In this document: one piece after another, positions 1 to 64,000 of the stretch | Numbering within the stretch: position 1 is the stretch's first letter | Layout: each line of letters starts with the position of its first letter | Assembly: GCF_005377625.1 (NCBI RefSeq) | Contig: NZ_CP040098.1 | Location: 2,225,501 to 2,289,500, forward strand | Direction: 5' to 3' | DNA length: 64,000 bases | Source: Desulfoglaeba alkanexedens ALDC | GTDB taxonomy: Bacteria; Desulfobacterota; Syntrophobacteria; Syntrophobacterales; DSM-9756 | The notes under the pieces: model-generated | What the model was told of the DNA's origin: nothing | Database searches by the model: none | The model's input: only the letters and a program-made list of their open reading frames with translations | Made by a program: the position numbers and the translations under genes

Positions 1-1967
1 CCGGGGATGGGCAGGGCTTCGAAGATGGTCACGCCGTAGCCCATGAGGGCCAGATAATGGGCGGCGGCCAGGCCGGCCGGGCCGGAGCCGACGACGGCCA
101 CCTTTCGGCCTTGAGAAGGAGCGGGCTGGTGCGGCCTGTAGGCCCCAGCCTCTTCCGCCCGTTCCGCCACGTAGGCCTTGAGGTACTTGATATTGATGGG
201 ATCGTCCAGGTTAGCCCGCACGCAGGCCCGCTCACACGGGTGCGGGCAGATGAGCCCGCACACCCAGGGGAACGGGTTGTCCAAGCGGATGATTTCCAGG
301 GCCTCCTTGAACCGTCCTTGGGCCAAGTGAGCCAGGTAGCTCGGAATGTCGATGCTTGTGGGGCACGCCATCTGGCACGGAGCCGGAAGCAGTTTCGGGC
401 AGACCCGGGCCAGGCAATGGCGGTTTTCCGTGTGCATCCGGTATTCGGTGGAGAAAAACTGAAGGGACGTCCAAACCGGGTTAACCGCTTCCCTGCCGAA
501 GACACAGTCGGCCTGTTTCTTCAAAGTCTCGCAGGCCGCCCGCAGCCGCTCCAGGGTTCGAGCGTCGCCTCGGCCGTCTATCACGGCGTCGAGGAGGTCA
601 CGGATTTCGCAAAGCGCTCTATAACAGGTCGGGCAGTGGGCTCCAGGCTGATTCAGGACGTAGCTCAGGTCTTTTCGGACCTTGGAAACGATACAGGTGC
701 GCTCATCCAGCACTTCGATGGTTCCCACCGCCATGGCACCGCCCAGTTCGCGGATGGTTGCGTGGTCCAGCGGCAGTTGGATCATTTCATAAGGAAACAG
801 GCCGCCCAGGGGACCGCCGGCTTGGAAGGCCTTGGGTTTTCGTCCCGGCTGAAGACCGCCTCCCACCGTTTCCACCGCGTCGAAAACCGAGGCGGTAAGG
901 GGCATTTCGGCGAAACCGGGGTTCCTCAGGGGGCCGCTCAGCCGGAAGATCCGGGTCACCCCGTTCGACGGGGTTCCCGGCGAACCGAACCCGTAGAGGG
1001 CTTGCTGGGCGATGACCGGAAGAACCGCCAACGTTTCCACACTGTGGCACAGGAATTTCCCTGAAGCGATTTTTCGCCGGTCGGCGTCGGCGAGGGACGA
1101 TTGGAGAAATGCTCGAACGAGCGCCTCGTCTTCCAACAGGAACGCCTTTTCGGTGGAGATCACCCGAAAGGTTTCGGGAAGGACTTCACGGGGAAAGGTG
1201 ATCTCGGATTCTTGGAGATCGGTCCAGGCGTGTTCGAGCCGTTCCCGGGCCAGGTGGGCTCGAGCGGGAACCAGGACCACCACATGGCGGGCCTTGACCA
1301 GAGCAGCGGCGAGAATGGCGCCTTCGATCAGCTGGTGCGGGCAGCCTTCAACGAGAAGTAGGTCGCCGGTGACCGTCGTGGCCGGAAGACATCCCTGGAC
1401 GACAAGGGTCGAAAAGGCTCCGGAATGGCGCGCCTCCCGCCAGACGGGCGCCAGGGGACGGCCGTCCAGTCGGCTCACGTCGAGGATGCCGGCGTTTTTC
1501 ACGCGGTCCAAGAGAGCGTCGAACCCTTCGCGAACGAAATGGTCCACGCCCGCGTAGCCGTCCTGGTCCAGGTATTCCTGGAGCGATGTCGGGTCCAGGG
1601 TTCCCACGAACTGGGTCACGACGATCTTTTGGGGCTCGTAGAAGCTGCGGAACGGTTTCCCTGCGAGCCATTCTTCGAGGGGCCGGGCCTCCCGCAGGTG
1701 CCGCTCAATGATCTTGGGCACCATGTCCGGGGTCACGAGCTGGTAGAGCGCCGCGACCGGTCCCTGGCGCACGGTGAGCATGACGTCTTTCCCTTCGATG
1801 CCTCGCCATCCCACCAGGCGCACCCGGACAGGGGCCAGTTGATCGTGGCCGTGTTCCTTGACTGACCGCAGCAGCGCCTCTCGAACGGCCAGCACTTCGT
1901 CCAGCGGTTTTCCGGGAAAGGTGGCGATGTCGATGACGAGCGGGGTGTTGGACGACGGTTCGGACAT
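1..1967 (-). CDS. NuoF-like / GltD-like fusion flavoprotein (3' end outside window)
   Basis: The reading frame is open from an ATG at 1965-1967 to the window edge, so the C-terminus is missing. GGGAG lies about 8 bases upstream of the ATG. The first part resembles the NADH-binding subunit of complex I and hydrogenases (NuoF/HoxF), including an SLBB-like stretch and an Fe-S region (HCPTC, later ADCVFG). It then runs into the N-terminal Fe-S domain of GltD-type oxidoreductases (MACPTSIDIPSYL) and a dinucleotide fold (VGSGPAGLAAAHYL). Oddly, the glycine-rich FMN/NADH signature of NuoF is not recognisable; the matching stretch reads NAGILDVSRL and LVVQGCLP. Electron input may therefore use the GltD-like FAD/NAD(P) half. 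It is the last visible gene of the operon starting at 5201 and probably passes electrons between NAD(P)H and the molybdenum subunit through the ferredoxin subunit. The fusion is clear; its exact role is inference. Confidence 0.8.
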   Translation of the reverse strand, partial: MSEPSSNTPLVIDIATFPGKPLDEVLAVREALLRSVKEHGHDQLAPVRVRLVGWRGIEGKDVMLTVRQGPVAALYQLVTPDMVPKIIERHLREARPLEEWLAGKPFRSFYEPQKIVVTQFVGTLDPTSLQEYLDQDGYAGVDHFVREGFDALLDRVKNAGILDVSRLDGRPLAPVWREARHSGAFSTLVVQGCLPATTVTGDLLLVEGCPHQLIEGAILAAALVKARHVVVLVPARAHLARERLEHAWTDLQESEITFPREVLPETFRVISTEKAFLLEDEALVRAFLQSSLADADRRKIASGKFLCHSVETLAVLPVIAQQALYGFGSPGTPSNGVTRIFRLSGPLRNPGFAEMPLTASVFDAVETVGGGLQPGRKPKAFQAGGPLGGLFPYEMIQLPLDHATIRELGGAMAVGTIEVLDERTCIVSKVRKDLSYVLNQPGAHCPTCYRALCEIRDLLDAVIDGRGDARTLERLRAACETLKKQADCVFGREAVNPVWTSLQFFSTEYRMHTENRHCLARVCPKLLPAPCQMACPTSIDIPSYLAHLAQGRFKEALEIIRLDNPFPWVCGLICPHPCERACVRANLDDPINIKYLKAYVAERAEEAGAYRPHQPAPSQGRKVAVVGSGPAGLAAAHYLALMGYGVTIFEALPIP

Positions 1968-2103
1968 CAATGCAGGCTCCCTTTCACTGAATACGGCCCG
2001 GATTCAAGGTGTCCAGACCCTTCCGGGGCGAAGGGAAGGGTCTGGCGGCTGGAGGAGGGGGGGCGCCGTGCCGAAGCGGCGGATTCCGGGCACACGCGCC
2101 GGA

Positions 2104-2628
2104 TCAGCGGCTGCTCGCGAGGGTTTCCAGTTCAAAGGCGACGTTCCTGGCAAAGCGCTGACGCCTTTCGGTGTCCAACTGGTCGGCCCTGCCGAAGTGA
2201 AGGCAGTGAGTGACGCACTTGGTGACGCACGCCGGCTCCAACCCCTGGTCGATCCGGTCCATGCAGTAGTCGCATTTGACCACCTTTCCGGTTTCCGGGT
2301 TCCACTGGGGAGCGCCCCACGGGCAGGCCGTGATGCAGCTCTTGCACCCCACGCACAGAGACGATTCCACGTAGACAATACCATCTTTCGGGCGTTTCCG
2401 CATGGCGCCGGTGGGGCAGACGGGCACACACCACGGATCTTCACAATGAAAACACGACATGAAGACGAAGGCCATCCGAGGCAGGCCGTTCACCATCTTC
2501 GGGCCGACGGTCATGATCTGGCAGAGCCGCGGCCCAACGGGGAGACCGTTCTTGATCTTGCAGGCAACCTCGCAACTCAGGCATCCGATGCACTTTTTCG
2601 GGTCTTGCAGCAGGTAATACTGACTCAT
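2104..2628 (-). CDS. DmsB/PhsB-type four-cluster ferredoxin subunit
   Basis: A 174-residue electron-transfer subunit of the DmsB/PhsB/NrfC type. Four cysteine groups are visible: CIGCLSCEVAC, CFHCEDPWCVPVC, CVGCKSCITAC and CDYCMDR...CVTKC. Together they would hold four [4Fe-4S] clusters forming a wire. There is no twin-arginine or other export signal, so it is cytoplasmic. The start is set at the ATG at 2626-2628, with GGAGG six bases upstream; a longer reading from an upstream TTG adds only four residues and overlaps that site. It sits between the catalytic molybdenum subunit (34 bases away) and the flavoprotein, so it should link their redox centres. Confidence 0.92.
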   Translation of the reverse strand: MSQYYLLQDPKKCIGCLSCEVACKIKNGLPVGPRLCQIMTVGPKMVNGLPRMAFVFMSCFHCEDPWCVPVCPTGAMRKRPKDGIVYVESSLCVGCKSCITACPWGAPQWNPETGKVVKCDYCMDRIDQGLEPACVTKCVTHCLHFGRADQLDTERRQRFARNVAFELETLASSR

Positions 2629-2662
2629 GGATTCCTCCAATGTCCGTCTGGCATTTCATGGG

Positions 2663-4750
2663 CTAAGCGGGGCGAACGGTGACAAAGGTGTGGTCCAGCG
2701 CGGGGCTCCCACCCACGGGGTCCGAAATGTTTTCCACAAGCACGGTGTCGCTGGCACCCTTGCCGCAGGCCCGCGTCTGGGCGGGCACGGTTTTTCCGAA
2801 GCCGTGCAGCATGAAAACCGCCTCGGGGTGGATCGCGTCGGTCACCTTGGCTTTGAGGGTCGATGCAGCCACGGGGGACCGGACTTCCACCTTCTGCCCG
2901 TCTTTCACGCCCAGCTTCGCCGCCGCGGCGGAGTGAATCCACAGTTCGTTTTCGGGCACCAGCTCGTTGAGGTAGAGGTTGTTCTGGGTGGACACATGGG
3001 TGTGGGCCGCACAGCGCCCCACCATCAGTCGAAACGTTCCTTCGGCCGGCCGCTCCACCGGCTGGTAAGGTTCGAAGGAAGGAAACCCGGCCTTTTCCAT
3101 GAGCGAACTCACCAGTTCGATCTTTCCGGAAGGCGTCTTGAACTTGATCCCGTCTTTGCGGTCCCAGAAGATCTGGGAATCGGTGAGCGCCACGAAGCCC
3201 TTCTTGGCGAAATCCTCGAGAGTCACTCCCATGTCTTTGAGCTGAAAGTTCCAGATGTCCTCGATGGTTTCGTAAGGAAAGTACCGGCCGACTCCCAGTC
3301 GGCCGGCCAGCTCTTTGAGGATCATCCAGGCCGGCTTCGTGTCGTAACGAGGGGAAACCGCCTGGCAACGGATGAAAAGTTGCGGCTTCAGCCCGGAGGC
3401 CATCTGGATGGAATCGGCCCGTTCTAGGTAGATGGATTCGGGAAGGATCACGTCAGAATACCAGGCGATTTCGCTGAAATTGACCTCGATGGTCACAATG
3501 AGGTCCAGCTTGTCCAGGGCCTTTCGAACGGTGTTGGCGTCCGGAAGGGACTGAAGCGGTTCGAAACGGTTGACGATGAGCGCCTTGATGGGATAGGGAT
3601 CTTCGTTCAAAATGGCGTGGGCGAGCGTTTGCGGGTTCCCGTGATTGCTGTCGGCAATGGGGAACTTGTCGCCGCCTGAACCGTCGAAGCGTGGAGCCGA
3701 CGGCTTGGGAAGTCCTTCCTGCTGATTGTATTTTCCGAGGTCGCCGCGTCCCGCGGCCTTGGCGCCTTTCTTAAAAAAGAGGCCGCCTTTGGCTTCGATG
3801 CTTCCCATCAATGCGTTCAGGATCACGATGGAACGTCTCAGGTGGATTTCGTTGGGGTGATGCGCGCCCCGGTAGCCGTAGTGGAAGACGACGGCTGGTT
3901 TGACTTCGGAGGCTTCCCGAGCCAGCGTCACGATTTCCGAAGCGGGGATGCCCGTCTCTTTTTCGGCCCATTCCGGCGTGTATGGTTCGACGAACGCCTG
4001 CAGTTCATTCAGCCCCGTGACCCAACGGCGGACGTAGTCCGTGTCGAAGAGCCGTTCCTTCAAAATGGTATGGATGAGGGCGTAATTGAGAGCGAGGTCG
4101 GTGCCCGGGCGGATCATCCAGTAACGATCCGCCTTGGTGGCTGTGATGCTCACCCGGGGATCGATGTAGGTCATTTTGGCGCCCTTTTCCATGGCGCTGA
4201 GCAGCATGTTGATGGACTTGATTTCGAGCGATTCGAAAATGTTCCGGCCGTAGAGAACAATGTAGCGGGTGTTGCCGTAGTCGATCCCCACCTCGGTGTC
4301 CGTATAGCCGGTGAGGCTCCGAAACGCCGTGTTCACCGAACCCTTGCAGAGTGCGTCGTGGGTGAAATGGTTGGGCGACCCGATGGCCCGCGTGAAGGTC
4401 TTGCTGATGTGGGTGTTGAGATTGGTCCGTTCGCCGAAGACCACGCTCTGGCCGCCGTACTGTTTGAGGATGGCCTGAAGCTTTTCGGCAACGTAATCCA
4501 GGGCTTCGTCCCAGGTAGCGCGGCGCCACTGGCCGGAACCTCGAGGGCCCGTCCGGATCATGGGGTACTGCGGGCGCTCGTGGTCGTTCAGCAGCGCCAC
4601 CCCGGCGGAACCCTTCGCGCACAGCGCGCCCTCAATGCCCGGAACGTGTGGATTGCCTTCGATCCAGGTCACGTCGTCGTTTTCCACCTGGACCCGGATG
4701 GGGCAGCGAACCGTGCACATGAAGCAAATACTGTAAACGTCCTTACTCAT
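2663..4750 (-). CDS. Molybdopterin oxidoreductase, PhsA/PsrA-like catalytic subunit (soluble)
   Basis: A 695-residue member of the DMSO-reductase superfamily binding a bis-pyranopterin Mo or W cofactor. An N-terminal [4Fe-4S] site is formed by Cys9, Cys12, Cys16 and Cys44, followed by the usual Lys46. Cys135 in HDALCKGS sits where the metal-ligand cysteine of thiosulfate/polysulfide reductases lies. The C-terminal molybdopterin-binding domain is present (from about residue 575). No Tat signal occurs, unlike periplasmic PhsA/PsrA, and no PsrC/PhsC membrane anchor is nearby, so the enzyme should be cytoplasmic and coupled to the flavoprotein. The cysteine spacing also matches acetylene hydratase, but Thr13 replaces that enzyme's essential Asp13, so it is unlikely to be one. 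Substrate is unknown; sulfur oxyanions or polysulfide are reasonable guesses. AAGGA precedes the ATG. Confidence 0.88.
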   Translation of the reverse strand: MSKDVYSICFMCTVRCPIRVQVENDDVTWIEGNPHVPGIEGALCAKGSAGVALLNDHERPQYPMIRTGPRGSGQWRRATWDEALDYVAEKLQAILKQYGGQSVVFGERTNLNTHISKTFTRAIGSPNHFTHDALCKGSVNTAFRSLTGYTDTEVGIDYGNTRYIVLYGRNIFESLEIKSINMLLSAMEKGAKMTYIDPRVSITATKADRYWMIRPGTDLALNYALIHTILKERLFDTDYVRRWVTGLNELQAFVEPYTPEWAEKETGIPASEIVTLAREASEVKPAVVFHYGYRGAHHPNEIHLRRSIVILNALMGSIEAKGGLFFKKGAKAAGRGDLGKYNQQEGLPKPSAPRFDGSGGDKFPIADSNHGNPQTLAHAILNEDPYPIKALIVNRFEPLQSLPDANTVRKALDKLDLIVTIEVNFSEIAWYSDVILPESIYLERADSIQMASGLKPQLFIRCQAVSPRYDTKPAWMILKELAGRLGVGRYFPYETIEDIWNFQLKDMGVTLEDFAKKGFVALTDSQIFWDRKDGIKFKTPSGKIELVSSLMEKAGFPSFEPYQPVERPAEGTFRLMVGRCAAHTHVSTQNNLYLNELVPENELWIHSAAAAKLGVKDGQKVEVRSPVAASTLKAKVTDAIHPEAVFMLHGFGKTVPAQTRACGKGASDTVLVENISDPVGGSPALDHTFVTVRPA

Positions 4751-4835
4751 CGTCCGTCCTTTCGTCCTGCGGTGAAGGCTTTCGGTGACCCTGGGAGGCG
4801 GATGCCGCCCGGATCGTCCTCCCTATTTTCCCCAA

Positions 4836-5201
4836 CTAAAGGATGAGCCCCAAAGCCTTGCTCACCCGCTCTTCGAGTTCATGAATCTCGATGGGCTTGA
4901 CCAGATAGTCTTCGATGCCCAGGTCCAAGGCCTTTTTCACGGTGTCCACCGAGGGATACCCCGTGATCATGATCACCTTGATATCCGGTTGCCGCTTCCG
5001 GATCATTTCCAAAACACTGATGCCGTCCACGTGCTGAAGCTTGATGTCCAAGAGTACCAGGTCCACCGGGTTCCCTTCCAGCCACTTCAGGGCCGGATCA
5101 TGATCCGTAAAGACATGGGTTTCGTGGCCCAGGGCGGTGAGGACCCGCCGAATAAGTGTGCAGACGTCCCGTTCGTCGTCGATTACGAGGATGGTGGCCA
5201 T
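4836..5201 (-). CDS. Stand-alone response-regulator receiver domain (CheY-like)
   Basis: A 121-residue single receiver domain with no output domain. Asp8/Asp9 form the acidic pocket, Asp52 (LVLLDIKL) is the phosphorylation site, Thr80 (MITGYP) and Lys102 (LVKPIE) complete the active site. The start is placed at ATG 5199-5201, where the fold begins (MATILVIDDE); the frame stays open upstream to 5339 but that extension lacks receiver features. It heads the molybdoenzyme operon with an 85-base gap and has a sigma-54 type element 65 bases upstream. It is closely similar to the receiver at 8866-9246, with identical positions for every active-site residue. No histidine kinase is encoded nearby. Confidence 0.9.
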   Translation of the reverse strand: MATILVIDDERDVCTLIRRVLTALGHETHVFTDHDPALKWLEGNPVDLVLLDIKLQHVDGISVLEMIRKRQPDIKVIMITGYPSVDTVKKALDLGIEDYLVKPIEIHELEERVSKALGLIL

Positions 5202-5265
5202 TTCGAGTCCCCAATCCGTCTGGCAAGAGTTCGATACTTTTCGGAAATCAACCAGGGGAGCGATA

Positions 5266-5281
5266 AGCAAATTCCATACCA
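5266..5281 (-). promoter_or_regulatory. Candidate sigma-54 (-24/-12) promoter for the receiver-molybdoenzyme operon
   Basis: The minus strand reads TGGTATGGAATTTGCT. GG and GC are spaced exactly as in the consensus TGGCAYRNNNNTTGCW, with one deviation (T for C at position 4). It lies 65 bases upstream of the receiver start at 5201. No activator-binding site was identified. Confidence 0.6.
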
Positions 5282-5763
5282 TCCAACGCGAACGCGCTGC
5301 GCATGCCGTGCGGCGGTATAGTTTCCTAGAATCATGCACGCACTTCGGCCGTCAGCAGGCGCATTTGTTTCCACCGAACCTCGGCCGCCTGCCGTTTCAG
5401 ACGGGGTTCCTGCCGATTTCCCGGCAAAATCCGGCCGGAACCCGCCTCGTTGTCCGCCGTCGGTCCTATGCAGCGACAACATCCCCCGGAGCTTCCGTCG
5501 AGAGGTGTCTTCGGGTGCCATAGAGAACTTGCACTTCTGTCGACGGAAAGGGATTTCAGTGGCCCCCGAGACGTGCCGAATGGAAGCGCGGCCGAACAGA
5601 TGATCCAACTAAGGCCGGAGGTAGTGACGCCGGGACGGGGCGATCCAAAAGCGATCGGCGCGAGGGGGAGCGGTGGCCTTCGCCCGGATGCAGTAAACAA
5701 ATGGCGGTGCCAACATATTGTGGCAGTTCGGGAGGCGACGGAGGCGTCGTGGCCATGGGGGAA

Positions 5764-5890
5764 GGGGTGGGGTGAGAAAATTAACGTATGTCAATCAGTT
5801 ACATTCCCCTCCCCTTAATCCCCTCCCACAAGGGGAGGGGAAATAGAAGTTGGCATCAAATATTAGGTCCATTATTTTCTACACTACCAA
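5764..5890 (+). repeat. Dispersed repeat family C
   Basis: Core features are ATTAACGTATGTCAAT, then TTACATTCCCCTCCCC, then a hairpin CCCCTCCCACAAGGGGAGGGG, then GGCATCAAAT and ATTATTTTCTAC. Near-identical copies occur at 50791-50950 and, inverted, at 20862-20985; a part copy lies at 62548-62632. It is non-coding. Confidence 0.85.
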
Positions 5891-5910
5891 AGTTTTGGTT
5901 TCCTTCCGGA

Positions 5911-6115
<205 letters not shown>

Positions 6116-6181
6116 CAGCGTGAGAGGGTGTTGAGGGGCCTCTTGGGTTGTCGGTGCGGGACCTGTGGGGTTTCGTCCAGC

Positions 6182-6197
6182 TGGCATGGCGCTTGCT
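6182..6197 (+). promoter_or_regulatory. Sigma-54 (-24/-12) promoter upstream of the TSUP cluster
   Basis: The sequence TGGCATGGCGCTTGCT matches TGGCAYRNNNNTTGCW at every defined position. It lies 228 bases upstream of the TSUP gene on the same strand, leaving a long leader. An activator site was not identified. Confidence 0.7.
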
Positions 6198-6425
6198 CAC
6201 GCTTGCGGTTGCTTTAAAGGGTTGCTTTAAGGGTTGCTTTTGTTCCATCCTTTCGTGCAGCTGCCTTCCTGCCGACGGGGTCGGCGGGCGGGATGGTTAT
6301 CGATGGAAGGAGAGGGGGTGAGCAGGGAGAGCGCAACAGGTTGGAGCTGTTTCATCCGCATTATTCCATTCACTGGGAGGGCCCGGATTTTCGGGTCCGG
6401 AAACCATCCATTTCGGGAGGAGTTC

Positions 6426-7895
6426 ATGAAATCAAAGGCGAAATGCTTGTCATGGGTGATGTTGTCGATCTTCCTGGGTTTCGCGCTGACGTCGGTTACC
6501 ACGGGCTGGGCCCAGAGCCAGTCGGAGACTACAGAAATGGCTCCTACTGAAGCGGCACCTACGGAAGCGGCACCTACGGAAGCGGTTCCTGCGGAAGCGG
6601 TTCCTACGGAAGCGGCACCTACGGAAGCGGTTCCTGCGGAAGCAGCTTCTACGGAAGCGGCACCTACTGAAGCGGCACCTACGGAAGCGGCACCTACGGA
6701 AGCGGCACCTACGGAAGCGGCACCTACGGAAGCGGTTCCTACGGAAGCGGCACCTACGGAAGCGGTTCCTGCGGAAGAGGCTTCTACGGAAGCGGCTCCT
6801 GCGCCGGCGCCGGCGGCTCCCAAGGCGGTTCCCAAGTCCCTGAGCGAAGCCATCGACCAGGGGCTTGAAGAGGGTTTTCTAAAGGCTGAGGATCCCAAGG
6901 GTTACTTGGGGATTCCCGGAGCGCCGTCTCCAAGCTGGATCCTGGCGTTCCTGTGGGCGGTCTGGGTAGGCTGGATTTTTTCCACCGTGGGGGCCTTCGG
7001 CGGCATCATGGCCGGTGTGGGCCACCTGACCGTTTTCGGCCTCGGCGACTACGCCAGGAGTTTCAAGGACACCTCTCCTTTCTTGAACAAGCTGATTACG
7101 GACAGCATCCGGGTATCCAACCAGTTCCTGGTTGGACTGAGCGCGGTGCTTTCGACCTTCAATTATTGGAAGATGGGTCGGATTGTGCTGCCTCTCGGCA
7201 TCGCCCTGGGATTGGGGGCGATCGTGGGCGCCACAGTCATTCCGTGGCTCACCGCCGGTAAGATCAAGCTCAGCCAGTACCAGGGCTACTTCGGGATCGT
7301 CGTTTTCATTATAGGCGGCTTCCTGATCTACGAAATGACCCCACGGGGTCAGGCGGGCAAGAAGGCGGCCAGGGAGGCGGCCCAGGCCTTCGAAAAGAGT
7401 ATCAAAGAAAAGAAAAGCGATGCAGAGCTGGCGGCCAGCGGCGTGCGACTCGTCAAATTCAGCGCGACCCGGATCATCTTCACGTTCTTCGGCACCGAAT
7501 TCTCTTTCAACCCGTGGCTTGCCATCGCCGGCGGCCTCATTATTTCGGCCATCGCGTCGTTTATCGGTGTCGGCGGCGGCTTCCTCTACGTGCCGTACCT
7601 GACCAGCGTCGTCGGTCTTCCCATGTACATCGTGGCCGGGACGTCCGCCCTTGCCACTCTGCTTTCGATGATCACCAGCATCATCAACTACCTTTTCGCG
7701 GGTGCCCTGGTGAGCTGGGGGTTGGTGGGAACGGAACTGGTGGGCATCGTTGTGGGGTCCATGATCGGTCCGCGGACGTCCAAGTACATCCCGGAGAAGG
7801 GTCTGAAATGGCTCTTCATTATTCTCGCCTTTTACGTTGGCCTGCGCTACTTCTCGAAGGGCTTCTTCGGGACGAGCTGGGTGCCGCCGTACTAG
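6426..7895 (+). CDS. TSUP (TauE/SafE) family anion transporter with Ala-Pro-Thr-Glu repeat linker
   Basis: A 489-residue membrane protein. Residues 1-29 look like a cleavable signal peptide (ending GWAQ). Residues 39-123 are seventeen pentapeptides of the form [AV][PS][TA]E[AE], a low-complexity, probably periplasmic linker. From about residue 170 hydrophobic segments carry TauE/SafE features, including two internally related halves with glycine-rich turns (TVGAFGGIMAGVGH and FIGVGGGFLYVPYL). The family exports or imports sulfite, sulfoacetate or other organic anions; the substrate here cannot be read. GGGAGGAG precedes the ATG at 6426; longer upstream frames lack such a site. It is followed after 321 bases by a tightly packed four-gene set. 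The export signal plus repeat linker ahead of a TSUP domain is unusual. Confidence 0.88.
   Translation: MKSKAKCLSWVMLSIFLGFALTSVTTGWAQSQSETTEMAPTEAAPTEAAPTEAVPAEAVPTEAAPTEAVPAEAASTEAAPTEAAPTEAAPTEAAPTEAAPTEAVPTEAAPTEAVPAEEASTEAAPAPAPAAPKAVPKSLSEAIDQGLEEGFLKAEDPKGYLGIPGAPSPSWILAFLWAVWVGWIFSTVGAFGGIMAGVGHLTVFGLGDYARSFKDTSPFLNKLITDSIRVSNQFLVGLSAVLSTFNYWKMGRIVLPLGIALGLGAIVGATVIPWLTAGKIKLSQYQGYFGIVVFIIGGFLIYEMTPRGQAGKKAAREAAQAFEKSIKEKKSDAELAASGVRLVKFSATRIIFTFFGTEFSFNPWLAIAGGLIISAIASFIGVGGGFLYVPYLTSVVGLPMYIVAGTSALATLLSMITSIINYLFAGALVSWGLVGTELVGIVVGSMIGPRTSKYIPEKGLKWLFIILAFYVGLRYFSKGFFGTSWVPPY
6540..6794 (+). repeat. 15-base coding minisatellite (17 units)
   Basis: Tandem units of about GCACCTACGGAAGCG encode the pentapeptide linker of the transporter. 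Units differ mainly at GCA/GTT and ACG/GCG positions, so the array is imperfect and partly higher-order. In-frame length change is possible without breaking the gene. Confidence 0.95.
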
Positions 7896-7928
7896 GCGGG
7901 GCGAAAATACGCGCCGAGTCCCCAGGAA

Positions 7929-8053
7929 CCTGTCCGAGTACAGGTTTCAGAACCCTTTTGGTGGAGCCGGTTTGCGGCGACCCCGGTCGCGGCCAAGGTC
8001 CGCTCCACCAAGGGATCCGATCGCCGGCTTTTCATGGTCGGACAGGCTCCCGG
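7929..8053 (+). repeat. Dispersed repeat family B
   Basis: This copy aligns with 5911-6115: an opening CCTGTCCGAGTACAGG hairpin, GGAGCCGGTTTGCGGCGA, CGCGGCCAAGG, AAGGGATCCGATCG and CTTTTCATGGTCGGACAGGCTC. It sits inside the TSUP-to-8217 gap. Confidence 0.75.
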
Positions 8054-8155
8054 CACCCCCTCTGCGAGCCGGTGGGGACCTTGCTTTCAGATGCAGCACC
8101 CGCAGGGGGGCGGGGGGTTCCGCCTGAATCGCCCCGTCAGTCAGGAAAACAACAG

Positions 8156-8187
8156 GGCGGGCGCCTTCACGGGCCCGCCGTTTCCTT
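8156..8187 (+). terminator. Possible intrinsic terminator after the TSUP gene
   Basis: A GGCGGGC/GCCCGCC hairpin (8156-8162 with 8173-8179) is followed by GTTTCCTT. The T tract is interrupted, so it may only attenuate transcription into the four downstream genes. Confidence 0.4.
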
Positions 8188-8216
8188 AACGGATAACGGT
8201 TTCAAGGGGTTCGGCC

Positions 8217-8837
8217 ATGTCCCTTTACCAGCAATTGGATCCTGTGCTCATCGCGTTCTACCGCATGACGGGAATCCCCATCGTGGACTACCTGCTCGGG
8301 ACGTTTCTGCTCGCCCTGGCCACGGTGGTGCTGGGAGAATTCACGCTGTCCTGGGTGCTACGGCTGAACCGGCCGCACCTGGAAAAGCTTGAAGGCGAAA
8401 TCTCCCGAAATCACGACCTTTCCATCCAGGCGCTCAGAGAAAAGGACAAGACTGGTTTCAGACTAATGAACCGAGAGGCCAACGACGCCTTCGGCCGGTA
8501 TTTCTTCACTATGGTCGCCTATTCGGCGGGCGTGCTCTGGCCGGCCCCTTTCGCCCTGGCCTGGATGCAGATCCGCTTCACAGGTGTGGCGTTCGAATTC
8601 GTCCACCCGCTTTCCCGGGTTCTGCCGCCCGCGAACTACGTGACCACGTTCATTCTCGTCTACATCCTCGCTCGGATTCTGTTCAAGAACCTCCGTCGTC
8701 ATCTGCCGTATTTTAGGGGCGTTCAAAAGATGCTGGACGAGCAGGCGGCCGCCGCATCGAGGAGCCGTTCCCGATCGGCGGGAGCGCCCGCCGAAGCCGA
8801 AGATGGGTTTTGCGTGAACTCTTTCCAGAAGCCTTGA
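8217..8837 (+). CDS. Small integral membrane protein, perhaps EMC3/DUF106-like
   Basis: A 206-residue protein with about three hydrophobic segments (roughly residues 22-45, 98-120 and 138-155) and a polar helical stretch between the first two containing NREANDAFGRYFF. That layout, a TM helix, charged hairpin, then paired TM helices, recalls the DUF106/EMC3 branch of the YidC-Oxa1 superfamily, but similarity is weak by eye and I do not claim the function. The C-terminus is Arg/Ser/Ala-rich and probably disordered. AAGGGG precedes the ATG. It is separated by only 28 bases from the downstream receiver gene, and the next two junctions are stop-start overlaps, so the set is an operon. Confidence 0.7.
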   Translation: MSLYQQLDPVLIAFYRMTGIPIVDYLLGTFLLALATVVLGEFTLSWVLRLNRPHLEKLEGEISRNHDLSIQALREKDKTGFRLMNREANDAFGRYFFTMVAYSAGVLWPAPFALAWMQIRFTGVAFEFVHPLSRVLPPANYVTTFILVYILARILFKNLRRHLPYFRGVQKMLDEQAAAASRSRSRSAGAPAEAEDGFCVNSFQKP

Positions 8838-8865
8838 TGTGCGATAGGGTGAAAAGCAAACGATC

Positions 8866-9246
8866 ATGGCGCACGTGCTCGTACTGGACGATATGCCCGA
8901 CGCGGTGGAACTCGTCGCCAAGGTGCTTCGAAAAATGGGCCACGAAGTCTCTGGGTTCACACGGGAACAGGAGGCCATCGATCATGCCCGGTCGCAGCCG
9001 GTGGACCTGGCCATTCTGGACATAAAGTTGAAGGTGATGAGCGGGATCGAGGTGCTGCGGGAGATCAAGAAGATTCGACCCGAAACCCAGGTCATGATGC
9101 TGACGGGGTATCCCACCTTGGAATCCGCCCGCGAGGCGGTTGAGCTGGGAGCCGCGGACTTCAGTGTGAAGCCCATCGAGATCGACGAGTTGGAAAAGAA
9201 GGTATCCACTATCCTGAACCGGCCGGCTCCGCGGGACGATTCATGA
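8866..9246 (+). CDS. Stand-alone response-regulator receiver domain (CheY-like)
   Basis: A 126-residue receiver domain without output domain. Asp8/Asp9, phospho-acceptor Asp52 (LAILDIKL), Thr80 (MLTGYP) and Lys102 (SVKPIE) are all in place. It shares the TGYP and VKPIEI...ELE segments with the receiver at 4836-5201, so the two are paralogues. Its stop overlaps the next start (ATGA at 9243-9246), implying translational coupling to the PEP-synthase-like gene. No kinase gene is adjacent; the phosphate donor is unknown and might be the phosphohistidine protein next to it or a distant kinase. Confidence 0.92.
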   Translation: MAHVLVLDDMPDAVELVAKVLRKMGHEVSGFTREQEAIDHARSQPVDLAILDIKLKVMSGIEVLREIKKIRPETQVMMLTGYPTLESAREAVELGAADFSVKPIEIDELEKKVSTILNRPAPRDDS

Positions 9247-11801
9247 AGTGGTGGGCCCGAATCAAGGATGCCGCCCTCAAGGTCTTCATTCCGGACCGCC
9301 TCATCCGAACCAAGTACGAAGCGTTCAAATCCCTCTTGGAACACGATTACCTCTGCCACGAACTGCTGGCTCAACTGGAAACCTGGTACCATGAACGGCG
9401 CCTGATAGATGTGCAGGGGGTACTGAGCCGTTACCGGGTGCTTCATGGCGCCTTGGCGGCCATGATCGGCCGCCTCCAGGATATGGCGCCCGGCCGCTAC
9501 GGTCCGCTCACCGAGAGGCTCCGGGAAATCGACGAGAGGCTCCGCCCGCATCGGGTGGTTCCGCGTGTGGCGGATCCTTCCGCCCCGTTCTGCCTGCCGC
9601 TCCAAGACATCCCGGCAGAGAACCTCTTGCGTTGGGCGGGTGGAAAGGCGGCGCATCTTGCCCGGGCGCGCCGGGAACTCGGCTTGCCCGTTCCCTCGGG
9701 GTTTGTGGCCACGACGCGCGCTTTCGATGCCTTTCTCGCGGTCAGCGGTCTCCGGCGGACCATCGATGAACGGCTGGCGGAACTGGATATAGAAGACTCA
9801 AGGGCCGTGCGGGAAACCGCCGGATTTCTGGTATCGCAGGTGGCCGCGGCACCACTGCCTGCCGAAATGGAACGCGCTCTGGACGCCTGCTTCCGCAAGG
9901 TCTTTGGCGGGCGATCCGATGTGCCGGTTTTCTGCCGGAGCAGCGCCGTGGGCGAAGACGAGGCCCTTTCCTTTGCCGGCCAGTACGAATCCGTACCTCA
10001 AGTGAGTCGAGACCGGCTGCCCGCGGCCGTCCGACGGGTCTATGCCAGCAAATACGCGGAAAAGGCTCTGGTCTACCGCGTGACGAACGGGCTGGCGGAC
10101 GCGGAAACCCCCATGGCCGTTCTGGTCCAGGAAATGATCGATGCCCGGGCCGGCGGAGTGGCCTATTCACGGAACCCGCTACAGCCGGATGTCGAAGAGA
10201 TCGCCGTTTACGCGGTCTGGGGCCAGGGAGACATCCTGGTGAGCGGGGCTGTGGTACCTCACGTGTTTACCGTGTCCAGGGAAAAGTCCCAGGTCGTTCG
10301 GCTAAAATCCGGGCGCCAGGCTTCAAAGCACGTCGTCTCTGCGGAAGGAGGCCTTCGCGAGGAGCCTCTCACGGCCGAAGAAGCCGGTCTGCCGCCCATC
10401 GGGGAAAAACATGCCCTGACGCTTGCCCGCTGGCTGCTCCAGTTGGAAGAGCTCTTCGAGCACCCCCAGGATATTGAATGGTGCCTGGACGGTGAAGGGA
10501 ACCTTCGGCTGCTCCAAAGTCGGCCGCTTCAGCTGCGCGCCTGGCGCCCGCCCGCCTGTAATCCGGAGGTCCTGGAGGAAGCTGTCGAGACGGTTCTTTC
10601 GGGAGGGGAAACGGCGGCGTCCGGGGTGGGCTCCGGTCCGGTGGCCCTGATCCGGTCTCCCGAGGAAGTGTCCGAAGTTCCGGAAGGAGCCGTTCTGGTC
10701 ACGCCCGCCCTCCATTCCCGGCTGGCAGCCATTGCGGGAAGGCTCCACGGCGTCGTCGCCGAAACGGGTTCGGTGGCCGGCCATTTCGCCTCGGTGGCCA
10801 GGGAATGGCGAATCCCGGTCCTGGTTGATGTCTCCGGTGCGATGAAATCCCTCGCGCCCGGTACCGTGGTGACCGTAGACGCCTATCGCCGGAAGGTCTA
10901 TCGGGGACGGGTGGATGCCCTGCTGGACTGCGAGTGCCATCCGCGCCATCGGTTGGATGACATGCCTTTCTGGAAAAGGTTCCGGGGCCTCTTGGACGGG
11001 ATTTCACCGCTCAATCTGGTGGATCCCGGGGCTGCCGACTTTTCTATCCAGGGCTGCCGGACCTTTCACGATCTCATGCGGTTTGTGCACGAAAAGGCAC
11101 TCCAAGAGATGTTTGAGTTGGGCGGGGCACGATGGGGTCGTTTTCGCGGGGCCCGGAAACTCGCCGCATCCATTCCCCTGGTCGTGTGGGTGCTCGATCT
11201 CGACGGAGGGCTGGAGGACGAAACCAGGGCTTCCCAAGTCATTGAACCCGGACGCGTGAAGAATCCCGCCTTCCGGGCTCTGTGGAAGGGCCTGTCCGAC
11301 CCCGTCGTGGTCTGGCCGGAAGGTCTGCGGCCGCTGGACTGGAACGCTCTCGACCGAGTGAGCGGAGGGATCGTCGACTTCGAATCGCAGACCCTCAACA
11401 GCTTCGTTGCGGTCTCGTCGGACTACCTCAACCTGAACTTCCGATTCGGTTACCATTTCGTCGTGCTTGACGTTCTCTGCGGCGAAACGGCCGAAAGGAA
11501 TTACGCGGCCTTGAGTTTCCAAGGAGGTGGTGCCGGCTACCGGGGGCGGCGTTTTCGGGTTCTCTTCGTCCGAGGCGTTCTTTCTAGGTACGGGTTTGAG
11601 GCGACCGTCCAGGGCGACAATCTCCGAGCCCGTTTGCAGCAGGTTTCCCGCCCGCAGCTGCTGGAGGTCCTCGAAACCGTCGGGCGCTTGCTCGGGGTCA
11701 CCCGCCTGCTGGACATGGAAATGGAAACGGAAGGGGCCGTCGAAGCTCACGTCGCCGCCTTTCTCGAAAGAGAAGCCGCCAAGGCCGGGAAGAGGCCATG
11801 A
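9243..11801 (+). CDS. PEP-synthase-like ATP-grasp and phosphohistidine protein with novel C-terminal domain
   Basis: An 852-residue protein. After a ~120-residue helical N-terminus it carries the PPDK/PpsA ATP-grasp domain: GGKAAHLARAR, CRSSAVGEDEALSFAGQ, VQEMIDARAGGVAYSRNP and PQDIEWCLDGEGNLRLLQSRP. The swivelling phosphohistidine domain follows, with GSVAGHFASVAREW placing His514 at the catalytic position. PEP synthase and PPDK end in a PEP/pyruvate TIM barrel; here that barrel is absent and replaced by about 270 residues I do not recognise. The protein should still charge His514 from ATP, but the acceptor is unlikely to be pyruvate. Rifampin phosphotransferase is a precedent for reuse of these two domains, in another order. 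It is coupled by ATGA overlaps to both neighbours. Confidence 0.85.
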   Translation: MKWWARIKDAALKVFIPDRLIRTKYEAFKSLLEHDYLCHELLAQLETWYHERRLIDVQGVLSRYRVLHGALAAMIGRLQDMAPGRYGPLTERLREIDERLRPHRVVPRVADPSAPFCLPLQDIPAENLLRWAGGKAAHLARARRELGLPVPSGFVATTRAFDAFLAVSGLRRTIDERLAELDIEDSRAVRETAGFLVSQVAAAPLPAEMERALDACFRKVFGGRSDVPVFCRSSAVGEDEALSFAGQYESVPQVSRDRLPAAVRRVYASKYAEKALVYRVTNGLADAETPMAVLVQEMIDARAGGVAYSRNPLQPDVEEIAVYAVWGQGDILVSGAVVPHVFTVSREKSQVVRLKSGRQASKHVVSAEGGLREEPLTAEEAGLPPIGEKHALTLARWLLQLEELFEHPQDIEWCLDGEGNLRLLQSRPLQLRAWRPPACNPEVLEEAVETVLSGGETAASGVGSGPVALIRSPEEVSEVPEGAVLVTPALHSRLAAIAGRLHGVVAETGSVAGHFASVAREWRIPVLVDVSGAMKSLAPGTVVTVDAYRRKVYRGRVDALLDCECHPRHRLDDMPFWKRFRGLLDGISPLNLVDPGAADFSIQGCRTFHDLMRFVHEKALQEMFELGGARWGRFRGARKLAASIPLVVWVLDLDGGLEDETRASQVIEPGRVKNPAFRALWKGLSDPVVVWPEGLRPLDWNALDRVSGGIVDFESQTLNSFVAVSSDYLNLNFRFGYHFVVLDVLCGETAERNYAALSFQGGGAGYRGRRFRVLFVRGVLSRYGFEATVQGDNLRARLQQVSRPQLLEVLETVGRLLGVTRLLDMEMETEGAVEAHVAAFLEREAAKAGKRP

Positions 11802-12922
11802 TCGCTTACCATCTCAATTGGATCACCGATCAGCTTGCCGTGGGGCATGCTCCCATGTCCTACGCGGAGTTGGATTCTCTGCGGGAGCAGGGCATCGACG
11901 CCCTCGTGAACCTTTGCGGCGAGTACTGTGACCTCCATGAAATCGAAAAGCGCGCGGGTTTCGACGTCTACTACCTCCCCGTGACCGACAATGAAGCGCC
12001 CCGCCTGGAAGAGCTCGAAAAGGCCCTCGACTGGCTGGACGAAGCCATTTACCTGGGGAAGAAGGTCCTGATTCACTGCCGTTTCGGTGTCGGCAGGACG
12101 GGAACCTTCGTAACCGCCTATCTGCTGAGGCGCGGGTTCGGCCTCAAGCTGGCCAAGCAGACGCTCAAGAACCTTCGTTCGGCGCCGGCGAGCTTCAACC
12201 AGTGGTGGCTGCTGAGGAAGTACGGCCGAAAAGAAGGGACGCTGACCCTGCGCGAACCCACCCTGGAAATGAGTCACTTGGTGGACCTTTCCACGTTCTT
12301 TTCCGAGTATGAAGAGATCCTGTACGAGGCGGACCGGTCCTTCCTGGACTGGTCCGCGGAAGTCCCCCGGCTGGAAAGCTGCGGGCTCGGAACCGATGCC
12401 TGCTGCGGGCGGTTTCTACAGCTCCAGTTTATCGAAACGGTCTACCTCAACCACCAACTGAACCGCCGGCTCACCAGCGAAGAACGGCGGGAGACGATCC
12501 GCCGTGGGGTGGAAGCCGGTCAACGGTATAGGGGTTCCCGGATGCCGGACGGCGATCCGGGCGGTGCGGATGAGCGCTACCGCTGCCCGTTGAGCGTGGA
12601 CCGGCTCTGCATCCTCTACGAGTACCGGCCGCTGGTCTGCCGGATTTACGGCATCCCGGTGGTCTACCAAGGCCGCATCTGCTGGTGGGCGATCGAGCCG
12701 GAAAAGGCGTCCGAAGAGCTGCGGCCGTTCGATCTGGACCTGGCATCGCGGAAGCTCAACGCCCTTTCCCGCCGGCTGTTCCACGCCTTGACCGCCCTGC
12801 CGCTCGAAGACCGCAGCCTGATCTTTCCCGTCACCCACGTGGTGTCCGGAAAGTTCGTGGAAGACTACTTCGAGTTCCTCCTCCATACAGGCGCGAAAAG
12901 GAGTTCGTCCGGCCGCGCCTAG
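11798..12922 (+). CDS. Dual-specificity phosphatase fused to a YkgJ-like cysteine-cluster domain
   Basis: A 374-residue two-domain protein. The N-terminal half is a cysteine-based protein phosphatase: P-loop HCRFGVGRTG with nucleophile Cys94 and Arg100, and a candidate general acid Asp64 in PVTDNEAP. The C-terminal half has the cysteine pattern of YkgJ/UPF0153 proteins, which bind Fe or Zn: CGLGTDACCGRF, then CPLSVDRLCILYEYRPLVCRIYG. The fusion suggests a phosphatase responsive to metal or redox state, but that is inference. The start overlaps the stop of the PEP-synthase-like gene, so kinase-like and phosphatase functions are translated together. It is the last gene of the cluster; a repeat follows directly. 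Confidence 0.88.
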   Translation: MIAYHLNWITDQLAVGHAPMSYAELDSLREQGIDALVNLCGEYCDLHEIEKRAGFDVYYLPVTDNEAPRLEELEKALDWLDEAIYLGKKVLIHCRFGVGRTGTFVTAYLLRRGFGLKLAKQTLKNLRSAPASFNQWWLLRKYGRKEGTLTLREPTLEMSHLVDLSTFFSEYEEILYEADRSFLDWSAEVPRLESCGLGTDACCGRFLQLQFIETVYLNHQLNRRLTSEERRETIRRGVEAGQRYRGSRMPDGDPGGADERYRCPLSVDRLCILYEYRPLVCRIYGIPVVYQGRICWWAIEPEKASEELRPFDLDLASRKLNALSRRLFHALTALPLEDRSLIFPVTHVVSGKFVEDYFEFLLHTGAKRSSSGRA

Positions 12923-13090
12923 GAGGCTGTCCGAGAACACAGAATCAACCCTTTGGGGCAACACAATTCCCCTCGTTGCCAAGCTCTGGCGTGGGAACGG
13001 CCTCATGGGAATCGAAGCTGGAGCTTCTGCACAGTTGTGTTCCCAAGCTGGAGCTTGGGAACAAGGTGGAAAAATCGGCATTCTCGGACG
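12923..13090 (-). repeat. Dispersed repeat family A (palindromic)
   Basis: In minus orientation it carries TTCCCAAGCTCCAGCTTGGG, ACACAACTGTGCAGAAGCTC and the second palindrome CCACGCCAGAGCTTGG...GAGGGG. It lies between the convergent phosphatase and acyl-CoA dehydrogenase genes, where folded RNA could act as a terminator. Confidence 0.85.
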
Positions 13091-13095
13091 AGCTC

Positions 13096-14754
13096 CTAGG
13101 GGACCTCGCGGCGTACCACTTCCAGCACCCCGGGAACCTTCCGTTCACGACTCGAATCTAAAAACCTTCGGTTGGCTCGCCGAATTTCCCTGGCTTCGGC
13201 AACTAGAGCCTCCAGCAGGATCCGGTGTTCTTCACGAAGGGCACCCCGTTCCGCGTCGGGTAGCAGGCGCGCAACGGCGGCAAGCAGGGCGTAGGCGGTC
13301 ACGCTGAGATGCGTGATACGCCGGAGCAGAAATTCCTGCCGGGGCATATTCTTTCTGTGCCACAGCGAGCCGGCCAGGAGAAGCCACCGGATGGATCGGG
13401 CGTTGGCTTTCGCAAGCCGAAGAGCTTTCTTCAGGCTTCGATCGGGGGGTTTCAGGGGCCACTGCATCCGCCGGGTGAGTTGCTTCCAGTAGAACTTGAG
13501 GACGGCGAACCGTCCTTGTCTTGTCGCATCCAATCTTCGACTCATGCGCCGGAGAGCGAACAGCGGCGGGTAGATGGAATGAATTTCCGTGGTCCCTTCG
13601 AAGATGGTTGTCACGCGAAAGTCGCGCATCCTTTTCTCATAGGGCTGTGTCGCCAGGTAGCCCGAGCCGCCTGAGACCTGGAGGGCGTCGTAAAGGGCGT
13701 CCCACGCGCGGGTGGTCCCGAAAAGCTTGCAGTGGGACGTTTCGATGGCCACGTTTCGATGCGGATCCTGTTCCAGGAGGGAGGCGGTGAGGGTGTTCAT
13801 GGCGTCACTGGCGAAGGCGTGGACCCGGGCTCTTGCGATCTTTTCCTGGATGAGCGGGAAGTCTTCGATGGGGACTCCAAACTGGAAGCGTGACCGGGCG
13901 CGGCGGGACATGTCTTCCACGGCCTGCTCCATGTGTCCCACGGACGCGGCTCCCAACCCCAGGCGCCCGAAGTTGAGGATGGTCATGGCGATCTTGAAGC
14001 CGTCTCCCGGTCGGCCCAAGAGGTTCTCCCGGGGCACCCGCACGTCCTTGAACTGGATGGCGGCAGTCGAGCTGGCCTTCAGCCCCATTTTGGGCATATC
14101 TTCGCCGATTTTCACGCCTTCCCAGGATGTTTCCACGATGAACGCGCCCATGTGCCCGGGGTTGGCGGGGTCCAGCTGGGCGAATACGGTGAGGCCGCCC
14201 GCGTAGTTGGCGTTGGTGATATAGGTTTTCTGGCCGTTCAGAACGTAGTGGGTTTCATCTTGGGAAAGGGCGGCCTGCGTTTCGATGTGTTTGGCGTCCG
14301 ACCCGACCCTGGGTTCGGTCAGGGCGTAGGAAAAGATCATCTCTCCGGACGCCGCGGGAACCAGGTACTTGCGCTTCTGTTCCTCTGTGCCGAACAGATG
14401 GATGCCCTTGATGCCGATGGATAGATGGGCGATGGAGACCAGGGCCACCGAAAGGTCGGTCTTGGACAGTTCCTTGATGGTTTCGAGATATTCAAAGAGG
14501 TTCAGCCCCATGCCCCCGTAGCTTTCGGGGATGGAGAGGCCGAAAAGCCCCAGGTCGGCCATTTTCCTGAGCATTTCTCGAGGTACGCGGCCGCGCGCCT
14601 CGAGAGCCTGTGGCGGGTATTCCTTGAGCAGGCCCTCATAGCCTTCGGTCACCCGGCGGATCTTTTCCCGGTCGGCCACCACCTCCAGCGAACGCAACAC
14701 CTGTTCGTCGAGTACTCCCTGGTAGGTCTTTTCCATGAATCCAGTATCTGGCAT
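13096..14754 (-). CDS. Acyl-CoA dehydrogenase, long form with C-terminal extension
   Basis: A 552-residue FAD enzyme catalysing alpha-beta dehydrogenation of an acyl-CoA. The core (about residues 30-410) shows the family signatures YALTEPRVGSDA, TYITNANYA, GLKASSTAAIQF and FEGTTEIH, where the first Glu of the last motif is the usual catalytic base. Beyond the normal ~380 residues is a basic, helical extension of about 140 residues, as in very-long-chain/ACAD9-type enzymes that associate with membranes. The ATG at 14752-14754 is used, with AAGGA upstream; a GTG five codons earlier overlaps that site. It stands alone, so its substrate is not indicated. Electron acceptor genes (etfAB) are not in the window. 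Confidence 0.92.
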   Translation of the reverse strand: MPDTGFMEKTYQGVLDEQVLRSLEVVADREKIRRVTEGYEGLLKEYPPQALEARGRVPREMLRKMADLGLFGLSIPESYGGMGLNLFEYLETIKELSKTDLSVALVSIAHLSIGIKGIHLFGTEEQKRKYLVPAASGEMIFSYALTEPRVGSDAKHIETQAALSQDETHYVLNGQKTYITNANYAGGLTVFAQLDPANPGHMGAFIVETSWEGVKIGEDMPKMGLKASSTAAIQFKDVRVPRENLLGRPGDGFKIAMTILNFGRLGLGAASVGHMEQAVEDMSRRARSRFQFGVPIEDFPLIQEKIARARVHAFASDAMNTLTASLLEQDPHRNVAIETSHCKLFGTTRAWDALYDALQVSGGSGYLATQPYEKRMRDFRVTTIFEGTTEIHSIYPPLFALRRMSRRLDATRQGRFAVLKFYWKQLTRRMQWPLKPPDRSLKKALRLAKANARSIRWLLLAGSLWHRKNMPRQEFLLRRITHLSVTAYALLAAVARLLPDAERGALREEHRILLEALVAEAREIRRANRRFLDSSRERKVPGVLEVVRREVP

Positions 14755-14986
14755 GGCGATCCTTTCCACGTTTTGTGAAGTATTGCAGCCAATACATCTC
14801 AGGCAGGTCCCGCCGAAAGGCCGGACATGTCATGGCGAGGCGGCGGTCTGATGGCGGCCGAAACCGGCTCGCTTACAACGAACCCTAACGGGATCGACGG
14901 GTCGCCGTTGATGTGACGCTGCAAGACGGCCTGTGGCTAAGATTACTCCAGTCCCGCGCCGGAAAGCGTCTCCCCGTGAACCGACT

Positions 14987-16273
14987 TCAGGATTCGGGGT
15001 TTTCCTTTCGGGTCAGCGTCTCCGGGGGAACGAATTTAAGGTTGCCGGAAGGGTCGTTCACCCAGCTCACTTTCCCGTCTCTGAAAAGGACATCCGAAAA
15101 CCGGTAGAACCAGATGTTTCCCCGGATGCTGCTCGGCGTGCCCTGGACCGCTAGGACCTGATCCTTGGTGGAACCGATGGTGAAAGCGTTTTCCCCGGCC
15201 TGCGGCGGGGATGCGGGAAGCATGCGAATCTTCAGGTTCCCAAAGTAGTTGTCGAAGGATGCGACGCGGCCGTCGACAAAGTGGACCTCGCTGAAGCCGT
15301 AGAACCAGTGGTTCCCTTCAACCCGGGTGGGGGTGCCCTGGACTCGAAGGACCTCGTCCTGGGTCGCCCCCGGCGAGAAAAAAGACGCTTCCTCGACGTC
15401 CGGTGACGCAGCCGGGGGAGAGAGCATGACCTTCAGTCGCCCGTCGAAGTTGTTGTAACCGATCACCACGCCGTCCCGGAAGCGGATGTCGGACAGGCCG
15501 TACAGCCAGACGTTTCCCTGTACCTTGTCCGGGGGGCCTTGGACCGCCAGAACCTGTTTTTCCGAAGACCCCAAGGAAAACGCATCGCGACGGACCGCTC
15601 CCGTGGATGAGGGCTGACGCCGCGAAGGAGGCGGCAATGCCACGTCTTCCAGGCCGACCGGTTCGTGAGGAGGCCTCATCGTTTCCAACGCCTTAGCGTG
15701 AGGCCCTTCCCGCGGAAGCGACGGCGCCGATCCCGGCACACCGCCCGAAGGCGTCGTGTTGCGCCCTGGAACGGGGGTGTCCGGCGTTTGGGTCCAAGGC
15801 CCGGTAAGAAGCGTAAGAAGGACCAGCGCGGCGAGGGCTCCGGCCCACGGGTGTCCGCGGGCGGACGCCAAGGCCTTCCACCCGCGTTCCCTCGCACGCC
15901 CGAAAGGCGATGCGGATCTTCGGCGGGACGGTCGGGTCGAGCTTGCTTCCTTCGAACGCTGTCCGCGCGCGGCCTCGGAGGCCCTTGGGGTCCCCCCCGA
16001 AGCTTCAGCAGACCGCGCTCCGGAACGCACGGCGGGCCTTTCCTCCGGCAACTCGTCTTGAATGCGGACGTAGGCTTCGGTGATCCGTTTGAACCGGTTT
16101 TCGGCTTCGATCCGTTCGTATTCGGGGAAGTTGTGGAAACGATCCGGATGCCATTGTTTGGCCAATCGCCGGTAAGCCCGCTTGGCATCTTCCCGGGTGG
16201 CTCCGGGTTCCAGGTCGAGGATCCGGTAATCTTCGGGCGTAGTGGACTTTTGGGATGTCGGTCTGACCGGCAT
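14987..16273 (-). CDS. J-domain membrane protein with three BamE-like repeats
   Basis: A 428-residue protein. Residues 15-70 form a DnaJ J-domain with the HPD motif at 42-44. A basic, disordered linker leads to one transmembrane helix (about 143-158). After a Pro-rich stretch come three homologous repeats at about 231-283, 297-351 and 363-415. Each reads like S-G-S/A-T-x-(D/E)-x-V-L-x-V-Q-G-x-P...G-N-x-W-(F/L)-Y-x-(F/L)-S-(D/E), then FxDGxV and FxGxLK. The pattern resembles the BamE/SmpA fold seen in lipoproteins, but by eye only. The topology suggests a cytoplasmic Hsp70-recruiting domain linked to a periplasmic repeat domain. No dnaK or grpE is adjacent. GGGGGC precedes the ATG. Confidence 0.82.
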   Translation of the reverse strand: MPVRPTSQKSTTPEDYRILDLEPGATREDAKRAYRRLAKQWHPDRFHNFPEYERIEAENRFKRITEAYVRIQDELPEERPAVRSGARSAEASGGTPRASEAARGQRSKEASSTRPSRRRSASPFGRARERGWKALASARGHPWAGALAALVLLTLLTGPWTQTPDTPVPGRNTTPSGGVPGSAPSLPREGPHAKALETMRPPHEPVGLEDVALPPPSRRQPSSTGAVRRDAFSLGSSEKQVLAVQGPPDKVQGNVWLYGLSDIRFRDGVVIGYNNFDGRLKVMLSPPAASPDVEEASFFSPGATQDEVLRVQGTPTRVEGNHWFYGFSEVHFVDGRVASFDNYFGNLKIRMLPASPPQAGENAFTIGSTKDQVLAVQGTPSSIRGNIWFYRFSDVLFRDGKVSWVNDPSGNLKFVPPETLTRKENPES

Positions 16274-16501
16274 AGGCCCCCGGAACGTCTTTCTGGAATG
16301 ATTTTCCCTGCCGTTGACCGGTTGGATGAACCGGTCGAACTATAGCCGCTGTAAAAAAGAGGTTCAAGCTTTTCGCCGCTCTTCCCGATAGGATGAGCAA
16401 ACATGCGCTTCCTGAAGCGTTCCGGCGGGAAGGCGCCGGAAGGCTTCATGTGCCTTGAAGGAACGCGGGCCATGCGAAATCGATGGTTGAGGAGAACGGT
16501 C

Positions 16502-17362
16502 ATGTCGAGTTCCCAAATGGCGGTGCCCCTGGATGAGATCATGCATTCGGCCGAACATCTGCCGCCGTTTCCCAACGTTGTCCAGAAGGTGATGCCGCTG
16601 CTCAAGAGAATGGCGCCGGTGGAAGAAATCGAAGCCGTCATTCGGTTCGATCCCGCCATCGCCGCACGGGTGATCGCTTTGAGCCGTTCTCCCTTCTACG
16701 CCAGGCGCGCCAGCGTCCATTCGCTGCGAGACGCCATCATATCGCTGGGACAGCGGCAGCTGGTGCAGGTCATCTTGGCCGCCTGCGCCGCGCGCTTTCA
16801 GACGGACGACATGGAAAGCTATGACCTCCGGGCCGGCGAACTCTGGGAACACGCGGTGGCGACGGCCATCATGGCGGACAGACTGGCGGAGGAACTGAGG
16901 CATGAGGAGCGGTTGACCCTCTATACCGCCGGGCTTCTCCACGACATCGGAAAGACCATCCTGAATCATCGGATGAAGGACTACTTCGATGCCATCTTCT
17001 CCGCCGTCCGGCAGGAACGGATGCATTTTCTCGAAGCCGAGCGTCGTGTGCTCGGGATCGATCATCAGGAATTGGGAGCGGTCATCTGCCGCAGGTGGCG
17101 GTTTCCGGAAAGGGTGGTCGCGGGCATCGGGTATCACCACCGCCCGAGCGATGCGGGTAGGCACCGGGACGTGGCTTCCATCCTTTATGCGGCGAACCGA
17201 ATGGTCTGTGCCATGGGCATCGGGGCCGGAGTGGACGGGTTCCTCAATCCCAACGAGGACAAGGTCTTCGATGCGCTGCGAATCTCGGGGCGGATGATCG
17301 ACCGGCTCATGGCCGAGGTGTTCGCCATTCTGGACGAAACCCGCCAGTTCCTGGCTTCGTGA
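16502..17362 (+). CDS. HDOD-domain protein with HD motif
   Basis: A 286-residue HDOD (HD-related output domain) protein, found in c-di-GMP and stress signalling; most members are not active phosphodiesterases. The N-terminal HDOD helices (LPPFPNVVQKVMPLL, ARVIALSRSPFY) are followed by LLHDIGKT, which preserves the His-Asp pair. The start is ATG 16502 with GAGGAG seven bases upstream; an in-frame ATG at 16403 lacks such a site. It lies 195 bases upstream of csrA-fliW on the same strand, so a link to motility or global control is plausible but unproven. Confidence 0.88.
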   Translation: MSSSQMAVPLDEIMHSAEHLPPFPNVVQKVMPLLKRMAPVEEIEAVIRFDPAIAARVIALSRSPFYARRASVHSLRDAIISLGQRQLVQVILAACAARFQTDDMESYDLRAGELWEHAVATAIMADRLAEELRHEERLTLYTAGLLHDIGKTILNHRMKDYFDAIFSAVRQERMHFLEAERRVLGIDHQELGAVICRRWRFPERVVAGIGYHHRPSDAGRHRDVASILYAANRMVCAMGIGAGVDGFLNPNEDKVFDALRISGRMIDRLMAEVFAILDETRQFLAS

Positions 17363-17556
17363 AAAGGCTTTTTTCTTGAGCCCCCTTCTGCTACGTTTCG
17401 ACAAAAAGAGAATGCGCGCGGGAGTCGCTTTCCGTAACGGGTGGACCGGCGACGTCGACCCAGAGGGTCCGGACGTTGCGTGGCCGTTGTACCTTAAACC
17501 GCGTGTTGCCGCTTCTCTGCAGCATTTGTCGTTTCGACCGGGAGCAAAGGGGACTC

Positions 17557-17790
17557 ATGCTGATCCTGACCCGCAAGGTGGGCGAGTCGATCCGAATCGG
17601 GGACGATATCGAGGTGATGGTGACGGCCGTGGACCAGAACAAGGTCCGGCTGGGTATCCGAAGTCCTCGGCACATTCCGGTTTTCCGAGAGGAGATTTAC
17701 CGGAAGATCCAGGAAGAAAACCGAGAGGCGGTGGGGCTCGAAGCCGGCGACCTGGATGAAATGCTCTCGCAATACGCCGAAAGGAAATAA
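17557..17790 (+). CDS. csrA: Carbon storage regulator, mRNA-binding protein
   Basis: A 77-residue CsrA. It begins [18 protein letters not shown] and carries the RNA-binding region [16 protein letters not shown], both diagnostic of the family. The dimer binds GGA motifs near ribosome binding sites and represses or stabilises mRNAs. AAAGGGG precedes ATG 17557; the frame continues upstream without CsrA features. The next gene encodes FliW, the protein antagonist of CsrA, 44 bases downstream. A short ACCCG/CGGGT hairpin with TTTTAT between them might adjust relative expression. Confidence 0.97.
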
Positions 17791-17834
17791 CTCGTGTCGA
17801 CCCGTTCGGTTCGGGTTTTATCAGGGCGGTGCTG

Positions 17835-18278
17835 ATGCAGATTCAAACTTCGCGATTCGGCCTCCTGAATCTGGAAGAAACCACCTTCATCTGTTTTCCG
17901 TGGGGTATCCCAGGGTTCGAAAACTTGAAGCGGTACGTCCTGCTGCAACATCGCGACGGCCCTTTCCAATGGCTCCAGGCGGTGGACGATCCCGATGTGG
18001 CTTTCGTGGTCTGTCCACCGGAAGTGGTGGGCGTCCTATACCGGATCGGTTCGGACCAGGGAAAGCCCATCCGCGTGGAAAAGGCGGAGGATCTGGCCGT
18101 CTTCGTACTTGTCTCCTTCGATCGGGCGGGCAAGAACATCCGCGCTCACCTGCGGAGTCCACTCCTGGTGAATGCCGCGACGCGGGAAGGGTACCAGTGG
18201 ATCCTCGATGCCGAAGACCTGCCCAAGGTCACCGTACCGGCGCCTCAGAAAGAACCCGGAAAAACTTCCACCCCGTGA
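17835..18278 (+). CDS. fliW: Flagellar assembly factor, CsrA antagonist
   Basis: A 147-residue FliW. Recognisable family segments include TSRFGLLNLEE, FPWGIPGFE and DVAFVVCPPEVV. FliW binds either CsrA or flagellin: as flagellin is exported, FliW is freed to release CsrA from flagellin mRNA. The start is ATG 17835; a GTG two codons upstream is equally possible. Flagellin and other flagellar genes are not in the window. Confidence 0.95.
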   Translation: MQIQTSRFGLLNLEETTFICFPWGIPGFENLKRYVLLQHRDGPFQWLQAVDDPDVAFVVCPPEVVGVLYRIGSDQGKPIRVEKAEDLAVFVLVSFDRAGKNIRAHLRSPLLVNAATREGYQWILDAEDLPKVTVPAPQKEPGKTSTP

Positions 18279-18412
18279 AGCCGAGATTGCCCGGTGCGGC
18301 GGTCGCCAACCGCCTCCAGGTCGCTCCAGGGCGCCCGCCCGTTTTAGCGGTGGAAGCCGGGTCCATCCCAACGTCGATGTCCACCCGTTCGAACGGTGCC
18401 TTGCCGGGTCGC

Positions 18413-18541
18413 TGTAGGAGCCGGCTTGCCGGCGATCAGGGTCAATGGAGCATTCCCGATTTGACGGGTCGCGGGCAAGCCCGCTCCTACAGGAACAAGG
18501 TACCTCAGGCCCGACTTTCATGAACTTGTTTTTGGACAAGC
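18413..18541 (+). repeat. Dispersed repeat family B (full palindromic form)
   Basis: It opens TGTAGGAGCCGGCTTGCCGG and closes GCAAGCCCGCTCCTACAGGA, so the two ends pair into a long imperfect hairpin. CCCGACTTTCATGAACTTGTTTTTGGACAAGCTCT follows. It fills the gap between convergent fliW and rho and could end transcription from both sides. Confidence 0.85.
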
Positions 18542-18542
18542 T

Positions 18543-19883
18543 CTACCGGTTCATGGACCCCAAAAAGTCGGCATTGTCCTTGGTGCCCTGCATCTTGTCC
18601 AGCAGGAATTCCATGGCGTCCACGGGATTCAGGGGTGAAAGCAACTTTCGGAGAATCCAGATGCGGTTCAGGTCCTCGGGAGGCAGCAGCAGTTCCTCCT
18701 TGCGTGTTCCGGAACGGTTGATGTCGATGGCCGGGAAGATGCGGCGGTCGGCGAGCTTGCGGTCCAGCTGGATTTCCAGGTTGCCCGTGCCCTTGAATTC
18801 TTCGAAGATCACTTCGTCCATACGGCTTCCGGTCTCGATAAGCGCCGTGGCGATGATGGTGAGACTCCCGCCTTGTTCGATGTTGCGCGCCGCTCCGAAA
18901 AAGCGCTTCGGCCGGTGAAGGGCGTTGGAATCCAGCCCGCCCGAAAGGATTTTGCCGCTGGGAGGCACCACGGTGTTATAGGCGCGGGCGAGGCGCGTGA
19001 TGCTGTCGAGGAGGATCACCACGTCGCGCTTGTGTTCCACCAGGCGTTTCGCCTTCTCGATCACCATTTCAGCCACCTGGACGTGCCGCTGTGCCGGTTC
19101 GTCGAACGTGGAACTTACCACCTCGGCCCGCACGTTCCGCTGCATGTCGGTGACTTCTTCCGGGCGTTCATCGATGAGCAGCACGATCAGGTAGGCGTTC
19201 TTGTGATTGATGGAAACGGCGTTGGCGATGTTCTGAAGGAGCATGGTCTTGCCGGTGCGGGGCGGAGCCACGATGAGGCCACGCTGGCCGAAGCCGATGG
19301 GCGTGAGAAGATCCATGACCCGGGTCGAAAAGTTGTCGGACCGGGTTTCGAGCACGATGCGCCGGTCGGGGTAAATGGGGGTCAGGTTGTCGAAGAGAAT
19401 CTTGTCTCGCGCCACTTCCGGTTCTTCGAAATTGACGGCTTCCACCTTGAGGAGGGCGAAGTAGCGTTCGTTATCCTTGGGCGGGCGGATCTGCCCGGAG
19501 ACGGTATCGCCCGTTCGGAGGTTGAACCGGCGGATCTGAGAGGGGGAGACGTAGATGTCGTCGGGGCCGGGAAGGTAGTTATAATCCTGGGTCCTGAGAA
19601 ATCCGAACCCGTCGGGCAGGATTTCCAGCACTCCTTCTCCGTAGATGAAGCCGCTCATTTCGGCCTGGGCCTGCAGCAGGGCGAAGATGAGTTCCTGCTT
19701 GCGCATGGAACTGGCCCCCTCGATCTGCAGGGCCCTTGCCATGGTGAGGAGCTCCTTGATGTTTTTCTTCTTCAGTTCGACCAGGTTCATCTCGTCCCGG
19801 TAGCGCTCCCGGATATCGACTTCCTGGTTCGATTTGCCCTGTGAAGCCGGTACACCGGCCGTCTGGTGATTGCTTTCGGTCAT
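18543..19883 (-). CDS. rho: Transcription termination factor Rho
   Basis: A 446-residue Rho hexameric RNA helicase. The N-terminal helix bundle ([16 protein letters not shown]), the cold-shock-like RNA-binding domain ([17 protein letters not shown]), the Walker A loop ([12 protein letters not shown]), Walker B ([15 protein letters not shown]) and the arginine-finger region ([17 protein letters not shown]) are all present. Length is normal for a bacterial Rho without insertion. The gene stands alone on the minus strand, downstream of no obvious operon partner; GAGG precedes the ATG. Confidence 0.98.
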
Positions 19884-20052
19884 GATGCTCGTTCCTCAAA
19901 ATGTGGTGTGTTGGGGCTCTCGCCATCGGGACGTCCGCGGATGGAGGAGCTCACGGGTAACATTTCAATCACGATGGGGCTCAGGCGCGGCGACCTGCTC
20001 GGCCTCGCGCGAACCGACTTCCTCTGTGGCCGCCATCGCCTGCAGCCCTGGG

Positions 20053-20268
20053 TTAGCGCCCCTTGAGAATTCTCTCGTATTCGTCATGTGTGCCCACCCA
20101 AACCCATATGAAGTCCTCACCGTCCTCAACAGCCAACGCTCTATGGGCCTGATCCACTCTTGCTGACCACAGTTCACCGATCTTCTTGAATTGCAACGAA
20201 GGATGGCTTGAATTTTCCTTCAGGAGCTTGAAGTTCTTGTCAGCGAGTTTCCGGGTTTCGCCAGGCAA
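20053..20268 (-). pseudogene. ParE/RelE-superfamily toxin, start codon apparently lost
   Basis: Translation gives a small toxin-like protein with HPSLQFKKIG, RALAVEDGEDFIWVWVGTHDEYERIL, features of a RelE/ParE-fold toxin subgroup common with the antitoxin type just upstream. From family knowledge the N-terminus should read like MKHRTTERFW. That stretch is present in frame (KHRTTERFWRCYHGLPGETR, to 20313) but its first codon is GTA, not ATG/GTG/TTG. The first usable start is TTG at 20268, which would drop about 16 residues. It is therefore probably an inactivated or poorly translated toxin. It follows the antitoxin gene directly. Confidence 0.65.
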
Positions 20269-20309
20269 GCCATGATAGCAGCGCCAAAAACGTTCTGTCG
20301 TTCGGTGTT

Positions 20310-20510
20310 TTACAGATCCATCAGCTTGTTTTGCTTCTTGGCATCAAGGGCTTCTTTGAACAGAAAGTCGAGTTTGCCTGTTCTCACGTCTTCAATGATC
20401 TGCCTATCCCACCTTGCCCAGTCTCTCTCCAAAAACCAATGACGAAACTGACGGTACTCTTCGTCTGTTAGACTGGAGATCGTCTTTTCTAGTTCCTCTA
20501 GGCCTGCCAT
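20310..20510 (-). CDS. Antitoxin of a small type II toxin-antitoxin pair
   Basis: A 66-residue acidic, helical protein (GLEELEKTISSLTDEEYRQF, then WDRQIIEDVRTGKLDFLFKEAL, ending in LMDL). It resembles short antitoxins usually encoded immediately before RelE/ParE-like toxins; no DNA-binding domain is obvious. Start at ATG 20508-20510 with GGTGGAG upstream. The toxin frame overlaps its stop codon. Its partner appears to lack a proper start, so this may be an orphan antitoxin remnant. Confidence 0.7.
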   Translation of the reverse strand: MAGLEELEKTISSLTDEEYRQFRHWFLERDWARWDRQIIEDVRTGKLDFLFKEALDAKKQNKLMDL

Positions 20511-20677
20511 TCTCTCCACCTCTCTGGTTCGTCTGGTATTATGTCAATCCTTGCTTCGATGACCAAGGATAACCTGTTGAGGGTTGGCCTGCCATGATCT
20601 TTCGAAGTGACACAACCAACCGCGAAAGCTTTCTCACGCGGGCGCTTGGGCACAGCGCTGATCAGGGGCAAACCTTC

Positions 20678-20719
20678 TGGATTCCGGCTCCCGGATCGGG
20701 GTCCGGGAGCCGGAATCCA
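20678..20719. repeat. Perfect 18-base inverted repeat
   Basis: TGGATTCCGGCTCCCGGA (20678-20695) and its exact reverse complement (20702-20719) flank the loop TCGGGG. This would form a very stable hairpin. It has no T tract and is unlike the other repeat families in the window. Confidence 0.9.
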
Positions 20720-20765
20720 GTCCCGGACTGGGAAAATGAGCTCCCACATTTGGGTGCAGATCTTT

Positions 20766-20862
20766 TGCTTCTTGTTCCCAAGCTCCAGCTTGGGAACACA
20801 ACTGTGCAGAAGCTCCAGCTTCGGTGAGGCCGTTCCCAAGCCAGAGCTTGGGAACGAGGGGA
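20766..20862 (+). repeat. Dispersed repeat family A (palindromic)
   Basis: It contains TTCCCAAGCTCCAGCTTGGG, ACACAACTGTGCAGAAGCTC and a second palindrome around TTCCCAAGCCAGAGCTTGGG, ending GAACGAGGGG. It matches 39745-39838 almost exactly. Confidence 0.9.
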
Positions 20863-20985
20863 ATTCTATTTCCCCTCCCCTTGTGGGAGGGGATTAAGGG
20901 GAGGGGAATGTAACTGACTGACATACGTTAATTTCCTCACCCTCACCCCAACCCTCTCCCATCAAGGGAGTGGGGGATTTTTTGA
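20862..20985 (-). repeat. Dispersed repeat family C, inverted copy
   Basis: It reads as the reverse complement of the 5764-5890 copy: CTATTTCCCCTCCCCTTGTG ... GGGGAATGTAACTGACTGACATACGTTAAT, then the CACCCCAACCCTCTCCCATCAAGGGAG segment shared with 50790-50840. Confidence 0.85.
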
Positions 20986-21043
20986 CCTTGTTCCCAAGCT
21001 GTACCTTCCACCTTGTTCCCAAGCTCCAGCTTGGGAACGAGGG
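20986..21043 (+). repeat. Partial repeat family A
   Basis: Two truncated starts of the palindrome follow each other (CTTGTTCCCAAGCTGTACC, then CTTGTTCCCAAGCTCCAGCT...GAGGGG). Compare the doubled start at 62263-62310. Confidence 0.75.
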
Positions 21044-21408
21044 GAAGCGGAGCTGATGCGCTTGCTGCTTCAAGGCCATCTGGATTTACCTCAGAGGGAC
21101 ACCCTGGATGTCGTTCTAGAAGATCCGCACCCCCCATTTATCGAGAAGATACACTCACGGCACATGAAACTCATAGGCGATAGTGAAATCCGTGCGTCTT
21201 GATCGCGAGGCTGAGAGCGGTGCTTCTTTGTTTAATGGGGTATTAAGGGCGATGGTTCCCGCGGGCAGGTTCCATTTACACAAATCGTCGCGCTCAGACT
21301 CATACCCGATCGCGCTTTGCATTGTCAAGCCAATTAATGGGGAGCCGCGGGCGGGCGGCGGTTTTTCGAGGCGTCGATCGGCGGACGTGCGGTTGGTCCA
21401 ACGGCGGG

Positions 21409-22179
21409 TTAGAAACCCAGGCGTGTCCAGACGCTCCTCCCATCTCCTTCCTTGTTGAGATACTCATCGCAGTGAGCCATCATCTGTTCCAGTTCTTCCG
21501 TATAGCCCAGCTCCTCCACCGCCTCGGGGTAGGCCTCCAAAAGCGCCGTTATCCTCAACTTGGCGGCTCGGTACTTTTCCATCCGGTAGTAGACCCGGCT
21601 CACGTTGTATTCGTGAGTCGCCAGGCGCTTGCGGCATTCCAGGATCTTTTCCTGGGCCTTGGCCCGGTACTCGGACTCGGGAAAGGCTTCCGTCAGCCGC
21701 CTGAACGTTTCCATGGCGAGCCGCGTTTCTTCCTGGTCCCGGTCGACGGAACGGGCGGACAGGAAGCGGCACATGCCCAACTGGTAAAGGACATAGGGAA
21801 CAACTTCGTTTCTGGGATGAAGACGGATGAACTCTTCGTAGGCGAGGGCGGCATCCGCGTATTCTTCGCGATGGAAGTGGGCGTCGGCCACCTTAAGTTC
21901 CGCCAGGATGGCGTACTTGCTGTACGGGTAACGCTCCTTGATTTTCTGGAAAGCCTTCAAGGCGTCGCCGTAGTCCTTTTCCTGCATCTTCTGCACGCCC
22001 TCCCAGACCAGTTGTTCGGGCGTCTGCTCGACGGTATCACCGCTTCCGAAAGTGTCACCGAAGTAGTACTGGAGAAGCGATGAACCGCACCCGCTCAAGG
22101 CGACTGCGGAAGCGGCGAGAAGCAGGAGGAGGAGGAATCCCTGCCGTACGGTGCGCTGGCGATCGCGGAAGACCGGCAT
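21409..22179 (-). CDS. bamD: Outer membrane protein assembly factor BamD
   Basis: A 256-residue lipoprotein. A signal peptide ends in the lipobox LSGC, placing the acylated Cys near residue 30. Tetratricopeptide-like repeats follow: EGVQKMQEKDYGDALKAFQ, RYPYSKYAILAELKVADAHF and EYADAALAYEEFIRLHP, the BamD signature. BamD is a periplasmic, inner-leaflet subunit of the BAM complex inserting beta-barrel proteins. Start at ATG 22177-22179 with GGAG eight bases upstream; a TTG five codons earlier would overlap that site. It lies 58 bases downstream of trxB and is the last gene of the trxA-trxB-bamD run. Confidence 0.95.
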   Translation of the reverse strand: MPVFRDRQRTVRQGFLLLLLLAASAVALSGCGSSLLQYYFGDTFGSGDTVEQTPEQLVWEGVQKMQEKDYGDALKAFQKIKERYPYSKYAILAELKVADAHFHREEYADAALAYEEFIRLHPRNEVVPYVLYQLGMCRFLSARSVDRDQEETRLAMETFRRLTEAFPESEYRAKAQEKILECRKRLATHEYNVSRVYYRMEKYRAAKLRITALLEAYPEAVEELGYTEELEQMMAHCDEYLNKEGDGRSVWTRLGF

Positions 22180-22237
22180 GTGTGGACTCTCCAATGGATA
22201 GCGACCCGGTGGGGATGCGCCACGGACGTTGGGTCTG

Positions 22238-23191
22238 TCAGGCCTTGTGGTTCAGACTCTCCACGTAACGGCCGGCGTTGAAGGCCGCGGTGGCTCCGTC
22301 GCCGACGGCCGTGGCGATCTGCCGGAGGGCCTTGGACCGGATGTCTCCCGCGGCGAAGACGCCAGGAACGGAAGCGGCCATTTCGGTGTCGGTGACGATG
22401 AAACCCTGGGCGTCTCTCGCCACTTGCGGCGGAATAAAATCGGCGTTGGGGATCAAGCCGACAAAGATGAAGACCCCGGGAACGTCCAGCGGCGCAGTGG
22501 CACCCGATTGAACGTCCTGGAGGATGAGCCTTTCCACTCCCTGGTCGCCGCCCTGAATTTCGGTGACGATTTGATTCAGGTGAAAGGTGATCTTGTCGTT
22601 CCTTTCCGCTTCTTCCTGGATGACTCGGATGGCGCGGAAGTCGCCGCGCCTGTGGATGATGTGCACCCGGGTTGCGAACTTGGTTAGATAAAGCGCCTCC
22701 TCCACGGCCGTATCGCCGCCTCCCACCACCGCCACTTCCATTTCCCGGTAAAAAGGGCCGTCACAGACGGCGCAGTAGGAAACGCCCCTGCCGGTGAAGG
22801 CGCGTTCGCCTTTTACGTCCAGCTTTCTGGGCGCACAGCCCGTCGCGATAACGACGGACTTGGCGAAAAGGGTGCCGGTGTCCAGGTGAACGGCTTTCAC
22901 CTCGCCGTCCAGTTCCAGAGCCCGAACTTCCCCGCTGCGGTGTTCCATGCCGAATCGCTTCGCCTGGGCGCTGAACAGCTCCACCAGTTCGAAGGCCGTG
23001 ACGCCCTCGGGAAACCCCGGGTAATTGTCCACCTTTTCATAGGTGAGTAACTGCCCGCCGAGGCCCAGCTTTTCGACGAGCACACACTTGAAGCGGGCCC
23101 TGGCGGCATAAAGGCTTGCCGTCAGTCCAGCGGGTCCGCCGCCCAAGAGGACAATGTCGTACACGTCGTTGCCATTCATGGGATATTCCAT
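22238..23191 (-). CDS. trxB: Thioredoxin reductase
   Basis: A 317-residue FAD/NAD(P)H disulfide reductase of the low-molecular-weight type. It has the N-terminal FAD motif GGGPAGLTASLYAARA, redox-active CAVCD, the nucleotide fold VAVVGGGDTAVEEALYL and the C-terminal FAD motif VFAAGDIRS. It reduces thioredoxin encoded 67 bases upstream. Two ATGs four codons apart (23191 and 23179) are both possible and neither has a strong ribosome binding site. The NADPH-binding segment reads HRRGDFRA, keeping the HRR motif typical of NADPH use. Confidence 0.97.
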   Translation of the reverse strand: MEYPMNGNDVYDIVLLGGGPAGLTASLYAARARFKCVLVEKLGLGGQLLTYEKVDNYPGFPEGVTAFELVELFSAQAKRFGMEHRSGEVRALELDGEVKAVHLDTGTLFAKSVVIATGCAPRKLDVKGERAFTGRGVSYCAVCDGPFYREMEVAVVGGGDTAVEEALYLTKFATRVHIIHRRGDFRAIRVIQEEAERNDKITFHLNQIVTEIQGGDQGVERLILQDVQSGATAPLDVPGVFIFVGLIPNADFIPPQVARDAQGFIVTDTEMAASVPGVFAAGDIRSKALRQIATAVGDGATAAFNAGRYVESLNHKA

Positions 23192-23258
23192 CAGGGGAAG
23201 CAAAGGGCCTCAGCCAACGATGAGTTGGATGAGGCCGAAGATGAGAGGCGCAGCGGCA

Positions 23259-23591
23259 TCAAGCGATTGCTTTGTCCACGGCGGCCGCGATTTGGGACTT
23301 GGCCACGGCGCCCGTGATCTGCTCAGTGACGTTGCCACCCTTGAAAATGATGAGCGTAGGGATGGCTCGAATCCCGTAACGGGCCGGGATTTTCGGGTTG
23401 TCATCCACGTTGCACTTGGCCACTTTAAGCTTGCCGGAATATTCCGTGGACAGATCATCTATAACAGGGGCGATGGCCCGGCAGGGACCGCACCAGGGTG
23501 CCCAGAAATCGACCAGCACGGGGATGTCGGACTGTAACACTTCCTGTTCGAAACTGCTGTCGCTGATTTCGATGATGTTTTTCCCTGCCAT
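23259..23591 (-). CDS. trxA: Thioredoxin
   Basis: A 110-residue thioredoxin with WAPWCGPC active site and cis-Pro segment AIPTLIIFKGG. It is a cytoplasmic dithiol reductant recycled by the adjacent TrxB. ATG 23589-23591 is preceded by GGGAGG at good spacing, and a strong sigma-70 type promoter lies about 100 bases upstream. The frame is open further upstream but without thioredoxin features. Confidence 0.97.
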   Translation of the reverse strand: MAGKNIIEISDSSFEQEVLQSDIPVLVDFWAPWCGPCRAIAPVIDDLSTEYSGKLKVAKCNVDDNPKIPARYGIRAIPTLIIFKGGNVTEQITGAVAKSQIAAAVDKAIA

Positions 23592-23692
23592 AACTACTGC
23601 CTCCCTGAAAATGCGGCAAAGGGTCACCTGACCAGGACCGGATCGCCATCTACTCACGAACATTCATGAAAGAAGGATTTACAACTTGAGGC

Positions 23693-23722
23693 ACTATAGA
23701 CCATTCTTTTTTTGCTTGTCAA
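23693..23722 (-). promoter_or_regulatory. Sigma-70 type promoter of trxA-trxB-bamD
   Basis: On the minus strand a consensus -35 TTGACA (23717-23722) and -10 TATAGT (23693-23698) are separated by 18 bases. It lies about 100 bases upstream of trxA, in an AT-richer patch. Confidence 0.75.
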
Positions 23723-23798
23723 TTGTCCAATCCGGAAAATTTAACCGCGAAACGACGGATCCGGGGGAGCCCGGCGGATGGTATGGAGGGACCTCGAG

Positions 23799-25181
23799 AT
23801 GGCAAAAGGTGTGATCTTCCGCTGCCGTGAATGCGGGCACGTGAGTCCGAAATGGATGGGGCGCTGTCCCGATTGCCAGACCTGGAATTCCCTGGAACCT
23901 CAGGCGGTTTCCAAGACGTTGAGGGGTGCGGCGGGCGGATCCAGCGGCGCCGCCCGAAGGCCGACGCTCCTTGCGGATGTGCCTCAGGCCGACGAACCCC
24001 GGTTGCTCTCCGGGGTCGGCGAATGGGACCGGGTGCTGGGTGGAGGGCTGGTCGCCGGATCCCTGGTGCTGCTCGCAGGGGATCCCGGCATCGGGAAATC
24101 CACCCTGCTGCTCCAGGTGCTCGGACGCATGGCGGAACGGGTTCCGGTGCTCTACGTTTCCGGCGAAGAAAGCCTCCAGCAGTTGCGGCTGCGTTGGGAC
24201 CGCCTCCAACTTCCCGCCGGAAGGCTTCATGCCTTCGCCGAAACGACCCTGGACGCGGTGGAAGAGGCCCTGGGAGCCGATCCGCCCGTGGTCCTCGCGG
24301 TGGATTCCATTCAGACGATGCAATGGGACGCTGTGGAAAGCGCCCCCGGTTCGGTCGCCCAGGTCCGCGAATGTGCAGGGCGGCTCATGCGCCTTGCTAA
24401 GGAACGCCGGATCGGCGTCTTCATCGTCGGTCACGTCACGAAGGAAGGAGTCATCGCGGGTCCCCGGATGCTGGAGCACCTGGTGGACACCGTGCTCTAC
24501 CTCGAAGGCGACCGCAGCCATGCCTTCCGGCTGCTGCGCGCCGTGAAGAACCGCTTCGGGGCGACCAACGAAATCGGAGTGTTCGAAATGAAGGAAACCG
24601 GGCTGCAGGAGGTGGCGGATCCGTCGCGCTTTCTTCTTGCGGAGCGACCGATCGACGTTTCCGGATCCGTAGTGGCCTGCACCATGGAAGGATCGCGGCC
24701 CCTTCTCGTGGAACTGCAGGCCCTGGTCACGCCCACCGGCTGGATGCAGCCCCGGCGGACCAGCATAGGCGTGGATGTAAACCGGCTGTCGCTCCTCTTG
24801 GCCGTCCTGGAAAAGAAGCTGGGGCTGAACTTTTCTCAGCAGGACGTGTTTGTCAACGTGGCCGGCGGCGTCCGACTCATGGAACCGGCGGCGGACCTTC
24901 CCATTATCGCGGCGCTCATGAGCAGCGTTCTGGACCGCCCGCTTCCCCCCGACCTGGTGGCCTGGGGCGAAGTGGGGCTTGCCGGTGAAGTCCGGGCCGT
25001 GGGCCACGGAGACGCCCGCGTCGTCGAAGCCGTGAAACTGGGCTTCCTTCGGCACCTCATTCCCGCAGGAAACGCTGAACGCCTGCCGCCCGGCCGGCAC
25101 ATCGACCCGCTCCCGGTCCGATCGCTCCGTGAAGTCCACGAGCGGCTTTTTTCGGCCGTTACGCTTCCAGTGCCTTCTTGA
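23799..25181 (+). CDS. radA: DNA repair protein RadA
   Basis: A 460-residue RadA (Sms), a RecA-related branch-migration ATPase. It has an N-terminal zinc finger (CRECG...CPDCQ), Walker A GDPGIGKST, the family-specific KNRFG motif and a C-terminal Lon-protease-like domain (from about residue 300) that lacks proteolytic activity in the family. ATG 23799 has GGAGGG nine bases upstream; the ATG at 23778 lacks one. Its last 23 bases overlap the end of mtnA, transcribed convergently. Confidence 0.97.
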   Translation: MAKGVIFRCRECGHVSPKWMGRCPDCQTWNSLEPQAVSKTLRGAAGGSSGAARRPTLLADVPQADEPRLLSGVGEWDRVLGGGLVAGSLVLLAGDPGIGKSTLLLQVLGRMAERVPVLYVSGEESLQQLRLRWDRLQLPAGRLHAFAETTLDAVEEALGADPPVVLAVDSIQTMQWDAVESAPGSVAQVRECAGRLMRLAKERRIGVFIVGHVTKEGVIAGPRMLEHLVDTVLYLEGDRSHAFRLLRAVKNRFGATNEIGVFEMKETGLQEVADPSRFLLAERPIDVSGSVVACTMEGSRPLLVELQALVTPTGWMQPRRTSIGVDVNRLSLLLAVLEKKLGLNFSQQDVFVNVAGGVRLMEPAADLPIIAALMSSVLDRPLPPDLVAWGEVGLAGEVRAVGHGDARVVEAVKLGFLRHLIPAGNAERLPPGRHIDPLPVRSLREVHERLFSAVTLPVPS

Positions 25182-26208
25182 TGGTGCGCTTGAAGGGCCT
25201 TCTGAGGACCCCCACCTCCGTGATGATGCCGGTGATCAGTCGGTTGGGCGTGACGTCGAAGGCTGGATTCAGGGCGGCCATGCCCTTGGGGGCCACGGCT
25301 CGGCCGTTCCAGTGCGTCACTTCCCGGGGATCCCGTTCTTCGATGGGGATGGACGAGCCGTCCGCAAGGGCCGGGTCGATGGTGGAACGCGGCGCCGCCA
25401 CGTAGAAGGGAATGTCGTTGGCCTTGGCGAGAACCGCCATGGTGTAGGTGCCGATCTTGTTGGCCGTATCGCCGTTGGCCGCGATCCGGTCCGCCCCCAC
25501 CACCACCACGTCGATCCGCTTTTGGTGCATGAGGCTGCCCGCCGCGTTGTCGGTGATGAGGGTGGAAGGAATGCCTTCCACCATGAGTTCGTAGGCGGTG
25601 AGGCGGCTCCCCTGGAGGAAAGGCCGCGTTTCGCATGTGTAGACGTGGATGGAGGAGTCTTCGGCGAAGGCGGCGCGCACAACGCCAAGAGCCGTACCGT
25701 AGTCGGCGGTGGCCAGAGCCCCCGCGTTGCAGTAGGTCAGGATGCGGGCGCCCGACGGGACGATCTTCCGCCCCCAGGCGCCGATGGCCCGGTTGGCGGC
25801 GACGTCTTCAGCCATGAGCGCTTCCACCTTTTCACGGATGAGCCTTCTCAGCTGGAAGACGTCGGCTTCCGGGTTTTCCACGACCACGGAATAGACCTTT
25901 TCGACGGCCCAGCTCAGGTTGTTTCCCGTGGGACGAGCTTCTTTGACCTGCCGGCAGAGACGTACGAACTTGCGCCGAAAGGTTTGTGGGTCGGCGGCTT
26001 TGAGGGTCAGAGCGCCCAAGGCCAACGCGGCTGCCCCGGCTATGCCCACCGCCGGTGCGCCTCGTATGGCCATGGTCTTGATGGCGCGGATGACCTGCTG
26101 CGGCTCAGTGCACCTGAGCACCACCCGTTTGTGCGGCAACAGCCGCTGATCGATGATGGCGACGACGTCGTCTTCCCAGTAAATGGGACGAAGGGATGAT
26201 TCGGGCAT
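25159..26208 (-). CDS. mtnA: S-methyl-5-thioribose-1-phosphate isomerase
   Basis: A 349-residue aldose-ketose isomerase of the eIF2B-like family, acting in methionine salvage. It carries RGAPAVGIAGA, the catalytic-Cys segment TYCNAGALAT and the catalytic-Asp segment VGADRIAANGDTANKIGT. These separate it from eIF2B regulatory subunits and ribose-1,5-bisphosphate isomerase. GGAGG precedes the ATG. It is 30 bases downstream of gatB and likely co-transcribed. Other methionine-salvage genes are not in the window. Confidence 0.95.
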   Translation of the reverse strand: MPESSLRPIYWEDDVVAIIDQRLLPHKRVVLRCTEPQQVIRAIKTMAIRGAPAVGIAGAAALALGALTLKAADPQTFRRKFVRLCRQVKEARPTGNNLSWAVEKVYSVVVENPEADVFQLRRLIREKVEALMAEDVAANRAIGAWGRKIVPSGARILTYCNAGALATADYGTALGVVRAAFAEDSSIHVYTCETRPFLQGSRLTAYELMVEGIPSTLITDNAAGSLMHQKRIDVVVVGADRIAANGDTANKIGTYTMAVLAKANDIPFYVAAPRSTIDPALADGSSIPIEERDPREVTHWNGRAVAPKGMAALNPAFDVTPNRLITGIITEVGVLRRPFKRTIKKALEA

Positions 26209-26238
26209 CGAAGAGACCTCCGGCTTGCCTGCAACGGT

Positions 26239-27663
26239 TCAAAGCAGCTTGCGCAACAGTTCGTTCACCCGTTGAGGATTGGCTTTCCCTCGGGTTTTTT
26301 TCATCACCTGTCCCACGAAAAAGCCCATGAGCTTATCCTTGCCGCCCCGGTATGCTTCCACTTCCGCGGGGTTCTCCTCAAGGACATCCAGGATCACGGC
26401 CTCCAGGGCGGTTTCATCAGTCACCTGCTTCAGCCCCTTTTCTTCCACTATGGCCGCCGCGGATTTGCGGGTCGCGTACATGTCTTCGAAAACCGATTTC
26501 GCCATCTTGCCGCTGATCACGCCCGAAGCAATGAGCTTCAGGAGCTCGGCCAGGTGTTCCGGCGGGACGGGACAGTCGCGGATGTCCCGTTGGTCGCGAT
26601 TGAGTTCTTTCAGGAGTTCCGACATGATCCAGTTGCTCACCGCTTTGGGCTGCGGGAACGTCTTGACGGCCGCCTCGAAGTAGTCGGCCAGGTTCCTGGA
26701 GGAGGTGAGGACCTGCGCATCGTAGGGGGGCAGACCGTAGTCCCGGGCGAAGCGTTCCCTTTTTGCTTCGGGGAGTTCGGGAAGCGTCCGGCGCACGGCT
26801 TCAATCCAAGCCTCGTCGATGGCCACCGGCACCAGGTCGGGATCTGGAAAGTACCGGTAATCGTGAGCCTCTTCCTTGCCGCGCATGCCCACCGTGACGC
26901 CGCGGGACGCATCCCAGAGACGCGTTTCCTGGACGATGGCTTCACCTCGCTCAAGAAGCGCGCGCTGGCGCCGTTCTTCGAATTCCAGGGCCCGCTGGAC
27001 GTTTCGGAAGCTGTTCATGTTCTTCAGTTCCGCTCTCACTCCGAACCCGGTTGATCCCGCGGGTCGAAGCGAAATGTTGGCGTCGCAGCGGAAGCTGCCT
27101 TCTTCCATGTTGCCGTCGCAGATTTCCAGGTAACGCAGGATGTCCCGCAGGGTTCTGAGATAGGCGGCGGCTTCTTCGGGGGTGCGCAGGTCCGGTTCGC
27201 TCACGATTTCGATAAGCGGCACGCCGGTGCGGTTGAAGTCCACGTAGCTCACCGGCTGGTTTTCGTCATGGATGAGTTTGCCGGCGTCTTCTTCCATATG
27301 AATGCGGGTGATGCCGATGGTCCGTGTCCCGTTTTTCGTTTCGATCCGGACGCGGCCTCCGGTGGCCAACGGCCGTTCGTACTGTGAAATCTGGTATCCC
27401 TTAGGAAGATCCGGGTAGAAGTAGTTCTTCCTGGCGAACTGACAGACCGGAGCGATCTCGCACCGGGTCGCGAGCGCCATCTTCATCGCGAATTCCACTA
27501 CCCGGCGGTTGAGCACCGGGAGGACTCCGGGCATACCCAGGCATACCGGGCAGGTGTGGGTGTTGGGTTCCGCTCCGAACTGTGTGGAGCAGCCGCAGAA
27601 GATCTTGCTTCGGGTCAACAGCTGAGCGTGAACTTCCAGTCCGATGACGGTTTCGTAATGCAT
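26239..27663 (-). CDS. gatB: Aspartyl/glutamyl-tRNA amidotransferase subunit B
   Basis: A 474-residue GatB, which with GatA and GatC converts Glu-tRNA(Gln) or Asp-tRNA(Asn) to the amide form. It begins [15 protein letters not shown] and keeps the zinc-binding cysteines (FCGCS...CPVCLG), the family signature [17 protein letters not shown] and the C-terminal YqeY-like tail ([11 protein letters not shown]). The start at ATG 27661-27663 gives the normal length. gatA and gatC are not adjacent. It is divergent from sucC across 281 bases. Confidence 0.97.
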
Positions 27664-27810
27664 GCCGGTTGCCTCGTCGCTAGGGTCGAAACGGTGCGTG
27701 CTCGGTCTCTCGCAGGGGGTCGCCTGCCGGGCGTGAGTCGATTCCGTTTGTAACACCAAAGAGTCGACCGCATCAAGCCGAACTCCTTACCGCGGCGGGG
27801 GAAAGAGGTT

Positions 27811-27839
27811 TTGACTTTGTGCGGTTTTTCTTCTATTGA
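27811..27839 (+). promoter_or_regulatory. Candidate sigma-70 type promoter for sucCD
   Basis: TTGACT (27811-27816), 17 bases, then TATTGA (27834-27839). It is about 105 bases upstream of the sucC start on the same strand. Confidence 0.45.
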
Positions 27840-27944
27840 ATACAACCGGTTTGTGTGCGCTCAAGGCTTTTTGGGGTTGGGGCGGACCCTTGGGGGTCCG
27901 GGCGCAAGGCACGCTCACGATTCATCCGGCAGAAGAGGGGAACG

Positions 27945-29108
27945 ATGAAGATTCACGAATATCAGGCGAAAGAGCTGTTTGGGAAGTACGGTGTGCCCAT
28001 TCCCCGCGGAAAGGTCGCCTTCAACGTGGACCAGGTCAAGGAAGCGGCGGCCGAACTGGGGAGGTTCCCCGTGGTGATCAAGGCCCAGATCCATGCCGGG
28101 GGTAGAGGCAAAGGCGGAGGGGTGAAGCTGGCGCGGACCGAAAAAGAAGTGGCAGAGGTGGCTTCTAACATCCTCGGCATGACGCTCGTGACCCATCAGA
28201 CCGGCCCTGAAGGCCGCTTGGTCCGAAAGGTGCTCGTGGAGGAAGGACTCGCCATCCAGAAGGAGCTCTACCTGGGCATGCTGCCGGATCGGGCTACGGC
28301 CAAGATCGTCATCATGGCGAGCGAAGCCGGAGGGATGGACATCGAGGAAGTGGCCGCCAAGACCCCGGAGAAGATCATCAAGGTCTTTGTGGATCCGTTG
28401 CTCGGCTTGCAGGGTTTTCAGGCGCGACAACTGGCGTACGGCTTGAACCTCCAGCCCGAATTGGTCAAGCTTTTCATTCCCATGGTGAACCGGATCTACA
28501 AGCTTTTCGTGGATAACGACTGTTCGCTCGTGGAAATCAACCCGCTGGTGATCACCGATGACGGGAAGCTGTTGGCCTTGGACGCCAAGATGAACTTCGA
28601 CGACAACGCCCTGTTTCGCCATAAGGACCTTCTGGACTACCGGGACCTGGACGAAGAGGACCCGCTGGAGGTGGAGGCGTCCCGGTACAACCTGAACTAC
28701 ATCAAGATGGACGGCAACATCGGCAACATGGTCAACGGGGCCGGCCTGGCCATGGCCACCATGGATCTCATCAAGCTGGCGGGGGCTGAACCGGCCAACT
28801 TCTTGGACGTGGGAGGCGGCGCCAGTGCGGAGATGGTGGAAAACGGGTTCCGGATCATCCTGAGCGATCCCAACGTGAAGGGCGTGCTCATCAACATCTT
28901 CGGCGGGATTCTCCGTTGCGACGTTCTGGCGCAAGGCGTGGTCGAAGCGGCCAAAAAGGTCGACGTCAAGGTCCCGGTGGTCATCCGGATGGAAGGGACG
29001 AACGTGGAACAGGGCCGGGAGATCCTCAAAGCCTCCGGGCTGAATCTCATCGTGGCGAAGGACCTCAAAGACGCCGCCCAAAAAGTTGCGAACATCGCGA
29101 AGAGCTAG
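27945..29108 (+). CDS. sucC: Succinyl-CoA synthetase (ADP/GDP-forming) beta subunit
   Basis: A 387-residue ATP-grasp subunit. It begins [20 protein letters not shown] and carries [31 protein letters not shown] and [10 protein letters not shown], all standard for SucC. With SucD it makes ATP or GTP from succinyl-CoA and phosphate. ATG 27945 gives the canonical N-terminus with AGAGGGG upstream. It is 12 bases from sucD, one operon. In an anaerobe it can run in the TCA cycle or in propionate oxidation. Confidence 0.97.
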
Positions 29109-29120
29109 AAAGGGGACGCC

Positions 29121-29987
29121 ATGAGCATCTGGGTGGACGACAATACTCGAGTGGTGGTTCAGGGGATTACGGGCCGGGAAGGACAATTTCACACGCGTCA
29201 GTGCGTGGCGTACGGCACCCGGGTGGTTGCGGGGGTAACGCCTGGAAAGGGCGGGCAGAAAATGGACGAGATCCCGGTCTTCAACACCATGGTGCAGGCC
29301 GTGGCCGAAACCGGAGCCAACTGTGCGCTGGTGTTTGTGCCGCCGGCCTTCGCGGCGGACGCGATCCTCGAAGGCATCGACGCCGGGCTGCCGCTCATTG
29401 TGGCCATCACTGAGGGCATCCCGGTCCTGGACATGATCCGCGTCAAGAACTACCTGAAACAATCCGGTTCGCGCCTCATCGGACCCAATTGCCCTGGAAT
29501 CATCACTCCCGGAAAGGCCAAAGTCGGGATCATGCCCGGTCCCATCCACAAACCCGGCGCCGTGGGCGTCGTCTCCCGCTCTGGAACTCTCACCTACGAA
29601 GTCGTCCACCAGTTGACGCTCCAAGGGATCGGCCAGAGCACCTGTGTGGGTATCGGCGGCGACCCGGTGAACGGAACCAACTTCATTGACTGCCTGAAAG
29701 CCTTTCAGGATGATCCGGAAACGCAGGGAATCGTCATGGTGGGGGAAATCGGAGGAAACGCCGAAGAAGACGCCGCCGATTTCATCGCTCGGGAAGTGAC
29801 CAAGCCGGTCGTGGGTTTCGTGGCCGGCCTTACAGCTCCTCCGGGGCGGCGCATGGGCCATGCGGGGGCTATCATCAGCGGCTCCAGCGGCACGGCACAG
29901 GCCAAGATAGAGGCCATGAAGAAGGCGGGGATCCATGTCGTGGAAAACCTGGGAGAACTGGGCGAAATCGCCAAGAGCGTTTTCTAG
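29121..29987 (+). CDS. sucD: Succinyl-CoA synthetase alpha subunit
   Basis: A 288-residue CoA-binding subunit. Features are [15 protein letters not shown], the CoA-binding region [16 protein letters not shown] and the phosphohistidine loop [18 protein letters not shown], where the His of GHAG is phosphorylated. AAGGGGA precedes the ATG. The last four bases overlap the end of the convergent ModE-type gene. Confidence 0.97.
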
Positions 29988-30358
29988 CGTTCATCGCCGG
30001 GGATACCCGGGGTGAAAAGATCCTGAAAAAGGGAGTCCGCCGCGGTTTCGGTGAGGGCTTGAAGGCGTCGAAACCGTTCGATCATGAGTTTCCCGAGGGG
30101 GGTGAGCTCGGAGCCGCCCCCCCGGGTCCCGCCCACTTTCCGGGTCAGCAGGGGCCGGCCGAGACGGTCTTCGGTGGCCTTGATCTTTCCCCAGACCGCC
30201 CGGTAGCTCATGTGCAGCTCTTTGGCGGCGCCCAGGATGGAGCCGTGGCGGTCGACCGCGTCCAGGATGCGCAGGCGCCCGCTCCCGAAAACGATGTTCC
30301 CTTCCTCGTCTTCAATCCAGATCTTCGAACGGACCGAAAAGCGTTTCAATGGGTTCAT
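29984..30358 (-). CDS. ModE-type winged-helix regulator, DNA-binding domain only
   Basis: A 124-residue protein matching the N-terminal DNA-binding half of Mod[34 protein letters not shown] and the wing region [14 protein letters not shown]. The C-terminal molybdate-binding MOP domains are missing, so it cannot sense molybdate in the E. coli way. It is divergent from moeA across 146 bases, which supports a role in molybdenum cofactor or molybdoenzyme control. Similar short forms are common in anaerobes. Confidence 0.9.
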
Positions 30359-30504
30359 AACGGCCGGCCCCCGGGTCCGCAGTCGAAAGAACGCAACTTT
30401 GTTGAATTTTCACACAGGAAGGCGGTTCCGGTCAACGCGGAGGTTCGTCCGCCGGTTTCGGCCGCGCTCGAGCGACAGGGTGGCGGCCGTTTGGGGTCAC
30501 GCAG

Positions 30505-31752
30505 ATGACGCAGTTTTTGAAAGTCAAGACCGCCGAGGAGGTCCTGTCCATCATCGCATCGCTTCCGGCGCTTTCCGAGGAAGCGGCGGATCTTGACCTG
30601 GCGCACGGCCGTGTGTTGAGCCGCCCGGTGGAGGCACCAGAGCCGGTTCCTCACTTTCCAAGGGCGACCATGGACGGATTCGCCGTGCGGGCCCGCGACA
30701 CCTTCGGGGCGTCGGAATCGCTCCCGGCGCTGCTCGAAGTCTCCGGCGAGGTGCTGATGGGCAGGGAGCCCGACGTCCGGGTGGAATCGGGTCGGGCGGC
30801 GATCATCTCCACGGGCGGCATGCTCCCCGAGGGAGCCGACGCCGTGGTCATGGTGGAGCACACGCAGCCCCTGGACGAGCGGACCATCGAGGTGACGCGC
30901 CCCGTGGCTCCGGGAGAAAACGTGCTGCAGGTGGGCGACGACCTTCCCCGGGGGCGGGAGGCGCTGCCCGCCGGCCGAAGGCTCCGCCCCCAGGACCTGG
31001 GGGTGCTGGCGGCTCTCGGCGTGAAAACGGTCCAGGTGGTCCGCCGGCCCCGGGTGGCCGTCGTTTCTACGGGGGATGAAATTGTACCGGCTGAAACGGC
31101 GAGCCTGCCCAAGGGCAAGGTACGGGACATCAACACGTGCGTCGTTGCGGCCCAGGTGGCGGAAGCGGGAGGTGAAGTGGGGCGTCGTGCCATAATCATC
31201 GACGACCTGGATCGACTCGCCGCCTTTTGCCGCGATGCCCTGGAAGACCACGATGTGCTGCTGCTCTCCGGAGGAAGTTCGGTGGGCTCCCGTGACCACA
31301 CCCTGAACGTTCTGGACCGCCTCCCCCAATCGGAGCTGCTCGCCCACGGCGTCGCCATCCGACCGGGCAAGCCCACCATCCTGGCCCGGGTGGGATCCAA
31401 GTGCTTCTGGGGGCTTCCAGGACAGCCGGCTTCGGCCATGATCGTCTTCACCGCCTTCGTTCGCCCCTGCCTGGAGCGGCTCCAGGGGCTCCGCTGGGAT
31501 TCGACGATCCGCCGTGCGAACGTCCGAAGAGCCGTACTGACGACCAATCTTCCTTCCGTTCACGGGCGGGCCGATTACGTGCGCGTGGCTCTTGACGAAA
31601 AAGACGGCATCCTCCTGGCCGGTCCCGTTTTCGGCAAATCCGCCATGATCAGCACGCTGTCCCGGGCCGACGGCTTCGTGGTCGTCCCCGAACACGTGGA
31701 AGGCTTCGACGCGGGAAGTGAAGTGGACGTCTTCCTCTTCGCAGGCGGATGA
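30505..31752 (+). CDS. moeA: Molybdopterin molybdenumtransferase
   Basis: A 415-residue MoeA, which inserts molybdate into adenylylated molybdopterin. It shows PRATMDGFAVRA, ISTGGMLPEGADAVV, the MoCF-fold motif VVSTGDEI and LSGGSSVGSRDHT, then the C-terminal domain IV. GGGG lies about 10 bases upstream of the ATG. Product and context fit the molybdoenzyme at the window start and the divergent ModE-type regulator. Other moa/mob genes are not nearby. Confidence 0.96.
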   Translation: MTQFLKVKTAEEVLSIIASLPALSEEAADLDLAHGRVLSRPVEAPEPVPHFPRATMDGFAVRARDTFGASESLPALLEVSGEVLMGREPDVRVESGRAAIISTGGMLPEGADAVVMVEHTQPLDERTIEVTRPVAPGENVLQVGDDLPRGREALPAGRRLRPQDLGVLAALGVKTVQVVRRPRVAVVSTGDEIVPAETASLPKGKVRDINTCVVAAQVAEAGGEVGRRAIIIDDLDRLAAFCRDALEDHDVLLLSGGSSVGSRDHTLNVLDRLPQSELLAHGVAIRPGKPTILARVGSKCFWGLPGQPASAMIVFTAFVRPCLERLQGLRWDSTIRRANVRRAVLTTNLPSVHGRADYVRVALDEKDGILLAGPVFGKSAMISTLSRADGFVVVPEHVEGFDAGSEVDVFLFAGG

Positions 31753-31759
31753 AAGACGG

Positions 31760-31778
31760 GGCCGGCTGAGCGCCGGCC
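31760..31778 (-). terminator. Weak hairpin between convergent moeA and NusG-paralogue genes
   Basis: GGCCGGC (31760-31766) and GCCGGCC (31772-31778) pair around a five-base loop. On the minus strand CCGTCTTTC follows; the plus side has no T run. It may act as a terminator for the NusG-like gene. Confidence 0.35.
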
Positions 31779-31783
31779 GGTCC

Positions 31784-32380
31784 TTACGGCGGATCGACGG
31801 GACTCACGTCTTCCATATCGAGTTCGATGCTAACCGAGCGCCGGATCACGTCCACGCTCACCACCAGCTTGCCCTTTTTCGGGTTCCGCCGCACGAGAAT
31901 CCCCACACAGCCTTCCAAAGGGCCGCGGACGACGCGGACCCATTGCCCTTCTTTCAGATAGGGATGAACGGTAAGGTTCTTCACCTGTTCCAGTATGGTT
32001 CGCAGGCTGTGGATCTGATGATCGGGGATAGGCACGGGGCCTTCGGTGTTTCTCAGAATGTAAACGGTCCCAGGGATCTTCACGATTTCCACGTGAGTCG
32101 CGTAGTCCAGACAGGTGTGGATGAAAATATAGCCGGGGAAGAGGGGTACGTGGATGCGCGTGCGCCGGTCTTTGCGGGAGCTCCAGCGCTCGGTCAGCGG
32201 CAGAAAATGCGGGATCGCCTTCTGGCTCAATTGGAGGGCGACTTTCTTTTCGTGGTTCACCCGGACGTAGAGGGCGTACCACGTGGATCCGGGGACGACC
32301 ACGGGTGAGGCTTCACCAGGGGATGCGAGAGCCTTTCCGTTCTCGTAGGCTTTGCCTTCGGGTCGATGATCTTCGATCAT
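31784..32380 (-). CDS. NusG paralogue (UpxY/RfaH/LoaP-type antiterminator)
   Basis: A 198-residue NusG-like protein. The NGN domain (about residues 33-130) starts with WYALYVRVNHEKKVALQL and includes PLFPGYIFIH; the C-terminal KOW domain has EGQWVRVVRGPLEGCVGIL. A poorly conserved 30-residue N-terminal extension precedes it. The housekeeping nusG sits in a secE-rpl context, which is absent here, so this is a specialised paralogue. Such proteins usually act on long polysaccharide or secondary-metabolite operons, none of which follows here. It is 10 bases downstream of the helicase gene. Confidence 0.87.
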   Translation of the reverse strand: MIEDHRPEGKAYENGKALASPGEASPVVVPGSTWYALYVRVNHEKKVALQLSQKAIPHFLPLTERWSSRKDRRTRIHVPLFPGYIFIHTCLDYATHVEIVKIPGTVYILRNTEGPVPIPDHQIHSLRTILEQVKNLTVHPYLKEGQWVRVVRGPLEGCVGILVRRNPKKGKLVVSVDVIRRSVSIELDMEDVSPVDPP

Positions 32381-32390
32381 GACGCTTGCT

Positions 32391-35303
32391 CTATGTCGCG
32401 GTCGCGGGCCGGGAGTTGCGGACCAGGGTCTTCAGGTCCCACGGCGTGGGAATGCGGAGTTTGTGGCCGTCCCGGTTTTCGTAGATCAGGTAGCCCTTTT
32501 GGACCCCGTGGAAGAAGATGTCGCGTGTGAGTGCCACGTCTTCTTCGCAGTAGCGGGTGAGCAGGTCCCAGCGGCCTTCGCGGAACCAGCGGACCGCCTG
32601 GAGCCCGTCGGCTGTTTTTCGGCGGCCCAGGGTTTTTTCGGCCAGGTGGTCGAGGCTCAACCGGAACCCCAGTTGTCGTCTGACGGCCTCCAGGATGTCG
32701 AATGTGGCGAGCCCTTGCAGGTCCCGGGGAGTATAGGCCTGGAGGACGGCGTAGTCGAAGCTTTTGATGTTGAACCCTACGATCAGGTCGAACTGGTGGA
32801 GTCGATCCACCAGCTGGTGGATGTCGGCTTCCCGGAAAGCGTGGAAGCGGCCGTCGGCGGAATCGTGGAGGACCGCCACCGAGACCCGCATGAGGTGCTT
32901 GTTGTTCCAGCCGCCGACTTCCTGGGCCAGCCGCTGCGTTTCGATGTCGAGAAATCCGAGGCGGGGCGGGGGCTCCGGGGAGGGTTCCACGGTGGTCGTG
33001 CCGGTATCCGGCGGTTCCTGCGAACCGGGCGCTTGCGGGTCGAAAAGGGGCTGGTCCCCTAGAAGATACCTTAAGATGTCCAAGGCGGCCCGCTTGTCGA
33101 GGGGCTTGTTTCCGCTGCCGCACTTGGGAGAATGGATGCAGGCGGGGCATCCCTCTTCACACGGGCATTCTTCGAGCAGGTTCCGGGTCTTTTCGAGGAG
33201 TGTCCGGACGATTTCGTAGCCGCGGGCCGCCAGCCCGATGCCTCCGGGCGTGCCGTCGTAGATGAACACAGCGCTCTTTTGGATCTGGGGATGAAGCGGG
33301 ATGGCGATGCCCCCGATGTCGTTTCGGTCGCAAAGCGCAAAAAGCGGGAACATGGCGATGGCGGCGTGTTCCACGGCATGGATGCCGCCCATGAAATGGA
33401 GTCCCGCTTCCCGGATCTTTCGCGCGACGGCGTCTTCGATCTCGATCCAGAAGCCGACGGTTTCGAAGGTGTGAGGGGGGAGTTCCAGCGGGGAAAAGTC
33501 GAGCCGTTCCTGGGTGAAGAGGCGTAGCTTTTCGTAGCCGAGGATCTGTTCGGTGACGCGAAGGCGCCCAAGACGCACGATGAAGTTTCCTTCGCGCTTG
33601 GACGCCAGGGTTTCGAGGATTTCGGTTTCCTTTTCGTTTTTGATCCGGGTGAAGTACTCGTCGTTTCGGGCGACGGCGTGGATCACGCGGTTTTCTAGAT
33701 CGAGCCGTTCGATGTGGTAGGTACGGCCCCGGTGGAGGTAGACGGCGCCGGGGTGACATTCCTTGAGAGCCCGGATGCCCTCGCTCTTTCCCAGCGGAAT
33801 CCATTTGCCGTCTTCGGATGGGGTGAGGATCGCGTAGGACGGCCCCACGCTCCGGATATCCACCGCCCGATGGGGACGCTGATGCAGCGAGAACCAGCGT
33901 TCGCCGTCGGCCGATTGCAACAGCGTTCCTTCCTGGACGAGTTGTTCCACGGCCCGGCGGACGGGGCTGTCCGCTTCGCCCAGGTCTTGGCGGGTGAGCG
34001 GCAGTTCGGCGGCGGCGCAGGGAAGATGGGCTTTCAGGATCTCGGCGTTCGTGGGGTCGGCAACAGCGACCTCCCACTTTCCGTCCAGAAGGGTTTCCGG
34101 GTGATGCACGATGTACTGGTCCAGCGCGTCCGGCTGGGGCAGCAAGACGATGGCGCATTCGCCGCCGGTTCGGCCCACCCGCCCGCCCCGTTGCCACGTC
34201 GTCATGACGGTTCCGGGATAGCCCACCAGGATGCAGACATCGAGTCCGCCGATATCGATCCCCATTTCCAGGGCGCTGGTCGAGATCACCGCAGCCAGTT
34301 GACCGCCGGCCAGCTTCTGTTCGATGGTGCGCCTTTCGGACGGGAGAAACCCCGCCCGGTACGAACTGACGCGCCGGGCCAGTTGAGGAGCCGTCCGGGT
34401 GACGCTCATGTGAACCAATTCCGTGAGGCGCCGCGACTGGGTGAAGACGATGGTCCGGAGGTTTTCCCGCGCCGCCAGTACGACGAGTCGTGCCGCCAGG
34501 CCGCTCAGGGGTTCCTCCGTTTCCATGAAGACGAAATGGCGCGTTGCCTGAGGAGCGCTGTCGCTGCGGACCACGTCCGCGGGTTCTCCAGTGAGTTGTC
34601 GGGCCAGGTCTTCGGGGTTGGCGATGGTTGCTGAAAGCTGAATGAACAAGGGGCGGCTGCCGTAGTGGCGGCAAACGCGCCGAAGGCGGCGAAAGACCTG
34701 GGCTACATGGCTTCCGAAGACACCGCGGTACGTGTGCATTTCGTCTACGACCACGAAACGGAGCGCCCGCCAGAACGCTTCCCACTTGCCGTGGTAGGCG
34801 AGCAGCGCATAGTGCAGCATATCAGGGTTGGACAGGAGAATCTGCGGGGGCGCCTGCCGTATCTTGGCGCGCTGGTCAGCCGTGGTGTCGCCGTCATAGA
34901 CGGCCGCCCGGATCGGTTCCGCCGATTCGACGGCGGAAAGAAGCGCGTCGAGCGCTTCCAGTTGGTCGCGGCCCAGGGCCTTGATAGGGAAAAGATACAG
35001 GGCATGGCCTTGAGGGGCGCGGAGGAGGGATTCGGCCACCGCCAGGTTGTAGATGAGGGATTTTCCGCTGGCGGTGGGGGTTGCCACCACCACGTGGCGG
35101 CCGTTTCGAATCTTTTCCAGGGCTTCGACCTGATGCCTGTAGAGTTGCCGTACGCCTTGGCGGCGCAGAGCCCGCCACAGGGTTTCCGGGAGCGGCTGTT
35201 CCAGCGTTCCGAACTCGGCTTCGCGGGGAGGGAGTGTGGCGTGGTGGGCGACCCGGGCGGTTTTCCATCGGGTGTTAAGAAGTCTGTGGAGAAAACGCTG
35301 CAT
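32391..35303 (-). CDS. MrfA-like DEAD/DEAH helicase fused to MrfB-like DEDD exonuclease
   Basis: A 970-residue protein. The N-terminal superfamily 2 helicase has Walker A ATPTASGKS, DEMH box, LSATIANPE, and helicase-C STSALEMGIDIGGLD and QRGGRVGRTG. A DUF1998/MZB cysteine cluster (CPCEEGCPACIHSPKCG) lies near residues 710-725. From about residue 780 a 3'-5' exonuclease-like RNase H fold follows: FLDIETQ (Asp786, Glu788), GFNIKSFDYAVLQ and YCEEDVALTRDIF, giving DEDD acidic residues. In Bacillus subtilis the equivalents are two genes, mrfA (yprA) and mrfB (yprB), repairing mitomycin-C damage without UvrA. Here both activities would be on one chain. The architecture and repair role are inferred from family knowledge. 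Confidence 0.9.
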   Translation of the reverse strand: MQRFLHRLLNTRWKTARVAHHATLPPREAEFGTLEQPLPETLWRALRRQGVRQLYRHQVEALEKIRNGRHVVVATPTASGKSLIYNLAVAESLLRAPQGHALYLFPIKALGRDQLEALDALLSAVESAEPIRAAVYDGDTTADQRAKIRQAPPQILLSNPDMLHYALLAYHGKWEAFWRALRFVVVDEMHTYRGVFGSHVAQVFRRLRRVCRHYGSRPLFIQLSATIANPEDLARQLTGEPADVVRSDSAPQATRHFVFMETEEPLSGLAARLVVLAARENLRTIVFTQSRRLTELVHMSVTRTAPQLARRVSSYRAGFLPSERRTIEQKLAGGQLAAVISTSALEMGIDIGGLDVCILVGYPGTVMTTWQRGGRVGRTGGECAIVLLPQPDALDQYIVHHPETLLDGKWEVAVADPTNAEILKAHLPCAAAELPLTRQDLGEADSPVRRAVEQLVQEGTLLQSADGERWFSLHQRPHRAVDIRSVGPSYAILTPSEDGKWIPLGKSEGIRALKECHPGAVYLHRGRTYHIERLDLENRVIHAVARNDEYFTRIKNEKETEILETLASKREGNFIVRLGRLRVTEQILGYEKLRLFTQERLDFSPLELPPHTFETVGFWIEIEDAVARKIREAGLHFMGGIHAVEHAAIAMFPLFALCDRNDIGGIAIPLHPQIQKSAVFIYDGTPGGIGLAARGYEIVRTLLEKTRNLLEECPCEEGCPACIHSPKCGSGNKPLDKRAALDILRYLLGDQPLFDPQAPGSQEPPDTGTTTVEPSPEPPPRLGFLDIETQRLAQEVGGWNNKHLMRVSVAVLHDSADGRFHAFREADIHQLVDRLHQFDLIVGFNIKSFDYAVLQAYTPRDLQGLATFDILEAVRRQLGFRLSLDHLAEKTLGRRKTADGLQAVRWFREGRWDLLTRYCEEDVALTRDIFFHGVQKGYLIYENRDGHKLRIPTPWDLKTLVRNSRPATAT

Positions 35304-35330
35304 GGAAGGTCGAATTCCATCCTGTCGGCG

Positions 35331-35358
35331 TTGACAAATTCCCGGCGCCCCTGATACC
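35331..35358 (+). promoter_or_regulatory. Candidate sigma-70 type promoter for the MBL-fold gene
   Basis: TTGACA at 35331-35336, then GATACC at 35353-35358 after 16 bases. The -35 is perfect; the -10 is poor. The start codon is 56 bases downstream. Confidence 0.35.
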
Positions 35359-35413
35359 TAACCGTGAAGCGAACGGTGGACGTTTCGACGAGGATCCAAC
35401 CAAGGAGGCGACC

Positions 35414-36043
35414 ATGAACCTGGAAGACGCCGTCAAGAAGATCCACTGGCTTGGGCATGATAGCTTTCGCATCGATGGAAGTAAAGTCGTCTATTTCGAT
35501 CCTTACCAGATCACCGGCGGGCCCTCCGCCGACCTCATTCTGATCAGCCACGAACATTTCGATCACTGTTCACCGGAGGATGTGGCCAAGATAAGCGCCG
35601 ATCATACGGTGATCGTGACCAACGCCGCGTCGGCGGGGAAGCTCGAGGGCGACGTGCGTGTGGTGAAACCCGGCGACCGCCTGGAAGTGGAAGGGGTGGG
35701 GATCGAAGTGTATCCCGCCTACAATGTGGACAAGCAATTTCACCCCAAGTCCGCGGGCATGCTTTCCTTTGTCGTCACCCTGGACGGCGTCCGTTACTAT
35801 CATGCGGGCGACACCGACGTCATCCCGGAAATGAAGGACGTGAAGGCGGACGTTGCATTCCTTCCGGTATCCGGAACCTACGTGATGACGGCCCAGGAAG
35901 CGGCGGAGGCGGCGCGGGCCGTCCGGCCCAAGATCGCCATCCCCATGCACTACGGGGCCATCGTGGGCTCCGCCGATGATGCGGAGGCTTTTCGGAAGGC
36001 TCTGGAGGGGGAGATAAAGGTGCTCGTCCTGCCCAAGGAATAG
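35414..36043 (+). CDS. MBL-fold metal-dependent hydrolase
   Basis: A 209-residue metallo-beta-lactamase-fold protein of the YtkL/UPF0173-like group. Zinc ligands are visible in SHEHFDHC (HxHxDH with the variation HEHFDH), then YHAGDTD and PMHYGAI. The substrate of this group is not settled. AAGGAGG lies six bases before the ATG. The next gene follows at 80 bases on the same strand but is not obviously related. Confidence 0.9.
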   Translation: MNLEDAVKKIHWLGHDSFRIDGSKVVYFDPYQITGGPSADLILISHEHFDHCSPEDVAKISADHTVIVTNAASAGKLEGDVRVVKPGDRLEVEGVGIEVYPAYNVDKQFHPKSAGMLSFVVTLDGVRYYHAGDTDVIPEMKDVKADVAFLPVSGTYVMTAQEAAEAARAVRPKIAIPMHYGAIVGSADDAEAFRKALEGEIKVLVLPKE

Positions 36044-36122
36044 ACGAGGATCACGCCTGCGGCGCCGCAAAGCCCGATGCCGGAGGCGCCCCGACCGGGG
36101 GGGGAACGGGAGGAGGCAGGGC

Positions 36123-37049
36123 ATGGCCGCAGCCTACGTGGAAGCGTATCTTTCTGGGAAACTGCAAAGGAATATCCAACGGGCGCTCCGCTGGCTGAAG
36201 AAGTGCACCCTTTGCCCGCGTTTCTGCCGGGTGGATCGGCTCTCAGGTGAGACCGGTTATTGCCGGACGGGCCGCCTGGCGGTTGTGGCGAGCTACGGGC
36301 CGCATTTCGGCGAAGAAGATCCTCTGGTCGGGCGAAACGGTTCCGGGACCATCTTTTTCGCCAACTGCAACCTCCGGTGCATCTTCTGCCAGAACTACGA
36401 GATCAGTCATGAAGGACGCGGTCATCCCGTGACCGCTGAGCAGCTGGCGGCCGTCATGTTGGAACTTCAGCGCCATGGCTGCCACAACATCAACTTGGTG
36501 ACCCCCACCCACGTGATCGCTCAGATCCTGGAAGCCCTGCCCCTGGCCGTGGAAAACGGGCTCCAGGTGCCGTTGGTCTACAACTGCGGCGGCTACGAAA
36601 GGGTTGCGGCTCTGCGGCTTCTGGAAGGCATCGTGGACATCTACATGCCGGACTTCAAGTTCTGGGACCCCCGGGTGGCCGAAGCTATGTGCGGCGCCCC
36701 GGACTACCCCGAACGGGCCCGCCGAGCCATCATCGAAATGCACCGCCAGGTGGGCGAACTCCAGATCGAGGCTTCGGGTCTCGCCGTGAGAGGGGTCCTC
36801 CTGCGTCACCTGGTGATGCCCGCAGGCCTCTCCGGTACGCCCTCCATCCTCCACTTTATTTCCACGCACGTTTCGCCGAATACCTATGTGAACATCATGG
36901 ACCAGTACCGGCCGTGCGGCCAGGCTTTCGGAAAACCTGACATCGGAAGGCGCATCACGGCGGAAGAATACCAAGAGGCCCTTCGATGTGCCGAACGCGA
37001 AGGGCTGACGCGCCTGGATCGGCGTCGCAGCCGATTGGTCTTTTGGTGA
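36123..37049 (+). CDS. Radical SAM protein, PflA-like
   Basis: A 308-residue radical SAM protein. CNLRCIFC supplies the C-x3-C-x2-C ligands of the SAM-binding [4Fe-4S] cluster. An upstream group of cysteines (CTLCPRFCRVDR, GYCRTG) may bind a second cluster, as in the family annotated as pyruvate-formate-lyase-activating-like proteins. GGAGG is suitably spaced upstream of the ATG. No glycyl-radical enzyme gene is adjacent, so the target is unknown. Confidence 0.9.
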   Translation: MAAAYVEAYLSGKLQRNIQRALRWLKKCTLCPRFCRVDRLSGETGYCRTGRLAVVASYGPHFGEEDPLVGRNGSGTIFFANCNLRCIFCQNYEISHEGRGHPVTAEQLAAVMLELQRHGCHNINLVTPTHVIAQILEALPLAVENGLQVPLVYNCGGYERVAALRLLEGIVDIYMPDFKFWDPRVAEAMCGAPDYPERARRAIIEMHRQVGELQIEASGLAVRGVLLRHLVMPAGLSGTPSILHFISTHVSPNTYVNIMDQYRPCGQAFGKPDIGRRITAEEYQEALRCAEREGLTRLDRRRSRLVFW

Positions 37050-37069
37050 CACAGCCTTTCCTGCCTGTG

Positions 37070-37225
37070 GTCTTTTGGTAACGGCCGATCAGGGTCAATG
37101 CGGCATTGTCGGTTTGGTAGCGTTATTCTTGTTCCCAAGCCCCAGCTTGGGAACACAACTGTGTAGAAGCTCCAGCTTCGATTCCCATGAGGGCGTTCTC
37201 AAGCCAGAGCTTGGGAACGAGTGGC
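37070..37225 (+). repeat. Repeat families B (fragment) and A
   Basis: A short family B piece (GGCCGATCAGGGTCAATGCG, GCATTGTCGG) is followed by a family A copy with TTCCCAAGCCCCAGCTTGGG, ACACAACTGTGTAGAAGCTC and AAGCCAGAGCTTGGGAACGA. It separates the radical SAM gene from pilT. Confidence 0.8.
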
Positions 37226-37264
37226 ATTGAGCACTGAGGGGGAAAGAATCCTCGGAGGGGTTTC

Positions 37265-38347
37265 ATGGCGAAAATCGATGCGTTTTTCAAGCTCCTGCAC
37301 GAACAGAAGGCGTCCGACCTTCACTTGATTTCCGGCCAGCAGCCGGTGCTTCGCATTCGTGGGGACTTGGAGCGGGTGAAGTACAAGGTGCTGGACGACG
37401 ACGAACTCCGGTCCATGCTTTACGAAATCACCGCCGAGGAAAAGATCAAGATCTTCGAGGAAACCGGGGATCTGGATTTCTCCTACGAAATTCCAGGGCT
37501 TGGCCGCTACCGTGCCAACTATTTTCGGCAGAAGAACGGCATCGGGGCCGTCTTTCGAGAGATCCCCGAAGAGATCCTCACCGTCCAGCAACTGGGCCTG
37601 CCTCCGGTCGCTTCCAAGCTTGCCATGCTCCCGAGAGGCCTGGTCTTGGTGACGGGCCCCACCGGCAGCGGGAAGTCGACGACCCTCGCCGCGGTCATCG
37701 ACGAGGCCAACCGGAAGCGCAAGGACCATATCCTGACTATCGAAGACCCCATCGAATTCGTCCACAAGAGCAAAGGATGTGTGGTCAACCACCGGGAAAT
37801 CGGAACGCACACCAACACGTTCGCCTCCGCGCTCCGCGCGGCCCTCCGCGAAGACCCGGACATCATCCTGGTGGGCGAAATGCGCGACCTGGAAACCATC
37901 CGGCTGGCCATCGAAGCCGCGGCCACCGGCCACCTGGTCTTTTCAACCTTGCACACCACCAGCGCCGCCAAGACCGTGGATCGAATCATCGAAGTGTTTC
38001 CCACGGGCGAACAGGCCCAGATCCGGTCCACGCTGGCCGACGGCATCCGGGCCGTGCTTTCCCAGGCGCTTTTCAAACGCATCGACATCAAGGGCCGGAT
38101 CGCGACATTGGAGATCCTCATCGCCACCCACGCCGTCCGCGCCATGATCCGCGAGTCCAAGACCCACCAGATCCCTTCGGCCATCCAGACGGGGAAAAAG
38201 TACGGCATGCAGACTCTGGACGATGCCATAATGGCCCATCTCCAGGCTGGCCGCATCAGCCCGAACGAGGCGTACATGAAGTGTGTGGACAAAGAGAAAT
38301 TCAAACCCTACCTGACCGAACCTCCGGCCGATTTCACGGAAGTGTGA
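37265..38347 (+). CDS. pilT: Type IV pilus retraction ATPase PilT
   Basis: A 360-residue hexameric ATPase powering pilus depolymerisation. It has an N-terminal PAS-like domain (KASDLHLISGQQPVLRI), Walker A GPTGSGKSTTLAA, Asp box TIEDPIEFVH, Walker B ILVGEMRD and His box TGHLVFSTLHT. Length and motifs match PilT rather than PilB. GGAGGGG precedes the ATG. It is paired with a second PilT-type gene 64 bases downstream. Pilin and assembly genes are outside the window. Confidence 0.95.
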   Translation: MAKIDAFFKLLHEQKASDLHLISGQQPVLRIRGDLERVKYKVLDDDELRSMLYEITAEEKIKIFEETGDLDFSYEIPGLGRYRANYFRQKNGIGAVFREIPEEILTVQQLGLPPVASKLAMLPRGLVLVTGPTGSGKSTTLAAVIDEANRKRKDHILTIEDPIEFVHKSKGCVVNHREIGTHTNTFASALRAALREDPDIILVGEMRDLETIRLAIEAAATGHLVFSTLHTTSAAKTVDRIIEVFPTGEQAQIRSTLADGIRAVLSQALFKRIDIKGRIATLEILIATHAVRAMIRESKTHQIPSAIQTGKKYGMQTLDDAIMAHLQAGRISPNEAYMKCVDKEKFKPYLTEPPADFTEV

Positions 38348-38411
38348 CCGGCATCCGCCGGCCTGACCGACGAACGGCATTCGTTCGGCCGGGCGGTGCA
38401 GCGAGGCCCCC

Positions 38412-39581
38412 ATGCGAAGAAAAGACCTGGACGATATCCTGACGACTATTCTGAAAGAAAGGCCCGGACTGTCGGACATCAACTTCACGGCGGGGAAGCC
38501 TTTCCAGGCCGAAGTGGACGGAGTGCTCCTGCCCGTGGCCCGGGATCTGGGGCTGGAGAGCCTCACCCCGTTCCACACGGAAAGGATAGCGCTCGCCATG
38601 ATCGGTCCGGACCGACGGCTCATCCGGCACCTGCTCAACCAAGGGTCCTGCGACCTTTCCTACTCGCTTGGCGACCGGGCCCGCTTCCGAGTGAATGTTT
38701 TTTCCCAGCGGGGTTCCTTCTCGGTGGTGATGCGGATGTTGCCCTCCAAGGTGCCCACCATAGACGAACTGGGGCTGCCCCAGGTGTTCAAAAAGATCGC
38801 CGAAGAAAAAAACGGCATCGTTTTCGTAACGGGCGCGACGGGAAGCGGTAAATCCACAAGCCTGGCCGCTCTGCTGAGGGAAATCAACCGGAGCAAGGCG
38901 GTTCACGTGATCACGTTGGAAGATCCCGTGGAATTCGTCCACCCGCAGCTCAAAGCCACCTTCAACCAGCGCGAACTGGGCCAGGATTTCGATACGTTCG
39001 CCAACGGGCTCCGGGCGGCCCTCCGCCAGGCCCCCAAGGTCATCCTGGTCGGTGAAATGCGGGACCGGGAAACGGTGGAAATCGGCTTGAGCGCTGCGGA
39101 AACCGGACACCTGGTCCTCACCACCCTTCACACCATCGATGCCGGCCACACCATCAACCGCATCGTGGGCATGTTCGAACTCGAAGAAGAGCGGCTCGTG
39201 CGCACCCGATTGGCCGATGCCATGCGATGGGTGGTGTCTCAGCGGCTGCTCCCGAAGAAGGGCGGCGGCCGCGTGGCGGCCTTCGAGGTCATGGGGTCCA
39301 ATTTGCGAGTGCGGGAAGCGGTGCTGAACGGGGAAAGTGAAGGGAAAACCTTCTACGAGATGATGCAGCAAGCCCGTCCCTTCGGCTGGACCACCTTCGA
39401 CGACTGGATCCTCGAACTCTACGAAAGAGGCCTGGTGTCCGAGGAAACGGCCCTCGGTTATGCTTCCAACCGAGCGGAACTCAAGCGCGGTATCGACCGG
39501 CTCAAGGCCCAGCGCGGCGAGAAGACGACCGATATCGAGGGGCTGCGGATCGACAGCGAATACGCCCGGAAAGTGGGCTGA
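38412..39581 (+). CDS. PilT/PilU-type ATPase paralogue
   Basis: A 389-residue second retraction-type ATPase: GATGSGKSTSLAALL, TLEDPVEFVHP, ILVGEMRDRETVEIG and TGHLVLTTLHT. It differs from the upstream PilT in N-terminal domain and by a C-terminal tail of about 30 charged residues, as in PilU/PilT2 forms. It likely works together with PilT in the same operon. GAGG lies upstream of the ATG. Heptamer repeats begin 65 bases after the stop. Confidence 0.9.
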   Translation: MRRKDLDDILTTILKERPGLSDINFTAGKPFQAEVDGVLLPVARDLGLESLTPFHTERIALAMIGPDRRLIRHLLNQGSCDLSYSLGDRARFRVNVFSQRGSFSVVMRMLPSKVPTIDELGLPQVFKKIAEEKNGIVFVTGATGSGKSTSLAALLREINRSKAVHVITLEDPVEFVHPQLKATFNQRELGQDFDTFANGLRAALRQAPKVILVGEMRDRETVEIGLSAAETGHLVLTTLHTIDAGHTINRIVGMFELEEERLVRTRLADAMRWVVSQRLLPKKGGGRVAAFEVMGSNLRVREAVLNGESEGKTFYEMMQQARPFGWTTFDDWILELYERGLVSEETALGYASNRAELKRGIDRLKAQRGEKTTDIEGLRIDSEYARKVG

Positions 39582-39645
39582 ACCCCTTCGGGGAAGGCCA
39601 CCCATAAGCGCTAAGTTGTTTTTGCCCGGTATCTACTGGAAAAAT

Positions 39646-39727
<82 letters not shown>

Positions 39728-39744
39728 GTGCAGATCTTTTGCTT

Positions 39745-39838
39745 CTTGTTCCCAAGCTCCAGCTTGGGAACACAACTGTGCAGAAGCTCCAGCTTCGGTG
39801 AGGCCGTTCCCAAGCCATAGCTTGGGAACGAGGGGAAA
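39745..39838 (+). repeat. Dispersed repeat family A
   Basis: A single copy flanked on both sides by heptamer arrays; it matches 20766-20862 with CCATAG for CCAGAG in the second palindrome. Confidence 0.9.
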
Positions 39839-39841
39839 ACA

Positions 39842-39952
<111 letters not shown>

Positions 39953-39966
39953 GGTGCAGATCTTTT

Positions 39967-40689
39967 GCTTCTTGTTCCCAAGCTCCAGCTTGGGAACACA
40001 ACTGTGCAGAAGCTCCAGCTTCGGTGAGGCCGTTCCCAAGCCATAGCTTGGGAACGAGGGGAAAGACCACTTCGAGATCCTAGCGAGCTTCCTAGAAAGA
40101 CAGCGGGTTTCGCTGTAGCAGGAGGGAAGCTGGAGCTTCCCGGGCAGGGCGTTCCCAAGCTGGAGCTTGGGAACGAGCGGAAACTTATTCAGCGTGTACC
40201 ACGGTTTGCTTCTTGTTCCCAAGCTCCAGCTTGGGAACACAACTGTGCAGAAGCTCCAGCTTCGGTGAGGCCGTTCCCAAGCCATAGCTTGGGAACGAGG
40301 GGAAAGACCACTTCGAGATCCTGGCGAGCTTCCTAGAAAGACAGCGGGTTTCGCTGTAGCAGGAGGGAAGCTGGAGCTTCCCGGGCAGGGCGTTCCCAAG
40401 CTGGAGCTTGGGAACGAGCGGAAACTTATTCAGCGTGTACCACGGTTTGCTTCTTGTTCCCAAGCTCCAGCTTGGGAACACAACTGTGCAGAAGCTCCAG
40501 CTTCGGTGAGGCCGTCCCCAAGCCATAGCTTGGGAACGAGGGGAAAGACCACTTCGAGATCCTGGCGAGCTTCCTAGAAAGACAGCGGGTTTCGCTGTAG
40601 CAGGAGGGAAGCTGGAGCTTCCCGGGCAGGGCGTTCCCAAGCTGGAGCTTGGGAACGAGCGGAAACTTATTCAGCGTGTACCACGTTTT
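39967..40689 (+). repeat. Three tandem 241-base units containing family A
   Basis: Each unit starts GCTTCTTGTTCCCAAGCTCC (39967, 40208 and 40449). It contains a family A copy, then ACCACTTCGAGATCCTGGCG, AGACAGCGGGTTTCGCTGTA, a GGGAAGCTGGAGCTTCCC palindrome and a reversed family A half, ending TTATTCAGCGTGTACCACG. The units differ by only a few bases. Confidence 0.95.
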
Positions 40690-40694
40690 TTCAT

Positions 40695-40733
40695 TCGATG
40701 TTGAACGTTCGATGTTCGATGTTCGACGTTCAT
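40695..40733 (-). repeat. Short inverted heptamer piece
   Basis: TTCGATGTTGAACGTTCGAT and following bases are degenerate copies of the heptamer in reverse complement, closing the repeat field. Confidence 0.8.
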
Positions 40734-40867
40734 CTTTAAAAACAACCCAATGGCATAAATGCAGCCCGTGAATGTTTACAAAGTAACCTAGCGCTTATGG
40801 GAAAGCCCCCTCGGGCACCGAAAGCGGCGGGCTCGGGGCTTCGGCCTCCAGCGCCCTGGAGATGTGG

Positions 40868-41554
40868 ATGACCAGCGGAAATCACGGAAAGAGCCGGGAC
40901 TGGTCGCTTTACTTGGTGACCGATTCACGTTTCCTGGGTGATCGGCCCTTGGCCGAGGTCGTCCGGGAGGCCGTTGACGGCGGAGCGACGGTTGTCCAGT
41001 ACCGGGAAAAGAGGGCATCCACGCGCCGCATGGTCGTCGAAGCCCAGGAACTCCTCGCAATCTGCCGGCCCCGGAACGTGTCCCTTCTCATCAACGACCG
41101 GCTGGACTTGGCACTGGCGGTGGGCGCGGACGGGGTGCACTTGGGCCAGGACGACATGCCCTTGCCCCTGGCGCGGAAGATCCTGGGCCCCGAAAAGATT
41201 CTCGGTATAACGGTTCACAACGAAAGCGAACTGGAAGGGGCGGAAGTCCAGGGCGCCGATTACCTGTCGCTGGCTCCGGTTTTTGCGACATCCACCAAGC
41301 CGGATCATCAGCCGCCCATGGGACTTCAAGGACTTCGAAAGCTGGCCGCAAAGGCGCATCTTCCCACGGTGGCCATAGGCGGCATCACGCGCGAAAACGC
41401 GGCCGACGTCGTCCGTTGCGGTGTGGACGGCATCTGCGTCGTGTCGGCGATCCTCGCCGCCTCGGACCCTCGAAAAGCCGCCGGCGAACTCGTGGAACGG
41501 GTACGAACCGCCCGAGCCTCGATGCGGGCCGGTCGGGCCGGCTTCCCTGCATGA
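40868..41554 (+). CDS. thiE: Thiamine-phosphate synthase
   Basis: A 228-residue TIM-barrel enzyme joining HMP-diphosphate and thiazole phosphate. Motifs: [49 protein letters not shown] and [13 protein letters not shown] 40868 has GGAG seven bases upstream; the ATG at 40862 overlaps that site. It begins a thiE-thiL-thiD cluster. No TPP riboswitch was recognised in front of it. Confidence 0.96.
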
Positions 41555-41631
41555 AACCGTTGTATCGAGGCCTAGCGAGTGCTACACGACGAAAGGCATC
41601 TCGGTTCGCATTGGAAACGAGGCTCGACGCC

Positions 41632-42663
41632 ATGACCACCCGGCTGAAAGATGTGGGGGAATTCGGCCTGATTGAGCGGATCCGGCGGCTGCTGCCGGGC
41701 GCGCCGGACGTGGACGTGATCGTGGGTATCGGCGACGACGTCGCCGTCCTGGAAACAGGAGGAGGGTCCTACCTGCTGGCCACGTGCGACTGCCAGGTGG
41801 AAGGGGTCCATTTTCTCTGGGACACGACGACCCCTTTCGAACTCGGCCGCAAGGCGGCGGCGGTGAACCTGAGCGACATTGCTGCGATGGGTGGGGCGCC
41901 CCGCTGGGCGCTGGTCTCTCTCATGGCCCCTCAAGAGATCCTCGTAGAATCCATCGAAGAACTCTACCGGGGTCTTGGCGGCGCCTTGGCGGAAGCGGGA
42001 GCCGTCGTGGTGGGGGGCAACACGGCGAAAAGCAGCGAAGGGTTGATCGTGGATATCACCCTCCTAGGACGGGTCGCCCCCGAACATCTGCTCACCCGTA
42101 GCGGCGCCAGGCCCGGAGATGTGGCGGCGGTGACAGGCACACTGGGAGACGCCCGCGCCGGGCTGGAGCTGTGGCTACGACCTGAAAGCGGGGTTCCGGA
42201 AGAAGAGGCGCGGACGGTGAAGCGGCGTTACACGTCGCCCCAGGCTCGGCTTCTCGAAGGACAATGCCTGGGCCGCTGCGGCGCGGTGCACGCCATGCTG
42301 GATGTGAGCGACGGGCTCCTGAGCGACCTCCGCCACATGTGCGAAGCGAGCGGCGTCGGCGTGGAGCTCGAGGTGGAGCGCGTCCCCGTATCGCCGGCTC
42401 TTCCCGCAGTGGCTGCGGCTTTGAAAGCGGATGCCCTTGCCTGGGCGCTTACCGGCGGTGAGGACTACGAACTGCTTTTCGCGGTTTCCGAAAAGGATTT
42501 CCCCCGAGTGGCCGATCAGCTGCTTCAGGAAACCGGAACGACGTGCCGAGCCATCGGCCGGTTTGTGGACCGGGACCAAGGACTGCGGTTGATCCTCGAA
42601 GACGGCAGGCGAAGTTCCTTCGACGCATACGCCGGCGGCTGGGACCATTTCAAGGCGACCTAA
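41632..42663 (+). CDS. thiL: Thiamine-monophosphate kinase
   Basis: A 343-residue PurM-fold kinase that turns thiamine phosphate into the diphosphate cofactor. Motifs: GEFGLIERI, VGIGDDVAVL, the metal-binding stretch AAAVNLSDIAAMGG, VGGNTAKS and DVSDGLLSDLRHM, plus LTGGEDYELLFAV. ATG 41632 gives the usual N-terminus, with GAGG about ten bases ahead. It follows thiE by 77 bases. A repeat separates it from thiD. Confidence 0.96.
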   Translation: MTTRLKDVGEFGLIERIRRLLPGAPDVDVIVGIGDDVAVLETGGGSYLLATCDCQVEGVHFLWDTTTPFELGRKAAAVNLSDIAAMGGAPRWALVSLMAPQEILVESIEELYRGLGGALAEAGAVVVGGNTAKSSEGLIVDITLLGRVAPEHLLTRSGARPGDVAAVTGTLGDARAGLELWLRPESGVPEEEARTVKRRYTSPQARLLEGQCLGRCGAVHAMLDVSDGLLSDLRHMCEASGVGVELEVERVPVSPALPAVAAALKADALAWALTGGEDYELLFAVSEKDFPRVADQLLQETGTTCRAIGRFVDRDQGLRLILEDGRRSSFDAYAGGWDHFKAT

Positions 42664-42675
42664 GGAGCGACTCAT

Positions 42676-42806
42676 GTCCTGTAGGAGCCTGCTTGCCGGC
42701 GACCCCGATCGCGGCGAGGGCGCCGCTCCCACAATGCGCCGCTCCTAAAGGAACAAGGAACCTCGGAGCCCGACTTTCATAAGCTTGTTTTTGGACAAGC
42801 TCTCAA
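42676..42806 (+). repeat. Dispersed repeat family B within the thi cluster
   Basis: TGTAGGAGCCTGCTTGCCGG, GCGCCGCTCCTAAAGGAACA and CCCGACTTTCATAAGCTTGTTTTTGGACAAGCTCT match 18413-18541. It lies between thiL and thiD and may change expression of the last gene. Confidence 0.85.
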
Positions 42807-42853
42807 GGCGGCGGGAGGTCGCTCTTTACCCGGTGCAAGCAAGGAGTCTTTCG

Positions 42854-43669
42854 GTGCCATTCATTCCTCGAGCATTGACCGTCGCCGGTTCCGATTCCGG
42901 GGGGGGAGCCGGCATCCAGGCGGATCTCAAGACTTTTTCGGCCCTGGGCGTTTACGGGATGAGCGCTCTGACGGCCCTCACCGCGCAGAACACGCTGGGT
43001 GTGCAGGCGGTGTTCGAAGTCGCCCCTGAATTCGTGTCCGCCCAGATCCGGTCGGTTGTTTCGGATATCGGCGTGGACGCGGTGAAGACGGGAATGCTGG
43101 CCACCGCTGAAACCATCCGCCGGGTAGCCGCCGATGTGCGCGATCTGGGCCTGGAAAAGCTGGTGGTGGACCCGGTGATGGTGGCCAAGAGCGGCGACCG
43201 CCTGCTCCGGCGGGACGCCGTAGACGCCCTCACCCGGGAACTCTTCCCGCTGGCCATGGTGGTGACGCCCAACCTCCATGAAGCCTCGGTGCTGACAGGA
43301 TTGCACATTGAAGACCGGCTGGGGATGGAAGCGGCCGCCCGCCGCATCAAGGCCTTTGGTCCGAGGTTTGTCATCGTCAAGGGCGGGCACTTGGAAGGCG
43401 ATCCGCTGGATCTCTGTTTCGATGGGGAAACCTTTACCGCATTCCGGAGCGAGAGAGTGCCGACCCACCACACCCACGGAACCGGCTGCACGTTCGCCTC
43501 GGCCATCGCCGCCGGGCTGGCCCGGGGGCTGAATGTGCCGGAGGCGGTGGCCCAGGCCAAGGATTACGTTACTGGGGCCATCCGTGAAGGGCTTGCGATC
43601 GGCGGCGGACACGGGCCGGTCCACCATTTCCACCACCTTTACCGACTGGCTGGCTGGCGCTGGGCGTAA
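42854..43669 (+). CDS. thiD: Hydroxymethylpyrimidine (phosphate) kinase
   Basis: A 271-residue ribokinase-fold enzyme phosphorylating HMP and HMP-phosphate. It has [42 protein letters not shown] and the anion-hole [15 protein letters not shown]. The start is GTG 42854 with AAGGAG eight bases upstream. An ATG frame reaching back to 42785 would run into the repeat and adds no family residues. Length then matches ThiD without a ThiE or ThiM fusion. Confidence 0.95.
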
Positions 43670-43783
43670 ACGCCCGCAACGCAACCCCCGCCGGAGCACC
43701 TGAAGTCACGACGGCGGTGCGGCAAGCAAGGAGCCGGCCGGACGTCTTTGACCCTCGAGGCGGCGGCCTTCGGGAAGGCCGGT

Positions 43784-44644
43784 TCAAGCATCGCCGCCTT
43801 CCGGATCGGTGTTGGATTTCTTTTTCAAAAAGTCGTCGAGCCGGATGACCTTGGGGGAATCAAGCGCCGGATCGGCCGATGCCTTTTCGATCCTGATGGC
43901 TTCAAGCTTCTGCTGCAGATTGGGGTCTTGTTCCAGAAGCGCTTCGATGTCCTGCAGGCGGCTTTCCCAACGGTCCTTCAGATGCTGCAGGTTCCACTCC
44001 CGGCCCAGAAATTTCCCCAGGATTTCCAGGATACGAACCAGCGTGGGTTCCGGGGCGTCCCGGAGGTAGAACGGCAGGTGGGACCAGAGGCTCAAGACGG
44101 TGCAGGCTCCACCGGCGGCCGCCAGGTGCAGGGCCGAATGGACGGCCGAGGGTCCCTGGTAGTTGTTGTGCAGGCAGCCCCAGTCTTCCGCCAGATTGTA
44201 GCCCGTGGCATCCTGCACCACCGCGGAAACCCTCACTTCGTCGTGAAAGACCTGGTCGTATAGGCTGCCGAGGAGCACCACTTCGCGGCATCCCCAGCTT
44301 TCCAGACGCTCTATCATCTCGTTGGAAAAACGACGCCAGAGGCAGCAGGGTTCAGGGCCCAAGCCGAGAAGCACCCTCGACGGCTGGGCGTCCCCGGAAC
44401 CGTAGAAGACGTACGACGGCCATTGGATCTGCTTCACCTGGCCGTGTCGGATCGTCACGTGAGGCCTCTGGCCGGCGGTGTGCCAGAAACCGTCCATGTC
44501 CCAGGTGGTTATTCTCTGATGAGGCAGCAACGCCTCCAGCTCCCGGAAGACCTGCTGCACCATCCCGGCCGCATCGGGCCAGCCGGTAAAGCCCAAGACC
44601 GCCTTTTCCGCCTGGAACCGGGATTGGACGACATGAAAAGCCAT
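43784..44644 (-). CDS. PAC2-family protein
   Basis: A 286-residue protein resembling the PAC2 (proteasome-assembly-chaperone-like, DUF75) family of bacteria and archaea: VLGFTGWPDAAGMV near the start, EVVLLGSLYDQV and GPSAVHSALHLAAAGG in the middle. The C-terminal 60 residues are acidic and coiled-coil-like. The bacterial role is unknown. It is transcribed alone, opposite to both neighbours. Confidence 0.8.
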   Translation of the reverse strand: MAFHVVQSRFQAEKAVLGFTGWPDAAGMVQQVFRELEALLPHQRITTWDMDGFWHTAGQRPHVTIRHGQVKQIQWPSYVFYGSGDAQPSRVLLGLGPEPCCLWRRFSNEMIERLESWGCREVVLLGSLYDQVFHDEVRVSAVVQDATGYNLAEDWGCLHNNYQGPSAVHSALHLAAAGGACTVLSLWSHLPFYLRDAPEPTLVRILEILGKFLGREWNLQHLKDRWESRLQDIEALLEQDPNLQQKLEAIRIEKASADPALDSPKVIRLDDFLKKKSNTDPEGGDA

Positions 44645-44799
44645 GGCGCCTCCTTTGCTTTCTGTCTTATGCGAAGCATAGCCCCAAGCCCCGAGGCCCT
44701 CAATGATAAATGATCTCTTGCGGAACCCCGCCCGGTTGTCTATCTTGACCGGGTTTCAGCCCCATCCCCGACCCGCCCGGACAAAAGGAGGCGCGAACC

Positions 44800-45792
44800 G
44801 TGACGGAAACCGATCTTTCGCTGCTCAGTTTCGACCAGGTGGTGGACCGGCTGGTCACGTTGAAGCGGCCGCACCAGGCGCGCTACCTTGCCATGTATTC
44901 CAGCTGGTACGGAGGCGTGATCGTCGATCCCGTCCTCATGATGGTGCCCATGGACGACCACCTGGTTCACCGGGGCGACGGCGTTTTCGAAGCGTTCAAA
45001 TGCTTGAACGGAAACATCTACGGGCTGGACCGACACCTGGATCGGCTCGAATTTTCGGCGCGCCTGGCCCAGCTGGACCTTCCATTCGGCCGCGACGCAC
45101 TGGCGGAGATCATCCGGTTCACGATCCGGGCGTCCAACGCTCGGGACAACTTGATTCGACTTTATGTTTCCAGGGGTCCGGGCGGCTTCACCAGCAATCC
45201 CTACGAATGTGTCGGGAGCCAGCTCTACGTGGTCATCACGGCGCTGACGTTGCCTCCGGTAGAAAAGTACGAGCGGGGCGTCACCCTGAAAACCAGCCGC
45301 ATTCCCATCAAGAAGGCGTATTTTTCGAGTGTCAAGAGCTGCAATTACCTGCCGAACGTGCTCATGACCAAGGAAGCCCGAGACGCGGGGGTGGACTTCG
45401 CGGTTTCCGTCGACGAAAACGGTTTCCTGGGAGAAGGCGCTACGGAAAACATCGGTATCATCACCCCGGAGCGCGAATTCCTGGTGCCGCGATTCGACAG
45501 GATTCTCCGGGGAATCACCGTCTCCCGCATGATGGAACTGGCCCAGAACCTGGTGGGCGACGGGACCATCGCCCGGGTGGGCGAAGCGGACATCACGCCC
45601 GAGACGGCTTACGGCGCTTCCGAAGTCATGATGTTCGGAACCAGCTTCGATGTGCTCCCCGTGGTGGATTTCGACGGGCGACGGATCGGCCGCGGCATTC
45701 CAGGGCCCGTGTTCGCGAAGTTCCGGGACGTCTTCCGGAAAGACGTGGAAAGCGGCCCGGGCATGCTGACGCCGGTCTGGGATGGACGATGA
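44800..45792 (+). CDS. Class IV aminotransferase (branched-chain type)
   Basis: A 330-residue PLP enzyme of fold IV. It has HRGDGVFEAFKCLNG, the PLP-lysine segment VKSCNYLPNVLMTKEA, and GFLGEGATENIGIITP. Most members are branched-chain aminotransferases (IlvE), though D-amino-acid transaminase or aminodeoxychorismate lyase cannot be excluded. The start is GTG 44800 with AAAGGAGG upstream. It heads a plus-strand run into gmhA. Confidence 0.88.
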   Translation: MTETDLSLLSFDQVVDRLVTLKRPHQARYLAMYSSWYGGVIVDPVLMMVPMDDHLVHRGDGVFEAFKCLNGNIYGLDRHLDRLEFSARLAQLDLPFGRDALAEIIRFTIRASNARDNLIRLYVSRGPGGFTSNPYECVGSQLYVVITALTLPPVEKYERGVTLKTSRIPIKKAYFSSVKSCNYLPNVLMTKEARDAGVDFAVSVDENGFLGEGATENIGIITPEREFLVPRFDRILRGITVSRMMELAQNLVGDGTIARVGEADITPETAYGASEVMMFGTSFDVLPVVDFDGRRIGRGIPGPVFAKFRDVFRKDVESGPGMLTPVWDGR

Positions 45793-45814
45793 AAGACGGA
45801 CAAGGAGCGGTACG

Positions 45815-46408
45815 TTGGACAGTGGCGATCGGGATTCGCTGGTGGCCCGGGTGGAAGCGGCCTTCCGGGAAAGCATCTCCGTGAAGGAAAAAGTGATGGA
45901 GACGGCCGGGGAAACCATTGTTCGCATGGCGGAGCTTACGGCCGAGGTCTTTCGAGGGCGAAAGCGGCTTTTTATCTTCGGAAACGGGGGTAGCGCCGCG
46001 GACTCCCAACACTTGGCGGCGGAATTCGTCAACCGTTTCCGTCTGGAACGGGCTCCGCTTCCGGCGCTGGCTCTCACGGTGGACAGTTCGGTCCTCACCA
46101 GTATCGCCAACGACTATCACTTCGACGAGGTGTTTGAAAAGCAGCTGAAGGCCTTCGGACATGCCGGTGACGCCGCCTTGGGGCTCAGCACCAGCGGCCG
46201 GTCGCCCAACGTGGTCCGGGCGCTCAAGTGGGCCAGGGAAAACGGGCTGCATACCCTGGGCCTGGCCGGGGAGGCGGTGACCGAAATGGACGCCTACTGC
46301 GATCTCGTCGTTCACGTGCCGTCTCCGGAGACGGCACGGGTACAGGAAGTCCACCTGACCGTGGAACACATCTTCTGCCAGCTGGTGGAGGCCATCCTTT
46401 TCTCATGA
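45815..46408 (+). CDS. gmhA: Sedoheptulose-7-phosphate isomerase (SIS domain)
   Basis: A 197-residue SIS-domain isomerase for the first step of ADP-heptose synthesis for lipopolysaccharide core. FGNGGSAADSQHLAAEFVNRF, LTVDSSVLTSIANDY and LSTSGRSPNVVRAL are diagnostic of GmhA. TTG 45815 has AAGGAG seven bases upstream. An in-frame ATG at 45782, overlapping the previous stop, has no such site but cannot be ruled out. Its stop overlaps the next start. Other heptose genes (hldE, gmhB) are not here. Confidence 0.92.
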   Translation: MDSGDRDSLVARVEAAFRESISVKEKVMETAGETIVRMAELTAEVFRGRKRLFIFGNGGSAADSQHLAAEFVNRFRLERAPLPALALTVDSSVLTSIANDYHFDEVFEKQLKAFGHAGDAALGLSTSGRSPNVVRALKWARENGLHTLGLAGEAVTEMDAYCDLVVHVPSPETARVQEVHLTVEHIFCQLVEAILFS

Positions 46409-47376
46409 CCGGAAAGACAAACGACTGGGAACCGCTTTCCTTTGAAGGGCTGAGAACGACAAGTCTTCACGACCGGCCGAGCAAGGTTCGCCTGGAAGAC
46501 GCCGCTCAGCCCTGGCAGCGGGGAGCCACACTGCGTGAATTCGTTCGGCGGCTTCCCCGCCAGCTGGCGGGCGGAAGCTTTCGGGAGGCGGTTCGAGCCG
46601 TCGCCGCGGCGGTTTCCGCCGGCCGAACCGTACTCCTCGGTATGGGCGCGCACCCCGTCAAGGTGGGACTCAACCCGCTGCTGGTGGACGCGGTCCGCCG
46701 CGGGATCCTCACCGCGATCGCGATGAACGGGGCGGGGGTCATCCACGATGTGGAACTGGCGCTGGCCGGGAAGACTTCCGAGGACGTGGCGGCGCACCTG
46801 GAGCTCGGCACGTTCGGCACGGCAAGGGAAACGGCGGAATTCATCCACGGAGCCGTCCTGGAGGGATTGCAGCGTGGAGGCAGAGGGCTCGGGCGGGCGG
46901 TCGGTGAACGGCTGCTGGAGGCGGAGGCGCCCCATCGGGGATTGAGCCTTCTCGCCGTGGCGGCGGAATGCGGGGTGCCCGTCACGGTTCACGTGGCCAT
47001 AGGGACCGACATCATTCATATGCATCCGCAGATGGACGGAGCCGCCACGGGGGCTTTGAGCCACTACGATTTCCGCCTTTTCAGCCGGCTGGTTTCGACG
47101 TTGGCGGACGGGGTTTTCATCAACCTGGGTTCCGCCGTGGTGATTCCCGAAGTCTTTCTGAAGGCGGTGAGTGTCGCGGCCAACCTGGGATTTTCCCTTG
47201 ACGGCATCACCGCGATCAACATGGATTTCATGCGCCACTACCGCCCGAGGGTGAACGTCCTGGAACGCCCGACGGCCGGCAGGGGACGCGGGATCGAGCT
47301 GATCGGACACCACGAACTCCTGTTGCCGCTCCTTTTCGCGGCGGTTATCGAGGAACTGGAAGGCGAGGGAGGATGA
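46405..47376 (+). CDS. Conserved protein of unknown function, gmhA-coupled
   Basis: A 323-residue soluble protein I do not recognise with confidence. It alternates glycine-rich strands and helices like a Rossmann-type fold (TVLLGMGAHPVKVGLNPLLVD, TAIAMNGAGVIHDVELALAG). It has a His-rich stretch (HVAIGTDIIHMHPQMDGAATG) and a loop VFINLGSAVVIPEV. It may be distantly like deoxyhypusine-synthase-type folds, but this is a guess. Overlapping ATGA joins it to gmhA and its end overlaps the cyclophilin-like start region, so the three are translationally linked. Confidence 0.75.
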   Translation: MTGKTNDWEPLSFEGLRTTSLHDRPSKVRLEDAAQPWQRGATLREFVRRLPRQLAGGSFREAVRAVAAAVSAGRTVLLGMGAHPVKVGLNPLLVDAVRRGILTAIAMNGAGVIHDVELALAGKTSEDVAAHLELGTFGTARETAEFIHGAVLEGLQRGGRGLGRAVGERLLEAEAPHRGLSLLAVAAECGVPVTVHVAIGTDIIHMHPQMDGAATGALSHYDFRLFSRLVSTLADGVFINLGSAVVIPEVFLKAVSVAANLGFSLDGITAINMDFMRHYRPRVNVLERPTAGRGRGIELIGHHELLLPLLFAAVIEELEGEGG

Positions 47377-47378
47377 AC

Positions 47379-47756
47379 ATGGGAATTCCGATCCGGATTC
47401 AGGCAGGATCGATCGCCCTGGACGCGGAACTGCATGAGACGCCGACGGCCATGGCCATCGAACGGGTGCTCCCCATCGAAGCCGAGGCGGCGACCTGGGG
47501 CGAAGAGATCTATTTTTCGATTCCTGTGGCACAGCAATTGGACGAAACGGCCAAAGAAGTGGTCCAGGTGGGAGACCTGGGTTATTGGCCCAGAGGAAAG
47601 GCGTTCTGCATTTTCTTTGGTCCGACCCCCATGAGTCGCGGAGACGAAATCCGGCCGGCCAGCGCCGTGAACATCGTGGGACGGGTGCTCGGTGACGCCA
47701 CGCGGCTGCGGTCGGTCCAGGACGGTGAGCTTGTCCGGATCGACCGGAAGCCTTAA
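47379..47756 (+). CDS. Cyclophilin-like fold protein (DUF369/TM1367-like)
   Basis: A 125-residue protein with the small beta-barrel pattern of the bacterial cyclophilin-like family: WGEEIYFSIPVAQQ, VGDLGYWPRGKAFCIFFGPTPMS, SAVNIVGRV. The family has a cyclophilin fold without the peptidyl-prolyl active-site residues; its role is unknown. ATG 47379 has GGGAGG six bases upstream; an ATG at 47373 is too close to it. Confidence 0.85.
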   Translation: MGIPIRIQAGSIALDAELHETPTAMAIERVLPIEAEAATWGEEIYFSIPVAQQLDETAKEVVQVGDLGYWPRGKAFCIFFGPTPMSRGDEIRPASAVNIVGRVLGDATRLRSVQDGELVRIDRKP

Positions 47757-47805
47757 GCTAGGTTAGCGATGTTTGTTGCTGTGACTCTGTCAAGAGAGGT
47801 GAGGC

Positions 47806-48039
47806 ATGCCCATTTATGAGTACACGTGCCGCAAGTGCGGCGCCACGTTTGAATGCCTGGTGTTCGGCAGCCGGGAGACGGTTTCCTGTGCGGAATGCGG
47901 CTCTCCGGAGGTTTCCCGGATAATGTCGGTTTGCGGTTTCAAGAGTGGAGGCGAAAAGGGCGCGGCGAGCAGCCGGATGGGTTCCGGGGCGTCGTCCTGT
48001 GCCGGGTGTACCGCCGGAAGCTGCAGTTCCTGTCACTGA
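47806..48039 (+). CDS. FmdB-family zinc ribbon protein
   Basis: A 77-residue protein starting MPIYEYTCRKCGATFECL, with the second pair CAECGSPE forming a Zn ribbon. The tail is Ser/Gly/Cys-rich. The family is named after a putative regulator of formamidase and is widespread in anaerobes. GAGG is just before the ATG. It sits 17 bases upstream of hemC. Confidence 0.93.
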   Translation: MPIYEYTCRKCGATFECLVFGSRETVSCAECGSPEVSRIMSVCGFKSGGEKGAASSRMGSGASSCAGCTAGSCSSCH

Positions 48040-48055
48040 AGAAATCGGTGCCTTC

Positions 48056-48985
48056 GTGAATCGGACCCTCCGTATCGGAACCCGGGGAAGCCTCTTGGCC
48101 CTGCGCCAGAGCGAGCAGGTGAAGGCCGCCCTCTCGGCGATGCACCCGGAGCTTCGGATCGAACTGAAAATCATCAAGACCACCGGCGATAAGATCCTGG
48201 ACGTCCCTCTGGCCAAGGTCGGCGGGAAAGGCCTCTTCGTCAAGGAAATCGAGGAGGCGCTCCTGGCGCGGCAGGTGGACTTGGCCGTCCACAGCATGAA
48301 GGACGTTCCTGCCATGCTCCCGGAAGGACTCGGGATTGCGGCGGTACCCGCACGGGAAGACCCGCGGGATGTTTTGGTGTCCGGAAAGGCGGGGACCCTG
48401 GAGGAACTTCCTCACAGGGCCGTGATTGGGACCGGCAGCCTGCGCCGGGGAGCTCAGGCGCTGGCTCTGAGGCCCGATCTTCGGGTGGAAACACTCCGCG
48501 GAAATCTGGACACCCGGCTCCGCAAGGCCCGTGACGGAAGCTACGATGCGGTGATCCTCGCCGCTGCGGGACTCCATCGCATGGGCTGGAAGGATCGCAT
48601 CACAGCCTACCTGGACCCGGATGTCTTCATCCCGGCCATCGGGCAGGGCGCTTTGGGGATCGAGGCACGGGCCGATGACCGCGAGGTTTGGGGACTTCTC
48701 CGGGGCCTCCACGACGTTTCCACGGCGTCGGCGGTGACCGCCGAACGGGCGTTCCTCAAAGAACTGGAAGGCGGATGCCAGGTTCCCATCGGGGGGCACG
48801 CGCAGGTACTCGGTGCTTCGGTTGCACTGACGGGCCTGGTGGTGTCGCTGGACGGCCGGACATTGTGTCGGGAAACCCGGCAGGCGCCTTGTGAGGAAGC
48901 GGAAAGGCTTGGACGGGAGTTGGCCCGCGAGCTGCTCGACCGAGGGGCTCGAACGATCCTGGAAGAGGTGTACCGGGGGGCGTGA
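48056..48985 (+). CDS. hemC: Porphobilinogen deaminase (hydroxymethylbilane synthase)
   Basis: A 309-residue enzyme polymerising four porphobilinogens. It begins NRTLRIGTRGSLLALRQS and has KGLFVKEIEEALL, AVHSMKDVPA, GTGSLRRGAQ, and ELEGGCQVPIG whose Cys carries the dipyrromethane cofactor. Start is GTG 48056; the ribosome binding site is weak, so coupling with fmdB is likely. Next to cobA-hemD it delivers precursor to siroheme, cobalamin or heme branches. Confidence 0.96.
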   Translation: MNRTLRIGTRGSLLALRQSEQVKAALSAMHPELRIELKIIKTTGDKILDVPLAKVGGKGLFVKEIEEALLARQVDLAVHSMKDVPAMLPEGLGIAAVPAREDPRDVLVSGKAGTLEELPHRAVIGTGSLRRGAQALALRPDLRVETLRGNLDTRLRKARDGSYDAVILAAAGLHRMGWKDRITAYLDPDVFIPAIGQGALGIEARADDREVWGLLRGLHDVSTASAVTAERAFLKELEGGCQVPIGGHAQVLGASVALTGLVVSLDGRTLCRETRQAPCEEAERLGRELARELLDRGARTILEEVYRGA

Positions 48986-49022
48986 GGCGGATCCGTTCGG
49001 CGGGAGTGCGCCGCCGGTTTCG

Positions 49023-50597
49023 ATGGTCATGGGGGTTGGCGTGGCGACGGGAAAAGTCTACCTGGTTGGAGCCGGGCCCGGGGATCCGGGTCTTTTTACG
49101 TTGAGGGGTAAAGAAGTCCTCGGTGAGGCGGAGGTGGTGATCTACGACTACCTGGCCAACGAAGAGCTCCTGGCCTTCGCTTCGCCTGAGGCCGAAAAGA
49201 TTTACGTGGGAAAGAAGGGCGGCGATCATACGCTGAGCCAGGAGGCTATCAACCGGCTGATGGTTGAAAAGGGCCGCGACCAGGTTGTCGTTCGGCTCAA
49301 AGGCGGCGATCCCTTTGTGTTCGGCCGGGGCGGCGAAGAAGCCGAAGAGCTGGTCGCCGCGGGCATTCCCTTCGAGGTGGTCCCGGGGGTGACGGCGGCG
49401 ACGGCGGTTCCGGCCTATGCGGGCATCCCGCTGTCCCATCGGGATTTAACGGCGTCCGTGGCTTTCGTTACCGGCCATGAACGAGCGGATCGGGACGATT
49501 CGAAGATCGCGTGGGAGAAACTTGCCGGAGCCGTGGGAACACTGGTCTTCTTCATGGGCGTCAAAAACCTTCCCGAAATCGTTCGGCAGCTCACGGCCTA
49601 CGGCCGCCCGGCTTCCACTCCGGTCGCTGTGATCCGCTGGGGGACGATGCCTGAACAGCGTACGGTGACGGGGTGTCTGGAAGACATCGTGGAACGGGTG
49701 AAGGCCGTCGGCCTGAAACCGCCGGCCATCGTCGTGGTCGGCGACGTGGTGAAGCTACGTGAAAAGCTCAACTGGTTCGAATCGCGGCCGCTCTTCGGCC
49801 GCACGGTGGTTGTGACCCGGGCGCGGGAACAGGCGAGCGGCTTCAAGCGCCTGCTCCAGGATCTGGGGGCCCGCTGCGTGGAATTTCCCACTATCGCCAT
49901 CGAGCCGCCCGAATCCTGGGCGCCTCTGGACCGAGCCGTTTCGCGCGTGGAGAGCTACGATTGGGTGCTCTTCACCAGTGTGAACGGGGTCCGGTGCTTC
50001 ATGGAACGCTTGAAGGCCGGCGGCGGGGACGTGAGGGACCTAAAGGGCGTGCGCCTCGGAGCCATCGGCCCGAAGACCGCGGAGGCCCTTGAAGCCTTCG
50101 GCCTCCGGCTCGATCTGGTCCCCGGCGAATACCGGGCGGAAGCCATCTTGGACGTCCTCCAGGGAGAAGACCTTGTTGGGCGGCGGTTTCTGCTTCCGAG
50201 AGCCGCCGCGGCGCGAGACGTGCTTCCCGAGACACTCAAACGGCGGGGCGCGGAGGTGGACGTGGTTCCCACCTATCGGACCGTTCTTCCGGCCGAAAAA
50301 ACCGGAAAAATCATGAAGCTCCTGCACGAGGGCGAGATCCATTGCATCACCTTCACCTCGTCCTCCACCGTCGGTCATTTCTTTTCTCTTCTGAAACCCG
50401 ACGACGTGAGGCCTCTGTTGAAGGACGTCGTCTTGGCGTGCATCGGCCCCATCACCGCGGACACCTTGCGGACCTTCGGGTGGGAACCTACCGTCACGGC
50501 GGAGGAGTACACGATTCCCGGGCTGGTCCGGGCCATTTGCGACCATTTTTCACGGGTTCGCGAGGAACCGTGGCGCGGCGGTTCAGGCCGCCGGTAA
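49023..50597 (+). CDS. Uroporphyrinogen-III C-methyltransferase / uroporphyrinogen-III synthase fusion
   Basis: A 524-residue bifunctional enzyme. Residues ~10-250 are the SAM-dependent methyltransferase ([42 protein letters not shown]), making precorrin-2. Residues ~270-510 are HemD ([40 protein letters not shown]). The fusion is typical of clostridia and deltaproteobacteria and channels to siroheme or B12. The start is uncertain: ATG 49023, ATG 49029 or GTG 49041; the last has a GGGGG five bases upstream. It follows hemC by 37 bases. Confidence 0.95.
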
Positions 50598-50638
50598 AAA
50601 AGAAACGTAGAAAAACGTAAGAAGGTACCCGCCCCGAT

Positions 50639-50702
50639 TTTATATGAAAATAACCACTTATTAAAGTGATTCCGGTATGTTGAGCATGCCAGCTATCATA
50701 GA
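50639..50702 (+). repeat. Dispersed repeat family D
   Basis: TTTATATGAAAATAACCACT, TATTAAAGTGATTCCGG, ATGTTGAGCATGCCAGCT form an AT-rich element. A second copy lies at 62426-62487 with about 90 percent agreement by eye. Confidence 0.85.
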
Positions 50703-50739
50703 AGTTTTACATTTGTGGTCGAACACAGAAGTCACAAGG

Positions 50740-50790
50740 GTGCAGGTCTTTTGCTTCTTGTTCCCAAGCTCCAGCTTGGGAACGAGGGGA
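50740..50790 (+). repeat. Partial repeat family A
   Basis: GTGCAGGTCTTTTGCTTCTT, then TTCCCAAGCTCCAGCTTGGG and ACGAGGGG. The middle ACAACTGTGCAGAAG part is missing, as if deleted between the two palindromes. Confidence 0.8.
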
Positions 50791-50950
50791 AAATCCCCCT
50801 CTCCCTTGATGGGAGAGGGTTGGGGTGAGGGTGATAAAATTAACGTATGTCAATGAGTTACATTCCCCCTCGCCTTAATCCCCTCCCACAAGGGGAGGGG
50901 AAATAGAGTTTGGCATCAAATCTTAGGTCTATTATTTTCTACGCTACCAA
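50791..50950 (+). repeat. Dispersed repeat family C (long form)
   Basis: It starts with the CCCTCTCCCTTGATGGGAGA hairpin and GGGTTGGGGTGAGGG, then ATTAACGTATGTCAATGAGT, the CCCCTCCCACAAGGGGAGGGG hairpin and GGCATCAAATCTTAGGTCTA. Confidence 0.85.
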
Positions 50951-51000
50951 TAATTTCATGCTTCGTTGTGATCCCACAGGGTCATGGGTGCAGATCTTTT

Positions 51001-51115
51001 GCTTCTTGTTCCCAAGCTCCAGCTTGGGAACACAAGTGTGCAGAAGCTCCAGCTTCGTTTCCCATGAAGCCGTGACCCATCCCCTCATTCCCAAGCCAGA
51101 GCTTGGGAACGAGGG
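51001..51115 (+). repeat. Dispersed repeat family A
   Basis: TTCCCAAGCTCCAGCTTGGG, ACACAAGTGTGCAGAAGCTC, then an insertion (CATGAAGCCGTGACCCATCC) before AAGCCAGAGCTTGGGAACGAGGGG. The same variant middle is found at 62346-62366. Confidence 0.85.
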
Positions 51116-51201
51116 GATATTATTGGAAAGATACGAAAAAAACAGCCGACGCTCAGGAAGTAGAGCAGAGGTAGGGGCATGGTAGATCGCTGCCCGTACA
51201 T

Positions 51202-51228
51202 AAATAAACGGCGGCTCGAAAGCCGCCG
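51202..51228 (-). terminator. Rho-independent terminator of mlaA
   Basis: On the minus strand CGGCGGCT-TTCG-AGCCGCCG, a perfect eight-base stem with a stable tetraloop (51209-51228), is followed by TTTATTT. It is 45 bases after the mlaA stop. Confidence 0.85.
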
Positions 51229-51273
51229 GGGTCCGGTTTGGCTGAAGATCGGTTTCGCTACGTAAGAGAATCC

Positions 51274-52086
51274 CTACTTCTTGACCTGTTCCGATCGGTA
51301 CTGGAAGTAGGCGTTCCGCATGGCCACGTAGGGATCCAGGGCCGATTTCTTGAAATCTTCGTACTCGCCGATTCGCAGCGAGGCGCGGTTGACCCGGTCG
51401 GCGCTTACAACAGCAATGGATTCCGCAATGCCCGGGGTCAGGTAAAAGACGGGATCCAGGAAACAATCGCCGACGGTCCCGATCGTGTCCCGGATGGACG
51501 ACGGTCCGAAAATAGGCCAGTGAATATAAATACCGTGTCCGATGCCGTACACGCCCAAGGTCTGTCCCAGGTCTTCATCATGGGCTTTGATGCCGAATTC
51601 CCAGGCGGCCGGATCGAAGAGCCCCCCCGCTCCCAGGGTCGAATTGAGAGCGAATCGGGCCACTTCCACTCCCGCCCGGTCCACTTTCCCCTGAAGCAGG
51701 TTGTTGACGAACCGAACCGGCATCAGGATGTTTTCGAAGGCCCGCCTCAGCGCCACACGAACGCCTTCCGGGATGAACGCTCCGTAAACCGTCGCGGTCG
51801 GTTTCAACACCCAGAAGTAGAGTCGGTCGTTGAACTGAAAGAAGGCCCGGTTGAGCGGCTCGAGCGGGTCCCGGATACCGCCTTCTTCGGTTTCTTCCGC
51901 GAACGGATCAAGAAAATCCTCGTCGGAAAAATCGCCGCCGGATTGAGCCCATGCGCGCGCAGGGGAAAAGAATCCCTGGAGCGACGCCTGGGGCGCATGC
52001 CAGGATAAAAGAAACACGCTCGACAAGACCAGCGTCATGCACAGCCGCTTCAGCGTCTTCCCCTTATCCGCCAGAGCTTCCGCCAT
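51274..52086 (-). CDS. MlaA/VacJ-family protein lacking a lipobox
   Basis: A 270-residue MlaA-like protein of the outer-membrane lipid-asymmetry pathway. Family motifs: DPLEPLNRAFFQFND, LLQGKVDRAG, RFALNSTLGAGGLFDPA, DLGQTLGVYGIGHG and FGPSSIRDTIGTVGD. The signal peptide ends ARAWAQSGG and has no Cys suited to lipidation, unlike E. coli MlaA. The mature N-terminus has an acidic segment (DFSDEDFLDPFAEETEE). Start is ATG 52084-52086 with GGAGGAGGG upstream. Other mla genes are not adjacent. Confidence 0.92.
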   Translation of the reverse strand: MAEALADKGKTLKRLCMTLVLSSVFLLSWHAPQASLQGFFSPARAWAQSGGDFSDEDFLDPFAEETEEGGIRDPLEPLNRAFFQFNDRLYFWVLKPTATVYGAFIPEGVRVALRRAFENILMPVRFVNNLLQGKVDRAGVEVARFALNSTLGAGGLFDPAAWEFGIKAHDEDLGQTLGVYGIGHGIYIHWPIFGPSSIRDTIGTVGDCFLDPVFYLTPGIAESIAVVSADRVNRASLRIGEYEDFKKSALDPYVAMRNAYFQYRSEQVKK

Positions 52087-52357
52087 CACCCTCCTCCCTT
52101 CCAGCTTGTCCGGGTTTCGTAACTACTCATCTAAAACGCGTTATCCGTAAGAAGTCAAACAAAAACCTTTTGGGCCTGACCCCTCGATGCTGATACATTA
52201 CCCGCCGTTGTCAATCTCGCATCCCTTTCGTTACAATTTTGTAACCCTGAAGCGGGAAGGTGCGAGGCGTTCAAGGGCGGACGGATTTCCGGTGAAGCGG
52301 CCCGGCGGGCAGAGGGTCCGGGCGGATTTCCCGGTCGGCTGGATACGAGGAGGTGCC

Positions 52358-53923
52358 ATGGGGTTGGAGATGTTTTCGGAGGAAGACCGGCGATTCATGA
52401 CATCCCTGGGGATCGACGAACGGCGGGTTTTGGAGCAGTTGACCATGTTCGAAAAGGGGGCCCGTTTCGCTCGGCTGGACCGGCCGTGCACCTTGGGCGA
52501 CGGCATTCTCCAGGTGCCCGCGGAGCGGCGTCCGCACTACGAGGTGCTTCATGCCGAGGCGGCTTCGGCGGGCCGGTTTTCCTGGTTTGTTCCCGCTTCC
52601 GGAGCGGCAACGCGAATGTTTCAGGCGCTTTTTAAGGTGTTCAAGGAATCGCCGCCTCCATCCCGCGATGCGATGGAGCGGAGAGCCCGGCAGGGGGACC
52701 GCGACGCCGCGGCCTTCCTTGAATTCGTGGAGAACGCTCATCGTTTCGCGTTCTACAACGACTGGAAAAACGCCATGGCCCGGTGCGGCTTGGATCTCGA
52801 AAGCGAACTAGCCGCAGGGCGCTACGCGACGGCGCTGGAGTTCCTGCTGACGGAGAGGGGACTCCATTACGGATACCTGCCCAAGGCGCTCTTGAAATTC
52901 CATGCCTATCCCGACGGGGCTCGGACGGCCTTCGAGGAACACCTGGTTGAAGCCATTTCGATCGTGAAGGACGGTCATGGGGTCTGCCGCCAGCACTTTA
53001 CGGTGAGTCCCGAGCACGAGGCCCTGTTCCGGGAACTCGCCCGGGTCGCGGCGGCTTCCTACGGAAGGAAATACGGGGCGGTCTTCGAGATTACCTTCTC
53101 GCACCAGAGTCCGGGCACGCAGACTCTCGCCGTGGACAGGGACAACCGGCCGGTTCGGGACGCCGGCGGCCGCCTGGTCTTTCGGCCCTGCGGCCATGGA
53201 GCTCTTCTGGGAAACTTGAACGATCTCCAAGCCGATGTGGTTTTTATCAAGAATATCGATAACGTGGTTCCGGATCACCTGAAGGGAGCGACGATCGCCT
53301 GGAAAAAGGTGCTGGCCGGGGTGCTCCTGGACATCCAGCAGAGGGCTCATGGATTCGTCCGCGCTCTGAAAAGTGACCGGTACGCCGCGGTGCTGGAGGA
53401 TGCGGCCGCTTTTGTGAAGGAAACGTTTTTGTGCGAGGTGCCGGTGGGTGGGACTTCCCGGGAAGCCCTGCGGGATGGGCTCCTGGATCGCCTGGACCGG
53501 CCCCTCAGGGTCTGCGGCATGGTGAAGAATGTGGGAGCCCCGGGCGGCGGTCCCTTCTGGGTGCAGGGGGACGACAGGCGCCTCAGCCGGCAGATCGTGG
53601 AAAAGGCCCAGGTGGACTGGTCTGATGAGTCTCAGCGGGCGGCGTGGGAAAAGGCCAGCCATTTCAACCCGGTGGACCTGGTGTGCGCGGTGCGGGATGC
53701 GGCCGGCCGGCCGTACGATCTCATGCGTTATCGAGATCCTCAGGCCGTCTTAATCACGGTCAAGTCCATGGAGGGCCGGGAGGTGAAGGCCTTGGAGCTT
53801 CCAGGGCTTTGGAACGGAAGCATGGCCTACTGGAACACGATTTTCGTGGAAGTGCCGCTGGAGACCTTCAATCCCGTTAAGACGGTAAACGATCTGCTGC
53901 GGCCGGAACACCAGCCGGGGTGA
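52358..53923 (+). CDS. DUF4301-like protein
   Basis: A 521-residue cytoplasmic protein resembling DUF4301, a family best known from Bacteroidetes. Near residue 75 the segment VPASGAATRMFQALF recalls the GxGTRM loop of nucleotidyltransferases of the GT-A type; LKFHAYPDGARTAFEEHLVEA and HGALLGNLNDLQADVVFIKNIDNVVPDH also stand out, the latter like an NDP-sugar-binding Asp stretch. A sugar-nucleotide role is possible but unproven. ATG 52358 has GAGGAGG just upstream; an earlier frame to 52187 lacks features. Confidence 0.82.
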   Translation: MGLEMFSEEDRRFMTSLGIDERRVLEQLTMFEKGARFARLDRPCTLGDGILQVPAERRPHYEVLHAEAASAGRFSWFVPASGAATRMFQALFKVFKESPPPSRDAMERRARQGDRDAAAFLEFVENAHRFAFYNDWKNAMARCGLDLESELAAGRYATALEFLLTERGLHYGYLPKALLKFHAYPDGARTAFEEHLVEAISIVKDGHGVCRQHFTVSPEHEALFRELARVAAASYGRKYGAVFEITFSHQSPGTQTLAVDRDNRPVRDAGGRLVFRPCGHGALLGNLNDLQADVVFIKNIDNVVPDHLKGATIAWKKVLAGVLLDIQQRAHGFVRALKSDRYAAVLEDAAAFVKETFLCEVPVGGTSREALRDGLLDRLDRPLRVCGMVKNVGAPGGGPFWVQGDDRRLSRQIVEKAQVDWSDESQRAAWEKASHFNPVDLVCAVRDAAGRPYDLMRYRDPQAVLITVKSMEGREVKALELPGLWNGSMAYWNTIFVEVPLETFNPVKTVNDLLRPEHQPG

Positions 53924-53969
53924 GGGCGCACGGGGCGCCTTCGATGCCGAAACCCCGTGGAAAGGACCG

Positions 53970-55496
53970 ATGATCGAAAAGTATTCACATGCGGAATTGG
54001 CCGCACTGCACGAAATCGCCCGGGTGCTTTCTCGGCCCGACGAATTGAAGGACCAGCTCCAGAGTGTTCTCGACATCCTGAGCGGCAGGTTGGGGATGGA
54101 ACGGGGGATGATTTCCATCTTGGACCTCAAGACCGGTGAAGCCTGGTTGGACGTGGCCCGGGGTGTGGACGTGGAGGTCGGGAAGATTTCCTATCGACCC
54201 GGGGAAGGGATTACCGGCAAGGTGGCCCAGACCGGCCGGCCCATGGCCATTGCCGACTTGGGGAAAGAGGCTCATTTTCTGGACCGGACGGGGGCCAGGA
54301 AGGCCCTCAACCGCAGGGAACTCACGTTCCTTTGCGTTCCCATCTTCTACCAGGGCCGGGTGGTGGGCGTGCTTTCCGCGGACAAGCTGAGCCGAACGGT
54401 GGAAGACCTGGACCGTGAGATCGAGCTCCTTTCCGCCGTGGCGGAACTGGCGGGGAAGGTGGTCCATTTTCGGGCCGTGGAAGAAGAAAACCGGCGGCTT
54501 CGCCGGATTCTTGCGGAAGCCCGCCGCCCGAAAACGAGTATCATCGGCCGTTCCAAAGGAATTCAGGAAGTACTGCGGCTCATCGACCAGGTGGCGGACA
54601 CCAACACCACGGTGCTCATTCACGGGGAAACCGGCACCGGCAAAGAGCTGGTGGCGCGGGCCATTCACGAAAACAGCCGCCGGAGCAAGGGGCCGCTGAT
54701 CCGGGTCAACTGCGCCGCCATGCCCGACAGCCTGCTGGAAAGCGAGTTGTTCGGCCACGAAAGGGGAGCTTTTACGGGAGCGGTGACGCGGCGGCGGGGT
54801 CGTTTTGAAGAAGCCCAGGCCGGGACCATCTTTCTCGACGAAGTGGGGGAACTGTCGCCGGTGGCCCAGGCCAAGCTTCTCCGAGTGCTGCAGGAACGGG
54901 AGTTCCAGCCCCTTGGTTCATCCCGGACCGTGAAGGTGGATGTGCGCGTGGTGGCCGCAACCAACAAGGACCTGGAAGCGGAAGTCGCCCGAGGCGGCTT
55001 TCGTTCGGATCTTTATTACCGGCTCAACGTGTTTCCCATCTTTCTGCCGCCGCTCAGGGAACGAGGGCCCGACATTCTGCTTCTGGCCGATTTTTTCGTC
55101 CTGAAATACGCTCGGGAATTCGGGAAGCCGGTGGCCCGGATCTCCACCCCCGCCATCGATCTCCTCATGGCCTATCACTGGCCGGGCAACGTGCGTGAAC
55201 TGGAAAACTGTATTGAACGCGCCGTCCTCCTGGCCTCCGGCGACGCCATCGAAGCCCGCCAGCTTCCGCCCACCCTCCAGATGAAACCCGCCGAACTGCA
55301 GGAAGGCGTCCGGGGAAAGCTGGACGTCCTGGTGAGCGCCTTCGAGCGGGATCTCATCACAGAAGCCCTCAAAGACGCTCGGGGAAACCAGGCGCAGGCG
55401 GCGAGGCTCCTCGGGAGCACCAAAAGGATCATCCAATACAAGGTGAAGAAATACTGCATCGATCCCGTTCGTTTCCGTTCCAGGGACCGGTCGTGA
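53970..55496 (+). CDS. Sigma-54-dependent activator, NifA-like (GAF-AAA-Fis)
   Basis: A 508-residue enhancer-binding protein. A GAF domain (about 20-175) senses a ligand; the AAA+ domain (about 185-430) has Walker A GETGTGKE, the sigma-54 contact loop GAFTGA, Walker B GTIFLDEVGELS and R-finger region. The C-terminal Fis-type HTH follows (NQAQAARLLGSTKRIIQYKVKKY). This layout is that of NifA/AnfA-like proteins. It directly precedes nadE, glnB, glnD and glnA, and a -24/-12 element lies before glnA, so nitrogen control is likely. No nif structural gene is in view. Confidence 0.93.
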   Translation: MIEKYSHAELAALHEIARVLSRPDELKDQLQSVLDILSGRLGMERGMISILDLKTGEAWLDVARGVDVEVGKISYRPGEGITGKVAQTGRPMAIADLGKEAHFLDRTGARKALNRRELTFLCVPIFYQGRVVGVLSADKLSRTVEDLDREIELLSAVAELAGKVVHFRAVEEENRRLRRILAEARRPKTSIIGRSKGIQEVLRLIDQVADTNTTVLIHGETGTGKELVARAIHENSRRSKGPLIRVNCAAMPDSLLESELFGHERGAFTGAVTRRRGRFEEAQAGTIFLDEVGELSPVAQAKLLRVLQEREFQPLGSSRTVKVDVRVVAATNKDLEAEVARGGFRSDLYYRLNVFPIFLPPLRERGPDILLLADFFVLKYAREFGKPVARISTPAIDLLMAYHWPGNVRELENCIERAVLLASGDAIEARQLPPTLQMKPAELQEGVRGKLDVLVSAFERDLITEALKDARGNQAQAARLLGSTKRIIQYKVKKYCIDPVRFRSRDRS

Positions 55497-55631
55497 GGGA
55501 AGAGGCGGCGGTGTTACGGGAACATTTCTGTCCCTCCCGGGTTCTCCTGGGGTGCGGTCAGTGCGGCGATCCGGCCGCGACCGGGCTCCCGGTTAAGGTT
55601 GGAACGGAATTTGCCCGGAAGGAGCGTGTGC

Positions 55632-57616
<1,985 letters not shown>

Positions 57617-57623
57617 GGGGGAC

Positions 57624-60233
57624 ATGAACGAACGGACCGAAAGGGAGGGATTTTTCGCCCTGCACCGGAAATTGAAGGAGCAGCGGCAGGCGTTTTCCCG
57701 GTTCTGCGCCGGTGACGTCCCCGGGGTACTGGCCGCGCGGACCTATGCCCAGACCTTCCTCCAGGTCCTTCAGAATGGCGTCCGGCCGATGGTCTCGGAC
57801 GAACGCGGATGGGCGTTCGTGGCCGTCGGAGGTTTCGGGCGGGGGGAACTGAGCTTCGCCTCCGACATCGACTTACTCTTTCTCTACCATCGACGCCTGC
57901 CGTCGTTCCTCGAAGACCTCATCCGCGACCTGGTCTACGGCCTGTGGGATGCGGAGTTCGAAGTGGGGCACGTGGTCACCTCCGTTTCGGGTCTGCGCGG
58001 CCTCATGCGCGAAGATTTTTCCGCGGAAACCACGTACCTGGAAACACGCTTCATCGCGGGGGACCCCGGCTTCTATGCGGACTGGCGCCGCGCACTCCTC
58101 AAAGACTACGGGCGGCAGCGGAGGCGCCGCTTTCTCGACTCCCTGCTGCGTTACTGCCGGGGGCGCCTCGCCCAGTACGGCGAAAGTTCCTACCTGCTGG
58201 AACCGCACCTCAAAGAGGGGATCGGAGGCCTTCGAGACCTGCATGTCGCCCGCTGGGCCGCCATGGTGTTTCTCGGAGACGGAGCTTTTGAAAGCATGGT
58301 GCAGGAAAGATGGTTGTCCCCGGAAGAGCGCCATTGGCTGGAGCAGGCCCAGGATTTCCTCTGGCGCGTCCGGCTCCAGCTGCACGGCCTCGTCGGGCGT
58401 CGCCAGGACCAGCTGCTGCTGGGGGACCAGGAACCCATCGCCCTCCGGCTGGGCTTCGTCGACGGTACGGAAGGCTCGGCCGTGGAAGCCTTCATGCGGC
58501 TCTACTACCGGCACACGGCCCGTATCCGCCGGGTCACGGCCTTTCTGATGGAAAAGCTTCAGTCGGAATACGGCGGAGGCCGCAAGAGAAAGCGCCGCGA
58601 CCGAATTCTTCCCGGCCCGTTTCTCCTGGAAGGCGAACACCTGAGGTTCCTCGAACCGGAGATGATCGCCAAGCGCCCGGGCATCCTCATGCAGTTCTTC
58701 TGGCAGGCGGCTCAATCCCGCGCCCACTTTCACCACGAGACGGGCCAGCTGATCCGGGAAAACCTGCGGCATTTCACCCCCGAATGGCGCGAACACCCGG
58801 AAGTGGTGGCACAGTTTTTCGAGATCCTGACCCACCCGGAGATGGCGTTCCCGGTTCTCAAGGTGATGATGGAAACAGGGTTCCTGGAGGTTTTCCTTCC
58901 CGAGTTCGCTCACGTACGTTACCGCGTGCAGCACGACGTCTACCACCTCTACACCGTGGACGAACACCTCCTGCGAACGGTGAGGGAACTGCACCGGCTC
59001 AACACCCACGAAGACGAAGGCCCGTTGAAACCCGCGCTGGCCGCCCTTTTCGCCGACTTGAAACACCCCCGGGTGCTCTACCTCGCGGCGCTCATCCACG
59101 ACATCGGCAAAGGGTTAGGGAAGAACCATGCGGAACGCGGTGCGGAAATGGCTCGGGAGATGGCCGGGAGGTTTCACCTGTCGGGGGAGGAATCCGATCT
59201 CCTGGTGTACCTGGTGCGCCGACACCTGCTGCTCGCCGAAACGGCTCTGAAGCGCGACCTGAGCGATGAAAAGCCGGTGGTGCGCTGTGCCGCGGAAGTG
59301 GAGGACCGGGAGCGGCTTCGAATGCTCTACATCCTAACCATCGCCGATTCCAAGGCCACAGGGCCCGGCGCCTGGAACACCTGGCGGGCGTCGCTTTTGA
59401 GAGAACTTTACCTCAAGGTGGACCGGATTCTCCGCCGCGGCGAACTCCGAATGGAAGACGTCCGTGTGCGGGTCGCCGAGATTCAGCGGGCGGTTCTGGC
59501 GCTGATCGCCGACGCAACGGAACGGAGCCGGGTGAGCCGCTGGCTCGACGCCCTGTCGTTCCGCTACCTGCTGTCTCAGCCGGCGGACGCCGTGGTCCGC
59601 CATTACCGGATGGAACAGGAACTCCGTAAGACTCCCCTGGTGCTCGACGCGCGGCCGCTGGAAGGCGAAATGTGGGAAGTGAGCGTCGCGTGCCAGGATC
59701 GGCCGGGTCTTTTCGCGCTCATCACCGGCGTCCTCTGGGTTCACGGCCTGAACGTTCTCGCCGCCGATATCTTCACGCGCCGGTGGGGCGTGGCCCTCGA
59801 CGTGCTGCGCGTGGAAAGCCTGCCGGATCCCCTTCACACTGAAGAAATCTGGGAAAAGATCCGCGGCGACCTGGCGGCGGCCCTTGCGGATCAAAAACAC
59901 ATGGAACGACTGGCCGCCCGGGAAAGCCGGCCCTCCCTCATCCGCAAACGCTGCGTTCCCACCAAGAAGGACCGGGTGGTGATCGACGAAGACGCCTCCG
60001 ATTTCTACACGGTCATCGAAGTGTACACCTGGGACCGGCCGGGCGTGCTCCATGCCATCACCCGAACGCTGTATGAAATGGATCTTTCCATCCAAATCGC
60101 CAAAATCGCCACCCCGGGAGCCCAAGTGGTGGACGTCTTCTACGTGACCGACCTCGAAGGCAACAAGATCCTGGACACTTCCATCCACGATACCGTGAAG
60201 CACAGGCTGCTGGAGGTACTGGCCCGGTGCTGA
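57624..60233 (+). CDS. glnD: PII uridylyltransferase / uridylyl-removing enzyme
   Basis: An 869-residue bifunctional sensor of glutamine. The nucleotidyltransferase domain carries VGGFGRGELSFASDIDLLFLY, the HD domain LIHDIGKGLGKNHAERG, and two ACT domains end the protein (ACQDRPGLFALITGV and YTWDRPGVLHAITRTL). Size is typical. It modifies the GlnB encoded directly upstream. GGGGAC precedes the ATG. Confidence 0.97.
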   Translation: MNERTEREGFFALHRKLKEQRQAFSRFCAGDVPGVLAARTYAQTFLQVLQNGVRPMVSDERGWAFVAVGGFGRGELSFASDIDLLFLYHRRLPSFLEDLIRDLVYGLWDAEFEVGHVVTSVSGLRGLMREDFSAETTYLETRFIAGDPGFYADWRRALLKDYGRQRRRRFLDSLLRYCRGRLAQYGESSYLLEPHLKEGIGGLRDLHVARWAAMVFLGDGAFESMVQERWLSPEERHWLEQAQDFLWRVRLQLHGLVGRRQDQLLLGDQEPIALRLGFVDGTEGSAVEAFMRLYYRHTARIRRVTAFLMEKLQSEYGGGRKRKRRDRILPGPFLLEGEHLRFLEPEMIAKRPGILMQFFWQAAQSRAHFHHETGQLIRENLRHFTPEWREHPEVVAQFFEILTHPEMAFPVLKVMMETGFLEVFLPEFAHVRYRVQHDVYHLYTVDEHLLRTVRELHRLNTHEDEGPLKPALAALFADLKHPRVLYLAALIHDIGKGLGKNHAERGAEMAREMAGRFHLSGEESDLLVYLVRRHLLLAETALKRDLSDEKPVVRCAAEVEDRERLRMLYILTIADSKATGPGAWNTWRASLLRELYLKVDRILRRGELRMEDVRVRVAEIQRAVLALIADATERSRVSRWLDALSFRYLLSQPADAVVRHYRMEQELRKTPLVLDARPLEGEMWEVSVACQDRPGLFALITGVLWVHGLNVLAADIFTRRWGVALDVLRVESLPDPLHTEEIWEKIRGDLAAALADQKHMERLAARESRPSLIRKRCVPTKKDRVVIDEDASDFYTVIEVYTWDRPGVLHAITRTLYEMDLSIQIAKIATPGAQVVDVFYVTDLEGNKILDTSIHDTVKHRLLEVLARC

Positions 60234-60480
60234 GAATACAAAATTGTCATTTTTTGTGTTTGCTCCGAACTGTCCGCCAACCTGACGAAAGTATTGATAA
60301 ATGTGCAAATAGCATGGAGTTTTTCGGGCGTTCTGGAAGCGGCTGATCGGGATATGAAACCATTTTGTCATTGGCGGAGCGTCCGGGAGGGGGTCCTGGA
60401 ACGGAAAGCGGGCGAATCCAAAGCGGAGGATTTTCCCGATAAGTCACGGATATTCAGAAGTTGGAGTGTTTACGCTGTGC

Positions 60481-60496
60481 TGGCATGAAAATCGCT
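60481..60496 (+). promoter_or_regulatory. Candidate sigma-54 (-24/-12) promoter of glnA
   Basis: TGGCATGAAAATCGCT matches TGGCAYRNNNNTTGCW with one deviation (C for T at position 13); GG and GC are correctly spaced. It is 55 bases upstream of the glnA ATG in an intergenic region of 318 bases that otherwise shows no gene. No TGT-N10-ACA NifA site was found nearby. Confidence 0.6.
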
Positions 60497-60551
60497 CAAG
60501 AAGGCGGATACGGACGAAAACCTGAAGCAATCATTTAAAGGAGGATGGAGA

Positions 60552-61964
60552 ATGACCCCGAAAGAAGTGATGGAGTACGCGAAGGCCAACGGCGCCAAGA
60601 TGGTGGATTTCAGATTCCTTGATTTTCCGGGGATATGGCAGCATTTTTCGGTTCCGATCAGCGAATTCGACGAAAGTTCCTTCGAAGAGGGATTCGGTTT
60701 CGACGGTTCCAGCATTCGCGGCTGGCAGCCCATCAATGCCAGTGACATGCTGGTGGTTCCCGACCCGGGGACGGCCGTCATGGACCCTTTCATGCAAGTG
60801 CCGACCCTCACCGTGATCTGCAACGTCGTGGACCCGATCACCAAGGAAAAATACACTCGGGATCCGCGCCATATCGCTCAGAAGGCGGAAGCCTACCTCA
60901 ACTTCACCGGGATCGGCGATACGGCCTACTTTGGACCGGAGGCCGAGTTTTTCATCTTCGACGACATCCGCTACGATACAGCGTCTCATTTCAGTTACTA
61001 TCACCTGGATTCGGTTGAAGGGATCTGGAACAGCGGGCGTGCCGAGAATCCTAACCTGGGCTACAAGCCCCGCTACAAGGAAGGCTACTTTCCTGTGCCG
61101 CCTTCCGACTCCCTACAGGACCTGCGGTCCGAAATGGTCATGATCATGCAGCAGGTGGGGCTCCAGATCGAATGTCAGCATCACGAGGTGGCCACCGCCG
61201 GTCAGGCGGAAATCGACATGCGGTTCGCTCCGCTCGTCAAGATGGGCGACCAGCTCATGTGGTTCAAGTACATCATCAAAAACGTGGCTCGGAGGCACTG
61301 CAAGACGGTGACCTTCATGCCCAAGCCGCTTTTCGGTGACAACGGTTCCGGCATGCATACCCACGTGAGCCTCTGGAAGGAAGGCAAGCCGCTGTTCGCC
61401 GGTGATCGATATGCGGGTCTGAGCGAAATGGCGCTCCACGCGGTGGCCGGCGTTCTCAAGCACGCGGCGGCCCTTTGCGCGTTCACCAACCCGACCACCA
61501 ATTCCTACAAGCGCCTTGTCCCCGGCTACGAAGCGCCGGTGAACCTGGCCTATTCCAGCCGGAACCGAAGCGCCTCCATCCGGATTCCCATGTATTCACC
61601 GTCGCCCAAGGCCAAGCGGATCGAAGTCCGGTTTCCGGACCCTTCGTGCAACGGCTACATCGCCTTCAGCGCCCTGCTCATGGCCGTGCTGGACGGCATC
61701 GAAAAGCGGATGGATCCCGGCGAACCGCTGGACAAGGACATTTACGCCCTGAGTCCCGAGGAGCTGGCGGATGTGCCGTCCACGCCGGGTTCCCTGGACG
61801 AGGCCATGAAGGCCCTGGAAAACGACAATGAATTCCTGCTGAAGGGCGATGTTTTCACGGAAGACGTGATTGAGACCTGGATCAAGTACAAGCGGGAAAG
61901 GGAAGTGGATCCGGTCCGGCTGCGGCCACATCCGTACGAGTTCATGCTGTACTATGACATTTAG
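60552..61964 (+). CDS. glnA: Glutamine synthetase, type I
   Basis: A 470-residue GSI making glutamine from glutamate, ammonia and ATP. It has [28 protein letters not shown], the ATP-binding [17 protein letters not shown] and [30 protein letters not shown] carries the Tyr of the adenylylation site, so GlnE control (gene not in the window) is possible. AAAGGAGG is upstream of the ATG. It follows glnD with its own promoter, completing the nitrogen cluster. Confidence 0.98.
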
Positions 61965-62210
61965 GAGATTGTCCGACCGTGAAAGGATAGCGACCCCGAT
62001 CGCGGCGAGGGCGCCGCTCCTACAGGAACAAGGAACCTCAGGGCCCGACTTTCATGAGATTGTTTCTTGCCGGCGATCCCCATCGCGACGAGGGCGCCGC
62101 TCCTACAGGACCGTGGTTACTTTCGTAGGAGCCGGCTTGCCGGCGATCAGGGTCAACGGGGCATCGCCGGTTTAACGGGTCGCGGGCAAGCCCGGTCCTA
62201 CAAGAGGCAC
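61965..62210 (+). repeat. Two part copies of repeat family B in succession
   Basis: First copy: GACCCCGATCGCGGCGAGGG, CCGCTCCTACAGGAACAAGG, CCCGACTTTCATGAGATTGTTTCTTG. A second starts inside (GCCGGCGATCCCCATCGCGA), then a third has GTAGGAGCCGGCTTGCCGGC and GGTCGCGGGCAAGCCCGGTCCTAC. They are nested or truncated versions of 18413-18541. Confidence 0.8.
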
Positions 62211-62254
62211 ATGTGGGAGGCCCGCCCTCGGGCCGATGGGGGGGCATTGGGGTT

Positions 62255-62370
62255 TGTTCTCCACCTTGTTCCCAAGCTCCACTATCCACCTTGTTCCCAA
62301 GCTCCAGCTTGGGAACACAACTGTGCAGAAGCTCCAGCTTCGATTCCCATGAGGCCGTGACCCATGCGAA
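62255..62370 (+). repeat. Dispersed repeat family A with doubled start
   Basis: CACCTTGTTCCCAAGCTCCA appears twice before ACACAACTGTGCAGAAGCTC, CATGAGGCCGTGACCCATGC. Compare 51001-51115 and 20986-21043. Confidence 0.8.
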
Positions 62371-62425
62371 CCCGCTACAAAATCCATAACAAAGGACACT
62401 AGCACCGCTGCTTCGTCACACGTGT

Positions 62426-62487
62426 TTATATGAAAATAACCAATTTATTAAAGTGATTCCGGAATGTTGAGCACGCCAGCTGTCATA
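62426..62487 (+). repeat. Dispersed repeat family D
   Basis: TTTATATGAAAATAACCAAT, TATTAAAGTGATTCCGG, ATGTTGAGCACGCCAGCTGT. It matches 50639-50702. Confidence 0.85.
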
Positions 62488-62547
62488 AACTTTTGGTAGC
62501 GTTTTAAAGTGGAGACCTTAAGGAAAAAGGATAACGAAGGTCAAAAA

Positions 62548-62632
62548 GTCCCCCTCTCCCCCCTCCCCTTAATCCCCTCCCACAAGGGGAGGGGAATTCT
62601 ATTTCCCCTCGCACAAGGGGAGGGGGAAAAGG
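62548..62632 (+). repeat. Part copy of repeat family C next to the transposase fragment
   Basis: CCCCTCCCCTTAATCCCCTC, the CAAGGGGAGGGG hairpin arm, ATTCTATTTCCCCTCGCACA and AGGGGGAAAAG. It abuts the start of the RAYT-like fragment. Confidence 0.75.
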
Positions 62633-62633
62633 G

Positions 62634-62706
62634 CATGCGGCTGTATAGCTATGTGATCATGGAGAACCATATTCACCTCATCGCGAGCAGCCGAGATTTA
62701 GGTAGT
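62634..62706 (+). pseudogene. Fragment of a REP-associated tyrosine transposase (RAYT / IS200-like)
   Basis: The translation MRLYSYVIMENHIHLIASSRDLGS matches the central HUH motif region of Y1 transposases of the REP-associated class (YVIMENHxHLI). The N-terminal part and everything after, including the catalytic Tyr, are absent: repeat family C is immediately to the left, and the IS256 element begins at about 62701. It is a relic, not an active gene. The short length limits certainty. Confidence 0.7.
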
Positions 62707-64000
62707 GTCAACGATTTTGTGTAAATTCATTACCCCTCCAACTGCTTCCAAAAGGGCAGATTTTTAGCGACTTTTCCGAGAGGATTGGACCTCCAGTGGA
62801 GCTCCATCTTCAATGCAATGAATGCAAGGAGGGTGTAACAGGACTGCTCACCTGCCACGATCTCCATCGGCCTGGTCCTTCTGCGAAACTCCTTGTTGAG
62901 CCTTTCGATGATGTTGGTGGTTCGAAGAGAGATCCATTCTTCTTCAGGGAAGTGGAAGAAGGTAAGGCACGCATCCAGGCTCTTCTCCAGACATTTCACC
63001 GCGGATGGGACATGCTTTTCCCATCTTTCCTTGAATTCCTTGAAGAACTCCCGGGCCTTGTCCGGACAGGAGGCATAGAAGATGGACCTCATCCCGTCTG
63101 CCACCTCTTGTTTGAACTTCTGAGGAACCTTGGCCAGAACGTTTCGGGCAACATGAACCTGGCAGCGTTGGATCTTCGCTTTGGGAAACTCTTCCTTGAA
63201 GACGGCCTCCAGCCCGGGCAGCCCATCCATCACCCCCAAAGTGATCCTGGAAGCATCAAGGCCTCTTCTTTTAAGATCTTTGAAGAACTCTCTCCATGTG
63301 GGGGCCGATTCCTTGTCTCCCGCCTGCAGCCCAAGCACAAACCGGCACCCCTGCTCGGTCACTCCAATGACAACAAGCACCGGGACCTTCTCTATGGAAT
63401 CTCCCATCCTCATAGCGAAGTTGACCCCGTCGACGAACAGATACTTTACCGGTTCTTGCGACAGGTCCCTGTTTCTCCACTTCTCCAGGGCTTCTTTAAG
63501 CTCACCGTTTGCCTGGCTGATCTCGGTGTGGGAGATCTTTCTTCCGACGAGCCGCTCGGTCATCATGGCCAGAGTCCGCGTGCTCACCCCACCCAGAAAC
63601 ATCAGACACAGATCGTGGGCTATCTCGCTCTCATACTGCTTCGAACGGGGAAGAACCTGCGTGTGGTACTCACCGTTTCTATCCCGAGGGACCTTGGTCG
63701 AAACCTCCCCTATCCCCTTGAGAGTAAATCTTCTTACGTAGGAGCCGTTTCGGTAATTGGCGGCTCCCGGCTCCGCCTCACCTGGATCTTTCCTCTCGTA
63801 GGGCTCTCTTCCGAGGAAATGGGTGAGCTCGGCATTCATCATCTCAGAAAGATACCGTCCAACTATTTCCTTTACATCCAGCCGAACCATCTGGAATATC
63901 TGCTCCGGGTTTTGCTGAATCTCTTTGAAAATGCTTACTACCTCGGGTACACTGATCTCGATTCTCATTGGGCGCTTTTCCTTTCTTTGAGGTTGTTTTT
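62701..64000 (-). mobile_element. IS256-family insertion sequence (right part outside window)
   Basis: The left end reads GGTAGTGTCAACGATTTTGTGTAAATTC, the kind of terminal repeat seen in IS256 elements (TGTCAA...TTTTGTGTAAA). It precedes the transposase 3' end. The opposite end is beyond 64000, so the inverted repeat and target duplication cannot be checked. It interrupts the RAYT fragment. Confidence 0.85.
62730..63968 (-). CDS. IS256-family (Mutator-type) transposase
   Basis: A 412-residue DDE transposase. YLFVDGVNFAMR and LGVMDGLPGLEAVF provide the two Asp positions, and the Glu is in TTNIIERLNKEFRRRTRP, with the C/H motif region QRCQVHVARNVL between. Full length with no frameshift, so it may be active. 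It starts at ATG 63966-63968. Confidence 0.95.
   Translation of the reverse strand: MRIEISVPEVVSIFKEIQQNPEQIFQMVRLDVKEIVGRYLSEMMNAELTHFLGREPYERKDPGEAEPGAANYRNGSYVRRFTLKGIGEVSTKVPRDRNGEYHTQVLPRSKQYESEIAHDLCLMFLGGVSTRTLAMMTERLVGRKISHTEISQANGELKEALEKWRNRDLSQEPVKYLFVDGVNFAMRMGDSIEKVPVLVVIGVTEQGCRFVLGLQAGDKESAPTWREFFKDLKRRGLDASRITLGVMDGLPGLEAVFKEEFPKAKIQRCQVHVARNVLAKVPQKFKQEVADGMRSIFYASCPDKAREFFKEFKERWEKHVPSAVKCLEKSLDACLTFFHFPEEEWISLRTTNIIERLNKEFRRRTRPMEIVAGEQSCYTLLAFIALKMELHWRSNPLGKVAKNLPFWKQLEG

Follow-up and report, generated by a model that had tools for sequence, protein, structure and literature searches.

In the window, that is the whole stretch of 64,000 nucleotides of Desulfoglaeba alkanexedens ALDC DNA that was analysed, a dikinase-like protein carries an ATP-grasp domain and a phosphohistidine swivel domain in the middle of a composite domain predicted not to be a TIM barrel, and its gene overlaps that of a single-domain response regulator on one side and that of a phosphatase on the other. 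We read this arrangement as a receiver-controlled dikinase: phosphate would go from ATP to His514 and from there to an acceptor that the composite domain holds, and the phosphatase would oppose the reaction. We give this reading roughly even chances. The coordinates are collected in Table 1.

Table 1. Features of the dikinase locus (positions in the window)
Feature	Position	Strand	Basis and remarks
PhsA-like molybdopterin oxidoreductase	2663..4750	-	recurs near group-A dikinases
TauE/SafE-family exporter	6234..7895	+	Pfam, related loci
Membrane-like protein, family without name	8217..8837	+	recurs beside TauE in related loci
Single-domain response regulator	8866..9246	+	D8, D9, D52, T80 and K102 intact; stop overlaps dikinase start by 4 nt
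Dikinase-like protein, whole gene	9243..11801	+	852 aa, ATG start; ORF call and Pfam/NCBIfam
N-terminal (NT) piece, residues 1-112	9243..9578	+	predicted helical; would join the CT piece in the composite domain; aligned across relatives, AF2 of a natural NT+CT protein, no Pfam
ATP-grasp domain PF01326, residues 132-431	9636..10535	+	Pfam; K135, R232, E412, Q425 and R427 invariant
Phosphohistidine swivel domain PF00391, residues 480-549	10680..10889	+	Pfam
His514 codon, predicted phospho-carrier	10782..10784	+	72/72 conserved
C-terminal (CT) piece, residues 563-852, predicted non-TIM-barrel	10929..11798	+	relatives' alignment, AF2, Pfam, structure searches
Helix motif D610-x2-R613-x2-H616-E617	11070..11093	+	strictly invariant, 74/74
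His738 codon (GYHF motif), invariant	11454..11456	+	alignment; G761, G762, R772, G814 and D824 likewise invariant
DSP-type phosphatase (H93-C94-x5-R100) with cysteine-cluster (CxxCxxCC-like) domain	11798..12922	+	start overlaps dikinase stop by 4 nt

Domain layout of the dikinase-like protein

The ORF of the dikinase-like protein is intact, with exact boundaries and 852 codons. In the Pfam search the protein matches PPDK_N at residues 132-431 (E 4.3e-71) and PEP-utilizers at residues 480-549 (E 6.5e-16) and no further family, PEP-utilizers_C (PF02896) not being found at E<=1. The best NCBIfam profile is that of PEP synthase (PRK06464), which is aligned only over profile positions 11-467 of 798; since the match stops there, it is precisely the barrel part that is missing. 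A truncated or frameshifted gene was ruled out, as relatives across the phylum share the architecture.

PEP synthase (pyruvate, water dikinase; PRK06464, TIGR01418) thus resembles the window protein in having an ATP-grasp domain followed by a phosphohistidine domain, but the window protein is without the PEP/pyruvate barrel and has an extra N-terminal piece and a different C-terminal domain. The NCBIfam equivalog cut-offs are not reached, with 260.5 bits against 598 for PRK06464 and 244.7 against 739.75 for TIGR01418.

In an alignment of relatives, K135, R232, E412, Q425, R427 and H514 are kept in 72 of the 72 proteins having the ATP-grasp and swivel cassette, and this conservation argues for a cassette that would remain functional wherever it is present. 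From these residues and from homology with PEP synthase and rifampin phosphotransferase (PMC4844700, PMC12167813), phosphorylation of His514 from ATP is strongly expected. Outside that alignment, the paralogue at L085 456-2756 has, by eye, a seemingly degenerate ATP-grasp motif and an unrecognisable swivel His next to a C-terminal domain that is still recognisable; it may be a pseudo-enzyme.

The preliminary description of this DNA had held that the ATP-grasp and phosphohistidine motifs are intact (His514), that the PEP-binding TIM barrel is missing and that the C-terminal part fits no family, and all three points are borne out, the last for residues from about 563 to 852, which have no Pfam, NCBIfam or PDB family match. 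It had also described the barrel as replaced by a new domain. Indeed the barrel is gone and a new domain is present, but the exchange is not a one-for-one swap, as residues 1-112 and 563-852 surround the cassette; moreover, the unmatched C-terminal region begins at about residue 563 rather than about 575 as first placed, and residues 1-112 are without a match as well.

Fold of the composite domain

Fold prediction had been proposed as the check for a diverged but complete PEP-utilising barrel, and the AlphaFold2 model of the CT piece (mean pLDDT 85.6, pTM 0.77), for which 88 relatives of this piece were aligned, is not a barrel. The model has long helices at 26-38, 59-76, 217-233, 254-271 and 281-298 (model numbering) and strands at E171-176, E179-186, E189-196, E205-211, E237-241 and E244-250. 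These strands come in consecutive runs, as is typical of an antiparallel sheet, and lack the regular strand-helix alternation of eight beta-alpha units. It predicts a helical plus antiparallel alpha/beta fold and not a TIM barrel. When the 88 members were compared with Pfam, none matched PEP-utilizers_C and no family was common to them, the stray matches being weak and confined to single members.

Searches for a known fold gave only weak leads. With Foldseek against PDB and viral models no match was obtained for the CT piece at E < 1e-3; the top match, 2plg_A, has an E of 5.9e-3 and a probability of 0.95, and the other weak leads are 4h5b, 3kxy and 1xkp as well as ferredoxin-like pieces. We take 2plg, 4h5b, 3kxy and 1xkp to be a YbjN/T3SS-chaperone-like group. 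VIA-align of the CT piece gave Z values up to 7.5 across some 64 residues, a level that common arrangements also reach, and the best E of the CT profile against PDB sequences was 0.11.

The N-terminal 110 residues align throughout the relatives, and no Pfam match was found for residues 1-112. Two natural proteins, those of L040 (394-aa ORF) and L091 (409-aa ORF), have the NT piece running directly into the CT piece, with neither ATP-grasp nor His domain, and retain all the strictly invariant residues (D610, R613, H616, E617, P645, G683, H738, F759, G761, G762, R772, G814 and D824). AlphaFold2 of the L040 protein, with full-length relatives as the alignment, gave a model (pLDDT 87.1, pTM 0.78) in which, by structural comparison, the NT helices share a single helical bundle with the first CT helices, and the alpha/beta part comes after it; the matches of this NT+CT model to FAT-like helical bundles (Z about 12) are generic. 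From this model, residues 1-112 and 563-852 appear to make up one body around the kinase cassette. The L040 and L091 proteins form a pair with 99% support nested within the window's subfamily in a tree without an inferred root, and this position suggests that the cassette was lost once. That every invariant residue is retained in the absence of the cassette makes an independent function of the composite domain probable.

Receiver, phosphatase and distribution of the family

The genes for the TauE exporter, the membrane-like protein, the receiver, the dikinase and the phosphatase are all oriented in one direction. The coupling of the receiver to the dikinase, already noted in the preliminary description, is confirmed by the overlapping ORFs and by intact receivers close by in many loci: the acid pair, phospho-acceptor Asp, Thr/Ser and Lys (D8, D9, D52, T80 and K102) are intact in 42 of 42 receivers, and a response regulator lies within four genes of 37 of 65 dikinase genes, being the immediate neighbour in 22 of the 65. 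A second receiver-only protein, for which an upstream extension is possible, is encoded at 4836-5339 on the minus strand, just upstream of the PhsA-like gene.

While the receiver linkage is real, a stronger partner, the phosphatase, had been overlooked. Its Pfam matches PF22785 and PF00782 are above cut-off, and H93, C94 and R100 of the HCx5R motif together with D64, the putative general acid, are invariant in 36 of 36 sequences. When the phosphatase was counted across 395 genomes at E<=1e-25, it was present in 42, and the CT domain was present in all 42 of these (hypergeometric P 1.3e-20, a value that ignores relatedness). It follows immediately downstream, at most 300 bp away and on the same strand, in 36 of the 42, and lies within 5 kb in 41; in L055 (1254 aa) and L060 (1272 aa) phosphatase and dikinase form a single fused protein. 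The single phosphatase copy of the window's genome is the one adjoining the dikinase, and the phosphatase also adjoins the cassette-less proteins of L040 and L091. On the tree, the pairing tracks a single clade, with 5 changes against 20.4 in shuffles, a count in which three 'no' labels (L074, L075 and L077) are wrong, the phosphatase being present there. Many group B paralogues are without a phosphatase neighbour; hence it is not needed by the whole family.

In a sample of 395 genomes from across the window's phylum, 147 have the CT domain, frequently as several copies per genome, and the full-length query was matched in 21 of 21 genomes of the near-relative set. The matches that bear names come from Desulfobacteraceae and further Desulfo-type bacteria, three copies are present in the window's genome, no match was obtained in the plasmids searched for the CT domain, and literature searches did not find a description of the family. 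A transcriptome study lists Ddes_1644 as pyruvate phosphate dikinase, next to a gene for a sigma-54 regulator (Ddes_1643-1644), with no comment on architecture (PMC5701242); Ddes_1644 is a candidate member of the family.

A second group of paralogues shows the gene order TauE, Alph_Pro_TM protein, dikinase, receiver and often a second dikinase. These paralogues are often paired within about 16 kb (in L084, in L085 and, as L069 and L070, in the window's own genome), and in L084 and L085 the paired genes directly flank a single receiver gene. The clade of L038, L046, L049 and L051 has an extra C-terminal domain of about 210 residues, weakly similar to a 3-keto-disaccharide hydrolase- or lectin-like jelly roll (PF06439 in L038, E 2.7e-4, below cut-off). 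At about 1339-1342 kb of C1 in the window's genome (L005, L119), PPDK-type N-terminal and PEP-utilizers_C matches fall in two distinct but adjoining ORFs of 493 and 459 aa, which may be the parts of a split or frameshifted PPDK.

Signalling genes (for histidine kinases, single receivers and NtrC-type regulators) and the phosphatase gene are conserved neighbours over 57 loci, together with genes for PhnD-type binding proteins, TauE and a molybdopterin oxidoreductase. In the window's subfamily, receiver, dikinase and phosphatase make up an operon, with PhnD-type sensors, histidine kinases, TauE exporters and PhsA-like reductases in the vicinity. The order PhnD, histidine kinase, response regulator, dikinase was seen in several loci, with PF12974 matches among the neighbours, and one PhnD-type neighbour shows weak similarity to the TtrS sensor. 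The window's oxidoreductase scores 619 bits against the PhsA profile (cut-off 694). TtrS and ThsS sense tetrathionate and thiosulfate through a PhnD-type domain (PMC5408782). The recurrence of PhnD/TtrS-like sensors, TauE exporters and PhsA-like reductases close to the window's subfamily makes a sulfur oxyanion its probable input. TtrSR and ThsSR are alike in having a PF12974 (PhnD-like) sensor, a histidine kinase and a response regulator near a PhsA-type reductase; however, their regulator binds DNA, whereas the window has a stand-alone receiver coupled to a dikinase. PADLOC gave no defence link. Two oddities of the sequence lie at the TauE-family gene: an uninterrupted run of 50 T at 6048-6097, about 140 bases upstream, which is odd in GC-rich sequence and possibly an assembly artefact, and a 15-base tandem repeat of 17.5 copies at 6539-6800, within the gene, which gives a TEAAP-type low-complexity segment near the N-terminus.

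Proposed mechanism and comparison with known systems

In the receiver-controlled reading, a two-component system would have the dikinase-type phosphotransferase as its output. A nearby histidine kinase would phosphorylate the upstream receiver, which would then turn the dikinase on or off, as the operon structure suggests, with a sulfur oxyanion as the presumed signal in the window's subfamily. ATP bound by the ATP-grasp domain would phosphorylate His514 on the swivel domain, to judge from the conserved catalytic residues and homology, and the swivel domain would then hand the phosphate to an acceptor on the NT+CT body, which would stand in for the pyruvate barrel; the domain order and the invariant D610, R613, H616, E617, H738, R772 and D824 point to this step. 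The downstream cysteine-dependent phosphatase may strip the phosphate or reset the acceptor, in line with its exclusive co-occurrence, adjacency and fusion. The ATP/His chemistry and the gene linkage are well supported; the acceptor and the direction of control we infer, gene neighbourhood being association and not direction of control. As the preliminary description had it, the acceptor may be either a small molecule or a protein such as the receiver. What counts against the mechanism is that the L040 and L091 proteins lost the cassette and kept NT+CT and the phosphatase; the CT piece therefore has a role for which no kinase in cis is needed. The group B paralogues that have no phosphatase neighbour count against it as well. 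The main rivals are a metabolic small-molecule kinase and a relay from His514 through His616 to the receiver.

On the first of these readings, the enzyme would be a common metabolic dikinase that phosphorylates a small molecule of sulfur or carbon metabolism, in the manner of rifampin phosphotransferase or phenylphosphate synthase, and the two-component genes would regulate transcription only. The domain logic agrees with it, such enzymes forming a large unexplored group (PMC4844700) and a widespread family (PMC12167813), and NtrC-type regulators, TauE exporters and PhsA-like reductases recur close by. However, the overlapping neighbour is a stand-alone receiver with no DNA-binding domain, a protein-tyrosine-type phosphatase is an odd partner for a catabolic kinase, and the relatives without the cassette retain the composite domain, so that we hold a purely metabolic enzyme to be unlikely.

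A phosphorelay from ATP to His514, then to His616 in an HPt-like four-helix part of the composite domain and finally to Asp52 of the receiver, appears more doubtful still. Indeed, the predicted helical bundle of the NT and first CT helices bears the strictly invariant H616, and the translationally coupled neighbour is a receiver with its acceptor Asp intact. On the other hand, a Pfam search of the NT piece, the CT piece and the NT+CT relatives gave no HPt match, in a search whose HMMER filters drop weak matches and for a part predicted to be a helical bundle; the bundle similarity is generic, the many further invariant residues in the alpha/beta part would be superfluous for an HPt domain, and phospho-Asp is not the usual target of cysteine phosphatases.

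The cassette could instead be an ATP or energy sensor that moves NT+CT, the real output, and passes no phosphate to an acceptor. That L040 and L091 retain NT+CT and every invariant residue after losing the cassette, and that the L085 paralogue has apparently degenerate cassette motifs, would fit such a sensor, but the strict retention of H514 and the ATP-grasp residues argues for retained catalysis, and we regard it as improbable. Lastly, a diverged but complete PEP-utilising barrel, which the PEP synthase domain order would favour, was rejected and keeps practically no likelihood, with no PF02896 match at the dikinase locus, two such matches elsewhere in the window's own genome and a predicted structure that is no TIM barrel.

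The chemistry of the receiver-controlled dikinase is of a known kind, that of the dikinase superfamily, and several systems share parts of its design. Rifampin phosphotransferase (RPH) is alike in joining ATP-grasp and swivel His domains to a non-barrel acceptor-binding domain, which the swivel His serves (PMC4844700); however, its His domain is C-terminal, after the rifampin-binding domain, whereas in the window protein it lies mid-protein (480-549 of 852) with the acceptor domain split around the cassette, and the RPH profile gives 192 bits against a cut-off of 999, the best stretch being the ATP-grasp part only. Phenylphosphate synthase PpsAB and the two-component dikinases HpeHI/CreHI also combine dikinase chemistry with a swapped acceptor domain, but they are split into two proteins, act on phenols and have a different domain layout. 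Plant glucan, water dikinase with the SEX4-type glucan phosphatase may offer a parallel for a dikinase paired with an opposing dual-specificity-type phosphatase, by analogy only, as the window protein has no shown glucan-binding module or glucan substrate. Neither the libraries nor the literature searched yielded a counterpart of the acceptor domain, of its division around the cassette or of the operon with receiver and phosphatase.

Such proteins are annotated by their ATP-grasp/dikinase part only, which suggests pyruvate metabolism. If the receiver-controlled reading is true, a regulated phosphotransfer system would be present in more than a third of the sampled genomes of the phylum, often in multiple copies. 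A wider and more tentative possibility is an undescribed signalling module in which receivers control phosphohistidine dikinases that would phosphorylate a protein, or the receiver itself, via the composite domain, and a dedicated cysteine phosphatase would undo the phosphorylation; if true, it would bridge bacterial two-component signalling and PEP-synthase-type chemistry. The operon offers a direct handle, with receiver, kinase and opposing phosphatase as three adjacent, overlapping genes, and the position of the dikinase between a receiver and a tyrosine-type phosphatase suggests an undescribed reversible phosphorylation in sulfate-reducing-type bacteria.

What the first reader, a model, noticed from the sequence alone, without database searches (positions are those of the whole stretch)
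11798..12922. Protein phosphatase fused to a YkgJ-type metal-binding domain
Complete HCxxGxxRT phosphatase loop and complete YkgJ cysteine set occur on one chain. This would allow metal or redox control of dephosphorylation. I know of no described example.
Basis: partly seen in the sequence, partly recalled or inferred. Interest (0 to 1): 0.5.

Follow-up and report, generated by a model that had tools for sequence, protein, structure and literature searches.

The report
Phosphatase–cysteine-domain fusion of sulfate reducers
This is a real, conserved bacterial protein that joins a phosphate-removing enzyme to a cysteine-rich, perhaps metal-binding domain; it belongs to a gene cluster that affects nitrate sensitivity in two sulfate-reducing bacteria, and it may be the off-switch of a phosphate-based control circuit.

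Summary
The fusion is real: ORF 11798-12922 (374 aa) joins a DSP-type phosphatase (1-150) to a YkgJ-like domain (160-371). Both halves recur in 42 of 395 sampled genomes of the phylum. "Complete YkgJ cysteine set" is wrong: 17 of 17 aligned stand-alone relatives have 8 conserved Cys, this protein 6, and PF03692 scores below cut-off. A second phosphatase cysteine, C40, is invariant (26/26) at a PTEN-Cys71-like place (numbering recalled). The gene overlaps a PEP-synthase-like gene (swivel-His kept, PEP barrel not found), is fused to it in 3 of 29 loci, and often travels with receiver, sensor kinase, PhnD-like and TauE genes. All 42 fusion genomes, and all 144 with the PEP-synthase-like family, carry dsrA or aprA (197 of 395 do). 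This module matches the Desulfovibrio "nitrate cluster" DVU0251-0245/Dde_0597-0605 (PMC4001038) in gene order; there the phosphatase is annotated without a second domain in the text I saw. In D. vulgaris, mutants of the PEP-synthase-like, receiver and TauE genes resist nitrate while the phosphatase mutant does not; in G20 it does. I favour an oxyanion-uptake phospho-switch with PTP-YkgJ as opposing arm. Substrate, metal and redox gating are inferred.

The parts
11798..12922 (+). PTP-YkgJ fusion gene, 374 aa; its ATG overlaps the TGA of the upstream gene (ATGA)
   Evidence: both halves in 42 of 395 phylum genomes
11798..12247 (+). DSP-type phosphatase domain, residues 1-150
   Evidence: Pfam DSPc, Tc-R-P and PTP-SAK above cut-off; Tk-PTP fold Z 21.2
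12074..12100 (+). P-loop HCRFGVGRT, residues 93-101 (C94 at 12077-12079)
   Evidence: H93, C94, G97, G99, R100 26/26
11987..11989 (+). D64, candidate general acid
   Evidence: 26/26; aligned with the PIPD of Tk-PTP and ShufPTP
11915..11917 (+). C40 (NLCxE), candidate resolving cysteine
   Evidence: 26/26; PTEN alignment range with recalled numbering
12236..12274 (+). linker, residues 147-159
   Evidence: pLDDT under 50
12275..12910 (+). YkgJ-like domain, residues 160-371
   Evidence: many stand-alone relatives align from about profile position 160; A3
12380..12640 (+). Cys codons C195 (12380), C202-C203 (12401-12406), C263 (12584), C271 (12608), C281 (12638)
   Evidence: C203/C263/C271/C281 26/26; C195 and C202 23/26
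9243..11801 (+). PEP-synthase-like protein, 852 aa
9636..10535 (+). its PPDK_N ATP-grasp domain (residues 132-431)
   Evidence: Pfam 240.3 bits
10680..10889 (+). its swivelling phosphohistidine domain (residues 480-549), H514 at 10782-10784
   Evidence: Pfam PEP-utilizers 58.1 bits; H514 24/24
10965..11789 (+). its C-terminal region (about 575-849), no family or fold assigned
   Evidence: no Pfam hit at E up to 1; best PDB sequence stretches end at or before profile position 582; not tested alone by fold search
8866..9246 (+). stand-alone receiver, 126 aa; overlaps the PEP-synthase-like gene
   Evidence: Pfam Response_reg 89.2 bits; D8, D9, D52, K102 20/20
8217..8837 (+). 206-aa gene of no recognised family; relatives in L030, L050, L054
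6234..7895 (+). TauE/SafE permease gene (true start probably internal)
   Evidence: Pfam TauE 85.0 bits; family in 6 of 29 loci, window included

Best explanation
The protein is the dephosphorylating arm of a phospho-switch that sets oxyanion uptake or handling in sulfate-respiring bacteria. Shown here: intact phosphatase residues, a YkgJ-like half with four invariant cysteines, tight linkage and occasional fusion to a PEP-synthase-like protein with ATP-grasp and swivel-His domains, frequent receiver, sensor kinase, PhnD-like and TauE neighbours, and confinement to dsrA/aprA genomes in the phylum sample. Published for the matching Desulfovibrio cluster: nitrate-resistance phenotypes. Inferred: the PEP-synthase-like protein takes phosphate from ATP onto H514 and, with the receiver, keeps a TauE-type permease route active; PTP-YkgJ removes the phosphate; its activity is gated by the thiol state of C94/C40 and by a metal or Fe-S ligand on C203/C263/C271/C281.
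For: ORFs of 1252-1255 aa with both proteins in L032, L034, L035. Of 29 loci: 3 fused, 21 adjacent on the same strand, 2 both present but not adjacent, 3 without it in the stretch held. All 42 fusion genomes have the PEP-synthase-like family; of 36 with a listed place, 34 have it within 5 kb. 42 of 42 and 144 of 144 carry dsrA or aprA, against 197 of 395. Residues invariant. Same gene order as DVU0251-0245; D. vulgaris mutants in DVU0246 (PEP-synthase-like), DVU0247 (receiver), DVU0250 and DVU0251 (TauE) grew in 100 mM nitrate, the DVU0245 (phosphatase) mutant did not; G20 cluster mutants were mildly sick on thiosulfate (unpublished data cited there; PMC4001038). C40 at a PTEN-Cys71-like place; PTEN Cys71-Cys124 disulfide (PMC7226887, passages).
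Against: In D. alaskensis G20 the phosphatase mutant Dde_0605 was nitrate-resistant (+2.08) like the others, against D. vulgaris DVU0245 (-6.04); the authors call pooled and single-mutant data not fully consistent and propose a leaky thiosulfate transporter. I had no sequence of DVU0245/Dde_0605, so orthology rests on order, annotation and length. No substrate, phosphotransfer, metal or redox response is measured. The window locus lacks members of the HK and PhnD families in its first 22 kb. TauE is in only 6 of 29 loci. G247's listed partner copies are 128 and 374 kb off; G373's is on another contig; L029, L033, L041 show none in the stretch held. 102 of 144 genomes with the partner family lack the fusion by this search. 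Counts are not corrected for phylogeny.
Confidence: 0.4

Rival explanations
1. The YkgJ-like half is a structural or docking domain (one Zn or no metal) that brings the phosphatase to its partner; it senses nothing.
For: Two of the eight cysteines of stand-alone relatives are lost and two more vary; PF03692 below cut-off.
Against: Four cysteines in a CPL..C..RP..CR frame are invariant in 26 of 26; C40 in the other half hints at redox chemistry on its own.
Confidence: 0.3
2. The phosphatase acts on a small phosphorylated metabolite made by the PEP-synthase-like partner; the pair is a metabolic couple or makes a small signal.
For: The partner resembles PEP synthase and rifampin phosphotransferase, which phosphorylate small molecules; the phosphatase half passes PTP-NADK by 1 bit and comes near PTPlike_phytase (25.4 of 27 bits).
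Against: Receiver (20 of 29 loci) and sensor kinase (13 of 29) point to signalling; no metabolic family stood out in the neighbour clusters shown, the acyl-CoA dehydrogenase being in 4 of 29.
Confidence: 0.2
3. The YkgJ half takes part in the dissimilatory sulfite reductase system (for example cofactor handling), and the phosphatase couples it to signalling.
For: 27 of 76 stand-alone relatives with a listed dsrA place lie 1.0-3.7 kb from dsrA (no shuffled control was run).
Against: Fusion and aligned stand-alone domains are split by one 100/100 branch; the fusion is far from the listed dsrA in the window genome, G015, G307 and G415; the Desulfovibrio phenotypes concern nitrate.
Confidence: 0.06

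Closest known systems
Desulfovibrio 'nitrate cluster' DVU0251-DVU0245 / Dde_0597-Dde_0605 (PMC4001038; abstract, section 14 and passages read)
   Same: TauE, conserved hypothetical, PhnD-type (PtxB), sensor kinase, receiver, PPDK/PEP-utilizing protein, phosphatase, in this order; DVU0245 1110 bp and DVU0247 360 bp fit the fusion and receiver lengths
   Different: Window lacks PhnD-like and HK; the second domain of the phosphatase is not mentioned in the passages seen; sequences not compared
Tk-PTP / ShufPTP small phosphatases (PDB 5z5a, 9e9l)
   Same: Fold, HCx5R loop and candidate general acid
   Different: Single-domain; no cysteine at the C40 position
Stand-alone YkgJ-type proteins (PF03692) of the same phylum
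   Same: Homologous over about 200 aa (E to 5.2e-37); same CPL..C..RP..CR frame
   Different: 8 conserved cysteines, no phosphatase half, some beside dsrA
PEP synthase / PPDK / rifampin phosphotransferase (partner protein)
   Same: ATP-grasp plus swivel-His domains
   Different: PEP/pyruvate barrel not found; NCBIfam scores far below cut-offs
PTEN
   Same: Cysteine at a Cys71-like place plus catalytic cysteine (numbering recalled)
   Different: No YkgJ half; weak similarity (E 4.4e-6); disulfide untested here
AioX-AioS-AioR oxyanion sensing (PMC5908839, start of abstract in the listing)
   Same: Periplasmic oxyanion-binding protein with a signal transduction system, as PhnD-like + HK in 9 of 29 loci here
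   Different: Receiver here has no output domain found; PEP-synthase-like and PTP-YkgJ partners

Membership tests
DSP-type cysteine phosphatase (Pfam DSPc) | HCxxGxxR[ST] P-loop | tested here: met
   26/26
DSP-type cysteine phosphatase (Pfam DSPc) | score above curated cut-off; fold | tested here: met
   53.9 vs 33.5 bits; Z 21.2, rmsd 1.8 A, 145 residues
DSP-type cysteine phosphatase (Pfam DSPc) | general-acid Asp | tested here: met
   D64 26/26, aligned to Tk-PTP PIPD; role inferred
DSP-type cysteine phosphatase (Pfam DSPc) | phosphatase activity | not testable with these tools
   needs assay
YkgJ / CxxCxxCC (PF03692) | score above curated cut-off | tested here: not met
   14.9 and 15.9 bits vs 23; search of the own genome with PF03692 gave four other places, not this one
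YkgJ / CxxCxxCC (PF03692) | full cysteine set of the nearest stand-alone members | tested here: not met
   6 of 8 columns
YkgJ / CxxCxxCC (PF03692) | homology to members over the domain | tested here: met
   E 5.2e-37 over positions 161-371; four stand-alone relatives scanned all pass PF03692
YkgJ / CxxCxxCC (PF03692) | bound metal or Fe-S | not testable with these tools
   needs metal analysis
PEP synthase (partner) | ATP-grasp domain and swivel His | tested here: met
   PPDK_N 240.3 bits; H514 24/24
PEP synthase (partner) | PEP/pyruvate-binding C-terminal barrel | tested here: not met
   no Pfam hit beyond residue 549 at E up to 1; order of strands and helices after 575 in the model is not that of a beta/alpha barrel; the region was not searched alone by fold
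PEP synthase (partner) | NCBIfam equivalog cut-off | tested here: not met
   260.5 vs 598 and 244.7 vs 739.75 bits
Receiver domain (8866-9246) | acidic pair, phospho-acceptor Asp, Lys | tested here: met
   D8, D9, D52, K102 20/20
Desulfovibrio nitrate cluster | TauE, conserved hypothetical, receiver, PPDK-like and phosphatase genes in this order | tested here: met
   window 6234-12922 against Table 3 of PMC4001038; by annotation and order, not sequence
Desulfovibrio nitrate cluster | PhnD/PtxB-type protein and sensor kinase in the cluster | tested here: not met
   no member of either family in the first 22 kb of the window; present in 9 and 13 of 29 loci
PTEN-type redox switch | resolving cysteine forms a disulfide with the catalytic one | tested here: inconclusive
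   C40 26/26; correspondence from alignment ends plus recalled numbering; disulfide not tested

The most novel reading that the evidence does not exclude
A signalling system of sulfate-respiring bacteria in which an ATP-driven, PEP-synthase-like swivel-histidine protein is the kinase and a thiol/metal-gated PTP-YkgJ the opposing phosphatase, at times on one chain of about 1250 residues, under a sensor kinase and receiver, to gate sulfur-oxyanion (and by leakage nitrate) entry; a switch unlike classical two-component, Hanks-type or PTS signalling.
Probability: 0.2. Interest if true: 0.8.

Novelty: new variant of a known kind. Interest (0 to 1): 0.5.

Why it matters
The nitrate cluster of Desulfovibrio has mutant phenotypes but, in its authors' words, poorly annotated genes, and they leave its native functions open (PMC4001038). 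Reading its last gene as a phosphatase with a cysteine-rich half, and its neighbour as a swivel-His phosphotransfer protein without a PEP barrel, gives a concrete, testable model. In 395 phylum genomes neither occurred without dsrA or aprA, so they are candidate controls of sulfate respiration, and of nitrate treatment against souring.

Tried and rejected
Sequencing-error fusion: rejected. Of the 42 genomes, 39 match over both halves in one stretch (G142 with one TAG inside), G078 and G170 in two stretches of one open frame, G216 split over two contigs. At most five candidates per genome were scored there, so 42 is a lower bound.

Solved YkgJ structure: none by sequence (best E 0.27, unrelated). 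Fold searches were filled by the phosphatase half and by residues 114-569 of the partner, so the other parts are hardly tested.

Plasmid origin: 15 records match, none over 80% of the query; the five rows shown cover 34-47% from its phosphatase end.

Papers: searches listed none on the fusion. One search had 78 papers, 15 listed; one search had 95, 12 listed; I opened four of these besides PMC4001038. In PMC4215793 and PMC10102598 (find only) 'phosphatase' and the cluster's locus tags I searched do not occur; PMC10591310 and PMC10504309 (find only) show no such gene; PMC3333781 (find only) has none of the four tags. It made me add the nitrate-cluster reading; I left the main confidence at 0.4, because the two strains disagree on the phosphatase, and lowered the small-molecule and dsr rivals slightly.

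In one search my TauE query was out of frame; its TauE rows are not used (TauE neighbours come). Clusters contain antisense ORFs, which I ignored.
Full report
Observation. The ORF at 11798-12922 codes for 374 aa without interruption. Residues 1-150 are a DSP-type phosphatase: Pfam Tc-R-P 2.1e-18, DSPc 2.1e-14 and PTP-SAK 4e-13, all above cut-off. Closest solved sequences: ShufPTP (7.6e-21) and Tk-PTP (7.1e-18). The AlphaFold2 model (mean pLDDT 85.7, pTM 0.61) has a stretch of pLDDT under 50 at 147-159; its N-terminal half matches Tk-PTP (Z 21.2, rmsd 1.8 A, 145 residues). The C-terminal half resembles PF03692 (YkgJ), but at 14.9 bits or 15.9 when scanned alone, under the cut-off of 23.

Cysteines. 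In 26 aligned fusion proteins (A1) C40, C94, C203, C263, C271 and C281 are invariant; C195 and C202 are 23/26, C44 20/26. Against 17 stand-alone relatives (A3), eight columns are Cys in all 17; the window protein has six. So 'complete set' is overstated.

A second redox hint is in the phosphatase half. C40 lies in an invariant NLCxE motif. phmmer aligns this stretch with PTEN (1d5r, query 10-90 to chain 63-142; letters not shown), which would put C40 at chain position 65; that this is PTEN Cys71 rests on recalled numbering. Tk-PTP, ShufPTP and 25xa have no Cys there. In PTEN, Cys71 and Cys124 form a reversible inhibitory disulfide (PMC7226887, passages).

Spread. A protein search of 40 genomes of kin matched 18: 15 (own included) to the fusion or its pieces, G039 only to the YkgJ half, G008 and G031 only to the phosphatase half. 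A scan of GTDB species contigs gave 17 loci; titles include Syntrophobacteraceae, Desulfoferrobacter suflitae, Candidatus Desulfobia, Humidesulfovibrio, Desulfobulbaceae and Desulfovibrionales, others only 'Deltaproteobacteria', 'Proteobacteria', 'delta proteobacterium' or 'bacterium'. In 395 phylum genomes 42, of 30 genera, hold both halves. A tree of 26 fusion and 17 stand-alone domains splits the two by one 100/100 branch, which fits one fusion event; the stand-alone sample is small and chosen.

Neighbourhood. The fusion's ATG overlaps the TGA of an 852-aa gene with PPDK_N and swivelling PEP-utilizers domains; H514 is 24/24. PEP-synthase best stretches end at profile position 568 or before, no Pfam family covers the last 300 residues, and NCBIfam scores are far under cut-off: PEP-synthase-like, not a PEP synthase. 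In L032, L034 and L035 it and PTP-YkgJ are one ORF of 1252-1255 aa. Of 29 loci, 3 are fused, 21 adjacent, 2 (L031, L040) have both but apart, 3 (L029, L033, L041) show none in the stretch held. A receiver is in 20 of 29 (next to the pair, same strand, in 17), a sensor kinase in 13, a PhnD-like protein in 9, TauE in 6, the 206-aa family in 4, an acyl-CoA dehydrogenase in 4; many loci are short contigs. Receivers keep D8, D9, D52 and K102 in 20 of 20. The window has TauE, 206-aa gene, receiver, PEP-synthase-like and PTP-YkgJ genes in a row, and no member of the sensor-kinase or PhnD families in its first 22 kb.

Link to sulfate respiration. On the same 395 genomes dsrA (TIGR02064, E up to 1e-30) matched 190 (188 over cut-off), aprA (TIGR02061, E up to 1e-100) 163 (159 over cut-off); 197 have at least one. 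Fusion: 39 of 42 with dsrA (not G339, G115, G080), 41 of 42 with aprA (not G239), 42 of 42 with one or the other. PEP-synthase-like family (E up to 1e-100): 144 genomes, 138 with dsrA, 139 with aprA, 144 with one or the other. All 42 fusion genomes have that family; of 36 with a listed place 34 are within 5 kb, not G247 and G373. Fisher p values (1.8e-14, 3e-63) ignore relatedness. The converse fails: 155 of 197 dsrA/aprA genomes lack the fusion, 53 of 197 the PEP-synthase-like family.

Stand-alone relatives. Of 95 listed rows 83 are in dsrA-bearing genomes; of 76 with a listed dsrA place, 27 lie 1.0-3.7 kb from dsrA, 11 further off on the contig, 38 on other contigs; no shuffled control was run. 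In L069 the neighbours include a TPR gene and a HEAT-repeat gene (Pfam); similar genes were seen by eye in several other loci. The dsr/YkgJ word searches gave no paper on this among those listed.

Known cluster. PMC4001038 (abstract, section 14, passages) describes the 'nitrate cluster' DVU0251-0245/Dde_0597-0605: TauE-like permease, conserved hypothetical, PtxB/PhnD type, histidine kinase, receiver, PPDK/PEP-utilizing protein, protein-tyrosine/dual-specificity phosphatase. This is the order found here (L030 and the window for the TauE end; L032, L034, L054, L055, L057 for PhnD-HK-receiver-PEP-synthase-like). DVU0245 has 1110 bp, long for a lone phosphatase domain and right for the fusion; its sequence was not compared. 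Mutants of DVU0246, DVU0247, DVU0250 and DVU0251 grew with 100 mM nitrate as without; the DVU0245 transposon mutant (insertion at bp 773 of 1110) and a deletion (data not shown there) were inhibited. In G20 the Dde_0605 mutant gained (+2.08), in D. vulgaris pools DVU0245 lost (-6.04) and DVU0250 lost (-5.82) though its isolated mutant resisted. The authors suggest a leaky thiosulfate transporter.

Mechanism. I read this as a phospho-switch on oxyanion entry: the PEP-synthase-like protein and receiver favour uptake, PTP-YkgJ reverses them, its thiol or metal state gates it. The D. vulgaris data fit opposed roles; the G20 datum does not. Substrate, direction, gating and target are inferred.

Verdict. 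Real fusion with a partly wrong cysteine claim; its gene cluster is known by phenotype, while the two-domain make-up, the partner's lack of a found barrel, the single-chain fusions and the dsrA/aprA confinement did not appear in the text I saw. New variant of a known kind; interest 0.5.

Noticed in passing
L069-L083; Stand-alone YkgJ-type genes lie 1.0-3.7 kb from dsrA in 27 genomes of the phylum, in several loci (by eye) with a TPR gene and a CPFC/HEAT-repeat gene; candidate dsr-linked genes.
   Followed up: partly
G000:C1:2080448-2081484 and G000:C1:2073086-2074948: In the window's own genome two PF03692 matches lie about 5.5-6.5 kb after aprA.
   Followed up: no
L088, L089, L090, L091: Further paralogues of the PEP-synthase-like protein in many of these genomes, near receivers, a TauE gene (L090) and a sigma-54 activator (L089); in L088, L090, L091 two paralogues lie close together.
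   Followed up: partly
L092:6056-9238, L093:5571-8729, L094:5634-8819: A longer form (about 1053-1062 aa) of the PEP-synthase-like protein; only PPDK_N and PEP-utilizers found in the one scanned (L093).
   Followed up: no
window 13040, 40152, 40393, 40634 (+) and 20778, 21019, 39752, 39978, 40219, 40460, 50764, 51012, 62297 (core, other strand): A palindromic element, 22 bases, 4 copies in one and 9 in the other orientation, one just downstream of the fusion gene.
   Followed up: partly
window 39646-40689: Tandem arrays with 7-base units and 226/241-base units, 99-100% matches.
   Followed up: no
window 6539-6800: 15-base tandem repeat, 17.5 copies, in the 5' part of the TauE-type gene.
   Followed up: no
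window 6048-6097: A run of 50 T in a window of 61% GC; possibly an artefact.
   Followed up: no
L040:9405-11498, also L034 and L033: The linked sensor kinases have a cysteine-rich stretch (CWE.MDC ... CW) before the PAS domain, seen by eye; a possible second redox or metal input.
   Followed up: no
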